Shown here piece by piece: positions 1-42,155 of a stretch of DNA of 42,155 nt (the first letter of the stretch is position 1; each line of letters starts with the position of its first letter). This DNA comes from a virus. The stretch lies in IMG/VR virus record IMGVR_UViG_3300008113_000130, positions 1 to 42,155 of that record. One strand, written 5' to 3'. The notes beneath the pieces are model-generated. The model was not told the origin of the DNA and made no database searches. It saw only the letters and a list, made by a program, of their open reading frames with translations. A program made the position numbers and the translations under genes.

Positions 1-191
1 CGTTTCGGGGGGCGGGGGGAGGGGGGCTTCGCACCCCCGCGTCCCGTGATGGGCATACACCCCGTTCCGCGAAAATCTCAAAAGCTCAGTCAACCTTTAC
101 TTGAGTGAGGCTCTTACCCCCTCGCCAGGGATCGCCAGTGGAGGCACCCACCTTCACACCCTTTGAATTTAGTTGCAAAAAAGGTGGGTGC
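1..191. repeat. Left copy of imperfect terminal direct repeat
   Basis: Bases 1-191 recur in diverged form at the right end (about 41971-42155). A 63-base core (67-129) is identical to 42033-42095, and bases 158-190 are identical to 42123-42155; between and before them are substitutions and single-base indels. The first 66 bases are only loosely similar, but both copies start with a G-run tract (G-quadruplex-like at 7-26) followed by a CTTCGCA(T/C)CCCC segment. The core contains an inverted repeat, CTCAGTCAA at 85-93 and TTGAGTGAG at 101-109 (8 of 9 pairs). This could be a redundant genome end or a tandem repeat at the join of a circular map. The mismatches argue against a simple exact terminal redundancy. 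Confidence 0.85.
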
Positions 192-445
192 CGTCCAAAC
201 CCGCCTACGAGCTGGTGTTTTTGGCCAATGCACCCACCCTTCCACCTTTTCTTCTTTTTTTCTAAGGGAAAAAAAATATATATAAATATATAAATAAAGG
301 GGGTGTTTTATATGCTCCGCCAGAAACCCAAATTTCGCGAAAAAGGTGGAAGGGTGGGTGCATTGGCGAAATAGCGACGCAATTCCAGTGGCTTAAAGAC
401 ACCCACCCTTTGTACCACCCTTTGGCCGATCTCAAAGGGTGGGTG
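143..445. other. Inverted G-rich repeats flanking an AT-rich island; candidate origin or packaging region
   Basis: Three inverted-repeat pairs are built from the same GGTGGGTGC word. GGCACCCACCTT (143-154) pairs with 181-192. A perfect 27-base arm at 224-250 is inverted at 341-367. CACCCACCCTTTG (400-412) is inverted at 433-445. The 27-base pair encloses a strongly AT-rich tract (about 247-315, with runs such as AAAAAAAATATATATAAAT). No convincing gene lies here. Iterons next to an AT-rich unwinding element are typical of replication origins, and the position directly upstream of terminase would also suit a packaging site. The function is inferred only. The region also supplies the leader of the late operon. 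Confidence 0.5.
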
Positions 446-529
446 CCTTCGACGTAAAACTGCCATTCTGCTTGCATTCACCACCTGGCGCGTCTACAAC
501 ACCACCTAAACTTGAGAGGACAACGCCGC

Positions 530-1114
530 GTGAGCGATCCGTTCGACAGTATTAGCATCCCCGACTTCGATGCGCCTCTGGCGCCAGTGAGTTCGCGTAA
601 GCCGAAAGCAAAATCGAAACCTGTACAGAAAGCTGTACAGGAGATCGTCGAAGACGCGGACCCATTGCCGCTGCTCAAAGATGCGAAACCTGTCCTGGCG
701 CCGAACCCTCACCAGCCGCGCGACCTGATCGACGACGCCGGTCGGGTGTTCAGCCAACCGAAGGTCGACCTCAGTGAGATTGAGATGATGGCCAGCGTCG
801 GCATGACGACGAAGCAGATCGCCGATGCGCTCAAGCTACCGCCGACCACGTTTGGCAAGCTCGTCAAAAATGACCCCACCGTGCAAGAGGCCATCGACCG
901 TGGTACCTCCCGCGGTATCAAAATGGTCACCGACAGCCTTTTCCAGAACGCGCTCAAGGGAAATGTCGCGGCGCAGATCTTCTTCCTTAAAAACAAGGGC
1001 GGGTGGGCCGACAAACAGGAGCTTGACCAGCGGCTGCAAGTCGATACAAAGATGAACTTCGAAGACGCAGTCGAAGCGTTGAAGGCGGCGGGCATAGACC
1101 CGTCAAAAATCTAG
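530..1114 (+). CDS. Terminase small subunit
   Basis: This 194-residue protein is the probable DNA-recognition subunit of the packaging motor. The N-terminal ~60 residues are polar and low-complexity. A helix-turn-helix segment follows (around residues 85-115, including MTTKQIADALKLPPTTF), then the small-terminase signature in which a helix ends in FFLKNKGGW. This arrangement is typical of small terminases placed just upstream of a large subunit. The GTG at 530 was chosen because AGAGGA at 515-520 lies 9 bases upstream; a TTG at 512 in the same frame has no such site. It is the first gene of the late operon, followed 10 bases later by a small unknown gene and then terL. It would bind the packaging site, perhaps the repeats at 143-445. 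Confidence 0.8.
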   Translation: MSDPFDSISIPDFDAPLAPVSSRKPKAKSKPVQKAVQEIVEDADPLPLLKDAKPVLAPNPHQPRDLIDDAGRVFSQPKVDLSEIEMMASVGMTTKQIADALKLPPTTFGKLVKNDPTVQEAIDRGTSRGIKMVTDSLFQNALKGNVAAQIFFLKNKGGWADKQELDQRLQVDTKMNFEDAVEALKAAGIDPSKI

Positions 1115-1124
1115 AAAGAAGCAC

Positions 1125-1394
1125 ATGGCAGACAACGACGACGATCTCCCCGACAACGTAGTGGCCTTTCAACTCCGTGCCTCCGGCACCCAGAAGACAA
1201 CGGACTTGCTGTTGGAAGACTGCATCGGTCGTTTTGACGAGGTTGTGGTGCTGGGCTTCACCGACGAAGGTGAAATGGAGATCAGCAGCAGCCTAAAGGG
1301 CGGCGCGGCGGCGGTGTACGAGGCGATAGCCCAGGCGGCGACGCAGATGGCGCTCACACACATCGACATCGTCTACCAAGGCGTCCGCCATTGA
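1125..1394 (+). CDS. Conserved-looking small phage protein between terminase subunits
   Basis: An 89-residue acidic protein of unknown function. The N-terminus is rich in Asp. The rest reads as a short alpha/beta domain, with hydrophobic strands (EVVVLGFTDEG, MEISSSL) and a helix rich in Ala (about residues 60-78). No catalytic motif or membrane segment is visible. Its stop codon overlaps the TTG start of the large terminase by four bases (ATTGA context), so the two are probably translationally coupled. The position suggests a packaging or regulatory accessory, but nothing in the sequence proves it. The reading frame is supported by the tight spacing on both sides. Confidence 0.6.
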   Translation: MADNDDDLPDNVVAFQLRASGTQKTTDLLLEDCIGRFDEVVVLGFTDEGEMEISSSLKGGAAAVYEAIAQAATQMALTHIDIVYQGVRH

Positions 1395-2911
1395 CCAACA
1401 CGCACGACGAGAACTTCAAGCCTGACCTCGCGGCCATCGCCGATCAGGAGGTCGTTGCCCGCGCGCAGATCGCGGCGCAGGCGGACGAGGAGAAAGCGGT
1501 CGCTCTCGCAGAGGCGATCCGCGTCATCCGCGCCCACAAGAAGAAGAACAAGCTTGAGTTCTTCAACGCCTACAAGTGGCAGATGCAGTTTTACGAGGCC
1601 GGCACTCGCTCAAAGCAGCGGGCGCTGATGGCCGCGAACCGCGTCGGCAAGTCCTACAGTGCGGCATACGAGATGGCCTGCCACCTCACTGGCAAATATC
1701 CCGACTGGTGGCCAGGCATCAAGTTCCACCGGCCCATCAACGCCTGGGCGATGGGGGTGACCGGCGAGCAGATGCGCGACGTGATCCAGAAAGAGCTATT
1801 TGGGACGCTGAACGGGCGGATCTTTGACGGCGGGTTCATTTTGCCCGACGAAGTACGCAGCATCGTTCCAGCCGCAGGCACACCACGCCTGGCGAAGGAC
1901 GTCTACATCTGGCACCAGAGCGGGGGATACTCCTGCTTGAGCCATAAATCGTACAGCCAAGGCCAAGCGCCGCTGATGGGGTCGTCAATCGACATCGCGT
2001 GGATCGACGAAGAGCCAACGGACCCTGAAATCTACCCACAGGTGCTGACTCGTACCGCCACCGGCAACGATGGCAAGGGCGGCTACGTCCTTTTGACGTT
2101 CACGCCGGAAAACGGCATGACCGAACTGGTTGGCCAGTTCATGGAGAGCCTAAAAGAGGGGCAGTATCTGCAAAATGTGACGTGGGATGAGGCAGAACAC
2201 CTCGACGACGACACAAAACGCCAACTTTTGGCGGCAATTCCTGAATATCAGCGGGAAATGCGGTCGAAAGGCATCCCCGTACTGGGTGAGGGCATGGTTT
2301 TCCCTGTCGCAGAAGAGGCAATCAAGGTCGACCCGTTCGAAATACCGCAGCACTTTAGGATTTGCTGCGCTATCGACTTCGGCATCAGCCACCCCACAGC
2401 AGTGGCGTGGACGGCGTACGACGCAGATCGGGACATCATCTACCTCTACGACTCATATAAGCGCGCTGGAGAGATCCCAGCGGTCCACAGCGCCATGATT
2501 CGGTCGAAGGGGCCGGCGATACCGCTGATATACCCACACGATGGCGACAACCGCGACAAAGGCTCCGGCAACACGATGGCAGACCTCTACCGCGAGGCAG
2601 GAATGAACGTCGTGGCGCGTTTCACCAACGCAGACGGCTCAAATTTCGTCGAGCCAGGGATCATGGAGATGCTTGAGCGGATGCGGACTGGCCGGCTGAA
2701 GGTATTCGCCGATCAGAAGGATTTTTTCGACGAATTTCGTCGGTATCACCGCAAACAAGGCAAAATCGTGAAGGAACATGACGATCTACTTGACGCAGTG
2801 CGATATGCAGCCTTGTCAGTGCAGCGTTTTGGCGTTAGTAAGGCGGAACTTAAGATGCCAGAGGTGTATGGACGCCACGGGGTGTCGTTAACCGAGGATT
2901 GGGACATTTAA
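1391..2911 (+). CDS. terL: Terminase large subunit (packaging ATPase-nuclease)
   Basis: A 506-residue motor protein that drives DNA into the prohead and cuts it. The ATPase domain shows a Walker A variant, AANRVGKS (about residues 81-88), and a Walker B, IDIAWIDEE (about 200-208), ending in the catalytic Glu. The RNase H-like nuclease domain begins with CAIDFGISHPTAVAW (around residue 330, first acidic Asp) and ends with DDLLDAVRYA (around 480), which carries the last metal-binding Asp. The length is normal for the family. The start is a TTG at 1391 overlapping the previous stop; AAGGCG lies eight bases upstream. The stop overlaps the portal start (TAATG). Confidence 0.95.
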   Translation: MTNTHDENFKPDLAAIADQEVVARAQIAAQADEEKAVALAEAIRVIRAHKKKNKLEFFNAYKWQMQFYEAGTRSKQRALMAANRVGKSYSAAYEMACHLTGKYPDWWPGIKFHRPINAWAMGVTGEQMRDVIQKELFGTLNGRIFDGGFILPDEVRSIVPAAGTPRLAKDVYIWHQSGGYSCLSHKSYSQGQAPLMGSSIDIAWIDEEPTDPEIYPQVLTRTATGNDGKGGYVLLTFTPENGMTELVGQFMESLKEGQYLQNVTWDEAEHLDDDTKRQLLAAIPEYQREMRSKGIPVLGEGMVFPVAEEAIKVDPFEIPQHFRICCAIDFGISHPTAVAWTAYDADRDIIYLYDSYKRAGEIPAVHSAMIRSKGPAIPLIYPHDGDNRDKGSGNTMADLYREAGMNVVARFTNADGSNFVEPGIMEMLERMRTGRLKVFADQKDFFDEFRRYHRKQGKIVKEHDDLLDAVRYAALSVQRFGVSKAELKMPEVYGRHGVSLTEDWDI

Positions 2912-5058
2912 TGCCTGAGATCAAAGATACCCCGCTGGAAGAAAGCGAACTGCTGTCTCTTTTGGAGCGCAACCTCGACGCAGCGGACACCTACACCGAA
3001 AGTTTGGTTGGCGAACAGCGCGACAAGAGCCACCGCTACTACTACGGCGAGCCACTGGGCAACGAGAAGCCTGGCCGCAGCCAGCACATCTCCCGCGACG
3101 TCTTTGACGCGGTCGAGTCCACTAAGGCACTGCTGCTCGACACCTTCACCGCCGACCGGCGCGTGGTCGAGTTCACGCCAGAGACGAATGAAGACATTGA
3201 GGCCGCGCGGCAGGCTACGGAGTTCGTCAATTATCTGTTCTACCGTCAGAACAACGGCTTCAAGATCCTGCAAGACACCTTGCACGACGGCCTCGTAAGC
3301 AAACTGGGCGTCGTGAAGCGTTGGTGGGACACCCGCTACACCTATGTGCAGGAAGAGTTCGCCGATCTGGACGAAGCGCAGTTCGTGATGATGGCGCAAG
3401 ACCCAGAGGTCGAAATCACCGTTCTCAACCAGACCCCCATCCAGCCGGAGATGGTTGACCCGATGACAGGCCAGGTCGTTATGCCTGCGATTACAACCTA
3501 TACTGGTGAACTCAAGCGCCGCATCAATAAGAGCCAAGTCCGCGTTGACAATCTGGAGCCAGAAAAACTCTATATCAGCCCTCGCGCCAAGTCGTTGGAA
3601 GACACCGACTTCGTCTCGTACCGCTACGAGAAAGAGATCGGCGAGCTTCTTGAGGACGGCTACGACCCAGAGAAGGTCGAAGAGCTTGACGAAGAACTGG
3701 ACACTTACCGCGACTCGACACTGGGGCGCGACAGCTACGACGAGTTCTCCGCCGAGACAAGTATGCGGGACGACCACCCGAACCGCAGCTATGTGACGGT
3801 CTACGAAAGCTACATCCGTATATACGACCCAGAGGTCGACTCGCGCTGCACTTACAAGGTCGTCCACTCACGTCGCACCTTGCTTGACATGGAGAAGGTC
3901 GAAAGCCACCCGTTCCGTGGTTGGTGTCCGTTCCCGATCCCGCACAAAGCCATCGGCCTGTCGCTTGCCGACGTGACAATGGACATCCAAAAGTCGCAGT
4001 CGACGCTGAAGCGGTCGGTCATCGATAACGCCTGGCTGACCAACACCAGCCGCTGGGTGGCCAACCTGTCACTGGTCCGCAACCCGCGTGACTTGATCGA
4101 CAACAAGATTGGCGCCGTGATCGACGTCAACGCGATGGACCCGTCGTCTGTCGTGCAGCCTCTGAACACCCCGCAGATCAGCGCCAACATCTTCACGACG
4201 ATGGAGTTGCTTGAGCAGGAGAAGGAAGCGCGTTCAGGCTCCAGCCGTATGTCGAAGGGCATGGACAGCGACGTCGTGTCGAAGCAGAACAGCAGCGACC
4301 TGATTACGCGGTACATGAACGCCAGCAACCGTCGCACGATGGTTATGGCGCGTAACTTCGCCGAGAGCTTCCTCAAGCCTCTGATGTTTGATCTCTACCG
4401 CCTGGCGATTGAGAACGACACCCAGCCACGCATGGTCCAGTTGAGCGGCAAGTATGTGCCAATCGACCCCAAGCAGCTTCGCGAACGCACCGAAATGGAT
4501 GTCGCCGTGGCGCTGACGCCAGACGCCCGTGCTGCTGAAGCGCGGACGCTGACGATGCTTGACCAGATGTGGACTGCGAACCCGCAGGACCAGACGCTGG
4601 GCGGTATGTACCAGACGCAGCAGCGGTTCGCGCTGTTGGCTCGCGCCGTGGATCTCATGGGCCTGAAGGGTGGGGACAAGTACCTCCTGTCGCCGATGTC
4701 GCCTGAATACCAGCAGGGTATGCAGCAGAACGCACAACAGGCCGAGCAGCAGAAGCAGATGGCCCAGCAGATCGAATTCAAGAAGCTTGAGTTGGACGAG
4801 CGCAAGGTCATCGTCGACGAGCGCAGGGCCGGCGTCGAAGAAGAGAAGCTGGTGCTTGAAGCCGAGAAGATCGGTGTCGAATTGTCGACCAAGGCGCAAG
4901 AGATGATCGCCAAGCAGGAGAAGGATTCTGCCGACCTCATCTTGAAGGCCGCAGAGTTCCGCCACGAACAGCAGACTGACATGGCCTACATCGACATCGA
5001 GTCGATGAACGCCGCGCAGCAGAACAAGAACGGCAATCGCGGGGACGAGAATGACTGA
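2911..5058 (+). CDS. Portal (head-tail connector) protein
   Basis: A 715-residue protein placed directly after terL, as expected for the dodecameric portal through which DNA enters and leaves the capsid. The N-terminal two-thirds are a mixed alpha/beta body with the portal-type conserved segment around GWCPFPIPHKAIGLSLADV. The last ~150 residues (QQAEQQKQMAQQIEFKK onward) form a long charged coiled coil, as in the barrel of large podovirus portals such as P22 gp1. The ATG at 2911 overlaps the terL stop (TAATG); a TTG twelve bases upstream is less likely. The 3' end overlaps the next gene by eight bases. The portal assignment rests on position, length and architecture rather than a catalytic motif. 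Confidence 0.85.
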   Translation: MPEIKDTPLEESELLSLLERNLDAADTYTESLVGEQRDKSHRYYYGEPLGNEKPGRSQHISRDVFDAVESTKALLLDTFTADRRVVEFTPETNEDIEAARQATEFVNYLFYRQNNGFKILQDTLHDGLVSKLGVVKRWWDTRYTYVQEEFADLDEAQFVMMAQDPEVEITVLNQTPIQPEMVDPMTGQVVMPAITTYTGELKRRINKSQVRVDNLEPEKLYISPRAKSLEDTDFVSYRYEKEIGELLEDGYDPEKVEELDEELDTYRDSTLGRDSYDEFSAETSMRDDHPNRSYVTVYESYIRIYDPEVDSRCTYKVVHSRRTLLDMEKVESHPFRGWCPFPIPHKAIGLSLADVTMDIQKSQSTLKRSVIDNAWLTNTSRWVANLSLVRNPRDLIDNKIGAVIDVNAMDPSSVVQPLNTPQISANIFTTMELLEQEKEARSGSSRMSKGMDSDVVSKQNSSDLITRYMNASNRRTMVMARNFAESFLKPLMFDLYRLAIENDTQPRMVQLSGKYVPIDPKQLRERTEMDVAVALTPDARAAEARTLTMLDQMWTANPQDQTLGGMYQTQQRFALLARAVDLMGLKGGDKYLLSPMSPEYQQGMQQNAQQAEQQKQMAQQIEFKKLELDERKVIVDERRAGVEEEKLVLEAEKIGVELSTKAQEMIAKQEKDSADLILKAAEFRHEQQTDMAYIDIESMNAAQQNKNGNRGDEND

Positions 5059-5305
5059 CTTTGAAAAGGCCGTAGAGGCTTTCCAGAAGAAGAAAAACCC
5101 CCGCACCCAAGCCGAGGCCAAGCGCGAGGCGTACAAAAAGATGGTCAAGGAGTACACCAAGCTCAAATACGGCTACAACAAGGCAGGCGAGCGCGTAGAG
5201 CGCCCGATCACAGAAAAACGCATAGCAATTGCCGAAGCCGCCAAGACGCGCGTCATCCCAGACGCAGCGGAAGGTCTGGCGGACTTTTTTAAGGAACCCG
5301 AATAA
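5051..5305 (+). CDS. Small basic phage protein, unknown
   Basis: An 84-residue, strongly charged, Lys/Glu-rich protein (about residues 1-45 probably helical: MTDFEKAVEAFQKKK, then repeated KREAYKKMVKEYTKL). No known domain was recognised. It overlaps the portal gene by eight bases and its own stop overlaps the next start by one base (TAATG), so it is firmly part of the head operon. It may be a minor head protein or assembly helper, but this comes only from its place between the portal and scaffold genes. Confidence 0.65.
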   Translation: MTDFEKAVEAFQKKKNPRTQAEAKREAYKKMVKEYTKLKYGYNKAGERVERPITEKRIAIAEAAKTRVIPDAAEGLADFFKEPE

Positions 5306-5574
5306 TGGATATCGACTACGGGATTGATGGCGCAGAGCTTTCAGCCGAAAAGGCCAGTGCTTTGCTCAACAACGACGCTTTCAACGACGCCTACGCTTCG
5401 CTGCTGGCGGATATCGAACAAAAACTCTTCATGTCGGATCTGGGCGCGCAGGCCGAACGTGAAACCCTATTTCATCTGCACCGCGCCGCGCAGATGTTTG
5501 TCAACAATGTCGCATCTCGCATCAATCATTTTCAGTTGAAACAATTGCAAGATTCGATTACACAGGAGACTTGA
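5305..5574 (+). CDS. Small head-operon protein, unknown
   Basis: An 89-residue, mainly helical protein with an acidic N-terminus (MDIDYGIDGAEL) and amphipathic helices through residue 85. No motif or membrane segment was seen. The ATG shares its A with the preceding stop, and AAGGAA lies about seven bases upstream, so translation is well supported. Small proteins of this size often sit between portal and scaffold in podovirus-like genomes, but the role is unknown. Confidence 0.65.
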   Translation: MDIDYGIDGAELSAEKASALLNNDAFNDAYASLLADIEQKLFMSDLGAQAERETLFHLHRAAQMFVNNVASRINHFQLKQLQDSITQET

Positions 5575-5575
5575 A

Positions 5576-6562
5576 GTGACAGAGCAAACCGCAACGGACT
5601 CTGCACCGAGTGCTGAAGAGCGTTTGGCTGCGTTGTATACCGCCCCCGATGAGGACACGGCGGACACCGAGGCCGATTTAAAGCCCGAAGACGAAGATGA
5701 GGGCGAAGTAGAAGTAGTCGAGGACGAGGGTGAAGCCGACGCCGATGATTCCGAGGAAGCCGAAGACGGCCAAACCGAGGACGAAGAGGACGAAGCCGAT
5801 TCCGAAGAGGAGTCAGATGATGACGCCGAAGACGACGACAAAGCTGAACAGCTAGTCGAGATCGATGGCGAGCAACTGACGCTTGAAGAGGTGAAACTCG
5901 GATACCTCCGCCAGAGCGACTACACCAAGAAGACGCAAGCAGTTGCGGAACAACGTAAGGCTGTCGAAGAAGAGAGCCAGTATTACGCTTCCACACTGAA
6001 CAGTCTCTTGACCGCCGTGGGTGCTGACGTTCAACGCTTTCAAGGTGTTGATTGGGAGCGCGCAGCGGTGGAAAACCCTGACCAGTACCGCCAGGCCAAG
6101 CAGGCGTACGAACACTCTCTCCAGACGTTCAACGGTATCCGTGGACAGGTGGAAGACTTCGTAAAGCGGACCAAAGAGACACAGGAAGCCGCGTTGAAGG
6201 CGCAAGCCAAAGAAGCGGTCGCCATATTGAAGGCGAGCATTCCTGGGTGGAATAACGATCTGTACGCTCAGATTGGCGAGTTTGCTCAGAAAGAACTGGG
6301 TTTCGCGCCGGAAGAGTTCAACAACATCGCTGACCACCGCGCTATTCGGTCCATCTGGAGTGCCATGCAGTACCACAGGGGTCGCAAGGTTGTGACTGAG
6401 AAGAAAGTCAAAGTCGCACCTACCAAAACTTTGTCTGACAAAAGGGCAACGGAGTCTAAGGTCATCCACAACCGTAAACAGATGAACAAGCAGCGTGAGC
6501 AGCTTCGGAACTCTGGGAAGATCGACGATGCCGTTTCACTTTTGGCTAATCGCTTAAGGTAA
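5576..6562 (+). CDS. Capsid scaffolding protein
   Basis: A 328-residue protein immediately upstream of the major capsid gene. Residues ~22-92 are extremely acidic (long runs of Asp and Glu). They are followed by coiled-coil-like helices (QLTLEEVKLGYLRQSDYTKKTQAVAEQRKAV) and a basic C-terminus (many Lys/Arg after residue 270) suited to binding the capsid shell. This acidic-helical-basic layout and position are typical of scaffolds that organise prohead assembly and then leave or are degraded. The start is a GTG at 5576 with AGGAG about eight bases upstream, one base after the preceding stop codon. No protease motif is visible, so any maturation protease would have to come from elsewhere. Confidence 0.8.
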   Translation: MTEQTATDSAPSAEERLAALYTAPDEDTADTEADLKPEDEDEGEVEVVEDEGEADADDSEEAEDGQTEDEEDEADSEEESDDDAEDDDKAEQLVEIDGEQLTLEEVKLGYLRQSDYTKKTQAVAEQRKAVEEESQYYASTLNSLLTAVGADVQRFQGVDWERAAVENPDQYRQAKQAYEHSLQTFNGIRGQVEDFVKRTKETQEAALKAQAKEAVAILKASIPGWNNDLYAQIGEFAQKELGFAPEEFNNIADHRAIRSIWSAMQYHRGRKVVTEKKVKVAPTKTLSDKRATESKVIHNRKQMNKQREQLRNSGKIDDAVSLLANRLR

Positions 6563-6568
6563 ATCAAA

Positions 6569-7468
6569 ATGGCTACAATTTCTGGCGTTGCAAAAACTTA
6601 TGACTTGGTTGGTAAGCAGGAAGATGTCGAAGACATCATCTATGACATCTCGCCAACCGACACTCCATTCCTTTCGTCCATTGGCACGTCCAAGGCGAAA
6701 GCTACTAACCACCAGTGGCAGCAGGACAAGCTGGCCTCACCCGCAGCCAACAAGGCTGTTGAAGGTGCGGCTGCTGGTGCTGCAACCGCTTCTGACACCA
6801 CGCTGAAGTCTGCAAACACGCAGATCTTTAAGGGTGTTGTTGAAGTCTCCGGTACGGCTCGCGCCATCGGCCTTTACGGTCGTGCGGACGAACTGGCCCG
6901 CCTCGTTGCCAAGAAGGGCAAGGAAATCAAGCGCGACATCGAGTTCGCGATGGTGGGTAACGCACAGGCTGGTACTGCTGGCAACGGCACGACTGCCCGT
7001 GAACTGACTTCGGCTCAGAACCAGATCGCTGCTGGCACGACCAACACGAACGGTACGAACCGTGCGTTCACTGAAACGATCCTTCTGGACGTTATGCAGA
7101 AGGTCTTCACCGCAGGCGGTAACCCGAACCAGCTTCAGGTAACGCCGTCGCACTCGCTGATCGTTGCCGGCTTCGCAGCCGCTTCGGGCCGCACTCGCGA
7201 CTTCGGTACGCAGAAGAAGGTCGTCAACGCAGTTGACCTGTACGTTTCGCCATTCGGTGAAGTTGCAGTGGTTCCTAACCGCTTCCTCAACGCCAACACT
7301 GCCCTGGTTCTCGACACCGAGTACTGGAGCCGTGCAGTTCTCCGCCCAATGGCCACCACGGTCTTGGCGAAGGACGGCGACAGCGAGAAGCGCATGATGC
7401 TCACCGAACTGACGCTCGTTTGCGAAAACGACGAAGCTTCGGGCTTGGCGAGCGCGCTGACCGCGTAA
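6569..7468 (+). CDS. Major capsid protein, SU10/DUF5309-like
   Basis: A 299-residue HK97-fold candidate that would form the icosahedral shell. The N-terminal pattern (TYDLVGKQEDVEDIIYDISP, then TPFLSSIG with conserved Trp/Gln after it) matches the DUF5309 family that includes the phage SU10 capsid protein. The central segment contains the variable Ala/Thr/Asn-rich region, and the C-terminal half has VAVVPNRFLN and a DTEYW-type strand also seen in this family. It lies directly after the scaffold gene and is followed by a strong terminator hairpin, a common way to raise capsid mRNA levels. The start ATG has AAGG nine bases upstream. Confidence 0.88.
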   Translation: MATISGVAKTYDLVGKQEDVEDIIYDISPTDTPFLSSIGTSKAKATNHQWQQDKLASPAANKAVEGAAAGAATASDTTLKSANTQIFKGVVEVSGTARAIGLYGRADELARLVAKKGKEIKRDIEFAMVGNAQAGTAGNGTTARELTSAQNQIAAGTTNTNGTNRAFTETILLDVMQKVFTAGGNPNQLQVTPSHSLIVAGFAAASGRTRDFGTQKKVVNAVDLYVSPFGEVAVVPNRFLNANTALVLDTEYWSRAVLRPMATTVLAKDGDSEKRMMLTELTLVCENDEASGLASALTA

Positions 7469-7474
7469 GTAATA

Positions 7475-7515
7475 GGGGGAGAGCGGCAGTTGGGTGTCGC
7501 TCTCCTTCTTTCTCT
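7475..7515 (+). terminator. Rho-independent terminator after the capsid gene
   Basis: An 8-bp perfect stem, GGAGAGCG (7478-7485) with CGCTCTCC (7498-7505) and a 12-base loop, is followed by TTCTTTCTCTT. It sits 10 bases after the capsid stop codon. Because the downstream late genes run in the same direction, it probably causes partial termination that enriches capsid transcripts. Confidence 0.8.
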
Positions 7516-7532
7516 TGAATGAAAGACCCCCG

Positions 7533-7835
7533 ATGTCCGACGAACTTAAAACGACACTTGAGTTTGACCGCAACACGGGGCTTCACACACTGCGGCACAC
7601 GCAGGATGTGACCTCAATCATCGACGCGAACAAACGCGCACAGGCCGACAGCATCGGCACGAAATTTGGCGACTTTGCAAAGGTCGCGAGCATCCCTTAC
7701 TCCGTAGTGCTTGAGTGGAAGCAGAAGTACGGCATCAACGCAATGTCTCCTTCACCCGAAGATAAAATTCGCATGGTTGCTTTATTGAACGATCCAGACT
7801 ATGCATTTCTTCGGACACGCGGAGGTAAGTTGTGA
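7533..7835 (+). CDS. Small virion-assembly protein, unknown
   Basis: A 100-residue protein between the capsid and adaptor genes. It is mostly helical, with a conserved-looking middle (KFGDFAKVASIPYSVVLEWKQKYGINAMSP) and a short C-terminal helix with DPDYAFLRTRGGKL. The same order (capsid, ~100-residue protein, adaptor) is known in marine and freshwater podovirus-like phages, so a head-completion role is possible. The ATG at 7533 was chosen over an upstream TTG inside the terminator. The stop overlaps the GTG of the next gene by four bases. Confidence 0.65.
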   Translation: MSDELKTTLEFDRNTGLHTLRHTQDVTSIIDANKRAQADSIGTKFGDFAKVASIPYSVVLEWKQKYGINAMSPSPEDKIRMVALLNDPDYAFLRTRGGKL

Positions 7836-8449
7836 GTATAACCACCTACACCGAACTGAAAACCGCGGTCGCCGACTGGCTGAACCGCGACGACTTGTCT
7901 GATGCTCGGTTGGGTGACTTTGTGTCGTTCGCGGAGAACCGCATTTATCACAAGCTGCGTATCCCGACGATGGAGCGTGTCGTTTTGCTCGACACCGACA
8001 GCGACGGCATGGCGTACATCCCAGCCGACTTTCTTGAAGCGAAAGACGTGTTCTTCAACGACGCGCCTCTCGACCGCATCTCGCTCACCGACCTGATGTC
8101 ACGCGGCAGCGCCAGCGGCAAGCCCCAAGCGTTTGCGCGCGAAGGCGGACGGCTGCGTTTTTGGCCTAACCCTGGCGACATAACGGAAACCGAAGACGAA
8201 CTACGGATGATCTATTTCGCGGAGCCGGATCGGCTATCCGCCACCACCGCAGACAACAGCGTGTTCCTACTGGCGCCTGATCTATACCTCTACGGCGCAC
8301 TGGTTGCCGCTGGCGTGTACATGACAGTGCCGCCGGAGAAGATCGGGCTGTGGAGCCAAGCGTTCGACGACATCGCGAATCGCTTGATGGATCACGCCCG
8401 CCAAGCTGAAGTCTCTGGCTCCACCATGTCGATCCAGAGCGGTTACTGA
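7832..8449 (+). CDS. Head-tail adaptor (gp6/tail-tubular-A-like)
   Basis: A 205-residue protein with the typical adaptor layout: an N-terminal helix with TYTELKTAVADWLNRDD, then LGDFVSFAENRIYHKLRIP, a central beta region (RLRFWPNPGD, LRMIYFAEPDRL), and a C-terminal helical bundle with LYLYGALVAAGVYM. It would form a ring under the portal and connect the head to the tail. The GTG start overlaps the previous stop, and the ATG of the giant fibre begins in this gene's final codon. The family call comes from the sequence pattern and gene order. Confidence 0.75.
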   Translation: MSITTYTELKTAVADWLNRDDLSDARLGDFVSFAENRIYHKLRIPTMERVVLLDTDSDGMAYIPADFLEAKDVFFNDAPLDRISLTDLMSRGSASGKPQAFAREGGRLRFWPNPGDITETEDELRMIYFAEPDRLSATTADNSVFLLAPDLYLYGALVAAGVYMTVPPEKIGLWSQAFDDIANRLMDHARQAEVSGSTMSIQSGY

Positions 8450-11400
8450 TGGGCAGCGGATTTTTCTCACAGGACAACCCTCCACCACTGGAGCAGGCTG
8501 AAGGAGGCACACCGCCAGGCAACGTGGTCGTGCAAGAGCCGACCGGCGTAGACGGCGCAACAGCGTCGTTCTTTGGCCGTGGCCCCTCACCGCAGATACA
8601 AGCGTTTGAAGAAGAAGCGAAGCAAGCAGCCGAAGCGGCTGCGGCCAGCGCAGAAGAGGCCGAAGACGCAGCTACCGCCGCGGCAGGGTCCGCACAGAAC
8701 GCTTTAAACACCGCAAGCGGTATTGAGACATCGGTTGCCAGCGCGAATGCCGCCAAGGATCAGGCGCAGGCCAGCGCCACTCTGGCGGGGCAATCTGCCA
8801 CAGCGTCGCAGAATAGCGCCGCTAGTGCGGCGACAAGCGCCGGCCAAGCAGCCACCTCCGCCAGCAACGCACAGAATAGTGCCGGCGCTGCGGCGACCAG
8901 TTCTACACAGGCCGCTTCGTCGGCTCAGAACGCGGCTACGTCTGCTACCGCGGCTGCGTCAAGCGCGAGCAACATCCAAGCTGCTGCGAACACTGCGACC
9001 ACAAAAGCAGAAGAAGCCGCAACCAGCGCCACGCAAGCGGCGTCCAGCGCCACGGCTGCTGCTGGCAGCGCGACCAATGCAGCGTCCAGCGTCACGGCGT
9101 CGTCCACGAACGCCACTAACGCTGCCGCCAGCGCCACGACGGCCTCCACAGCCGCGACTACCGCGACAACAAAGGCGGGAGAAGCGGCGACATCCGCGAC
9201 CAACGCAGCGGGCAGCGCAACGGCTGCTGCTACCAGCGCCACGGGTGCTGCGGGCAGCGCGACTACCGCGACGACCAAAGCAAGCGAAGCTGCGTCTAGC
9301 GCGACAAGCGCCACTGGCAGCGCCACGACTGCGACGACTAAGGCAAGCGAAGCTGCGGCAAGCGCGACCAGCGCGGCAGGCAGCGCGACTACCGCGACGA
9401 CCAAGGCCGCTGAAGCCAGCACCAGCGCGGCGAATGCAGCGTCTAGCGCCACGGCATCGTCCACCAACGCCACGAACGCTGGCACCAGCGCCACGAATGC
9501 TGCAAACAGTGCTACTGCTGCCGCCGGCAGCGCCACTGCGGCTGCGGGAAGCGCAACCAACGCCAATATCGCATTGGTAGCCGCAGAGGACGCCAGGGAC
9601 GACGCATACGGCTATCGGGACGACGCGGCTCTTGCAGCGCAAAGCGCAACTGGCAGCGCCACCACAGCAACGACAAAAGCGGCTGAAGCGTCGACCAGTG
9701 CGACTAACGCTGCTGGCAGTGCCACCACAGCAACGACAAAAGCAGCAGAAGCATCAACCAGCGCGACGAACGCGGCTGGCAGTGCGACCGCCGCCGGCAC
9801 AAGCGCCACTAACGCATCAACCAGCGCGACGGCTGCTGCGGGCAGCGCGACGGCTGCTGCGGGCAGCGCAACCAACGCGAACATCGCATTGGCGGCTACT
9901 GAGGATGCGAGGGATGACGCATATGGCTATCGGAACGACGCAGCCCTTGCAGCGCAAAGCGCGGCGAGCGCCCGTGATGCCACCTTGGCGGCGTTCGACA
10001 GCTTTGATGATCGGTACCTGGGCGTAAAGACCAGCAACCCGTCTGTAGACAACGACGGCAACGCTCTTGCCGCAGGGGCGTTGTACTTCAACAGCACCGC
10101 GGGTGAGATGCGCGTCTACACCGGCACGGCATGGGCCGCAGCGTATGTATCAGGCGCGGGCGTCCTGTTGATCTCCAACAACCTGTCCGACCTGGCCAGT
10201 GCGTCTACCGCACGGACGAACTTGGGCCTCGGCAACGTCGAGAACAAGTCATCCGCCACTATCCGCGGAGAGATCAGCAGCAGCAACGTCACAACGGCAC
10301 TGGGCTTTACACCCTACAACGCGACAAACCCTGCTGGGTATATAACCGGCATCACCAGCGGCCAGGTCACCACAGCCCTTGGCTACACGCCCTACAACGC
10401 GACGAACCCTGCTGGGTATATAACCGGCATCACGTCGGGCAACGTCACCACAGCCCTCGGCTACACGCCTGTAAACCGCGCTGGCGACACAGTGACGGGA
10501 CAACTGTCCATCACCGGCATGGGCAACGTCAACGGCGGCAATTTACAGCTTGGTGATAAGGCAGAAGGCACAATAAAGTGGTCTGTTCTTACGGGTGGTC
10601 ACTTCAATGGCGTTTCACAAGCCAAAGGTGTGATGCTTATTGGCTCTTATTCTTCTTCAACTGCAAACCAAGTTGTCATCGGCGGTAACGTTTGGGAGGC
10701 AAACCCTGCTACCCAAATTGTGTTTTATACATCGCCAACAAATACACACGCAACGGGCGGGTTAAGCCGCCTTAGCATTGATGGTAATGGTGCAGTTACG
10801 GCATCCGTCGATGTCCGCGCCCCCATCTTCTACGACAGTAACAACACTGCGTACTACGTTGACCCCAACGGCGGCTCTCGCACAGGCGGAATTACGGCAG
10901 ATAGCCTACAAAGCCTTGGAAACCTTACCGTCAATAGCGGGCTTGTTTACCGCAGCGATTGGACAACCAACTTTCAATCGCCCAGCGACTTTACTGACGG
11001 CACATTGGTCACAACTGACATCCCTGCAACAGCGTGGGCTGGCGACAGCTTTGTCATTGAGATCACTGGCAAGAGTTACGACCAAAACAACCCACCATTT
11101 AAGGTTGTGGCGCAAGGCTATCTCTACGCAGACACCATCATCAACTACAGCGGCATATCGTATGCAGGAAACTTTGCATCCTACATAAAGGTATTTCAAG
11201 ACGGCGGTGTTCTGAAGTTCTGGTGGCCGCGGATTAGCTACTGGAACTCGTTTAACGTAAACGTGATGTCGATGGATGGACAGACCAACGGCACAATCAC
11301 GCGCAATCGTGTGACGGCTATCGGTAACAGCACAGAGCCTACTGGAACCAAGAAGCAGCAGATTAACCTTACACGGACGCTCAAGACGGGTGATGCCGCA

Positions 11401-13992
11401 GGATCAATCAGCGGGTTCAATAATCCCACGACAGCGCCTACCGCAAACACGATTGTTTATCGTGATGGAATTGGTGACATTGCTGCCCGTGAAATTATAC
11501 TAAGTTCGGGACTTTCCACAGTTACGCCGACTGTTCTGGTTTCGATGTATCCAACGACGAACCAGATGGTTCGCACAACTCCAGCGGCAGTTGCGGCAGC
11601 GATACAGGGCGCAGCTTCGGGGCGGTGGAATGTCGATGTCACTGCTGCCAACGATGTCCGCGCACCTATCTTCTACGACAGCAACAACACTGGGTATTTT
11701 ATTGACCCAACCGCAAGTCAATCAATCCGCACAGTAGGAGATTGGCGTTCTGATAGCAGCGCGTGGACAGGCGAGTTTAACGGGAAAATCCAATATCACG
11801 CTAACAACTGGTATTTCCAAGGTGCGAACGAATGGATTTTTCGTAGGTCAGACGGCCAAAGCGCGATGTGGATACAACAAGGTGGCAATGCAAATTTCCT
11901 TGGCCCTATTTCCACAATTAACAACGTATTCCCCCCTAATGGGGCAATTCGACTAACGCCAAATCTGCATTTAAATGCTGGTTCTGGCTCTGCTGTTATC
12001 CTTAACTGGGACAACGGAACGACATCAGGCCAAACGCTTCGCATAGGCAACGGCGCTGGTTCTGATGTGTTTAATGTGTATGCCAATGGAGCGACATATG
12101 CTCCAATTATGTATGACATTAGCGACAGCGCGTACTACATCGACCCAAACACTACAGGGCTTTCGCTTAGGGTAAACGGCAACATGGAGTGCTACGCCAG
12201 AAGCGCAGCATGGGCAGAAGGCTATCGCGTCAGGGTTCCTTCAAGGTCAACTTGGGGCGGCATTCGCTTTACCCGTGATGAAGGCAACGCCAACGGTAAC
12301 TGGGCCATTGGTTTTACAGGTATCGATAGCACTGATGACCTTACCTTTTGGGGCTGCTTAAATGGCGCTGAAGGTATGCGAGCGAGGCTTACCCAAACTG
12401 GCATTTTTTCAGTAGCGGGTGATGTTCGCGCACCAATTTTCTACGACAGTAACAACACTGGGTATTACTTTGATGGCAATGGCGGAACGCGCCAAAGCAA
12501 GTTTCTTACCATCAATGGCAATACTGGCGGCAATAACGGCAACGAACTTGTTGTCGGTAATACCGCCGTAACCTATTCAATGACAGACACCAACTTGCGT
12601 CCAATTATTCAGGCGCATGGTGCATATCCAGTACTTTCACTGAACCACACAATCACAGCAAACACGCTTCATGGGCCAACAGTGCAATTTACTGCCAACG
12701 GCACAGGCAAGCAATTTGTCATTGGGATGAACGGCAATGGAACCCAATTAGATATTGGTAATTCGGCAGCAAGTGATTGGAACCCGCACAACGGCATCGG
12801 CGGTTACAACGGCATAACAGGCTGGCGAATGGATGGTGCTGGGAACGTCTATAACCTCATATCGTCGCGCTCACCCATTTATTACGATAATAACGATACT
12901 GGCTATTATATAGACCCTACTGGAACCTCACTTACAAACGTAATGAGGGCAGATAAATATCATTCATTGTATATCGGTGGTCAGCCATCCCCACGCTGGG
13001 ATTGCTCGTTCTACGTCCTTCAATCGCAGCACTGGTATAGCCATAATGGTGTATCGACCATGTATGTCGGTGAGAGCGGTGATTTCGTTTACATTCGCGG
13101 CTACACGACAGCAGAAGGTTCATCACGCGCACCAATCTTCTACGACAGCAACAACACTGGTTATTACGTCGATCCCGCTGGCTTCTCAAATATGTCGTCC
13201 GCAAATGGTATGTGGATGTGCGGCACAACCAACCCTGCCGATACTATTAACGGCTCGACTTGGTATGGGACAGGCCGGAACAACTTAGACCAAGTGCAGC
13301 TTGCGGGTTACTACGGCATAAGGCTCCGCACAGCCGGTGTCGTTATGGACTTGGCCGGTGACTACGCGCAGATAAACGGCTCGTTCCGCGCACCAATCTT
13401 CTACGACAGCAACAACACTGGGTATTATTGGAATTTTGCGGATGGTGCTACATCTAATATCTATACCCAGATTGTTGGGTTAGCCTATTTCAAGTCTAAC
13501 AGGAACACCAGCAGTAACAGCGCCCCGCTACAAGCATTTTCCGATGATGGCGGCGGCGCTACGATGGCGTTCCACCGTGGCGGCTATTACGCAATCAACA
13601 TGGGGCTTGATAGCGACAACATATTCCGTATTGGCGGTTGGTCTGCTCCGACTAATCTGTTCCAAATGGATACGGCTGGTAACCTGACGATGAATGGCAA
13701 CGTCACGGCTTACTCAGATGCTCGCCTCAAGAAGGACGTAAAGACGATCACCGGCGCTCTTGATACCGTCGGTAAAATGCGTGGTGTCACATACACCCGA
13801 ATAGATACAGACAAAGCTGGCGTCGGAGTTATCGCGCAAGAGATGCTTGAGGTGATGCCGCAAGTGGTTCACCAAGGTGTCGGTGATGATGACACCCTTT
13901 CGGTGGCATACGGCAATCTCGTCGGCGTGTTAATTGAGGCTATCAAAGAGCTTCGGAATGAAGTAATCACCCTAAAGACCACATTGAATTAG
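8449..13992 (+). CDS. Giant tail fibre with C-terminal S74 chaperone
   Basis: An 1847-residue receptor-binding fibre. Residues ~60-510 are an Ala/Ser/Thr-rich array (SATTATTKASEAA-type units) likely to form a long trimeric shaft. Next come three copies of a TALGYTPYNATNPAGYITG-like module (around 620-680) and then at least seven copies of a short motif, (A/S)PIFYDSNNTGYYVDP, spread from about residue 790 to 1660. The C-terminus (about 1755-1847) is an intramolecular chaperone of the peptidase S74 family: SDARLKKDVKTI, MRGVTYTRID, GVGVIAQEML. In this family it drives trimerisation and then cleaves itself at the Ser-Asp junction. The gene is the longest in the genome and probably determines host range. 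Confidence 0.9.
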   Translation: MGSGFFSQDNPPPLEQAEGGTPPGNVVVQEPTGVDGATASFFGRGPSPQIQAFEEEAKQAAEAAAASAEEAEDAATAAAGSAQNALNTASGIETSVASANAAKDQAQASATLAGQSATASQNSAASAATSAGQAATSASNAQNSAGAAATSSTQAASSAQNAATSATAAASSASNIQAAANTATTKAEEAATSATQAASSATAAAGSATNAASSVTASSTNATNAAASATTASTAATTATTKAGEAATSATNAAGSATAAATSATGAAGSATTATTKASEAASSATSATGSATTATTKASEAAASATSAAGSATTATTKAAEASTSAANAASSATASSTNATNAGTSATNAANSATAAAGSATAAAGSATNANIALVAAEDARDDAYGYRDDAALAAQSATGSATTATTKAAEASTSATNAAGSATTATTKAAEASTSATNAAGSATAAGTSATNASTSATAAAGSATAAAGSATNANIALAATEDARDDAYGYRNDAALAAQSAASARDATLAAFDSFDDRYLGVKTSNPSVDNDGNALAAGALYFNSTAGEMRVYTGTAWAAAYVSGAGVLLISNNLSDLASASTARTNLGLGNVENKSSATIRGEISSSNVTTALGFTPYNATNPAGYITGITSGQVTTALGYTPYNATNPAGYITGITSGNVTTALGYTPVNRAGDTVTGQLSITGMGNVNGGNLQLGDKAEGTIKWSVLTGGHFNGVSQAKGVMLIGSYSSSTANQVVIGGNVWEANPATQIVFYTSPTNTHATGGLSRLSIDGNGAVTASVDVRAPIFYDSNNTAYYVDPNGGSRTGGITADSLQSLGNLTVNSGLVYRSDWTTNFQSPSDFTDGTLVTTDIPATAWAGDSFVIEITGKSYDQNNPPFKVVAQGYLYADTIINYSGISYAGNFASYIKVFQDGGVLKFWWPRISYWNSFNVNVMSMDGQTNGTITRNRVTAIGNSTEPTGTKKQQINLTRTLKTGDAAGSISGFNNPTTAPTANTIVYRDGIGDIAAREIILSSGLSTVTPTVLVSMYPTTNQMVRTTPAAVAAAIQGAASGRWNVDVTAANDVRAPIFYDSNNTGYFIDPTASQSIRTVGDWRSDSSAWTGEFNGKIQYHANNWYFQGANEWIFRRSDGQSAMWIQQGGNANFLGPISTINNVFPPNGAIRLTPNLHLNAGSGSAVILNWDNGTTSGQTLRIGNGAGSDVFNVYANGATYAPIMYDISDSAYYIDPNTTGLSLRVNGNMECYARSAAWAEGYRVRVPSRSTWGGIRFTRDEGNANGNWAIGFTGIDSTDDLTFWGCLNGAEGMRARLTQTGIFSVAGDVRAPIFYDSNNTGYYFDGNGGTRQSKFLTINGNTGGNNGNELVVGNTAVTYSMTDTNLRPIIQAHGAYPVLSLNHTITANTLHGPTVQFTANGTGKQFVIGMNGNGTQLDIGNSAASDWNPHNGIGGYNGITGWRMDGAGNVYNLISSRSPIYYDNNDTGYYIDPTGTSLTNVMRADKYHSLYIGGQPSPRWDCSFYVLQSQHWYSHNGVSTMYVGESGDFVYIRGYTTAEGSSRAPIFYDSNNTGYYVDPAGFSNMSSANGMWMCGTTNPADTINGSTWYGTGRNNLDQVQLAGYYGIRLRTAGVVMDLAGDYAQINGSFRAPIFYDSNNTGYYWNFADGATSNIYTQIVGLAYFKSNRNTSSNSAPLQAFSDDGGGATMAFHRGGYYAINMGLDSDNIFRIGGWSAPTNLFQMDTAGNLTMNGNVTAYSDARLKKDVKTITGALDTVGKMRGVTYTRIDTDKAGVGVIAQEMLEVMPQVVHQGVGDDDTLSVAYGNLVGVLIEAIKELRNEVITLKTTLN
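9537..9962 (+). repeat. 315-bp in-frame duplication inside the fibre shaft
   Basis: The segment encoding ATNANIAL, DARDDAYGYR and DDAALAAQS occurs twice, offset by 315 bases (105 codons): ATCGCATTGG at 9568 and 9883, and GACGCATA at 9601 and 9916. The copies differ at scattered, often silent bases, so the duplication is not brand new. It lengthens the shaft without breaking frame. Confidence 0.8.
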
Positions 13993-14004
13993 AAGGTTCG
14001 AACA

Positions 14005-14370
14005 ATGACACTTGCATACACCTGGGCGCTTAAGAGCCTGAAGAAAGTAGACACCAGCGACTTATCTGGCGTCATCGTGCAGACACAATGGACTTGCACT
14101 GGCACCGACGAAGACGGTGACAGCGGCACGTTCAACGGCGCAACGCCTTTTAATCCGCAGGAAGTCGAGCTTGAGGGCTTCATCGCCTACGAAGATCTGA
14201 CCGAAGCACAGGTTCTGGCCTGGATTCAGGAAGTGGTCGTCGGCTCCTATAAGGACCATGTCGACGCGCAGATCATGAAGCAGATCCAATTGCAGAAGAC
14301 GCCGGTCGAAGAAGTCCCAGAGGGCCAGTTCCCTTGGTCACCACCAGTTGAAGAAGGAGAGGCTGCATGA
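14005..14370 (+). CDS. Fibre-associated phage protein, unknown
   Basis: A 121-residue protein just downstream of the giant fibre. The N-terminal part is beta-rich (LAYTWALKSLKKVD, GVIVQTQWTCTGTDEDG), followed by an acidic helical region (LTEAQVLAWIQEVV) and a Pro/Glu-rich tail. Proteins with a TW.l..L..vd start and a tDedG turn are common next to tail fibres in phages of marine and freshwater bacteria; their function is not known to me. AGAAGG lies about eight bases before the ATG. The stop overlaps the start of the next small gene (ATGA). Confidence 0.65.
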   Translation: MTLAYTWALKSLKKVDTSDLSGVIVQTQWTCTGTDEDGDSGTFNGATPFNPQEVELEGFIAYEDLTEAQVLAWIQEVVVGSYKDHVDAQIMKQIQLQKTPVEEVPEGQFPWSPPVEEGEAA

Positions 14371-14540
14371 ATCCCGAACTCGACAAGTACGACGCGGCCA
14401 CCCAGCCAGCAACTCTGAAGCTTGACGTGACGGTGCAGGAGATCAACGTGATCTTTGCGGCCCTCGCCGAATTGCCTCATCGTGTGGCAGACCCAATCAT
14501 GCGTAAGCTGTTTGAGCAGACGCAGAAGCCTGCGGCGTAA
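14367..14540 (+). CDS. 57-residue small protein, unknown
   Basis: A short gene whose ATG overlaps the previous stop (ATGA) with AAGGAGAGG a few bases upstream, so it is very likely translated. The 57-residue product has a polar start (MNPELDKYDAATQPATLKL) and a C-terminal amphipathic helix (FAALAELPHRVADPIMRKL). No known family was recognised. Small helical proteins with this ending are frequent in tail operons; a chaperone or structural accessory role is possible. Confidence 0.6.
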   Translation: MNPELDKYDAATQPATLKLDVTVQEINVIFAALAELPHRVADPIMRKLFEQTQKPAA

Positions 14541-14543
14541 CCC

Positions 14544-15002
14544 ATGCCACTGCCCACCGGAACCATATCCATGAGCCAAGTTAATACCGAACTTGGTAGG
14601 TCAAGCACAGCGACTATTTCGCTGGGCGAGACTGCTGTTCGCACATTGGCCGGTGTGGCATCTGGCGCGATTTCGATGGACAACCTTCGCGGCAAGTCGA
14701 ACGTGGCGTTTACGCCGAATGGCGGCACGTCGGCTGGATCGCCTGTGTATCTGAACGACTTCGGCCTTTTGAGCGCCAGTGTCACCATCTCCTGCACACA
14801 GTCCGCGACGTGGACATGGAGCAGGACAGGGGACAGCGCCAACGCCAGTGTTTCCAGCGGCGGTTCCGCCAGCAGCATCACGTTCAGCATCTCGACTACT
14901 AACTTCGGCGGTTTCAAATCGGCTGAGTTCACGGTCAGTGCTACCGCAGGAGGTATCACCCGCTACTGGGTTGTCTACATAACCGCAGAGGACTTCTCCT
15001 AA
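14544..15002 (+). CDS. Probable small tail or decoration protein (beta-rich)
   Basis: A 152-residue protein. Its N-terminus (LPTGTISMSQVNTELG, then ISLGETAVRTLAG and AISMDNLRGKS) is a pattern widely seen in phage tail-associated proteins. The rest (about 55-150) is a Ser/Thr-rich beta sandwich resembling an Ig-like domain, with alternating hydrophobic strands (ATWTWSRTGD, AEFTVSATAGG) and ending in YWVVYITAED. It may decorate the tail or capsid and bind cell surfaces. The stop overlaps the next start (TAATG). Confidence 0.65.
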   Translation: MPLPTGTISMSQVNTELGRSSTATISLGETAVRTLAGVASGAISMDNLRGKSNVAFTPNGGTSAGSPVYLNDFGLLSASVTISCTQSATWTWSRTGDSANASVSSGGSASSITFSISTTNFGGFKSAEFTVSATAGGITRYWVVYITAEDFS

Positions 15003-15220
15003 TGACCGACTACCCAAACACGGACGTTGAACTGGCCCTGTTGCGACAGGACATGGACCAGGTGAAAGAGGACATGAAGGGTCTTCGCCAAGACACCAAG
15101 GATCTTCTGGACGCCTGGAAGACGGCGACCAACGTGCTGGCGTTCGTCAAATGGACGGCTGGTCTAGGCACAGCAGTGGCTTTTTTGTGGGCGGCATTCA
15201 AGGCAAAGTTGGGGGGCTAA
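15002..15220 (+). CDS. Small membrane protein, holin or lysis accessory candidate
   Basis: A 72-residue protein with a charged, coiled-coil N-terminal half (residues 5-45, heptad-like LALLRQDMDQVKEDMKGL) and one C-terminal transmembrane segment (about 47-66: VLAFVKWTAGLGTAVAFLWAA). This resembles XhlA-type and other accessory lysis proteins. It stands immediately before the endolysin, in the usual place for a holin. Its ATG overlaps the preceding stop. The topology is N-in with a short basic tail if usual rules apply. A second small membrane gene at 15721 could be the actual holin. Confidence 0.6.
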   Translation: MTDYPNTDVELALLRQDMDQVKEDMKGLRQDTKDLLDAWKTATNVLAFVKWTAGLGTAVAFLWAAFKAKLGG

Positions 15221-15224
15221 CGGA

Positions 15225-15710
15225 ATGTTGACCGACCCCAATTGGTTGAAATATGCTCGCAGCAAGCTTGGCGAACGCGAAATCGCGGGTCCGCGACACA
15301 ACCCGTGGATCGTGCGCGGCTTGGCCAAGCTGAAGGCTTGGTGGGCGGACGACGAGACGCCTTGGTGCGGCTTCTTCGTGGCGCATTGCATGGAAGAGGC
15401 GGGTTTGCCTTTCCCCAAGCACTGGTATCGCGCCAAGGGTTGGACTGACTACGGCTCACGTTTGCGGTCAGATCGCATCGCGCCTGGCGCCATCCTTGTT
15501 TTCGACCGCGTAGGCGGTGGCCACGTCGGTTTCTATGTTGGCGAGAGCATTCGCCATTACTACGTCTTGGGCGGCAACCAAGGCAACAAAGTCAGCATCG
15601 CCCCTATATCAAAGGATCGGTGCGTCGCGATCCGCTGGCCAAAAGACGAAGCCGTCATAGGCACTATGGTCTACATGACCGGCGGAAAAGTATCTACCAA
15701 CGAAGCATAG
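15225..15710 (+). CDS. Endolysin, TIGR02594-like NlpC/CHAP-type peptidase
   Basis: A 161-residue peptidoglycan hydrolase of the papain-like fold. The catalytic Cys48 lies in TPWCGFFVAHCMEEAG, the His100 in GGGHVGFYVGE, and the third polar residue is probably Asn118 in LGGNQGNKV. These features, with a short helical N-terminus starting at WLKYARSKLGE, match the TIGR02594 family common in proteobacterial phages. It has no signal peptide, so release needs a holin. It is flanked by two small membrane genes and followed by spanins, giving a complete lysis cassette embedded in the tail gene block. Confidence 0.85.
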   Translation: MLTDPNWLKYARSKLGEREIAGPRHNPWIVRGLAKLKAWWADDETPWCGFFVAHCMEEAGLPFPKHWYRAKGWTDYGSRLRSDRIAPGAILVFDRVGGGHVGFYVGESIRHYYVLGGNQGNKVSIAPISKDRCVAIRWPKDEAVIGTMVYMTGGKVSTNEA

Positions 15711-15720
15711 GAGAAAGCAA

Positions 15721-15891
15721 ATGTTTGCAGGACAAAAGACATACATCACCGCTGGCGTCGCTGTTATTGCGGCTGTCGCTGCATACCTGACCGGCGAGGC
15801 CGATCTGATGCAGACCGCCAATCTGGTGTTCACGGCTCTAATGGCCGCGTTCATCCGCAACGGCGTCACAGCAGAAACGAAAAACAAGTGA
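15721..15891 (+). CDS. Holin-like small membrane protein (56 residues)
   Basis: A 56-residue protein with two short hydrophobic segments (about 8-24, ITAGVAVIAAVAAYLTG, and 32-46, TANLVFTALMAAFI), a charged loop between them (GEADLMQ) and a basic/polar tail. This is typical of small two-segment holins and phage membrane proteins found next to endolysins. AGGAGAAAG lies just before the ATG. The stop overlaps the GTG of the next gene by four bases. A holin role is inferred from context. Confidence 0.65.
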   Translation: MFAGQKTYITAGVAVIAAVAAYLTGEADLMQTANLVFTALMAAFIRNGVTAETKNK

Positions 15892-16109
15892 TACAGGGCA
15901 TCAAGCAGTTGCTGCTTCTCTTACAGGCGATCTTTCGCCTGTTTGGGGACAGGCAACTGCTTGAGGCCGGTAAAGCGCAGCAGCGCGACGCGGACGCCAA
16001 GGAGGTCATCAAACGTGAAGAAAAAGCTGAACAGGCTGTGGCTATTGATGATCCCGTTCGCACTGAGCGGCTGCGTAGCCGCTTCGACCGCGCCCGCAGT
16101 AGTGAGTGA
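15888..16109 (+). CDS. Inner-membrane spanin (Rz-like)
   Basis: A 73-residue protein with a hydrophobic N-terminus (about 3-18: QGIKQLLLLLQAIFRL) and a long charged helix (LEAGKAQQRDADAKEVIKREEKAEQAV), the layout of inner-membrane spanins that cross the periplasm as coiled coils. It starts with GTG inside the previous gene and its last 95 bases overlap, in another frame, with a lipoprotein of Rz1 type. It would fuse inner and outer membranes in the last step of lysis. It is shorter than lambda Rz, so the assignment depends mainly on the overlapping partner. Confidence 0.65.
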   Translation: MIQGIKQLLLLLQAIFRLFGDRQLLEAGKAQQRDADAKEVIKREEKAEQAVAIDDPVRTERLRSRFDRARSSE

Positions 16110-16248
16110 TTACTGTCGCATCGCAACGCCGCTCACATACGACTCTGAGCGCGACACGATGCCGACGATAAAAGAGATAGAGGCCCACAACAGCAAGTGG
16201 GTGTGTGTTTGTGAAAATGACTGTCCTAATAAAACGGTCGTCAATTAA
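16015..16248 (+). CDS. Outer-membrane spanin lipoprotein (Rz1-like)
   Basis: A 77-residue lipoprotein. The start is a GTG at 16015 with AAGGAGG at 15999-16005. The signal peptide (KKKLNRLWLLMIPFALSGC) ends in a lipobox LSGC at residues 17-20. The mature part has YCRIATPLTYD and then a HNSKWVCVCENDCP ending with paired cysteines, a pattern common to Rz1-like proteins of proteobacterial phages. It starts inside the spanin gene at 15888 in a different reading frame and runs 139 bases past it. This indicates a Gram-negative host. Confidence 0.8.
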   Translation: MKKKLNRLWLLMIPFALSGCVAASTAPAVVSDYCRIATPLTYDSERDTMPTIKEIEAHNSKWVCVCENDCPNKTVVN

Positions 16249-16286
16249 ACGCTTCTGTGGTAACGCAGGCGTGAAAGGGTGTTCAA

Positions 16287-17339
16287 ATGGGTCTTGAAAG
16301 CGCGACATTCATCAACGGATTGGTCGAGACGAATCCGACGTCGTCGGATAACGCCAACCAGGGCGACAACCATCTGCGCCTGATCAAGGCTGCTTTGAAG
16401 GCGACCTTCCCTAACATCACTGGCGCCGTAACGGCGACACAGGCGACCCTGAACACGCCGTATCTGCCTCTGGCTGGCGGCACTGCAACCGGCCCCATAA
16501 CGGCGCCAGGTTTCGTAGGCAACGCCTCGACCGCCACGGCGCTCCAGACGGCGCGCACTATCAACGGCGTGTCGTTCAACGGCACGGCCAACATCACCTT
16601 CGGCACCGACAACGTGGCCGAAGGGGCGACAAACCTCTATTTCAGCAACGCCCGTGCGAGGGCAGCGATCAGCGCGTCAGGCGATATCGCGTACAACCCG
16701 ACAACTGGCGTCATCAGCTACAGCGCCGCGGCGGCTCCAGTCACCAGTGTGGCCGGCAGGACTGGCGCGATAACGCTGACCAGCACCGACGTGGCCGAAG
16801 GGTCGCGGCTCTACCACACCGACGCCCGCGCCCGCGCTGCGATCAGCGTTACAGGCGCTGGCTCATATAACAGCGCGACCGGCGTCATTACAGTGAACGC
16901 GGCTCCTGTCACCACCGTGGCCGGCAGGACCGGCGCAGTAACCCTCGGCATCGTAGACATTTCCGGCCTCCAGTCGGCGCTTGACGGCAAGTTCTCGACC
17001 GGCGGCGGCACCATCTCCGGCAACGTGTCCGTGACAGGCACGGTGACTGCCACTGGCGATATCACGGCGTTCTCGGACGAACGCACCAAGATCAACATCG
17101 AGACGATCACCGAGGCGCTGTACAAGGTCAAGGCGATGCGTGGCGTCAGCTACATCAGCAAGTTCAACATGGAAGAGCGCATCGGTGTGATCGCCCAAGA
17201 GGTCGAGCGCGTCGTGCCAGAGGTCGTCCACACTCACTCCAACGGCCTCAAGAGCGTGGCCTACCAGAACTTGGTCGGCCTGCTGATCGAAGCCATCAAG
17301 GCTCTTGAACTGCGTGTCGCGGAGTTGGAGTCCGCCTAA
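16287..17339 (+). CDS. Second tail fibre with S74 chaperone
   Basis: A 350-residue fibre. The N-terminus (LESATFINGLVETNPTSSD, then GDNHLRLIKAALKATFPNI) is a widespread phage tail-attachment segment. The middle consists of collagen-like or beta-helical repeats, including two copies of VAGRTGAxTL with a following ARARAAIS segment. The C-terminus (about 265-350) is an S74 intramolecular chaperone: FSDERTKINIETI, MRGVSYISKF, RIGVIAQEVE, ending in a coiled coil. It would trimerise and then self-cleave before the Ser-Asp. It is the second of two S74 proteins in the genome and may be an alternative or shorter receptor-binding fibre. Confidence 0.88.
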   Translation: MGLESATFINGLVETNPTSSDNANQGDNHLRLIKAALKATFPNITGAVTATQATLNTPYLPLAGGTATGPITAPGFVGNASTATALQTARTINGVSFNGTANITFGTDNVAEGATNLYFSNARARAAISASGDIAYNPTTGVISYSAAAAPVTSVAGRTGAITLTSTDVAEGSRLYHTDARARAAISVTGAGSYNSATGVITVNAAPVTTVAGRTGAVTLGIVDISGLQSALDGKFSTGGGTISGNVSVTGTVTATGDITAFSDERTKINIETITEALYKVKAMRGVSYISKFNMEERIGVIAQEVERVVPEVVHTHSNGLKSVAYQNLVGLLIEAIKALELRVAELESA

Positions 17340-18910
17340 TGGTCATGGTTCCTCTGCGGAACATTGGCGCTGGCGGACTTGTTCCTGACCAGCAGCCGTA
17401 TGACGTCGAACTGACCCAGTTCGCCGCAGGCAATAACGTGCAGATGTTTAACGGTCGTCTGGGCAAGTCTCTGGGCTACGTTGATGTGACCGCGGTGGCC
17501 AACGCCCCGACGCACGTTGCGGGCTGGCTTGTGGACGGCAACAACAGCATCGTCATCGGCACAACCAACAACCTCTACCGATACACAGGCTCCAGCGTCA
17601 CCAACGTCACTGCTGCGGCCTACACCAGTGGCTACGCCAACAGCCCCCGCTGGCAGACCAGCCAGATCGGCCTTGGCTTCCTAGCGAACAACGGCAGCGA
17701 CAAACCGCAGTACATGGCGCCAAATGGCACAGCGTTTGCTGATCTCGCCAACTGGCCCGCCAATCTACGCACAAACTGCATCCGCCCATTCGTCTCCTTC
17801 TTGGTGATGGTCGGCTACACCGATGGCAGCGGCGAAGCGCCATACACCGTCCGGTGGGGCGATGAGTTCGACCCGACAACGGTGCCAAGCAGCTACGACA
17901 TCACCAGCACGACGAACCTGGCTGGCGAGAACATCCTCGGTGGCCGTCTAGGCAAGCTGGTGGACTGCCTACCGCTGGCCGGCAACAACATCATTTACGC
18001 CGAACGTGGCGCGTACTCAATGGCATTCATTGGCGCCCCGCTGGTGTTTGCATTCCGTGAACTGTTCGACGACGGCGGCATCATCAACCGCGGCGCTGTG
18101 GCTGTGTTCGACAACCGGCATTTCGTGGTCGGACGCGACGACATCTACATACACGACGGCTCATCGAAACAGCCGGTGGCCACGAAGCGGGTCAAAGACA
18201 CGTTCTTCAGCAGCGTGGCCGACGCCCGCAGCGTGTTCGTTGTCCACGAACCTTCGACCAACGAGATCTGGGTCGGGTATGCCGACAAGAACGCCGCGAA
18301 CGCAGAGACGGCCAACAGGGCGATGGTGTGGAACTACGCCAGCGATGCATGGACTTTCCGCGATCTGCCGAACGTCCGGTCGATGTGTATCGGTCCTGCC
18401 ATCGGTGGTGGCGGCAGCGGCACAGGCGCGACTTGGGATGAACTGAACGTCCAGTGGGATAGCTGGTCGCTGTTGTGGACTGACCTTGGCGCCGACACGC
18501 AGGCTCGCAACACACGGCTGTTCTCAGCCAACTACGGTGCATCCAAAATCCAAGCGCACAACGAGACGTTCGGCGCAGCCGCCGTGGCGTACACATCGTT
18601 TGTCGAGACGACAAAGATCGACCTCGACGCGGTGCTTCAGCGTCCGACAGAGCGTGTCCTTCAAATCAAGCGCATCCTGCCGCAGATAAAAGGCAATGGC
18701 ACAGTCACTTTCCAAGTCGGCTCGTCGACCTCGCCACAAGGGCCGGTGACGTGGAAGACGACAAAAGAATACAACATCGAAACTGATTACAAGATCGACA
18801 CCCGCGTCTCTGGCCGCTATCTCGCGTTAAGGGTCCAATCGTCATCCGTTGCGGGGTATTGGCAATTGGGTGGGTTTGATTTGGATGTGGAAGAGGTGTC
18901 GGAGCGGTGA
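17339..18910 (+). CDS. Large tail structural protein, nozzle candidate
   Basis: A 523-residue beta-rich protein. The start (VPLRNIGAGGLVPDQQPYDVELTQFAAGNNVQMFNGRLGKSLGY) and its later YTDGSGEAPYTVRWGDEFDPTTVP, IYIHDG and VWNYASDAWTFRDLPN strands suggest a propeller-like fold, as seen in podovirus tail-nozzle proteins (T7 gp12-like role). It would close or extend the short tail. No enzymatic motif is visible. The ATG overlaps the previous stop (TAATG) and the stop overlaps the next GTG. The nozzle role is inferred from context and composition; a different tail-hub function is possible. Confidence 0.6.
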   Translation: MVMVPLRNIGAGGLVPDQQPYDVELTQFAAGNNVQMFNGRLGKSLGYVDVTAVANAPTHVAGWLVDGNNSIVIGTTNNLYRYTGSSVTNVTAAAYTSGYANSPRWQTSQIGLGFLANNGSDKPQYMAPNGTAFADLANWPANLRTNCIRPFVSFLVMVGYTDGSGEAPYTVRWGDEFDPTTVPSSYDITSTTNLAGENILGGRLGKLVDCLPLAGNNIIYAERGAYSMAFIGAPLVFAFRELFDDGGIINRGAVAVFDNRHFVVGRDDIYIHDGSSKQPVATKRVKDTFFSSVADARSVFVVHEPSTNEIWVGYADKNAANAETANRAMVWNYASDAWTFRDLPNVRSMCIGPAIGGGGSGTGATWDELNVQWDSWSLLWTDLGADTQARNTRLFSANYGASKIQAHNETFGAAAVAYTSFVETTKIDLDAVLQRPTERVLQIKRILPQIKGNGTVTFQVGSSTSPQGPVTWKTTKEYNIETDYKIDTRVSGRYLALRVQSSSVAGYWQLGGFDLDVEEVSER

Positions 18911-21084
18911 AGTACATACCGTCTACCACGCAGGCCACAGACGTAAACGGTCTTCGCAACTGGACAACGCTGGAACTTAACCGCTTGTCGGCTTCTCTCG
19001 GCACTGGCGACACAGCCAGTACCGAAGACTTGGACGCAGAGATCGCCGCGCGTCAAGCAGCAGACACTGCTTTAGCGGCGCAGATCCAAGACCTATACGT
19101 CAGCACGGACGGGTCTAACCGGACTTACGCGCAGCCATCCGCGCCGACGTCGCCAAACATTGGCGATTTGTGGTTCGATACAGACAACAACAACATACCG
19201 GCCAGGTGGAGCAGCACGGCGTGGGTGCCTGTGGACGACTCGCGTATCACGGCCAACGCGGCAGCAATAGCAGCAGAGATCACAGCTAGGGCAGCAGCCG
19301 ACAGCACGATTACTGCCAATGTCTCTTCTTTGGCCAATCGCGCCACGGCGCTTGAGTCCACGGTCAACAGCGCCACAGACGGCAACCTTGCGCTGAAGGC
19401 GCGCGTCTCCGCTGAAGAGAACGCCCGCGCCAGTGGCGACAGTGCCTTGGCCACACGCGCCACCGCGCTGGAATCTACAGTCAACCACGCGACGACCGGC
19501 GTTGCAGCCACAGCGGCGAGATTGACGACTGAAGAAACCGCTCGCGCCAGTGGCGACAGTGCCTTGGCCACACGCGCCACGGCGCTTGAGGCTACGGTCA
19601 ACAGCGGCACGGACGGCAACACTGCGTTAAAGGCGCGTATTGCCGCGGAGGAGAGCGCACGGGCAAACGGCGACACCGCGATTGCATCGTCGGTTTCGTC
19701 CCTGACTGCAACAGTAACCAACAACTTCAACACGTTGGACGCCGCGATAAATGACGAAGAGACTGCCCGCGCCAATGGCGACAGCGCGATTGCATCGTCT
19801 GTTTCGTCCCTGACGGCAACGGTTAACGGCAATTACACGGCGCTTCAAGCTAGGATCTCCACCGAAGAGAACGCCCGCGCTAGCGGCGACAGCGCCCTGG
19901 CCACACGCGCCACGGCGCTTGAAGCTACGGTCAACTCATCGACTGACGGCAACGCAGCGTTAAAGGCGCGTATTGCCGCAGAGGAAAGCGCCCGCGCCAG
20001 CGGCGATACCGCGGTTGCGTCTTCAGTCTCGGCTCTAACCGCGACTGTGACCAACAACAACACGTCCATTAACGCGAGGGTCGCCACAGAGGAAACCGCC
20101 CGCGCCAGCGGTGACAACGCTTTGGCCAGTCGCGCTACTGCGCTTGAGGCCGTCGTAAACTCCTCAACTGACGGCAACACCGTGCTGAAGGCGCGTATTG
20201 CCACTGAGGAAAGCGCACGGGCTACCAATGACAACGCACTGGCCGGTCGCGCTACCGCGCTTGAGGCCACGGTCAACAACGCCACGACCGGCGTCGCGGC
20301 TACTGCGGCCAGGATCGCCACGGAGGAGAGCGCAAGGGCCAGTGGCGATAGCGCCTTGGCGAGCCAGATTACCAGCGTCTCCACAACAGTTAACGGCAAC
20401 ACCGCGTCGATAAACACCCTGCAAAGCTCGGTCAACGGGATATCAGCGCGCTACGGCGTAAGCCTTGACGTCAATGGTTATGTCACCGGCTTCGTCCAGA
20501 ACAACAACGGCACCTCCGGCAGCTTTGTGGTGTTGGCGAATCGCTTCTCCATTGTCGATCCGAACAACGGGTCACCGTACACCCCGTTTGAGGTGGTCGG
20601 AGGAGTGACCTACATTAAGAACGCGGTCATCGGCACGGCAGCAATCACGACGGATCGGATCGCGCCCAACGCGGTATCGAACATCGTTGCAGCCGAAACC
20701 GCCCTACAGAACATTCCGTGGTATCCGGTGTACCCCGCAGCCACCGATGGCACCTCCGTTACCATCACGACGGTCGGCGGGCCAGTCCGGTGTGACCTCT
20801 ATTTCCGCGCGGTGCCGCCCTACAACCCAGAAGGCGCATCGACAATCCCAGAGGGATACTATCGGTTCGTCAGGGTAACCAATGGCGTAATCAACGAAGT
20901 CGTTGGTTGGGTCCAGATGGACGGAGGCGTAGTTAACTTCCCGCAGCCGATTGTTTTGGACACGCCGCCCGCCGGAACCCACACCTACAAGTTTCAATGG
21001 TCCAGCGTGAAGGGCAACATTCCAGACAGCCAGACGTGGCCAGTGTCGGCGCAGTTCATTATGTGTACGGAGACTCGCCGATGA
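18907..21084 (+). CDS. Coiled-coil repeat tail protein (third fibre candidate)
   Basis: A 725-residue protein. The N-terminus has a short attachment-like domain with YAQPSAPTSPNIGDLWFDTDNN (around residue 75). From about residue 115 to 510 it carries roughly a dozen imperfect repeats of about 34 residues built on EESARASGDSALATRATALEATV, which should form a long coiled coil. The C-terminal ~200 residues form a beta-rich tip (YGVSLDVNGYVTGFVQNN, then DRIAPNAVSN) like the DUF1983-type tail-tip region of siphophages. There is no S74 domain. The GTG at 18907 overlaps the previous stop. It could be a central spike or third receptor-binding fibre. Confidence 0.7.
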   Translation: MKYIPSTTQATDVNGLRNWTTLELNRLSASLGTGDTASTEDLDAEIAARQAADTALAAQIQDLYVSTDGSNRTYAQPSAPTSPNIGDLWFDTDNNNIPARWSSTAWVPVDDSRITANAAAIAAEITARAAADSTITANVSSLANRATALESTVNSATDGNLALKARVSAEENARASGDSALATRATALESTVNHATTGVAATAARLTTEETARASGDSALATRATALEATVNSGTDGNTALKARIAAEESARANGDTAIASSVSSLTATVTNNFNTLDAAINDEETARANGDSAIASSVSSLTATVNGNYTALQARISTEENARASGDSALATRATALEATVNSSTDGNAALKARIAAEESARASGDTAVASSVSALTATVTNNNTSINARVATEETARASGDNALASRATALEAVVNSSTDGNTVLKARIATEESARATNDNALAGRATALEATVNNATTGVAATAARIATEESARASGDSALASQITSVSTTVNGNTASINTLQSSVNGISARYGVSLDVNGYVTGFVQNNNGTSGSFVVLANRFSIVDPNNGSPYTPFEVVGGVTYIKNAVIGTAAITTDRIAPNAVSNIVAAETALQNIPWYPVYPAATDGTSVTITTVGGPVRCDLYFRAVPPYNPEGASTIPEGYYRFVRVTNGVINEVVGWVQMDGGVVNFPQPIVLDTPPAGTHTYKFQWSSVKGNIPDSQTWPVSAQFIMCTETRR

Positions 21085-21263
21085 CTTGGTACGTTGTCAG
21101 GAATGCCGAGGGTGTTGTGGTGGGGCGCGTCTTTGCGCTTGACGATGACGCCCTGCAAAACAACACCCCAGAAGGATGCACTTCTCACTTGGAAAAGCCT
21201 GAGTTTGAGCTTCCGCGCGTCCCAAACTCAACGACAGACAGGAACACAACGACAAGTGGTTGA
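21081..21263 (+). CDS. 60-residue tail-operon protein, unknown
   Basis: The ATG overlaps the preceding stop codon (ATGA), and the product begins MTWYVVRNAEGVVVGRVFAL, a compact beta-hairpin-like start, followed by a polar Thr/Asn-rich end. Small proteins beginning with WYVVRN are seen next to tail fibres in some phages, but no function is known to me. The next gene starts 99 bases later. Confidence 0.55.
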   Translation: MTWYVVRNAEGVVVGRVFALDDDALQNNTPEGCTSHLEKPEFELPRVPNSTTDRNTTTSG

Positions 21264-21292
21264 GCAGAAGCGAAAGTTGTGGCATAGAGGAA

Positions 21293-21322
21293 CGGCAACA
21301 ATCGTCGGATTGCGCGTTGCCG
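21293..21322 (+). other. Two-part hairpin in the gap before the ejection-protein genes
   Basis: CGGCAA (21293-21298) pairs with TTGCCG (21317-21322), and inside it CAATC (21299-21303) pairs with GATTG (21308-21312) around a GTCG tetraloop with a four-base bulge on the 3' side. No U-run follows, so it is not an intrinsic terminator. It lies in a 99-base gap and may be an RNA-processing or mRNA-stabilising site. Confidence 0.4.
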
Positions 21323-21362
21323 CGCCCACGCCTGCAAATCTCACAAAAGGTAGGGTAGAAAC

Positions 21363-22505
21363 ATGGCGTTAAGTAGTCTTGGTTTTGGATCATCGAAAAG
21401 CAACAACGTCTCGTCAGGCGCGACCGCTGGCTATGATCTGCAAGAAAACATCAGCCAGAGCGGCTCGCAGCAGGGATCGAACGCTGCCAGCAGCGGGATT
21501 AACATCTCGCAGTCGGGCCAGAACATCTACGGTGGCCAGCAACCCTACATCGACAACATCTACGCCAACGCGGCGAACCTGTACGGCAACTACGGGATGC
21601 CCGACCGGCAGGTTGCCGACATCAATCCGATGTTGGCGCAGGGTCTAGGTCAGCAGTACGGCTTCAGCCAAGGCACTGGCAACGACATTTTCCGGCAGCA
21701 GTTGATGCAGTCGCTCCAAAACACGGGTGGCTTCAACACTGCGGGTAACACAGCCGCGACAATGGCTGGCGGCAACGTCTACGGCGCACCAATAAACCGT
21801 GGCATCGATATGCAGACAGCGGCACAGGCGTCGTACAACCCGTATCTCGACGGTCAGATCGACGCGGCAAGTCGTGACGTCATGCGTAACCTCGGCGAAA
21901 ACCAGTTGACCGGCAACGCCGCGATGGCAGCAGGCACTGGCAACAGCGGCTCCAGCCGTCGTGCGGTCATGGACGCCATCGCCATGCGTGGTGCCGGCGA
22001 CCGCGTGGCCGACATCTCTTCCAACTTGCGTGGCCAGGCATACAACACCGGCCTCGGCATCGCCGCCCAGCAGGGCTTGGCGAACCAGAACGCCCAGCTT
22101 GGCACTAACACACTCAACGCTGGCCTCATGGGGCAGGGCGCGAACCTCGCTTTCAACATCGGCCAAGCCGGTCAGACAGGCATGAACCAAGCGTACAACA
22201 CAGGCGTCAACAACGCCCAACTGGCGCAGGACACTGGCAACTATCTGCGTCAATACCAGCAGCAGCTTCTCGACACGCAGTACAGCAACCAGATGAACCC
22301 GTACAACTCGCTCCAGATGTACAAGTCGCTCATCGGCGATCCGACCGTCTTATCGTCGAGCAACAGCATTGGTCTGGACAACTCGACCAGCAACAGCTTC
22401 GGCAACAGCTTCAACAACAGCTACAGCTACGGCATGGGCGCAAACATGGGGTCGAACTCGGCCACGGGTAACTCCAAGTCGTTTAGCGCGAACGTAGGGT
22501 TCTAA
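21363..22505 (+). CDS. Probable internal virion / ejection protein
   Basis: A 380-residue protein rich in Gly, Asn, Gln, Ser and Ala, with a low-complexity N-terminus (SSGATAGYDLQENISQSGSQQG) and C-terminus (SNSIGLDNSTSNSFGNSFNNSYSYG removed to its pattern: Asn/Ser repeats). The middle is helical and contains QAYNTGLGIAAQQGL and NTGVNNAQLAQDTGNYL. Composition and its place after the tail fibres and before the very large protein at 24239 match the internal or ejection proteins of podovirus-like phages. AAGGTAGGG precedes the ATG. No enzyme domain was seen. Confidence 0.6.
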   Translation: MALSSLGFGSSKSNNVSSGATAGYDLQENISQSGSQQGSNAASSGINISQSGQNIYGGQQPYIDNIYANAANLYGNYGMPDRQVADINPMLAQGLGQQYGFSQGTGNDIFRQQLMQSLQNTGGFNTAGNTAATMAGGNVYGAPINRGIDMQTAAQASYNPYLDGQIDAASRDVMRNLGENQLTGNAAMAAGTGNSGSSRRAVMDAIAMRGAGDRVADISSNLRGQAYNTGLGIAAQQGLANQNAQLGTNTLNAGLMGQGANLAFNIGQAGQTGMNQAYNTGVNNAQLAQDTGNYLRQYQQQLLDTQYSNQMNPYNSLQMYKSLIGDPTVLSSSNSIGLDNSTSNSFGNSFNNSYSYGMGANMGSNSATGNSKSFSANVGF

Positions 22506-22508
22506 ACC

Positions 22509-22943
22509 ATGGCCAGTCTGTTCGACAAGATAATGCAGAGCGTCAAGACGGCGCCGTCGCGTCAGAGCTACGGCACGACAGCCGCGCCGCAGGCGATGCC
22601 GCAGAACGCCATGTCGATCTTCGACATGATACGGGCGCCGCAGCAGGCGCAGTTCAACGTGCAGGCCGCGCAAGGCACGAAGCCGAAGAACTATCAGCCG
22701 ACTTCAATCTCCATGACGGGTATCCCCGTGGCGTCAGTGTTTGGTCTGTCAGGTGCATCTGCGGTGCCGCAGGACGTGTTCACTGTGACACCGGCCAGCG
22801 GCACGAAGCCGAAGAACTACAAGCCAACGCAGATCAGCATGAACGCACCGTCGCTCGCTGGCCCAGCCGCGATGCAGCAGATGCTGGCAATAATGAACAA
22901 CAATCGCGGCGCGACGCCTTTCGCGCCTTTCGGTCAGGGGTGA
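22509..22943 (+). CDS. Small probable virion protein with an internal repeat
   Basis: A 144-residue protein starting three bases after the preceding stop. The N-terminus (MASLFDKIMQSVKTAP) is an amphipathic helix. Two copies of a GTKPKNY(Q/K)PTxISM motif lie at about residues 56-69 and 98-111, each followed by a Pro/Ala-rich loop. The second half ends with a Met/Gln-rich helix. No known family was recognised. Its place in the gene order suggests it is packaged with, or chaperones, the ejection proteins. Confidence 0.55.
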   Translation: MASLFDKIMQSVKTAPSRQSYGTTAAPQAMPQNAMSIFDMIRAPQQAQFNVQAAQGTKPKNYQPTSISMTGIPVASVFGLSGASAVPQDVFTVTPASGTKPKNYKPTQISMNAPSLAGPAAMQQMLAIMNNNRGATPFAPFGQG

Positions 22944-22946
22944 CAG

Positions 22947-23927
22947 ATGTCTGTTAATTTCCAACGCAGGAATATCGGCGTATTGGCCGACACACCGACT
23001 TTTGAGGACGTCGGGCGCAGTTCGTATACGGACTACGTCGCCGCAGGGGCGCGGGCGCCAACATCTGGCGTGATGCCCGCTGCTGTAAAGCAGGCAGAGG
23101 TACAAAAGACGCCCGCACTTGCTGGCCCTCAAACGCCAGAAGCGATGGCGGAGTACGAAGCAGCCCAACTCGCGGCCTTACAGCAAGCCGAAGAGGCGGC
23201 TTTACGCCAGCGCAACTCAGTAAAGAACCCACTCAACGTCGTCGGCAACGCGATCAGCGCCGTGGTCGGCACACCGTTCCGGCTTCTTGAGAACGCCATC
23301 GGTGGCGGCAACAACGATCTCGCGGCTCCGTTCCGCCCGAACCAGACAGCGCAGGATCGTTACCAATCGAAACTGGCCGATATCAGCACCGCCAAACTCG
23401 GCCTCATGCAGACGATGGACGGTATGCGCGCAAACCAAACGCAGGCCATCACGAATATGTTGACCGACCGCTCCAAGGTGTTGGGAGAGGCATACGACCT
23501 CGCAGCAAATCTGGCGCAGAACGCAAAAGGCGCGGCGGACCCCATCGGCACATACACCCAAGGTCTGGCTAATTTGCTACAAGACCCAGTGTACGGCCCT
23601 GTCCTCAAAAGTGTTGGCGTCGACAAGATGGCTTACACCCCAGATCTTGCACGTTCATTGGCCCGTGGCAAGGATATAAACAGCCGTCTGGATGAACTGA
23701 ACAAACCGTCTTTCGGATCGATCACCGAGAACGGAACAGGCGTAATTTTCAACCCCGATGGCACCATCCAGCGTTTGGTCCAATACGGGGAGGAGATTAC
23801 CCCCAATGGCGCCCCGCCGCCCGTATCGCCAAACCCGCCGCCACCCACCGAGTTGCCCACGTTCACTGAGGATGATTGGAACAACGCAGGAGGCACCAGC
23901 GGTAACGCTGGTGGCACCTTTCGGTAG
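22947..23927 (+). CDS. Probable ejection / internal virion protein
   Basis: A 326-residue protein. Residues ~55-95 are an Ala/Gln/Glu-rich helix (QTPEAMAEYEAAQLAALQQ). A small hydrophobic patch (NVVGNAISAVVGTPFRLLENAIGGG, about 95-120) could insert into membrane. Then follow helical segments (SKLADISTAKLGLMQTM) and a Pro-rich C-terminus (PPPVSPNPPPPTE). The stop lies 13 bases before the M15-type peptidase gene in another frame. This places it next to a cell-wall enzyme, in keeping with the DNA-ejection machinery. Confidence 0.6.
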   Translation: MSVNFQRRNIGVLADTPTFEDVGRSSYTDYVAAGARAPTSGVMPAAVKQAEVQKTPALAGPQTPEAMAEYEAAQLAALQQAEEAALRQRNSVKNPLNVVGNAISAVVGTPFRLLENAIGGGNNDLAAPFRPNQTAQDRYQSKLADISTAKLGLMQTMDGMRANQTQAITNMLTDRSKVLGEAYDLAANLAQNAKGAADPIGTYTQGLANLLQDPVYGPVLKSVGVDKMAYTPDLARSLARGKDINSRLDELNKPSFGSITENGTGVIFNPDGTIQRLVQYGEEITPNGAPPPVSPNPPPPTELPTFTEDDWNNAGGTSGNAGGTFR

Positions 23928-23940
23928 GGACTTCGACCCA

Positions 23941-24237
23941 ATGGCCAATCTAGAAAAACTAGGGTTCACACCGACGAGCGGGTTTAGGACACAAGCGCAC
24001 CAAGACGCTCTTGTGGCGCAGGGCTTGACCACGACACGGACAGGTTCGCACCAAAGCGGCGACGGGTTGGATCTCAGCATCCCGAAAGGGATGACAAAGG
24101 CCGAAGCAATTGAGCGGATTAGGCTTGAATATCCTGGCAGTAAAGCTATCCCGTCAAATGGGAACGCTATACACGTCACATTTCCTGGCTGGGGTAACGC
24201 CCCCGACGTAAGCAATTCTCGTGGAAGGTATAAGTAA
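23941..24237 (+). CDS. M15-type peptidoglycan peptidase (VanY/D,D-carboxypeptidase-like)
   Basis: A 98-residue small metallopeptidase domain. It shows the TSGFRTQAHQ entry motif, then GSHQSGDGLDL (zinc ligands His and Asp in HxxGxGxD form) and AIHVTFPGW (second His). These are the three zinc-ligand positions of the M15 family that cleaves peptidoglycan cross-bridges. As a gene among ejection proteins rather than in the lysis cassette, it probably opens the wall locally during infection. The ATG at 23941 was chosen with TAGGGA about ten bases upstream; the frame remains open further upstream into the previous gene. The domain is short but its key residues are all present. Confidence 0.72.
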   Translation: MANLEKLGFTPTSGFRTQAHQDALVAQGLTTTRTGSHQSGDGLDLSIPKGMTKAEAIERIRLEYPGSKAIPSNGNAIHVTFPGWGNAPDVSNSRGRYK

Positions 24238-24238
24238 C

Positions 24239-27200
24239 ATGGCAGAGCGTAAGGTCATCAACGGGTTCATCGTCGAGCGTCAGCCAAATGGTTCGATAGT
24301 GACTATCGGCCCTGCTGCGCCGACGCAAAACGGCCCTGCGGTAACGCGCGTTCCGCTTCCGCCTGCAACTGCGGCGAAGAACGAAGCGGATCTGAGCAAC
24401 ACAGGTTCACAGATCATCAGCCGTGATTTTTCAAACACTAACACCGCGGCGAACACTGGCAAGACCATCCTTGATACAAAAATGACGGGGCTTGAATACG
24501 AGGACGCGTTGAGGAACCGCGCCCGTGGTGTCATCGTCGAAGACGCTGCCACGCAGGAAGTGCGGAACCAACTGTTGGCAGTGCGTAACGCACGGCAATA
24601 CAACAACGAGTACAGCACCGGAACTATTGGTGGTCTGTTAGGCCGCCCTGATCGCCCTGGCGCTGAAGGCAGCGGCATTGCTGGTCTACCGCTCATCGGC
24701 GGGGCGCTGTACGCAGGGACCGACCGCGCTGGCCTTGAAGCCGCCCTTGGCACAATCCGCTCCGGCGCCAAATTCAACATGATCCAGACGTTAAAAGAAC
24801 GTGGTGCGGCGATGGGTTCAGCAGGCACGGGCGTTGGCCAGACCGCGATCCCAGAATTTGAGGCACTTGGCCGTGTCAACTTCAACGTAGAACCTGACGC
24901 GCTCGACACCAACCCTCAATTCCTTTCCGGCGAACTCGACAAAGCCGAAGAGACATTGCTGCGCCGCTATGCAGCGGTCACTCTGCCATCCGACCTTTTG
25001 GTCGGCGCCACCCGTGAACAGCGGAAGGCTTTGCTTGACGCTTCATATGAGCAGGCGAAGCGTGAATATCTCGGCGGCTTTGCGCCTAGCGGTACAGACC
25101 AAGGCGGCGGCAACGGCCCTGCCGGTGGACCGCCGTCGATCACGCCGGAAAACATTTCTCGCCAGCCGCAGACCATCAGCAAGACTGAAACCAGGCTTGT
25201 GCCAGACCCTGCAAAGAAAGGTCTGAACAGCACCATCCAGCAGATGATCCGTAACGGATCGTCGGCGTCAGACATCATCGCACTGGCCCAGACGCGCGGC
25301 GTCCCGATGTCAGATGCACTGGTGTCGACTGTGCAACGTAACGTCGAAGCCTACCGGCCATACGCCGGTAAGCCGTTGCCGAAGAGCTTGCCAGAGCCAC
25401 GGGTGAGCGTCGAAGTGCAGCTTGATGAAAACTCATTCCTTGAGCGCGTGGCCGGCAACATGGCCGATACAGGCTACGGCGCGTTGGCCGTAGGCATCGC
25501 CAACGGAGTGCTGCTGGGCGGTCTTGACGAGGTTGCCAGTGGTGGCGACCCAGAGCGTATGGCTGAGATCGACGCCTACAAGCGTTACGCCAGCGAAAAT
25601 TCGCCTTGGCTTTCTACCCTCGGCAACATTACCGGCGGCATCGCTAGCTTTTTGCCCGCAGGACGCGCCATCAACGCAGGAGCGAAAGCGGTACAACTCA
25701 GCCCCACGGTAGCCCGTTTGGTGCAAGGTGGCGCGAACGTAGCTCTGGGCGCCACCGGAGGTGCGCTTGAGAATAACGAAGACCGTAAAACTGGCGCCGT
25801 GATCGGCGCTGGCGGCGCGGTGTTAGGTGACGTTGCCGGTAACTACATCGGCGGCAAGTTTGCTGGCCGTCTGGCCGAAGAACCAAGCGGCGCGGAGTCG
25901 CTCATCGCCGAGAACGTGGTTAACCCTGTCCTGGCCCGTGAGACACTCGACCAAGCCGACAATCTCGGTCTGCCTGCAACACTGGCCGACGCCGACCCTG
26001 GCGCTCGTTCACTCGCGTACAACGCCATCACAAACTCCGCCGAAGCAGGCCAGCAGGGGCGTCAGACCCTCCTCGGCAGGGATCGGGCGAGTGGCAGTCG
26101 TGCGGTGTTGGCGGTAGACAGCAACCTCGCGGCAGAGACGAACGTCGTCAAGTTGGGTAAGGACATCACCGGCAGGGCGGTGCTTGACGCTGCGCCCCTG
26201 AAACAGGCTGCGTTCTCCAAAATGTCGCCTGTGGCTGACCCTGAACTGAACTCGCTGCTGCAACGGCCATCCGCAAAAGCGGGCTTGGCCAACGCGCAGA
26301 GGATCGCTAGGGAAGAAGGCCGCGACTGGAAGGCTCTCGGCGTCGACCTCGACGGCGAAGGCAACGTCGTGCTGAAGCAAGGCGCGTCGTGGGAGAGCCT
26401 CGACTATATGCGCCGTGGTATCGACTCCTACATCGACACGTTCCGCAACGACGCGGGCAAGTTGGTGTACGACCGTGGCGGCAATCTGCGCGCAGTGCTG
26501 AAGACCCGTGGCGAGATGGTCGACCGGATGCGTGGCCTGAACGCCGACTACGGCGGCTATCTCGACACGTTGTCGCCTGCGATGTCGCAAGCTGAACAGT
26601 TGACCCTCGGCGGTAAGGCGATCATGTCGCCAAAGACAAACGCCAAAGAGATCGCCGAACACATCAAAGACCTCTCGCCAGAGGATCTGGACTCCTATCG
26701 CATCGGCGTGGCCAACAAGATCATCGACCAGATGAAGCGCAAAGGCCGCAACCAAGACCCTTGGGAAATGCTGCGTGGCGACGATATGCAGGAGCGGCTT
26801 AAGGTCGTATTCCCTGAAGCCGATGTCAGCAACATCAACACCCGCGCTGACTTCGAAGACCTCATGCGTGAGACGAAGCGGAACTTGATCGACGGGTCGC
26901 AGACCGATCCCCGCCGCCTTGTGAGCGACAGTTTCGCAGCCCAAGCCGATCAGCCAGGCGTTCTGGCCCGCGTAACTGAAGGTGGTGCAGCTATGTACAC
27001 AGGCGGCGTGTCGTTGCTGCCGGCTCTTGTGCGCCAGGGGGCGTTGAGCTTCAAGAACGCGAGCAAGTTATCGGCTGTTCGCAACCAAGAAGCACTGGCC
27101 AAGGAGCTTCAGCCTATCCTGCTGGAGACTGACCCGAAGAAGGCGAAAGCAGCACTCGACCGCATCCTCGACAAGGCGGACACGTTCAACAAGGTGAGAG

Positions 27201-27265
27201 CCACGTCGAAGAACGTGGGCCAGTCGGTAGGCGCTGCGACAGCAACAGGAATTTTAGCCCAGTAA
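24239..27265 (+). CDS. Very large internal virion / ejection protein
   Basis: A 1008-residue protein. The N-terminal ~330 residues are mixed and include a Gly/Pro linker; the region 420-560 is rich in Gly/Ala and hydrophobic (GYGALAVGIANGVLLGGLDEV, GAVIGAGGAVLGDVAGNYIGG), able to form membrane-spanning or channel segments. The C-terminal half is helical (long charged helices with RRGIDSYIDTFRND, LRKTR- and TKRNLID-like stretches). Very long proteins of this kind at the end of the late block are the DNA-ejection proteins of short-tailed phages (compare T7 gp16 in role only). No transglycosylase motif was recognised. GGAAGG precedes the ATG at 24239. Confidence 0.65.
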   Translation: MAERKVINGFIVERQPNGSIVTIGPAAPTQNGPAVTRVPLPPATAAKNEADLSNTGSQIISRDFSNTNTAANTGKTILDTKMTGLEYEDALRNRARGVIVEDAATQEVRNQLLAVRNARQYNNEYSTGTIGGLLGRPDRPGAEGSGIAGLPLIGGALYAGTDRAGLEAALGTIRSGAKFNMIQTLKERGAAMGSAGTGVGQTAIPEFEALGRVNFNVEPDALDTNPQFLSGELDKAEETLLRRYAAVTLPSDLLVGATREQRKALLDASYEQAKREYLGGFAPSGTDQGGGNGPAGGPPSITPENISRQPQTISKTETRLVPDPAKKGLNSTIQQMIRNGSSASDIIALAQTRGVPMSDALVSTVQRNVEAYRPYAGKPLPKSLPEPRVSVEVQLDENSFLERVAGNMADTGYGALAVGIANGVLLGGLDEVASGGDPERMAEIDAYKRYASENSPWLSTLGNITGGIASFLPAGRAINAGAKAVQLSPTVARLVQGGANVALGATGGALENNEDRKTGAVIGAGGAVLGDVAGNYIGGKFAGRLAEEPSGAESLIAENVVNPVLARETLDQADNLGLPATLADADPGARSLAYNAITNSAEAGQQGRQTLLGRDRASGSRAVLAVDSNLAAETNVVKLGKDITGRAVLDAAPLKQAAFSKMSPVADPELNSLLQRPSAKAGLANAQRIAREEGRDWKALGVDLDGEGNVVLKQGASWESLDYMRRGIDSYIDTFRNDAGKLVYDRGGNLRAVLKTRGEMVDRMRGLNADYGGYLDTLSPAMSQAEQLTLGGKAIMSPKTNAKEIAEHIKDLSPEDLDSYRIGVANKIIDQMKRKGRNQDPWEMLRGDDMQERLKVVFPEADVSNINTRADFEDLMRETKRNLIDGSQTDPRRLVSDSFAAQADQPGVLARVTEGGAAMYTGGVSLLPALVRQGALSFKNASKLSAVRNQEALAKELQPILLETDPKKAKAALDRILDKADTFNKVRATSKNVGQSVGAATATGILAQ

Positions 27266-27283
27266 CAGAGAAAGCCTTTATGT

Positions 27284-27994
27284 ATGGCGTCCAAGATTCT
27301 GTTTTTGGACATCGAAACGAAGCCCGCAGTTGTGGCTTCGTTCGGTATCCGCGATCAACACATAGGTCATAAACAAATACTGAAGGACGGCGGCGTCATC
27401 TGCGTCGGAATGAAGTGGCTGGCCGACAAGAAGGCCCAGGTGTACAGCGACTGGGAGCATGGCCACAAGGAGATGCTCCAGATCGTCCACGCGGCGCTTG
27501 AGGAGGCGGAAGCCGTGGCCACCTATAATGGCGCGTCATTCGATCTTCCAAAGTTGCAGGGCGAGTTCCTGCTGCACGGCCTACCGCCGGCCCCGCACCT
27601 TACCCAGATCGACATCTACAAGTCGGTGCGGAAGCTGGGCTACATTTGCAACAAGCTGGACTATGTCGCCCAGATATTGGGCCTCGGCAGCAAGGTGAAG
27701 CACGAAGGCTTAGACCTGTGGCTGAAGGTCATGAACGGCGACGAAGCAGCCCAGCGCCGCATGACGAAATACTGCGCTGGCGATGTTATGCTGACCGAGA
27801 AGGTCTACAAGCACGTCAGGGCGTTCATCTCCACCCACCCGCACATGGGGGCCACCAAGCCCTTGGACTGCGGCGCCTGCGGCTCCAGCCGCACCCAGGC
27901 ACGGGGTTGGCATCGCACTAAGGCTAGCATTCGCCAACGCTATCAGTGCCAAGCGTGTGGTAGTTGGAGCCTTGGGAACGCGCAGCGGGCTTGA
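27284..27994 (+). CDS. DnaQ-like 3'-5' exonuclease with zinc ribbon
   Basis: A 236-residue RNase H-like nuclease of the YprB/DnaQ type. The DEDD-type acidic residues are visible: Asp9 and Glu11 in LFLDIETKP, Asp87 in TYNGASFDLPKL, and Asp167 in YCAGDVMLTEKVY. The C-terminal 40 residues form a zinc ribbon with Cys196, Cys199, Cys222 and Cys225 (CGACGSS ... YQCQACGSW). It should trim single-stranded or structured nucleic acid during replication or repair. The gene ends the rightward late block and lies beside the integrase region. Confidence 0.8.
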   Translation: MASKILFLDIETKPAVVASFGIRDQHIGHKQILKDGGVICVGMKWLADKKAQVYSDWEHGHKEMLQIVHAALEEAEAVATYNGASFDLPKLQGEFLLHGLPPAPHLTQIDIYKSVRKLGYICNKLDYVAQILGLGSKVKHEGLDLWLKVMNGDEAAQRRMTKYCAGDVMLTEKVYKHVRAFISTHPHMGATKPLDCGACGSSRTQARGWHRTKASIRQRYQCQACGSWSLGNAQRA

Positions 27995-28218
27995 CCACTG
28001 TACCAAATTCGTACCAACCCACTCGTAAGTCATTGAATATGAAGAACATATCTAACATGATGAATGTGACTGAGCGGACCTACATTTTCCTCCACAAATC
28101 ATCAACTTAGGGGTTGCAACGGACACTTTATCTGGTACAGTGCCACTCATCGTAAGTCGTTGATTTGCGATAGTGCAACACGCCAACACACGTTGGCACT
28201 GTACCAAGGAGTGTACCG
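27995..28218. other. Repeat-rich attP / integrase-binding candidate region
   Basis: This 224-base intergenic region precedes the integrase. A perfect 13-base inverted repeat (TGGTACAGTGCCA at 28133-28145, TGGCACTGTACCA at 28194-28206) is present, and CACTGTACCA also occurs at 27996-28005. CGTAAGTC(A/G)TTGA occurs twice (28024-28036 and 28151-28163). Pairs of GTACC(A/G) are spaced 11-12 bases apart (28000 and 28011; 28201 and 28213). Direct and inverted short repeats of this type are typical of arm-type sites around an attP core. No tRNA end is recognised, so the core itself cannot be placed. Confidence 0.55.
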
Positions 28219-29274
28219 ATGGCCGTTATTCAAAAGCGTGGCGACAGCTACAGAGTCCTAATCCGCAAGAAGGGCCACGCCGCAGTCTCCAAGACGTTCA
28301 AGACCAAAGCCCTGGCCGAACGCTGGGCGCGAGACGCCGAATACAAGATTGACGAGGGTAAGTTCGCGGTCGACAAGGCCACCGTGGCCGACACCGTCGA
28401 GGAATACCTCAAGCGCATGGCCCAGATCGGCAAGCCGGTCCCGTACAACAAATCGATCATCGTTCGCCGTGCGGCCACTGACCTCGGCGACAAGCGCCTC
28501 GACCAACTGACGACCGAAGTGCTGGTCGACTGGGTCAGCGGCAAGCGCGACATCCTGCCCAGCACCCGCCAGCAGTATGTAATTTACTTACGCACCGTCC
28601 TGACCACCGCCGAGACGCTGTGGGAAGCACGGCCAGACATGGTGTCCTACGAACGCGCTGTGCGCTTCATGCGGACCCACGGCATCATCGCCGAGTCCAA
28701 CGTGCGCGACCGGCGGGTCAGTGACGACGAGATCAGCACCATCGTCGATCACTTCACCAACGCCCGCATCCCGTATGAGGACATCCTGCCGTTCCAACTG
28801 GCCAGCGCCTTTCGCATCGGCGAGACGTGCCGCCTGCGGTGGGACGACATCCACGAGGCCGACCGGACGATCCTGATCCGCCAGCGGAAACATCCACGCA
28901 AGAAGCGTGACGAGATCGCCCCGCTGCTGGGCGTCGCGTGGGACATCGTCCAGCGCCAGCCGCGTACCAGTGAATTCATCTTCCCGTACAAGGCAGATTC
29001 GGTCAGCACGGGCGTCACCATTGCCGTCGCGGCGACTGGCATTGAAGACCTTCACCTTCACGACATCCGCCACGAAGCAATCAGCCGCCTGTTCGAACAG
29101 GGCTACGGCATCACTGAAGTGCAGCTTTGCTCTGGCCACAAAGACCTGAAGATGCTCCAGCGGTATCTACATCTCCGCCCTGCGGATCTGCACAACGGCC
29201 CTGTGGCCATTCGCCGCTACCAAGAGAAGATCGAAGCGGCGGGGAACGTAATCCCTATTACGCGCGCCGCGTGA
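28219..29274 (+). CDS. int: Tyrosine-type integrase
   Basis: A 351-residue site-specific recombinase that would insert the phage into the host chromosome. The N-terminal arm-binding domain (about 1-60) starts MAVIQKRGDSYRVLIRKKG. The core-binding domain follows (about 55-150). The catalytic domain has Arg199 (AFRIGETCRLRW), Lys224 (RQRKHPRKK), His281-x-x-Arg284 (LHDIRHEAISRL), His307 (SGHKD) and the nucleophile Tyr316 (LQRYLHL). All active-site residues are present. AAGGAG lies eight bases before the ATG. The 3' end overlaps, tail to tail, the small AlpA/Xis-like gene on the other strand. Its presence, with a repressor, makes this a temperate phage. Confidence 0.93.
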   Translation: MAVIQKRGDSYRVLIRKKGHAAVSKTFKTKALAERWARDAEYKIDEGKFAVDKATVADTVEEYLKRMAQIGKPVPYNKSIIVRRAATDLGDKRLDQLTTEVLVDWVSGKRDILPSTRQQYVIYLRTVLTTAETLWEARPDMVSYERAVRFMRTHGIIAESNVRDRRVSDDEISTIVDHFTNARIPYEDILPFQLASAFRIGETCRLRWDDIHEADRTILIRQRKHPRKKRDEIAPLLGVAWDIVQRQPRTSEFIFPYKADSVSTGVTIAVAATGIEDLHLHDIRHEAISRLFEQGYGITEVQLCSGHKDLKMLQRYLHLRPADLHNGPVAIRRYQEKIEAAGNVIPITRAA

Positions 29275-29464
29275 TCTGCTTGAGGCCGTCAGCACGTCGT
29301 GAGGCAAAGAACTGCTCCACGACGTGTTTGTCGGCCACCACACGCTTCCCTAGCTTGTAGGTGGGGACGGGGAAACGCTGCTCTGCGATGGCGTTGCGGA
29401 TAGACCCCAGCGTCAGGCCGAACAGATCGGCCAGTTCCTTCAAACCAATCCAAGGGCGTTCCAT
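29258..29464 (-). CDS. AlpA/Xis-like DNA-binding protein
   Basis: A 68-residue winged-helix/HTH protein (WIGLKELADLFGLTLGSIRNAIAEQRFPVPTYKLGKRVVAD) of the kind found in excisionases and AlpA-like regulators. Its ATG overlaps the repressor's stop codon (TGATG) on the same strand, and its end overlaps the integrase's 3' end, so it is made from the repressor transcript or a read-through. It could direct excision with the integrase or regulate it. A role in excision is inferred from position. Confidence 0.75.
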   Translation of the reverse strand: MERPWIGLKELADLFGLTLGSIRNAIAEQRFPVPTYKLGKRVVADKHVVEQFFASRRADGLKQITRRA

Positions 29465-30111
29465 CAGGTTTCCTCTGCGGGATTGCGAAGCTGGCGCAGT
29501 TCGACACCGCCCAGCGTGTACCGGCCTTTCGGCGTTCTCTTGATCAGCACCTCGACACCACTGCCAGTGCGTGTGCCGTGACGCAGCGCAAGCTCCGGCG
29601 GCACGTCCACGATCTCCAGATGCAGCGACTCGCCCTCTGTGGCAAAGACTGCCTGCCAGCGCGCCTCGACCGTGGCAGGGTAGAGGGCAGTCCACTCTCC
29701 TTTGGCCAGCGGCTGGGCCATCCTAGCCACGATAGAAAGCTGGGTGCCATGCTTGATGGCGAAGACGTCCACCTTGCTCTCGCCCTGGGGGATCGCGACG
29801 TGGTAGCCGGCCAGCAGTAGATACGACATCACGCCGTAGACCGCTGCGTCGCCTCTCAGCGCCACCTCGCGCTTCTGGGCTATCTCCAATGGGCTGGTAC
29901 CTAGTTGGAGCCACAGCGGGTCCACACCCAGCGTCTTGGCCAGTAGGGCGATCTTGTCAGGGCGGGGCAGGCTCTCACCCACCAGCCACTTTCTGACCGC
30001 CTCTTGGGTAACCTTCAACTTCTTGGCGATGTAGACCTGTCGACCACGACCGTGTTCAGGGACGAGGGGACTTTCGTCACACGCCTGATTGAGACGCTTC
30101 GCGAATTCCAT
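29464..30111 (-). CDS. HTH repressor with a degenerate nuclease-like C-terminal domain
   Basis: A 215-residue regulator. The N-terminus carries an XRE-type HTH (about 21-70: QVYIAKKLKVTQEAVRKWLVGESLP). The C-terminal half (about 90-200) does not look like an S24 autoprotease domain. It begins VMSYLLLAGYHVAIPQGESKVDVFAIKHG, which resembles a PD-(D/E)XK nuclease fold with Asp115 kept but the ExK/QxK pair apparently lost. It probably binds the two palindromic operators 16-90 bases upstream of its own start and acts as the lysogeny repressor. Several in-frame starts exist upstream; ATG 30111 was chosen because AGGAG lies before it and the promoter lies upstream of it. Confidence 0.75.
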   Translation of the reverse strand: MEFAKRLNQACDESPLVPEHGRGRQVYIAKKLKVTQEAVRKWLVGESLPRPDKIALLAKTLGVDPLWLQLGTSPLEIAQKREVALRGDAAVYGVMSYLLLAGYHVAIPQGESKVDVFAIKHGTQLSIVARMAQPLAKGEWTALYPATVEARWQAVFATEGESLHLEIVDVPPELALRHGTRTGSGVEVLIKRTPKGRYTLGGVELRQLRNPAEET

Positions 30112-30126
30112 AAGCAGCCTCACTCC

Positions 30127-30203
30127 TACACTTCCAGGTATTACGGCGACTTCTAGTTGCATTATATACACTTCCGGCTGTTGCGGCAACTTCTAGTTGT
30201 ATT
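30127..30203 (-). promoter_or_regulatory. Tandem operators at the repressor promoter
   Basis: Two copies of a ~37-base unit lie exactly 40 bases apart (30127 and 30167), about 80% identical. Each begins TACACTTCC and ends CTTCTAGTTG(C/T)ATT. The palindrome CAACTTCTAGTTG (30187-30199) and its near-copy CGACTTCTAGTTG (30147-30159) lie on either side of the -10 element. On the leftward strand they read CAACTAGAAGTTG. They are probably the binding sites of the repressor, giving autoregulation. Confidence 0.7.
30161..30189 (-). promoter_or_regulatory. Leftward promoter of the repressor-Xis operon
   Basis: Read on the minus strand: TTGCCG (30184-30189), a 17-base spacer, and a perfect -10 TATAAT (30161-30166). 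Transcription would start near 30154, about 40 bases before the repressor ATG. One operator palindrome overlaps the -35 side and another lies just after the -10, so a bound repressor should block this promoter. Confidence 0.75.
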
Positions 30204-30208
30204 GTCTC

Positions 30209-31564
30209 CTAACATAAATGTGTCTGCAACCTTTTTATATTCTCCAACAAGTCCTGCTGCGTTGCGTCTTTCTGGGTCAAAGTAGAATGGACTGCTTCAT
30301 CCGCAGTGCCGCTAACCAAAATGTGGTACACTAACACTGGTTTGGTTTGCCCCTGACGGTGAAGTCGGCCATTGAATTGTGCGTAGAGTTCAAGACTCCA
30401 CGGCAAACCGAACCAAACAATCGTGCGTCCTCCTTGCTGCAAATTCAGCCCGTGTCCTGCACTGGCCGGATGCGCCAGCAGGAGCGGGATCTTTCCTTGA
30501 TTCCAACGGTCGATCACTTCTGGGTCTTTGCCCAAGAAAGTGGCTTGCGGAAACCGTTCGCGCAATCTCGCGAGGTCGGACTTGAATTGAAAAGCCACAA
30601 GGACAGGCTCGTCAGTCTGTTCCAACAGTTCCGCCAAGGCGTCGAGCTTGTCGTCGTGGACGACCTCATACCCGCCTTCTTCCAAATAGACAGCGCCGTT
30701 GCACATCTGGAGCAACTTGCCGGTCTGCACCGCCGCGTTGACCGCTGTGATCTCACCCTTTTCTAGAGCGAGTACAAAGTCTTTTTGGAGGTCGGCATAT
30801 TGCTTACGCCATTTCATCGACGGCAGGACTTGGATCACAGAATCGATACGATCAGGCACATCCAAGTAATCATTGGCCGACATCCTGATAGTCAGGTCTG
30901 CGAGAAGCGCGTACAAGGCGTCCCGCTTCTCTGGCTTGACCTCCCACTGGCCCCATTGCGGGTTCCCGACCGAGCGGCAGAACTTCTCAAGGAACATCCC
31001 CTTCGTCCGGCCTAGCCGTTCGCCCTTGTCGAGCAAATAGATCTGCGGCCATAGATCGATGAGGTTATTTGCGGCTGGTGTCGCGGTGAGTTCGATTACC
31101 CGCTTGATCTTCGGCAGCACTGATCTAAGTGCGCGCCAGCGTTTAGCTTGCGTACTTTTAAATGCGCTAGATTCGTCGATGATGACCGTGTCGTATGGCC
31201 AGCGTTTGCCGTACACCTCGACCAGCCACGGCACCAGTTCGCGATTGATGACGCTGATGTTGTAAGGCGGGACGATTGCCCTCTGGCGCGCTGCTGGCGA
31301 CAGCCCTGAAAGCTGATGTATATACAGGTTCGACAGGAAGTCCCACCGTTTGACCTCGTTCGGCCAGGTGGACAGCGCCACACGCAGAGGCGCGATGATC
31401 AGGACACGGCTGGCCGCGCCTTCAGCCAATAGGTCTTTAACCGCCGTCAGGGTTGAGATGGTTTTGCCAAGGCCCATGTCGAGCCACAGGGCGCACGACG
31501 GCGTGTCCTTGATGAACTGGACCGCTTGGCGCTGGTAGGGGTGGAGATCATTCCGAGAGAGCAT
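30209..31564 (-). CDS. SNF2-type DNA helicase/translocase
   Basis: A 451-residue superfamily 2 ATPase. Motif I is DMGLGKT (about residues 29-35), motif II IIDESS (about 128-133), motif III ELTATPAANN, and motif VI QFNGRLHRQGQ (about 396-406), the order and spacing of SNF2 phage helicases. It would move on double-stranded DNA and help replication or recombination, probably with the VRR-NUC nuclease whose gene overlaps it by 17 bases upstream. It is the last gene of the leftward DNA-metabolism operon; the stop lies only a few bases upstream of the repressor operators. Confidence 0.9.
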   Translation of the reverse strand: MLSRNDLHPYQRQAVQFIKDTPSCALWLDMGLGKTISTLTAVKDLLAEGAASRVLIIAPLRVALSTWPNEVKRWDFLSNLYIHQLSGLSPAARQRAIVPPYNISVINRELVPWLVEVYGKRWPYDTVIIDESSAFKSTQAKRWRALRSVLPKIKRVIELTATPAANNLIDLWPQIYLLDKGERLGRTKGMFLEKFCRSVGNPQWGQWEVKPEKRDALYALLADLTIRMSANDYLDVPDRIDSVIQVLPSMKWRKQYADLQKDFVLALEKGEITAVNAAVQTGKLLQMCNGAVYLEEGGYEVVHDDKLDALAELLEQTDEPVLVAFQFKSDLARLRERFPQATFLGKDPEVIDRWNQGKIPLLLAHPASAGHGLNLQQGGRTIVWFGLPWSLELYAQFNGRLHRQGQTKPVLVYHILVSGTADEAVHSTLTQKDATQQDLLENIKRLQTHLC

Positions 31565-31817
31565 CTATCGCACTTTCTACGCTGTCGCAGACCCAGACTT
31601 CGCAGCCGGCGTCTTTCAGTTTGCGGATGGTTTGCGCCTGAAGCGGTGTCGGCTTCTTGCCTGGCGCCTTGAATTCGATGAACACGACGTGACCGGCCTT
31701 GATGAAGATCCGGTCAGGCACACCACGCTGTGACGGGCTGACGAACTTGTAGGTCAGCCAGCCGTTGGCCTTGGCCCACTTCACGGCCTTGGCTTCGATG
31801 TCACGTTCTAGGATCAC
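31548..31817 (-). CDS. VRR-NUC nuclease
   Basis: An 89-residue stand-alone nuclease domain with the PD-(D/E)XK pattern of the VRR-NUC family: GVPDRIFI (Asp35), VVFIEFKAPG (Glu48, Lys50) and a following Gln60 in PTPLQ. All catalytic positions are intact. Phage VRR-NUC proteins of this size are thought to resolve or nick branched DNA and are usually linked to an SNF2 helicase, as here, with both ends overlapping their neighbours by a few bases. Confidence 0.88.
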   Translation of the reverse strand: MILERDIEAKAVKWAKANGWLTYKFVSPSQRGVPDRIFIKAGHVVFIEFKAPGKKPTPLQAQTIRKLKDAGCEVWVCDSVESAIDALSE

Positions 31818-33721
31818 TTGCGGTACCTTTCACACTCAAAGCCCTCGACAGCCATCGGTAAGCCGGTGGCCCAGTCGGGCATTTCACACATCAGCCGTTC
31901 GAAGTCTTCCAACGAGCCGAATCCAATAGGCGCTTCGGACACCACTTCGTCATGCACTGACATAACCACGGGATAGCCAGCGGCCTCGACGCGCAACATG
32001 GCGTCGGCCAACAGGTCGCGGCTCACAGCCTGCGTGACGTTTTCACACAGCTTGCCGCCGTAGGTTGTGAGCTTCGCCCAGCGCCCGCCAAGGCGGCTGT
32101 CGGTTCCCCAGAACTCCAGACCGTTGTTGCCGATGACCGGCTTGTAGTAGGCCAGCCTGCGGCCTGACGGCAGCTTGGCGAACAGGAAGTCGCCATGACA
32201 TTTGAATGTGATCGGCCCAGCCTCAAACGCATGGCCACGGTGAAGCACAGCGTTCTTTGCAGCCGCTTCAAGGTCGTACCAGAACCGTGAGATGTTCCGG
32301 TTCGCCTTACGCCACTTCACCTTGATGTCGTCGGCCATCTCGTCGGAGATCTCGACGCGATACGCCGCAGCCATTGTCTGGAACGCGCCGACGCCGCCCT
32401 GGTAGCCCAGCGCCAGCACTGCGACTTTGCCGATCTGGCGTTCTTCTTTGTCGGCCTTAGTAATCGTGCGACCATAGATGCTTGTCGCGGCGTGGCAGTA
32501 GATGCACTGGCCACTGGCGAACACGTCCAAAGGCGCTTGCTCGCCAGCGAGCCACGCTAAGACGCGGGCTTCGATTGCGTTGAAGTCGGACACCAACAGG
32601 CGGTTACCGGCGTCAGGCACGATCATCGACCGCAGGGTCGAGGACAGCGCCACCATAGGGTCGCCGTACAGCATCTCCAGCAGTTCGTGGTCGCGGTGTT
32701 TGAAGAGCTTCACGCAATTGTCGGCGTCGTCGAACGCAGGGCGGGGTAGGTTCTGCGGCTGGAAGCCGCGACCGGCCCAGCGGCCTGTCTGAGCGCCGTG
32801 GTAAGAGAAGACGCCACGGGCGCGGTTGTCATGGCCCGCCAGGTTCTGCATCGACTGATACTTCGACGTGGACGCCTTGCCCAGTGTCTGGCGCACCTTC
32901 AGCACGTCACGCACGACCGGCGGCAGCGCGGGGTCGGCCAGTGCCTCTAGGATCGCGTTCTTGTCGTAGCCGCCCAGCCGGTAGCCCTGATCGCGGCACC
33001 ACGCCATGACCTGTGCGCGAGAGCCGACACCGGACAGCGCGCCGTCTGTGATCTCGACAACGCTTGCGTTGAGAGCCTCTGCCGTGGCGATGATAAGGTC
33101 GAGGGCGTTGGCGACGTTGGTGGTGTCGATGCCGACACCGCGCCAGTTGATTGCTTGGTCGAGCAGCCACACTTTGCGTTCGTGTTCGCCCATAGGCTTG
33201 TACTGCTGGACGTATTTCTTGACGGCGCGCTCTGTGACGACGTCCTGCTTGCAGTAATCGTAAAGCTCGTCGAGCAGATGCTGGTCGCGCCGACGCTCGC
33301 CACGGTATGGCTTGCACAGGCGCTGGATCAGGTAGCGGCCACGGGTGTCTTTCTGTTCGACCAGATTCAACACCTCGGCGCACTGGCCTAGCGAGCGCGG
33401 CAGCGCGAGGGTGGCTGCAAGCGCGGCGGTGTCGTTCCATTGCTTAGGGAAAATGTATGGCATCCCGTTACGGGTTCCCCAGTGTTCCCACACGGCGCGT
33501 TCAAAGGCGGCGTTCCACGCCCAGACTTCTGCGCCGTCGAGGATGGCGTCGCTCAATGCCAGTGGGAAAGGGTCATCCGGCAACCACAACTGCGGGCCTT
33601 CATCGTCGATGGCCCACGCCATGCAGATGACTTCGGTCGAGGGGTGGGCGGCATAGTTGTAGCCGCCGGCTGTCTTGATGTCGCACTCGCTGTACGTTTC
33701 AAAATCGATGCTAATCTGCAC
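31814..33721 (-). CDS. Family A DNA polymerase with 3'-5' exonuclease
   Basis: A 635-residue replicative polymerase. The proofreading exonuclease motifs are SIDFETYSE (Asp and Glu near residue 6), WNAAFERAVWE (ExoII) and YCKQDVVTE (ExoIII). The polymerase has motif A LLVSDFNAIEARVLAWL, motif B RQIGKVAVLALGYQGG (Arg, Lys and Tyr-Gly of the O-helix) and motif C SVHDEVV (around residue 590). The GTG at 33721 was chosen because the exonuclease domain begins directly after it and upstream residues look random; a start further upstream (to 33865) would overlap the ssDNA-binding gene. It is the main replication polymerase. Confidence 0.9.
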   Translation of the reverse strand: MQISIDFETYSECDIKTAGGYNYAAHPSTEVICMAWAIDDEGPQLWLPDDPFPLALSDAILDGAEVWAWNAAFERAVWEHWGTRNGMPYIFPKQWNDTAALAATLALPRSLGQCAEVLNLVEQKDTRGRYLIQRLCKPYRGERRRDQHLLDELYDYCKQDVVTERAVKKYVQQYKPMGEHERKVWLLDQAINWRGVGIDTTNVANALDLIIATAEALNASVVEITDGALSGVGSRAQVMAWCRDQGYRLGGYDKNAILEALADPALPPVVRDVLKVRQTLGKASTSKYQSMQNLAGHDNRARGVFSYHGAQTGRWAGRGFQPQNLPRPAFDDADNCVKLFKHRDHELLEMLYGDPMVALSSTLRSMIVPDAGNRLLVSDFNAIEARVLAWLAGEQAPLDVFASGQCIYCHAATSIYGRTITKADKEERQIGKVAVLALGYQGGVGAFQTMAAAYRVEISDEMADDIKVKWRKANRNISRFWYDLEAAAKNAVLHRGHAFEAGPITFKCHGDFLFAKLPSGRRLAYYKPVIGNNGLEFWGTDSRLGGRWAKLTTYGGKLCENVTQAVSRDLLADAMLRVEAAGYPVVMSVHDEVVSEAPIGFGSLEDFERLMCEMPDWATGLPMAVEGFECERYRK

Positions 33722-33744
33722 TTTGTGACTTTCTGTTAGAGGAA

Positions 33745-33777
33745 GGGTCGGGGGCGACTTCCAAACTCCCCCGACCC
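33745..33777 (-). terminator. Strong hairpin between ssDNA-binding and polymerase genes
   Basis: A perfect 10-bp stem, GGGTCGGGGG (33745-33754) with CCCCCGACCC (33768-33777), and a 13-base loop. On the leftward strand it is followed by TTCCTCTAAC, a weak U-tract. It may be a partial terminator or an RNA-stability element that sets a high level of the upstream ssDNA-binding protein relative to the polymerase. Confidence 0.55.
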
Positions 33778-33785
33778 CCTTTGGC

Positions 33786-34316
33786 TTAATCCAAGAAGCT
33801 GTCGTTATCGTCTTCTTCGATTTCGCCAAACACGTCAGCCGTGACCTTCTTGCCACCGAACGCATCGCCGTCCTTGACGAACTGGATGGCGTCGAGCGTC
33901 GCGTTCACACGCTTGCCCCACTGGTTGTCCTGCGCCCACAGCGAGATCGCTGCGTTGACATAGCAGCCGGCGTAAGGCTTGCCGTCTTCTTCAGCCAGAG
34001 GATTCTTCTTCTGGTCGACGATGACAGGGCGCACCTTGGTCGATGCTGATACGAACATCGAACCGTCGTAGCCGTCGTATTCCTTCTCTTCACCGTCGCC
34101 GATGCAGACCTTGAGCGACTTCGGCACGTCCTTGCCCCACTTCTCGGTGGCTACGGCCTTCACGGCTTCCTTGACCTTGGCGATCAGGTCAGCCTGTTCG
34201 TCCTTGTCGATGAGGAAGTTGGCGTTGAAGCGTGGCTCCTGACCCTGCGCGAACGCCTTTGGCGTCCAGATTTGTGGGAACGAGAGGCGGACATTCTTGA
34301 GTACTAGTGCAGTCAT
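33786..34316 (-). CDS. DUF2815 single-stranded DNA-binding protein
   Basis: A 176-residue protein with the DUF2815 pattern: LKNVRLSFPQIWTPKAF near the start, FNANFLIDKD, GYDGSMFVSAST, and YAGCYVNAAISLWAQDNQWGKRVNATLDAIQFVKDGDAFGG cut to its parts (YVNA, NQWGKRVNA and IQFVKDG). The acidic C-terminus (EIEEDDNDSFLD) is typical of OB-fold ssDNA-binding proteins that recruit partners. Family members lie next to DUF2800 nucleases and polymerases in many phages, as here. Confidence 0.87.
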   Translation of the reverse strand: MTALVLKNVRLSFPQIWTPKAFAQGQEPRFNANFLIDKDEQADLIAKVKEAVKAVATEKWGKDVPKSLKVCIGDGEEKEYDGYDGSMFVSASTKVRPVIVDQKKNPLAEEDGKPYAGCYVNAAISLWAQDNQWGKRVNATLDAIQFVKDGDAFGGKKVTADVFGEIEEDDNDSFLD

Positions 34317-34330
34317 TGACTTTTTCCTTT

Positions 34331-35491
34331 TTAAAATAGATCGACGGCGCCTGCGCCATAGGCAGGACGTGGATCGGAATCTGGAGCGAGCGAAGGCTTG
34401 CCCCGTGGCTTAACGACGAGATCGGCGATCTCGGCGGCTTTCGTCCGCCCAAGCAGCTTCTCTGCCTGAGTGGGTGAAATTACTTTCTTGGTGAAAGGGT
34501 CGAAGCCCTTGTCGTAAAGCACCTTGGCGGCGGTGTCTTCATCCACCCACTGCCTGTTGCTGCGGCCTTCGACCAGCTTGTAGCCAGGAACAACACCGCC
34601 AGCAGAAAGTACGCTATTAGCGTATTCCTCGACGTCGTTGGCCCACGACTTGATCATCGACAACTGCGGCAGCAACTTGGCGATCTCGTCGATTGACAGA
34701 AGCTCTGGCGCGGTAGGCTCCAGCGGTGCTTCAAGGTCGTCGAACTGGCCGACTGCGATCTCGTAGTTGTGCTTGGCCAGCGCCTTACACGTTGCGCGAG
34801 CCTTGCAGAAGCGACACGCCTTCTCGCTGGGTTCGAAGTTGTCCGACCCTTCAACGGCCTTGGCCGCAGCGGGGCGCACGACCTTGTCGGCCCAACGCAG
34901 CAAGTCCTTTACCGTGATGGTGTACTCGCTGACGTAGTCGAGCCGCGGCATATGGATGTGCAACACGAACGTATCGATGTTGAAGATCTGGCCGTAGGTC
35001 TGCCACACGCCAAGCGCATAGAGCATCGCCTGTTCGTTCTGGTATGCGCTGACCTTGACCCCTTGGCCGAACTTCAAGTCGATGACGTGGCACAGGCCAT
35101 CGCCAACAATGATGGCGTCCGACGTGCCGAAGCCACCAGGCACCCAGTCGGTGAACTCGACGCGCTGCTCTATGAACAGGTTGGTTTGACCGTCATCGCC
35201 GTGGATGTTGAGGACGTAGTCGACGTAGTCAGCAACGTGGTCGGCCATTTCCTTGGTGATGACCCATCCCTCAAGCTCGTCGCCTATCATCTCGGTCGGG
35301 TGGATTTCCTCACGCAGGCACCACTCGGCCAGTGCGTGAGCCGCCGTGCCTTCACGGCTGAACTCGGTCGACTGGTCAGGCATCCCTGCCTCAAGCTTCA
35401 CGCTGCCGGCGCAGTACAGCCAGCGGTGCGCTGACGACGGCGAGAGCTTTGCGTGGGCCGGTTCGGCCTCTTCGAACATTTCAATCTGCAT
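34331..35491 (-). CDS. DUF2800 PD-(D/E)XK nuclease (Cas4/RecB-like)
   Basis: A 386-residue protein of the DUF2800 family. The N-terminus has LSPSSAHRWLYCAGS and an early HALAEW helix. The nuclease motifs are GGFGTSDAIIVG (Asp), HVIDLKFGQG (Asp-x-Lys of the D/ExK) and YQNEQAMLYALG. A cysteine set (CRFCKARATC, around residue 225) resembles the Fe-S or zinc cluster region of Cas4/AddB-like nucleases. It probably processes DNA ends with the DUF2815 ssDNA-binding protein for recombination-dependent replication. Confidence 0.86.
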   Translation of the reverse strand: MQIEMFEEAEPAHAKLSPSSAHRWLYCAGSVKLEAGMPDQSTEFSREGTAAHALAEWCLREEIHPTEMIGDELEGWVITKEMADHVADYVDYVLNIHGDDGQTNLFIEQRVEFTDWVPGGFGTSDAIIVGDGLCHVIDLKFGQGVKVSAYQNEQAMLYALGVWQTYGQIFNIDTFVLHIHMPRLDYVSEYTITVKDLLRWADKVVRPAAAKAVEGSDNFEPSEKACRFCKARATCKALAKHNYEIAVGQFDDLEAPLEPTAPELLSIDEIAKLLPQLSMIKSWANDVEEYANSVLSAGGVVPGYKLVEGRSNRQWVDEDTAAKVLYDKGFDPFTKKVISPTQAEKLLGRTKAAEIADLVVKPRGKPSLAPDSDPRPAYGAGAVDLF

Positions 35492-35502
35492 TTATTTACC
35501 TT

Positions 35503-35613
35503 TCAACCAAACACAAACGACAGGAACAGCACCAGCCAGAACACACCGCACCACGACAGCGCGGTGACGCAGCCCCGTGCGGCGCGCAGATCGTCGTCTT
35601 CCTCGTCACGCAT
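35503..35613 (-). CDS. 36-residue single-pass membrane protein
   Basis: A very short gene. Its ATG overlaps the stop of the upstream gene (ATGCGTGA), with GGAGAAAG just before it. The product has an acidic N-terminus (MRDEEDDDLRAARG) and one hydrophobic C-terminal segment (WCGVFWLVLFLSFVFG). The overlap and site make translation likely. The function is unknown; small phage membrane proteins of this kind often affect the host envelope or exclusion. Confidence 0.55.
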   Translation of the reverse strand: MRDEEDDDLRAARGCVTALSWCGVFWLVLFLSFVFG

Positions 35614-35782
35614 ATTCTTTCTCCATAGCGCGCAGCACCTGTTCGGGCGTGAGCTTTACGAGAAAGCCGTTGGCACGACTCCAGTCGCCAGTGGCCTTGG
35701 ACAGTTCGGCGTCGATGCTCTGGAGCATGGCGCGCATCGCGTTGCGCTCTTCGATGAGCGTCTTGACCAGAGCGTCAGTCAT
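35606..35782 (-). CDS. 58-residue helical protein, unknown
   Basis: A short helical protein (TDALVKTLIEERNAMRAMLQ, then LSKATGDWSR and LTPEQVLRAMEKEYA). The ATG overlaps the stop of the upstream gene (ATGACTGA). An earlier in-frame ATG at 35821 is less likely. No family was recognised. Confidence 0.6.
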   Translation of the reverse strand: MTDALVKTLIEERNAMRAMLQSIDAELSKATGDWSRANGFLVKLTPEQVLRAMEKEYA

Positions 35783-36062
35783 TTCCCAGTTCCTTCTCGG
35801 CAGCAAACAGCACGTCCACATAGCTTGTGGGCGGGAGGTCGGAGAGCTTGGAAGCTTTGTAGTCGGCGAGTAGCGCCTTGACGTATGTGGCGCCCTTTGC
35901 AGAGGCCAGCTTGGTCAGCGAAGCGCGGACGCATTCAAGCGTGACGACGGTGGCTGGTTCGATCTGGGGGGTGGCCGGTGCGGCCTTAGTGGGGGCAGAC
36001 AGTTCTTCTATCTGCGTCGCGATCTGGCGTAGCGCCTTCGCGATGTCTTCCAATTGGCTCAT
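35775..36062 (-). CDS. Small early protein with coiled-coil start, unknown
   Basis: A 95-residue protein. The first ~25 residues form a helix (MSQLEDIAKALRQIATQIEEL), followed by an Ala/Pro/Thr-rich linker and a C-terminal helical domain (VRASLTKLASAKGATYVKALLADYKASKLSDLP). AGGAGA lies six bases before the ATG at 36062. It is the first gene of the leftward operon, directly after the divergent control region, and may be an early regulator or recombination accessory. Confidence 0.6.
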   Translation of the reverse strand: MSQLEDIAKALRQIATQIEELSAPTKAAPATPQIEPATVVTLECVRASLTKLASAKGATYVKALLADYKASKLSDLPPTSYVDVLFAAEKELGND

Positions 36063-36155
36063 TTCAATTTCTCCTGTTGACACTTTGTATCGGCGCTGTA
36101 AATGTGCGGCGACAACCCCCAGTTAGCAACTCAACAAAGTATGTCAAGGAGAAAA
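36063..36155. promoter_or_regulatory. Divergent early control region
   Basis: This 93-base gap separates the leftward DNA-metabolism genes from the rightward HTH-PrimPol operon. Two inverted arms are visible: TTGACACTTTGT (36077-36088) and, inverted, TTGACATACTTTGT (36134-36147), with 45 bases between. Each arm contains a perfect -35 box pointing inward. Rightward, TTGACA is followed 17 bases later by AAATGT; leftward, TTGACA is followed 16 bases later by TAACTG. The arms probably double as operators for the small HTH protein encoded next to them. Confidence 0.6.
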
Positions 36156-36419
36156 ATGATGATTGAAAGTGAAGAAAACAAAATTCGTAGCGCCGTCGAG
36201 CGCGTGGCCAAGATCGCCACCAACGGAAATATGCGTCGGCTGTGTGCGCTGTTGGATGTGTCCACCCAGGCGCTATACAAGTGGATTGCTGATGGCGTTC
36301 CTGTGAAGCGCGCCCTTCAGATGTCGATGCTCACCAAGGGTGAAGTGCAGTGGCACGAACTCTGCCCGCACGTTGCAGACGAACTTCGCCAGTCTCTTGA
36401 AGCGGCGGCAAAGGCATGA
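36156..36419 (+). CDS. Cro/YdaS-like HTH regulator
   Basis: An 87-residue protein with one HTH (about 20-55: IATNGNMRRLCALLDVSTQALYKWIADGVPVKRAL), in the style of the YdaS/Cro group that binds an operator as a dimer. A second ATG directly follows the first; AAGGAG lies 4-7 bases upstream. It starts the rightward early operon, and the next gene's start overlaps its stop (ATGA). It is the best candidate to bind the inverted arms at 36077-36147. Confidence 0.78.
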   Translation: MMIESEENKIRSAVERVAKIATNGNMRRLCALLDVSTQALYKWIADGVPVKRALQMSMLTKGEVQWHELCPHVADELRQSLEAAAKA

Positions 36420-36685
36420 AGACGCTTGACGATTTCCTCGCGATGCAGGAGGAGCTGGCGAAACAGGAGTCGTCCTTCTCGTTCGACCCTGTCAACGCAC
36501 CGCCGCACTACCGCACTGGCGACATTGAATGTATCGATGCCATCGAATCAGCGTTGACCGCAGAAGAGTTTCGTGGTCATTGCAAAGCGAACGCGCTCAA
36601 GTACATCTGGCGTGAGCGCCACAAGGGCCAAGACGAGAGCCTGAAAAAGGCCATCTGGTATCTGGAGCGCGCCGTTAAGGCATAA
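36416..36685 (+). CDS. DUF3310 protein
   Basis: An 89-residue protein with the DUF3310 pattern: VNAPPHYRTGDIECIDAIESAL, then FRGHCKANALKYIWRERHKG and LKKAIWYLERAV. This family is common in phages and is sometimes annotated as a nucleotide kinase-like or SaV-like protein. The exact activity is not established. It is translationally coupled to the HTH gene and followed by the primase-helicase. Confidence 0.85.
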   Translation: MKTLDDFLAMQEELAKQESSFSFDPVNAPPHYRTGDIECIDAIESALTAEEFRGHCKANALKYIWRERHKGQDESLKKAIWYLERAVKA

Positions 36686-36713
36686 AAAAATGGACCGCCC
36701 CGAAGGACGGCCC
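36684..36713 (-). terminator. Terminator-like hairpin oriented leftward
   Basis: Read on the minus strand, GGGCCGTCC-TTCGG-GGCGGTCC is followed by A and seven Ts (bases 36684-36690). The stem has one mismatch and one bulged base. It lies between DUF3310 and PrimPol, both of which run rightward. It would end an antisense transcript coming from the right, or it may act on the plus strand as a hairpin before the primase start. Confidence 0.55.
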
Positions 36714-36733
36714 AGTTGGAAAGGAAAGTAGAG

Positions 36734-38968
36734 TTGTCTTATCTTAATTCTCACGGCGCGCAACTGATTTCGTTGGGGTATTCCCCACTGCCGATCAGGG
36801 CAGGCCATAAGGCGCCAGCCATCAGCGACTGGCAGAACTGCCACGCTGACGCAGAGAAGCTCGACCAGTGGCTGAGTGATAGCCGCATGGCGAACTGCGG
36901 TGTCGGCATCCTGACCGAGAACACGCCGGCCATCGACATCGACTGTCTCGACAAAGACATCAGCTACAAGCTGGTGAAGTGGGTCGAGAACAACCTCGGT
37001 AAGGCACCACTGCGGATCGGCAAGAAGCCGAAGGCGTTGATGGTGTTCCGCTGCGACGAGCCGTTCGGCAAGATCCGGTCGAACGAATATGTTGACTTTC
37101 TAGGCAACAAGAACGCGGTCGAGGTGCTGGCCAAGGGGCAGCAGTTCGTGGCGTATGCGGTCCACCCTGACACGCAGCAGCCCTACGGCTGGCCGAAGAA
37201 GTCTCTGATCGACATACCGCACGACGATCTGCCCACGCTCACCCAGAGCCAGGCGCAGGAGTTCGTGGCCTATTTCGAAAGCATCATCCCCGATGACTGG
37301 GAACTGTCCCGTAAGGGCGTGTCGACCACGCACGGCGACGTAGACGATCTGCTGACACTGCGTCCGCGTCTCGGCAAAAGTGTGACCGATTTGCAACAGT
37401 GGATGGAAAATCTTGACCCCGACTGTGGCCACGATGAGTGGGTCAAGGTCGGCATGGCCCTGCACCACGAAACCAACGGCGAGCCTGACGGGCTGCGACT
37501 GTGGGACGAGTGGTCGGCGCAGAGCGGCAAATATGTCCACGGTGAGTGCGCCAAGCGGTGGCGCTCGTTCGGACGCAACACGTCAGCGCAGCCGGTGACC
37601 GCCGCCTACATCGAAGGCAAGGCCAAGAAGGTCGTGCGCGAAGAGAAGAAGAAGGGTCTGGTCGACCAGCTTGTGCAGGACTTGGTGTTCGTTCAGGTGT
37701 CGGGCAGCGCCCGTGTCATCCGCGAAGACGATATGCAGGACGGGCTTGAACTGTTCGGCGTCGAGGATCTGACCAAGGAATATGCTAACCAGTGCATACC
37801 CGTTGAGGTCGAGAAAAAGAACGGCGACGTCGTGATCGAACAGGTCAACCCCGTGAAGCTCTGGCTGACGCACCCTGAACGGCGCACAGCCCGTGGCCTG
37901 GTGTTCTTGCCAGAGGGCCAGAAGATCGGCGCGTACAACCTGTGGCGCGGCTGGTCGTGCGAGCCAGAAGAGGGTGACGTGTCGATGTTCACCGACTGGA
38001 TGTTCGACATCATCGCCGACCGCAACGAGGCAAATTACAAGTGGATCATGGGCTGGTGCGCGCAGATGGTGCAGGAGCCAATGACCAAGATCGGCGTGGC
38101 CACGGTGCTGCGCGGCCTGAAAGGCACCGGCAAGTCGAAGCTGGGCGAACTGCTGGGTGGTCTATGCCCACAGCACCACAAGACCATCAGCCGCCAGGAG
38201 CAACTGGTCGGCAACTTCAACCGCCATCTGGAAGACTGCCTGCTCCTGCAAGCAGAAGAGGCGTTCTGGGCCGGCAGCAAGTCCGCAGAGGGCGCGCTGA
38301 AGGATCTGGTCACCAACCCACGCATCATGATTGAGCGCAAGGGCGTGGACAGCTACATGGCGCCGAACTTTACCCGCATCCTGTTCACGTCGAACGAAGA
38401 GTGGGTCGTGCCAGCCACGGCAGATGAACGCCGCTGGGCCGTGTTCGACATCTCCGACCGGCGCAAGCAGGACTATGACTTCTACGCAGCACTGCAAAGC
38501 TGGTACGACCGTGGCGGCAAGAAGCACATCCTGCACCACCTGAAGACGTTCGATCTGGCGACGGTCAACGTCCGCACTGCCCCGCAGACGAAGGCGTTGC
38601 AGGATCAGCAGATGCGTGGCGGTGACTGCGTCCAGCGTTGGCTGTTCGACTGCCTGATGGAAGGCGAGATCAGGGACAGTAAGAGCGGTGCGGCAGTTCA
38701 ATTCGGCGAGGTCGAGGCGAACAAGACCACGATTTACGAGAGCTACCGCAATTCGCAGCAGCGCCATTGGGAGGTCAAGAACCCTAATGGCTTCTGGACG
38801 TCGGTCGCGCGCTACAACGAGTTGTTCTACGGCGGCAAGGTTAAATGCGCGGCTGGCGCTCGCTATAAAGTAACTGCGGTTGCATCGCTGAAGGAGGCAC
38901 GGCAGCTATTTACCAAGCGGCATCAATATCAGGTTGACTGGCCAGATCCTCTCGCTATTGAGGACTGA
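36734..38968 (+). CDS. PrimPol primase fused to D5-like helicase
   Basis: A 744-residue replication protein. The N-terminal domain is an archaeo-eukaryotic PrimPol: LGYSPLPIRAGHKAP, the catalytic acidic pair in AIDIDCLD, and VEVLAKGQQFVAYAVHPDT. A PriCT-2-like domain follows (HDEWVKVGMALHHET, then LWDEWS and RWRSF). The C-terminal half is a superfamily 3/DUF5906 helicase with Walker A LKGTGKSKLGEL, Walker B LLLQAEEAFWAG and a TSNEEWVVPATADERRWAVFD arginine-finger region. It should both prime and unwind at the origin. The TTG at 36734 has GGAAAG six bases upstream; a TTG at 36716 is an alternative. Confidence 0.88.
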   Translation: MSYLNSHGAQLISLGYSPLPIRAGHKAPAISDWQNCHADAEKLDQWLSDSRMANCGVGILTENTPAIDIDCLDKDISYKLVKWVENNLGKAPLRIGKKPKALMVFRCDEPFGKIRSNEYVDFLGNKNAVEVLAKGQQFVAYAVHPDTQQPYGWPKKSLIDIPHDDLPTLTQSQAQEFVAYFESIIPDDWELSRKGVSTTHGDVDDLLTLRPRLGKSVTDLQQWMENLDPDCGHDEWVKVGMALHHETNGEPDGLRLWDEWSAQSGKYVHGECAKRWRSFGRNTSAQPVTAAYIEGKAKKVVREEKKKGLVDQLVQDLVFVQVSGSARVIREDDMQDGLELFGVEDLTKEYANQCIPVEVEKKNGDVVIEQVNPVKLWLTHPERRTARGLVFLPEGQKIGAYNLWRGWSCEPEEGDVSMFTDWMFDIIADRNEANYKWIMGWCAQMVQEPMTKIGVATVLRGLKGTGKSKLGELLGGLCPQHHKTISRQEQLVGNFNRHLEDCLLLQAEEAFWAGSKSAEGALKDLVTNPRIMIERKGVDSYMAPNFTRILFTSNEEWVVPATADERRWAVFDISDRRKQDYDFYAALQSWYDRGGKKHILHHLKTFDLATVNVRTAPQTKALQDQQMRGGDCVQRWLFDCLMEGEIRDSKSGAAVQFGEVEANKTTIYESYRNSQQRHWEVKNPNGFWTSVARYNELFYGGKVKCAAGARYKVTAVASLKEARQLFTKRHQYQVDWPDPLAIED

Positions 38969-38994
38969 TTGAAACTGGAAAAGGAAAATTCAAA

Positions 38995-39459
38995 GTGTCA
39001 GAGATTCGTTTAACTGAAGAAACGCTGAACCACATGGCCGCGATCAGCCGCATCGCAGGCGAGTACAACATCAGCCTTATGGACTTACTGGGGCCAGGCA
39101 AACAGGAGAAGATTGTCGCTGCGCGTGTGGCGTTGTGCCGTGTGCTGCGTAGCGTTCCCCTGTCGATCTCGACCATCGCCAAAGTGATCGGACGTGACCG
39201 CGCATCGGTGCGGAATCTATTGGAGCGCACAGACAACCCGACGCCTGCGTATTTTATTAAGCGTGAAGAGCCAATGCCGCGCGATCCATCGACCAACAAC
39301 TACAAGGCGCACTGCGAACGTGGCTCTAAGGCGCTCGCTGCCGCCATCTTTGCGACTGGCAAGACGCACGGCCCGATGCCAGAGCGGAAGCTCGTTGACG
39401 CACTGATCTGGAGCCGTGGCGCCAACGAGAATTTCCACCGCAAGGGGTGGATGGTATGA
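38995..39459 (+). CDS. Protein with DnaA-like DNA-binding domain
   Basis: A 154-residue protein. Residues ~25-78 follow the C-terminal DNA-binding domain of DnaA: SLMDLLGPGKQEKIVAARVALCRVLR, then SISTIAKVIGRDRASVRNLL, where GRDRASV corresponds to the DnaA signature GGRDHSTV. There is no AAA+ ATPase domain, so it would bind DNA (a phage origin or DnaA boxes) rather than melt it by itself. The second half is a basic domain of unknown type. It starts with GTG, with AAGGAAAA upstream, and comes directly after the primase-helicase. Confidence 0.8.
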   Translation: MSEIRLTEETLNHMAAISRIAGEYNISLMDLLGPGKQEKIVAARVALCRVLRSVPLSISTIAKVIGRDRASVRNLLERTDNPTPAYFIKREEPMPRDPSTNNYKAHCERGSKALAAAIFATGKTHGPMPERKLVDALIWSRGANENFHRKGWMV

Positions 39460-39533
39460 CCCTGCGCCAGTTCCTGTTCGACAATTTCGGCTGGGATATC
39501 TACGACTGGGCCGACGATGAGATTAGGTTCTGA
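39456..39533 (+). CDS. 25-residue acidic peptide, possible gene
   Basis: A tiny reading frame whose ATG overlaps the preceding stop (ATGA). It encodes MTLRQFLFDNFGWDIYDW followed by ADDEIRF, rich in aromatic and acidic residues. It ends one base before the convergent XRE gene's stop. Coupled starts of this type are often real, but the length makes it uncertain. Confidence 0.4.
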   Translation: MTLRQFLFDNFGWDIYDWADDEIRF

Positions 39534-39534
39534 T

Positions 39535-39804
39535 CTATAGCGATATGTCGAACGGCTGGCCAAGGAAGTCCAGCATATCTTTACGCCTGCCGGTGATCAT
39601 GGCCTGGCGCTTGGCCGCAAGGACTTGCAGCATCGTGATCACCAGCTTGGGTGCAGGCACTTCCCCAAGCTCATACGCCTCTAAAGTGCGATAACCGACC
39701 CCAAGAGCTACGGCGGCGTTCTTAATAGACAGCCCTGTCGTCTTACGCAGAGCGCGAAGCTCCACGGGGGAGATCAGTTGTTGTCGGGGTTTGCGAATGC
39801 TCAT
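39535..39804 (-). CDS. XRE-family transcription regulator
   Basis: An 89-residue HTH protein (about 12-65: SPVELRALRKTTGLSIKNAAVALGVGYRTLEAYELGEVP). A promoter-like TTGCAA (39834-39839), 17-base spacer and TAAATC (39811-39816) end only six bases before the ATG, and there is no clear ribosome-binding site, so the mRNA may be leaderless, as for lambda cI from PRM. It converges with the primase operon. It probably represses an early promoter, but which is unknown. Confidence 0.78.
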   Translation of the reverse strand: MSIRKPRQQLISPVELRALRKTTGLSIKNAAVALGVGYRTLEAYELGEVPAPKLVITMLQVLAAKRQAMITGRRKDMLDFLGQPFDISL

Positions 39805-39810
39805 GGGGTC

Positions 39811-39839
39811 GATTTACACACGAAGGGGTGGGTTTGCAA
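39811..39839 (-). promoter_or_regulatory. Candidate leaderless promoter of the XRE gene
   Basis: On the minus strand TTGCAA (39834-39839), 17 bases, TAAATC (39811-39816), then GACCCC and the ATG. The -35 matches 4 of 6 consensus bases and the -10 matches 3 of 6. The G-rich plus-strand sequence between them, GGGGTGGGTTTGC, resembles the repeats at 143-445. Confidence 0.4.
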
Positions 39840-39871
39840 CCTGTGCTGTCAATATCCGAGGCGCCATTTTT

Positions 39872-39895
39872 CCACAAAAGATTTGTGGATTTTTT
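39872..39895 (+). terminator. Rho-independent terminator-like hairpin
   Basis: CCACAAA (39872-39878), AGA loop, TTTGTGG (39882-39888), then ATTTTTTCC. The stem is perfect though AT-rich. It points rightward and lies upstream of the XRE gene, so it would stop rightward transcription before the accessory region. Confidence 0.6.
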
Positions 39896-39988
39896 CCGGT
39901 AAAACCAGTTTTGCCTAAAACAAAAACCTAGTTTTGGGTTTTCTATATGGAATAGGCTTTGCCTGGGGTGGATGTACTGCTGACCTAT

Positions 39989-40086
39989 GGCGCAGAGGCG
40001 CAGAGGCGCAGAGGCGCAGAGGCGCAGAGGCGCAGAGGCGCAGAGGCGCAGAGGCGCAGAGGCGCAGAGGCGCAGAGGCGCAGAGG
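39989..40086. repeat. Tandem array of GGCGCAGA, about 12 copies
   Basis: Bases 39989-40086 are an uninterrupted, exact 8-base tandem repeat. Because eight is not a multiple of three, all frames stay open and encode a low-complexity AEAQRRRG pattern, which explains spurious reading frames here. No protein gene is assigned across it. The repeat borders the small leftward gene at 40130. Such arrays change length by slippage and can serve as a switch or as a site bound by a protein. Confidence 0.9.
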
Positions 40087-40129
40087 CCCTGGCGGGCCTG
40101 TCGCTGTCTGTCTATTGGCGCGCATAAGC

Positions 40130-40306
40130 CTATGCCTGCCTGCCTTGCACCATTTGGGCCATTGCCCTATTGATCGCGTCAATGCGCGACAGGGCAGGAT
40201 TGCGCGCCTGTATCGCTTGCGCGCCGGTTTCGATTAGATCCGCTAAATGGTAGGCAATGGCGCGCAATTCGCGTTTGCTGCGCCTGCCTTGTCTGTTTTG
40301 GGCCAT
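40130..40306 (-). CDS. 58-residue basic protein, unknown
   Basis: A short gene (MAQNRQGRRSKRELRAIAYH then a helical LADLIETGAQAIQARN and LSRIDAINRAMAQMV). AAGGATAAAG lies about ten bases upstream of the ATG. It ends 43 bases before the tandem repeat. It is strongly basic at the start, so it may bind nucleic acid. No family was recognised. It lies beyond the terminator of the GP88 operon. Confidence 0.5.
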   Translation of the reverse strand: MAQNRQGRRSKRELRAIAYHLADLIETGAQAIQARNPALSRIDAINRAMAQMVQGRQA

Positions 40307-40394
40307 AGTGTCTTTATCCTTTTGCTGTCGCGTAATAGGCCTAAACAGCGCGCCAGGCAGGCAGAGCGCAATTTAGGCATAAGGCGCGCATAGC

Positions 40395-40427
40395 AAAACG
40401 CCCTGCTAGCTATTGGCTAGCAAGGCG
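40395..40427 (-). terminator. Terminator of the GP88 operon
   Basis: A 7-bp perfect stem TGCTAGC-TATTG-GCTAGCA (40404-40422) is extended by four more pairs after one mismatch (CGCC/GGCG). On the leftward strand it is followed by TTTTGC. It sits 18 bases after the 61-residue gene's stop. Confidence 0.65.
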
Positions 40428-40444
40428 CAGGGCAGGGCAGGGCG

Positions 40445-40630
40445 TTAGGGTTTGCGCTTGGCGCGCAATCGGGCATGGATAATTGCCTCTATTGCCTCTT
40501 TTCGCGCCTTTTCCTCTGTTGTGTTGCCCCATGCATGGATTGACAGGGCCAGGCGCGTTGATCGCAATTGCGACATTGGCGCGCGTTCAAACCTGGCGCG
40601 TTCGGTCGCGATTAACTGTTGAAATGACAT
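40445..40630 (-). CDS. 61-residue accessory protein, unknown
   Basis: A basic helical protein (MSFQQLIATERARFERAPM, LRSTRLALSIHAWGN, EEKARKEAIEAIIHARLRAKRKP). TAGGAGTCTAACCA precedes the ATG, and the last seven bases before the start match the leaders of the GP88 gene and the 31-residue gene upstream. It is probably co-transcribed with them. No family was recognised. Confidence 0.6.
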   Translation of the reverse strand: MSFQQLIATERARFERAPMSQLRSTRLALSIHAWGNTTEEKARKEAIEAIIHARLRAKRKP

Positions 40631-40658
40631 TGGTTAGACTCCTAACTATTGGTTGTAA

Positions 40659-41492
40659 TTAACCGACAACAAAACCGGATTTATCGCGTTTTGCCTTGCC
40701 TTTTGCGTACAGCGCGACAATTGCGCCTTTTGGATCTAAATGCCTTATGTCGCTGTCATCACCGTCAACAACAGGCAGGCCCAAAAATGTTTCGTTATTG
40801 GCCAGCATTTGATCAACAACAGCGCGCGACCGAAACACAACAGCGATCCGCTCACCATTGGCCACAGCGCGCGAAACAAAAGGCGCATAGGCAGGCGCGC
40901 CGGAATAGCTAAACGTCAAATCGTAATTGCTAGGGATATTTTTACGATTAGCAATTTTTGTGTAATCGTAAAATTGCACATCGGGATGCAATTCGAAAAT
41001 GCTAGGCGCGCCATTTAAAGGCAGCGCGATATTTTCAAATCTAATGTCGCTTGTGCCATTGAGACGCACAACAAGCTTGAAACCGTCTCTGATCGCCTGG
41101 CGTTGATAGATCGCTATTTCCCGCGACAGTTGCGCCATAAATTCATTGCGGTATTGGTTGAAATATAGCGTTTTGCGTAGGCGCGACAGCATCACATTAG
41201 ACATTGCACCGCGACCGGCGGTAAACAGGCAAGGCGCCTTGCATCGGGCAGTCTCTGCCATAGGGCATAGTTGCTGGCCAGATCCATCGGCTGGCATCAG
41301 ATAAAGAATTGCTGTCTTTATCCCGTATCGCTCACCCTTTACCGTTTTTGCGTTTGTATCCAGGCCCAAAAGCTTTTCGGGCAATCTGGAAAAGAGCGAT
41401 ACGTTTTTGCTATCGCCTAAGATCTGCGCCTGTATCGATAGCGACAGGCCCGATATATCAAATGCCAGGGTGTTTTTCGTTTGCATCAACAT
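40659..41492 (-). CDS. GP88-family protein with three-cysteine motif
   Basis: A 277-residue protein matching the phage GP88 family pattern. It has NVSLFSRLPEKLLG and KTAILYLMPADGSGQQLCPMA; then Cys76, Cys84 and Cys88 (C-x7-C-x3-C, CPMAETARCKAPCLFTAGRG); then RLRKTLYFNQYRNEF, VVRLNGTSDIRFEN, VQFYDYTKIANRKN and DLTFSYSG. The ordered beta strands and cysteines recall a TIM-barrel with a metal or Fe-S site, but the biochemical role of this family is not known. The gene is the main product of an accessory operon with its own promoter and operator-like sites. The ATG has AAAAGGAAAC upstream. Confidence 0.78.
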   Translation of the reverse strand: MLMQTKNTLAFDISGLSLSIQAQILGDSKNVSLFSRLPEKLLGLDTNAKTVKGERYGIKTAILYLMPADGSGQQLCPMAETARCKAPCLFTAGRGAMSNVMLSRLRKTLYFNQYRNEFMAQLSREIAIYQRQAIRDGFKLVVRLNGTSDIRFENIALPLNGAPSIFELHPDVQFYDYTKIANRKNIPSNYDLTFSYSGAPAYAPFVSRAVANGERIAVVFRSRAVVDQMLANNETFLGLPVVDGDDSDIRHLDPKGAIVALYAKGKAKRDKSGFVVG

Positions 41493-41555
41493 TGGTTTGT
41501 TTCCTTTTCCGGTTTGTTGTCTGGCGCCTTTATATGCTGGCGCCGGTTAGGTAGT

Positions 41556-41568
41556 CAACTATTAGTTG
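41556..41568. promoter_or_regulatory. Operator-like palindrome upstream of the GP88 gene
   Basis: CAACTATTAGTTG is a perfect 13-base palindrome at the 3' end of the 31-residue gene and 64 bases upstream of the GP88 start. It differs only in its centre from the repressor operators (CAACTAGAAGTTG in leftward reading). A one-base variant, AACTATTGGTTG (40644-40655), lies upstream of the 61-residue gene. Confidence 0.6.
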
Positions 41569-41657
41569 TATGGTGGGCCAAATATCCAAGCGTCAAGCGC
41601 CAGGGCAGCGCATAGGTAAATAAGGAATAGGGCTGTATGGATTGCTGCTAGTTTCAT
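41562..41657 (-). CDS. 31-residue membrane peptide
   Basis: MKLAAIHTALFLIYLCAALAL then DAWIFGPPYN: one transmembrane segment (about 3-21) with a short polar tail. AAAGGAAACTAACCA before the ATG is nearly identical to the GP88 leader, which supports translation. It is the first gene of the accessory operon. Small hydrophobic phage peptides like this can be toxins, exclusion factors or membrane anchors; which applies here is unknown. Confidence 0.5.
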   Translation of the reverse strand: MKLAAIHTALFLIYLCAALALDAWIFGPPYN

Positions 41658-41690
41658 TGGTTAGTTTCCTTTTGGTTGTTGTCTGCCCTG

Positions 41691-41759
41691 GCAATAGGCA
41701 GGGCAAGCGATAGTGTCAAGCATTAGTTGCATATTATTTATAGAGCGCATTGCAACTAA
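41691..41759 (-). promoter_or_regulatory. Leftward promoter region of the accessory operon with inverted operator
   Basis: A perfect -35 TTGACA (41714-41719 on the minus strand) is followed 17 bases later by TATTGC (41691-41696). A second possible promoter is TTAGTT-N17-TAATAT (41731-41759). It overlaps a perfect 9-base inverted repeat, TTAGTTGCA (41723-41731) and TGCAACTAA (41751-41759), which carries the TAGTTG half-site of the repressor operators. The 300 bases from 41658 to 41970 otherwise hold no convincing gene; a GTACCA pair lies at 41860 and 41872 and a GGCGG-GAAT-CCGCC hairpin at 41946-41959. Confidence 0.6.
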
Positions 41760-41970
41760 CGATGCGGGATTAGCGGATAGATCCGCCTGCGCTCTGCGCC
41801 GTCGCTGTTAAAAACGCGCGACCGTTTCGCTATCGATCAATGGCAATCATTGGCCAGGTGTACCATTTGGTGTACCAAACGCGCTGTAACCCGCAGAAAA
41901 CCTAGCATCTGCGCCCCATGCCCTATGGTGCGGACGCTGGAAAACGGCGGGAATCCGCCATTGTCGGCAA

Positions 41971-42155
41971 AGAAGGGGAGGGGGGAGGGGGTCTTCGCAT
42001 CCCCGCGCCGCGTCATGGGCCTATACGTCGATCCGCGAAAATCTCAAAAGCTCAGTCAACCTTTACTTGAGTGAGGCTCTTACCCCCTCGCCAGGATCGC
42101 CAGTGAAGGCACCCACCCTTCCACCCTTTGAATTTAGTTGCAAAAAAGGTGGGTG
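41971..42155. repeat. Right copy of imperfect terminal direct repeat
   Basis: This copy starts with a G-run tract (41975-41991) and contains the 63-base identical core at 42033-42095 and the identical 33-base end at 42123-42155, which includes TTAGTTGCA (42134-42142) and AAAAAAGGTGGGTG. It stops at exactly the base where the left copy's corresponding element stops. On a circular map the two copies would sit side by side. Confidence 0.85.

Follow-up and report, generated by a model that had tools for sequence, protein, structure and literature searches.

A putative iteron replication origin in a tailed phage, with a repeated word that changes in step with the winged helix of the PrimPol-helicase

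The DNA analysed in the present study (hereafter the window, 42155 nt) is a complete IMG/VR contig, IMGVR_UViG_3300008113_000130. A divergent intergenic region near its start holds an array of short inverted repeats, placed between the replication genes, which encode DNA polymerase A, SSB, an exonuclease, an SNF2 helicase, a PrimPol-helicase and a DnaA_C-like protein, and the terminase genes terS and terL. The array lies ~3.1 kb from the PrimPol gene, and across the phage family this distance is ~1-5 kb, so that the two are not adjacent. The phage has its own TerL and major head protein, and portal homologues were detected using tblastn. Short Cys-rich or HNH-like genes are inserted at varying positions around terS/terL (L006 2510-2848, L016 4838-5100, L013 2927-3487 and L086 144-750) and look like homing-endonuclease-type insertions. 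In contig L011, a tRNA-like insert (1113-1207, anticodon CCA, tRNA-Trp-like by eye), absent from the window, sits between terS and the next gene. The features discussed below are collected in Table 1.

Table 1. Positions of the array elements and of the genes considered as their readers
Feature	Position	Strand	Remarks
Left flank iteron doublet GCACCCACC + TTCACACCC	144..164	+	Directed at the AT tract
Left flank iteron AAAGGTGGGTGCC	180..192	-	Inverse orientation
Central left arm, iteron doublet GCACCCACCCTTCCACC	220..250	+	One arm of the 31-nt inverted repeat
AT-rich tract	251..300	.	Proposed melting/unwinding site; 36/40 A/T in stretches starting at 255-259
Central right arm, inverse iteron doublet	341..371	-	Pairs with the arm at 220..250
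Right flank iteron doublet CACCCACCC + TACCACCC	396..423	+	
Right flank iteron	433..449	-	Inverse orientation
Small terminase gene (terS)	512..1114	+	Downstream of the array; rejected as iteron reader
PrimPol - SF3-like helicase	36716..38968	+	Proposed initiator; Prim-Pol, PriCT_2 and DUF5906 domains
PrimPol residues 670-735, predicted winged helix	38723..38920	+	Proposed origin-binding domain; divergence tracks the word
DnaA_C-like protein	38995..39459	+	Binder proposed in the earlier note; not supported
Variant copy of 9-190	41975..42155	+	~90% identity; the same junction in another strain variant rather than an additional origin

We analysed the anatomy of the array first at the level of exact copies. 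The word GGTGGGTG occurs at 145(-), 183(+), 231(-), 353(+), 400(-) and 438(+), that is, in alternating orientation over 145-445. These six sites belong to a total of 11 in the window, compared with 1.7 in shuffled sequences (largest value 5). They fall into three inverted pairs, a perfect one of 12 nt (143-154/181-192), one of 31 nt with 97% match that contains a perfect 27-mer (220-250/341-371), and one of 17 nt with 94% match (396-412/433-449). Within 121-520, the longest perfect inverted repeat was 27 nt, whereas 60 mononucleotide shuffles gave no more than 11 nt. The most AT-rich 40- and 60-bp stretches of the whole record begin at 238-274, between the long arms. Thus the description in an earlier note on this DNA, of inverted G-rich repeats framing the most AT-rich tract, was confirmed, and the array with its AT tract is far beyond chance. 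When weaker sites were admitted, the array read 147>, 156>, 180< on the left flank, 234>, 242>, AT tract, 342<, 350< in the centre, and 403>, 415>, 435< on the right flank, with a spacing of ~8-12 bp within doublets. The window sites were gathered separately, because the automatic array detector chose a GCGCGC-rich region over them; words of this type are dense at 40100-41800 and outscored the array in the automatic scan. A 20-codon ORF with a Shine-Dalgarno-like AAAGGGGGTG lies at 312-374, within the proposed origin, and short ORFs are present at the same place in the type B relatives described below.

The word is found again at 42110 and 42148, which represents the same array once more, since the last 181 bases of the contig are a ~90% variant of 9-190. 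This imperfect overlap of the contig ends inside the array region indicates a circular or permuted genome, and contigs L006, L009, L012 and L014-L017 cross the end-to-start junction of the window uninterrupted. From these comparisons we infer that the contig closes on itself within the array region, with two strain variants at its two ends. Immediately left of the array (window 1-70 and 41960-42040), a G-run leads into a hairpin-like stretch, GGGGGGCGGGGGGAGGGGGGCTTCGCACCCCC ... CCGTTCCGCGAAAAT. It is kept in the A, B and L021 types despite their different words, and the window, L011 and L013 all start near it; it is possibly a G-quadruplex or a functional site, or simply a sequencing break.

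Conservation in relatives was a check named in the earlier note, and the array passed it strongly. The same type of array is present in the PrimPol-terS interval of most relatives whose interval is sequenced, and most of the relatives with a TerL 60-100% identical and enough upstream DNA carry a lineage-specific word in both orientations around an AT-rich gap (~55-120 bp separating the innermost detected sites). The commonest layout is (>>> <)(>> AT <<)(> <<<), from which the window differs in its right flank, (>> <). The words vary by lineage and include GCACCCACCC, TTACACACCCT, ACTCACAGGATA and GGTCAAGGTTA. Type A contigs (L009, L011, L012, L013 and L086) retain the word of the window, whereas in type B contigs (L014-L017) the word is TTACACACCCT, with layout and TATATAAATA tract unchanged. 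L006 and L007 have a variant word, the two arms of the long pair having changed in parallel (GCACTCACC/GGTGAGTGC), and the word of L021 is CTCCAAGACACC. By simple count, the arrays scored 6-12.5, and block shuffles reached 4, or 6 in bacterial loci. No array above the detector threshold was found in the PrimPol-TerS intervals of L037/L146, L162, L169, L171, L175 and L176. In one isolate, Rhizobium phage RHph_X2_30, an array of 12 sites (GGTCCAAG) lies ~2.9 kb beyond PrimPol; among six distant isolates, four (ZP6, PaMx74, Vibrio K294 and Donnerlittchen) had no array above background. In the diaminopurine phage phiVC8 of Vibrio, a weaker inverted-repeat cluster of GTCCACCG (L201 870-1090) overlaps a small annotated ORF and is distant from the primase. 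Bacterial genomes, mostly of Alphaproteobacteria, supplied ~17 further loci that encode a distant Rep relative; at these, an array of this kind built on a different word is no more than ~70 bp from the stop codon of rep, and several of the arrays show the three-part arrangement as well. Apparent arrays in the GC-rich bacterial loci L231 and L239 were discarded. A DNA search of phage records with window 1-1200 as the query gave no match.

Next, we asked which protein changes together with the word. In loci holding both genes, PrimPol and terS lie on either side of the array. The PrimPol segment at residues ~670-735 hardly varies within type A; between types A and B it is the most divergent part of the protein, differing by ~31% compared with 8-11% in the rest. 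Among 63 close pairs, that is, otherwise similar PrimPols that are not statistically independent as pairs, the Spearman correlation with word distance was 0.82 for this segment, compared with 0.33-0.65 for the other PrimPol segments and 0.38 for the TerS HTH. In partial Mantel tests that controlled for the rest of PrimPol, the word followed the segment (0.51-0.65, p=0.00025). The clearest pair was L153 and L038 (words GGTCAAGGTTA and CGCACGGGTA), whose protein segments differ by 59% against 9% for the rest. At the nucleotide level, their identity is ~0.85-0.93 in the helicase, ~0.5 in the codons of the segment and 0.82-0.87 at the gene end; beyond PrimPol, homologous blocks and one unalignable stretch follow, and identity falls again at the array. 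Simple linkage does not easily account for this joint change of two pieces that are not adjacent. A counter-case is L059 and L038, with a word distance of 0.25 and a change of just 6% in the segment. In a 21-phage set that included distant phages, the partial correlation of the segment went down to 0.2-0.3, and residues 422-481 of the helicase core reached 0.5; we read the lower value as saturation when distant phages are pooled.

AlphaFold2 modelling of residues 585-750 gave a helix-helix-strand-strand-helix arrangement in the 670-735 region, with a block pLDDT of ~80-89. A Foldseek search with the model of the C-terminus returned weak matches (best E 0.03), most of them to winged-helix proteins, with Orc1/Cdc6 in complex with origin DNA among them. 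Thus the PrimPol C-terminus is predicted to form a winged helix, and the covariation points to this winged helix, rather than the DnaA-like protein, as the putative reader of the iterons.

The DnaA-like protein was the binder proposed in the earlier note. Its gene adjoins that of PrimPol, and it shows a match to the DnaA C-terminal HTH, although a weak one, under the Pfam cut-off. However, the gene was present in five of the 51 loci holding both PrimPol and TerS, all of A/B type, and absent from the other 46. A Pfam search of 21 records found it in three A/B records, with no convincing match in the 18 others (G003 gave a fragmentary, weak one). In addition, the window and L099 share the same word, yet their DnaA-like proteins are ~70% identical, with changes in the HTH and its putative recognition helix. 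The array itself is without DnaA boxes; the genome has a single TTWTNCACA box, at 39868, where 2 would be expected by chance, and so no DnaA-box cluster. It is therefore extremely improbable that the origin is read by this protein, which is confined to the clade of the window and varies in its putative recognition helix among same-word phages. Elsewhere in the window, a perfect 8-bp tandem repeat GGCGCAGA (12.4 copies, 39989-40087) lies near an AT-rich stretch, and beside it are one DnaA-box-like site and an inverted pair TCCACAAAAGATTTGTGGA. This region (39868-40087) was considered as an alternative origin and rejected, as among the relatives compared its tandem array was found only in L006, L091 and L094.

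The array is immediately upstream of terS, the contig ends fall in the same region, and TerS diverges more than TerL between types A and B, as might be expected of a packaging (pac, cos or terminal-repeat) site read by the neighbouring small terminase. The sequence of the site, however, does not follow the DNA-binding domain of TerS. L126 and L071 have a word distance of 0.03, yet their TerS HTHs differ by 47%; conversely, in L153/L066/L067 and in L040/L053, the HTHs are ~80% identical and the words clearly different. Given the winged helix, TerS retained little or no partial correlation with the word (0.15 across all phages and negative within subsets). Furthermore, the array is 2.4-3.5 kb away from terS in L170/L179/L183, and in the bacterial-genome relatives it abuts rep. 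The packaging reading, also put forward in the earlier note, is accordingly very improbable, as the word does not track TerS once PrimPol is controlled for. Operators, too, are typically inverted repeats, and the array occupies a divergent intergenic region, so that it could instead be an operator array through which a phage regulator governs divergent transcription. We consider this highly improbable, since the word follows a domain of the replicative primase-helicase and distant relatives carry the array 3' of rep. No sigma-70 promoter-like sites were found in window 1-700, and an Rfam search of the window gave no match.

Taken together, our results suggest that 143-449 is very probably an iteron origin of replication, comparable to those of P4 and PICI (SaPI), putatively read by the C-terminal winged helix of PrimPol. 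A dedicated origin, as the earlier note had proposed, appears well supported by comparison, because the layout is conserved, the centre is AT-rich and the word covaries with one of the domains of the PrimPol-helicase. As in other iteron origins, one short word is repeated in both orientations, two sets of it flank an AT-rich region, and the proposed initiator is a helicase(-primase) with a C-terminal DNA-binding domain, here a modelled winged helix with weak Foldseek E-values. A position immediately 3' of rep was found in the ~17 distant bacterial-genome relatives but not in the window. The GC skew, for which the earlier note had expected a minimum at an origin, has its minimum near 31-35 kb and no turn at the array. 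Formally this counts against an origin here, yet it is not decisive, because the third-position skew is weak and partly follows the gene strand. By analogy with the known systems, the winged helix would recognize the iteron word, and the head-on iteron sets, one on each side of the AT tract, would load two helicase rings. Melting of the AT tract by the loaded rings would follow, with synthesis started by the primase portion of PrimPol, so that replication would fire at 143-449.

Iterons are found in phage P4 at ori/crr. The P4 alpha protein resembles the proposed initiator of the window in being a primase-SF3 helicase fusion with an origin-binding winged helix, although it carries a bacterial Toprim-type primase (PMC4234260), whereas that of the window is an archaeo-eukaryotic PrimPol. 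PICI/SaPI origins are organized alike, with an initiator helicase(-primase), iterons that are read by the C-terminal domain of Rep, and words that vary among elements (PMC6092414, PMC7581432). PICI/SaPI, however, are satellites, which lack capsid, portal and large terminase genes of their own and have the origin directly 3' of rep, whereas the window is a full phage with terminase, portal and capsid genes, in which the putative origin precedes terS and is separated from the gene of the proposed initiator by ~3.1 kb. Initiators that combine AEP, SF3 and winged-helix domains are known in pRN1 and its relatives (PMC4234260). The pRN1 protein ORF904 has, like the window PrimPol, an AEP primase, an SF3 helicase and a C-terminal winged helix; its origin, downstream of the ORF904 gene, is a single large stem-loop without iterons, in contrast with the multiple iterons and one 31-bp inverted pair of the window (PMC4234260). 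The sole sequence match with a solved structure was the C-terminal helicase of the NrS-1 phage polymerase (PDB 6k9c/6lrb), over the helicase core (residues 444-585); the text of the NrS-1 polymerase paper makes no mention of a winged helix or a replication origin.

An iteron origin of a helicase-primase is already known as a kind. In the literature searched, which was mostly outside subscription journals, three points are apparently new, namely that this tailed-phage family has a putative origin of this kind, that it lies away from the gene of the proposed initiator, and that word and winged helix turn over in concert. Such turnover leads us to a tentative suggestion, which we regard as possible rather than probable, that origin specificity acts as a fast-switching lock and key, with winged helix and iteron word exchanged jointly despite lying apart in the genome, so that the origin of each phage would be insulated from the initiators of co-infecting relatives or from origin-copying satellites. 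The presence of the array across the tailed-phage family and in the isolate RHph_X2_30 would extend the iteron-origin type to full viruses. The family also offers a large natural data set that pairs an initiator domain with its putative DNA word, with which the origin specificity of primase-helicases may become decodable and open to domain-swap tests.
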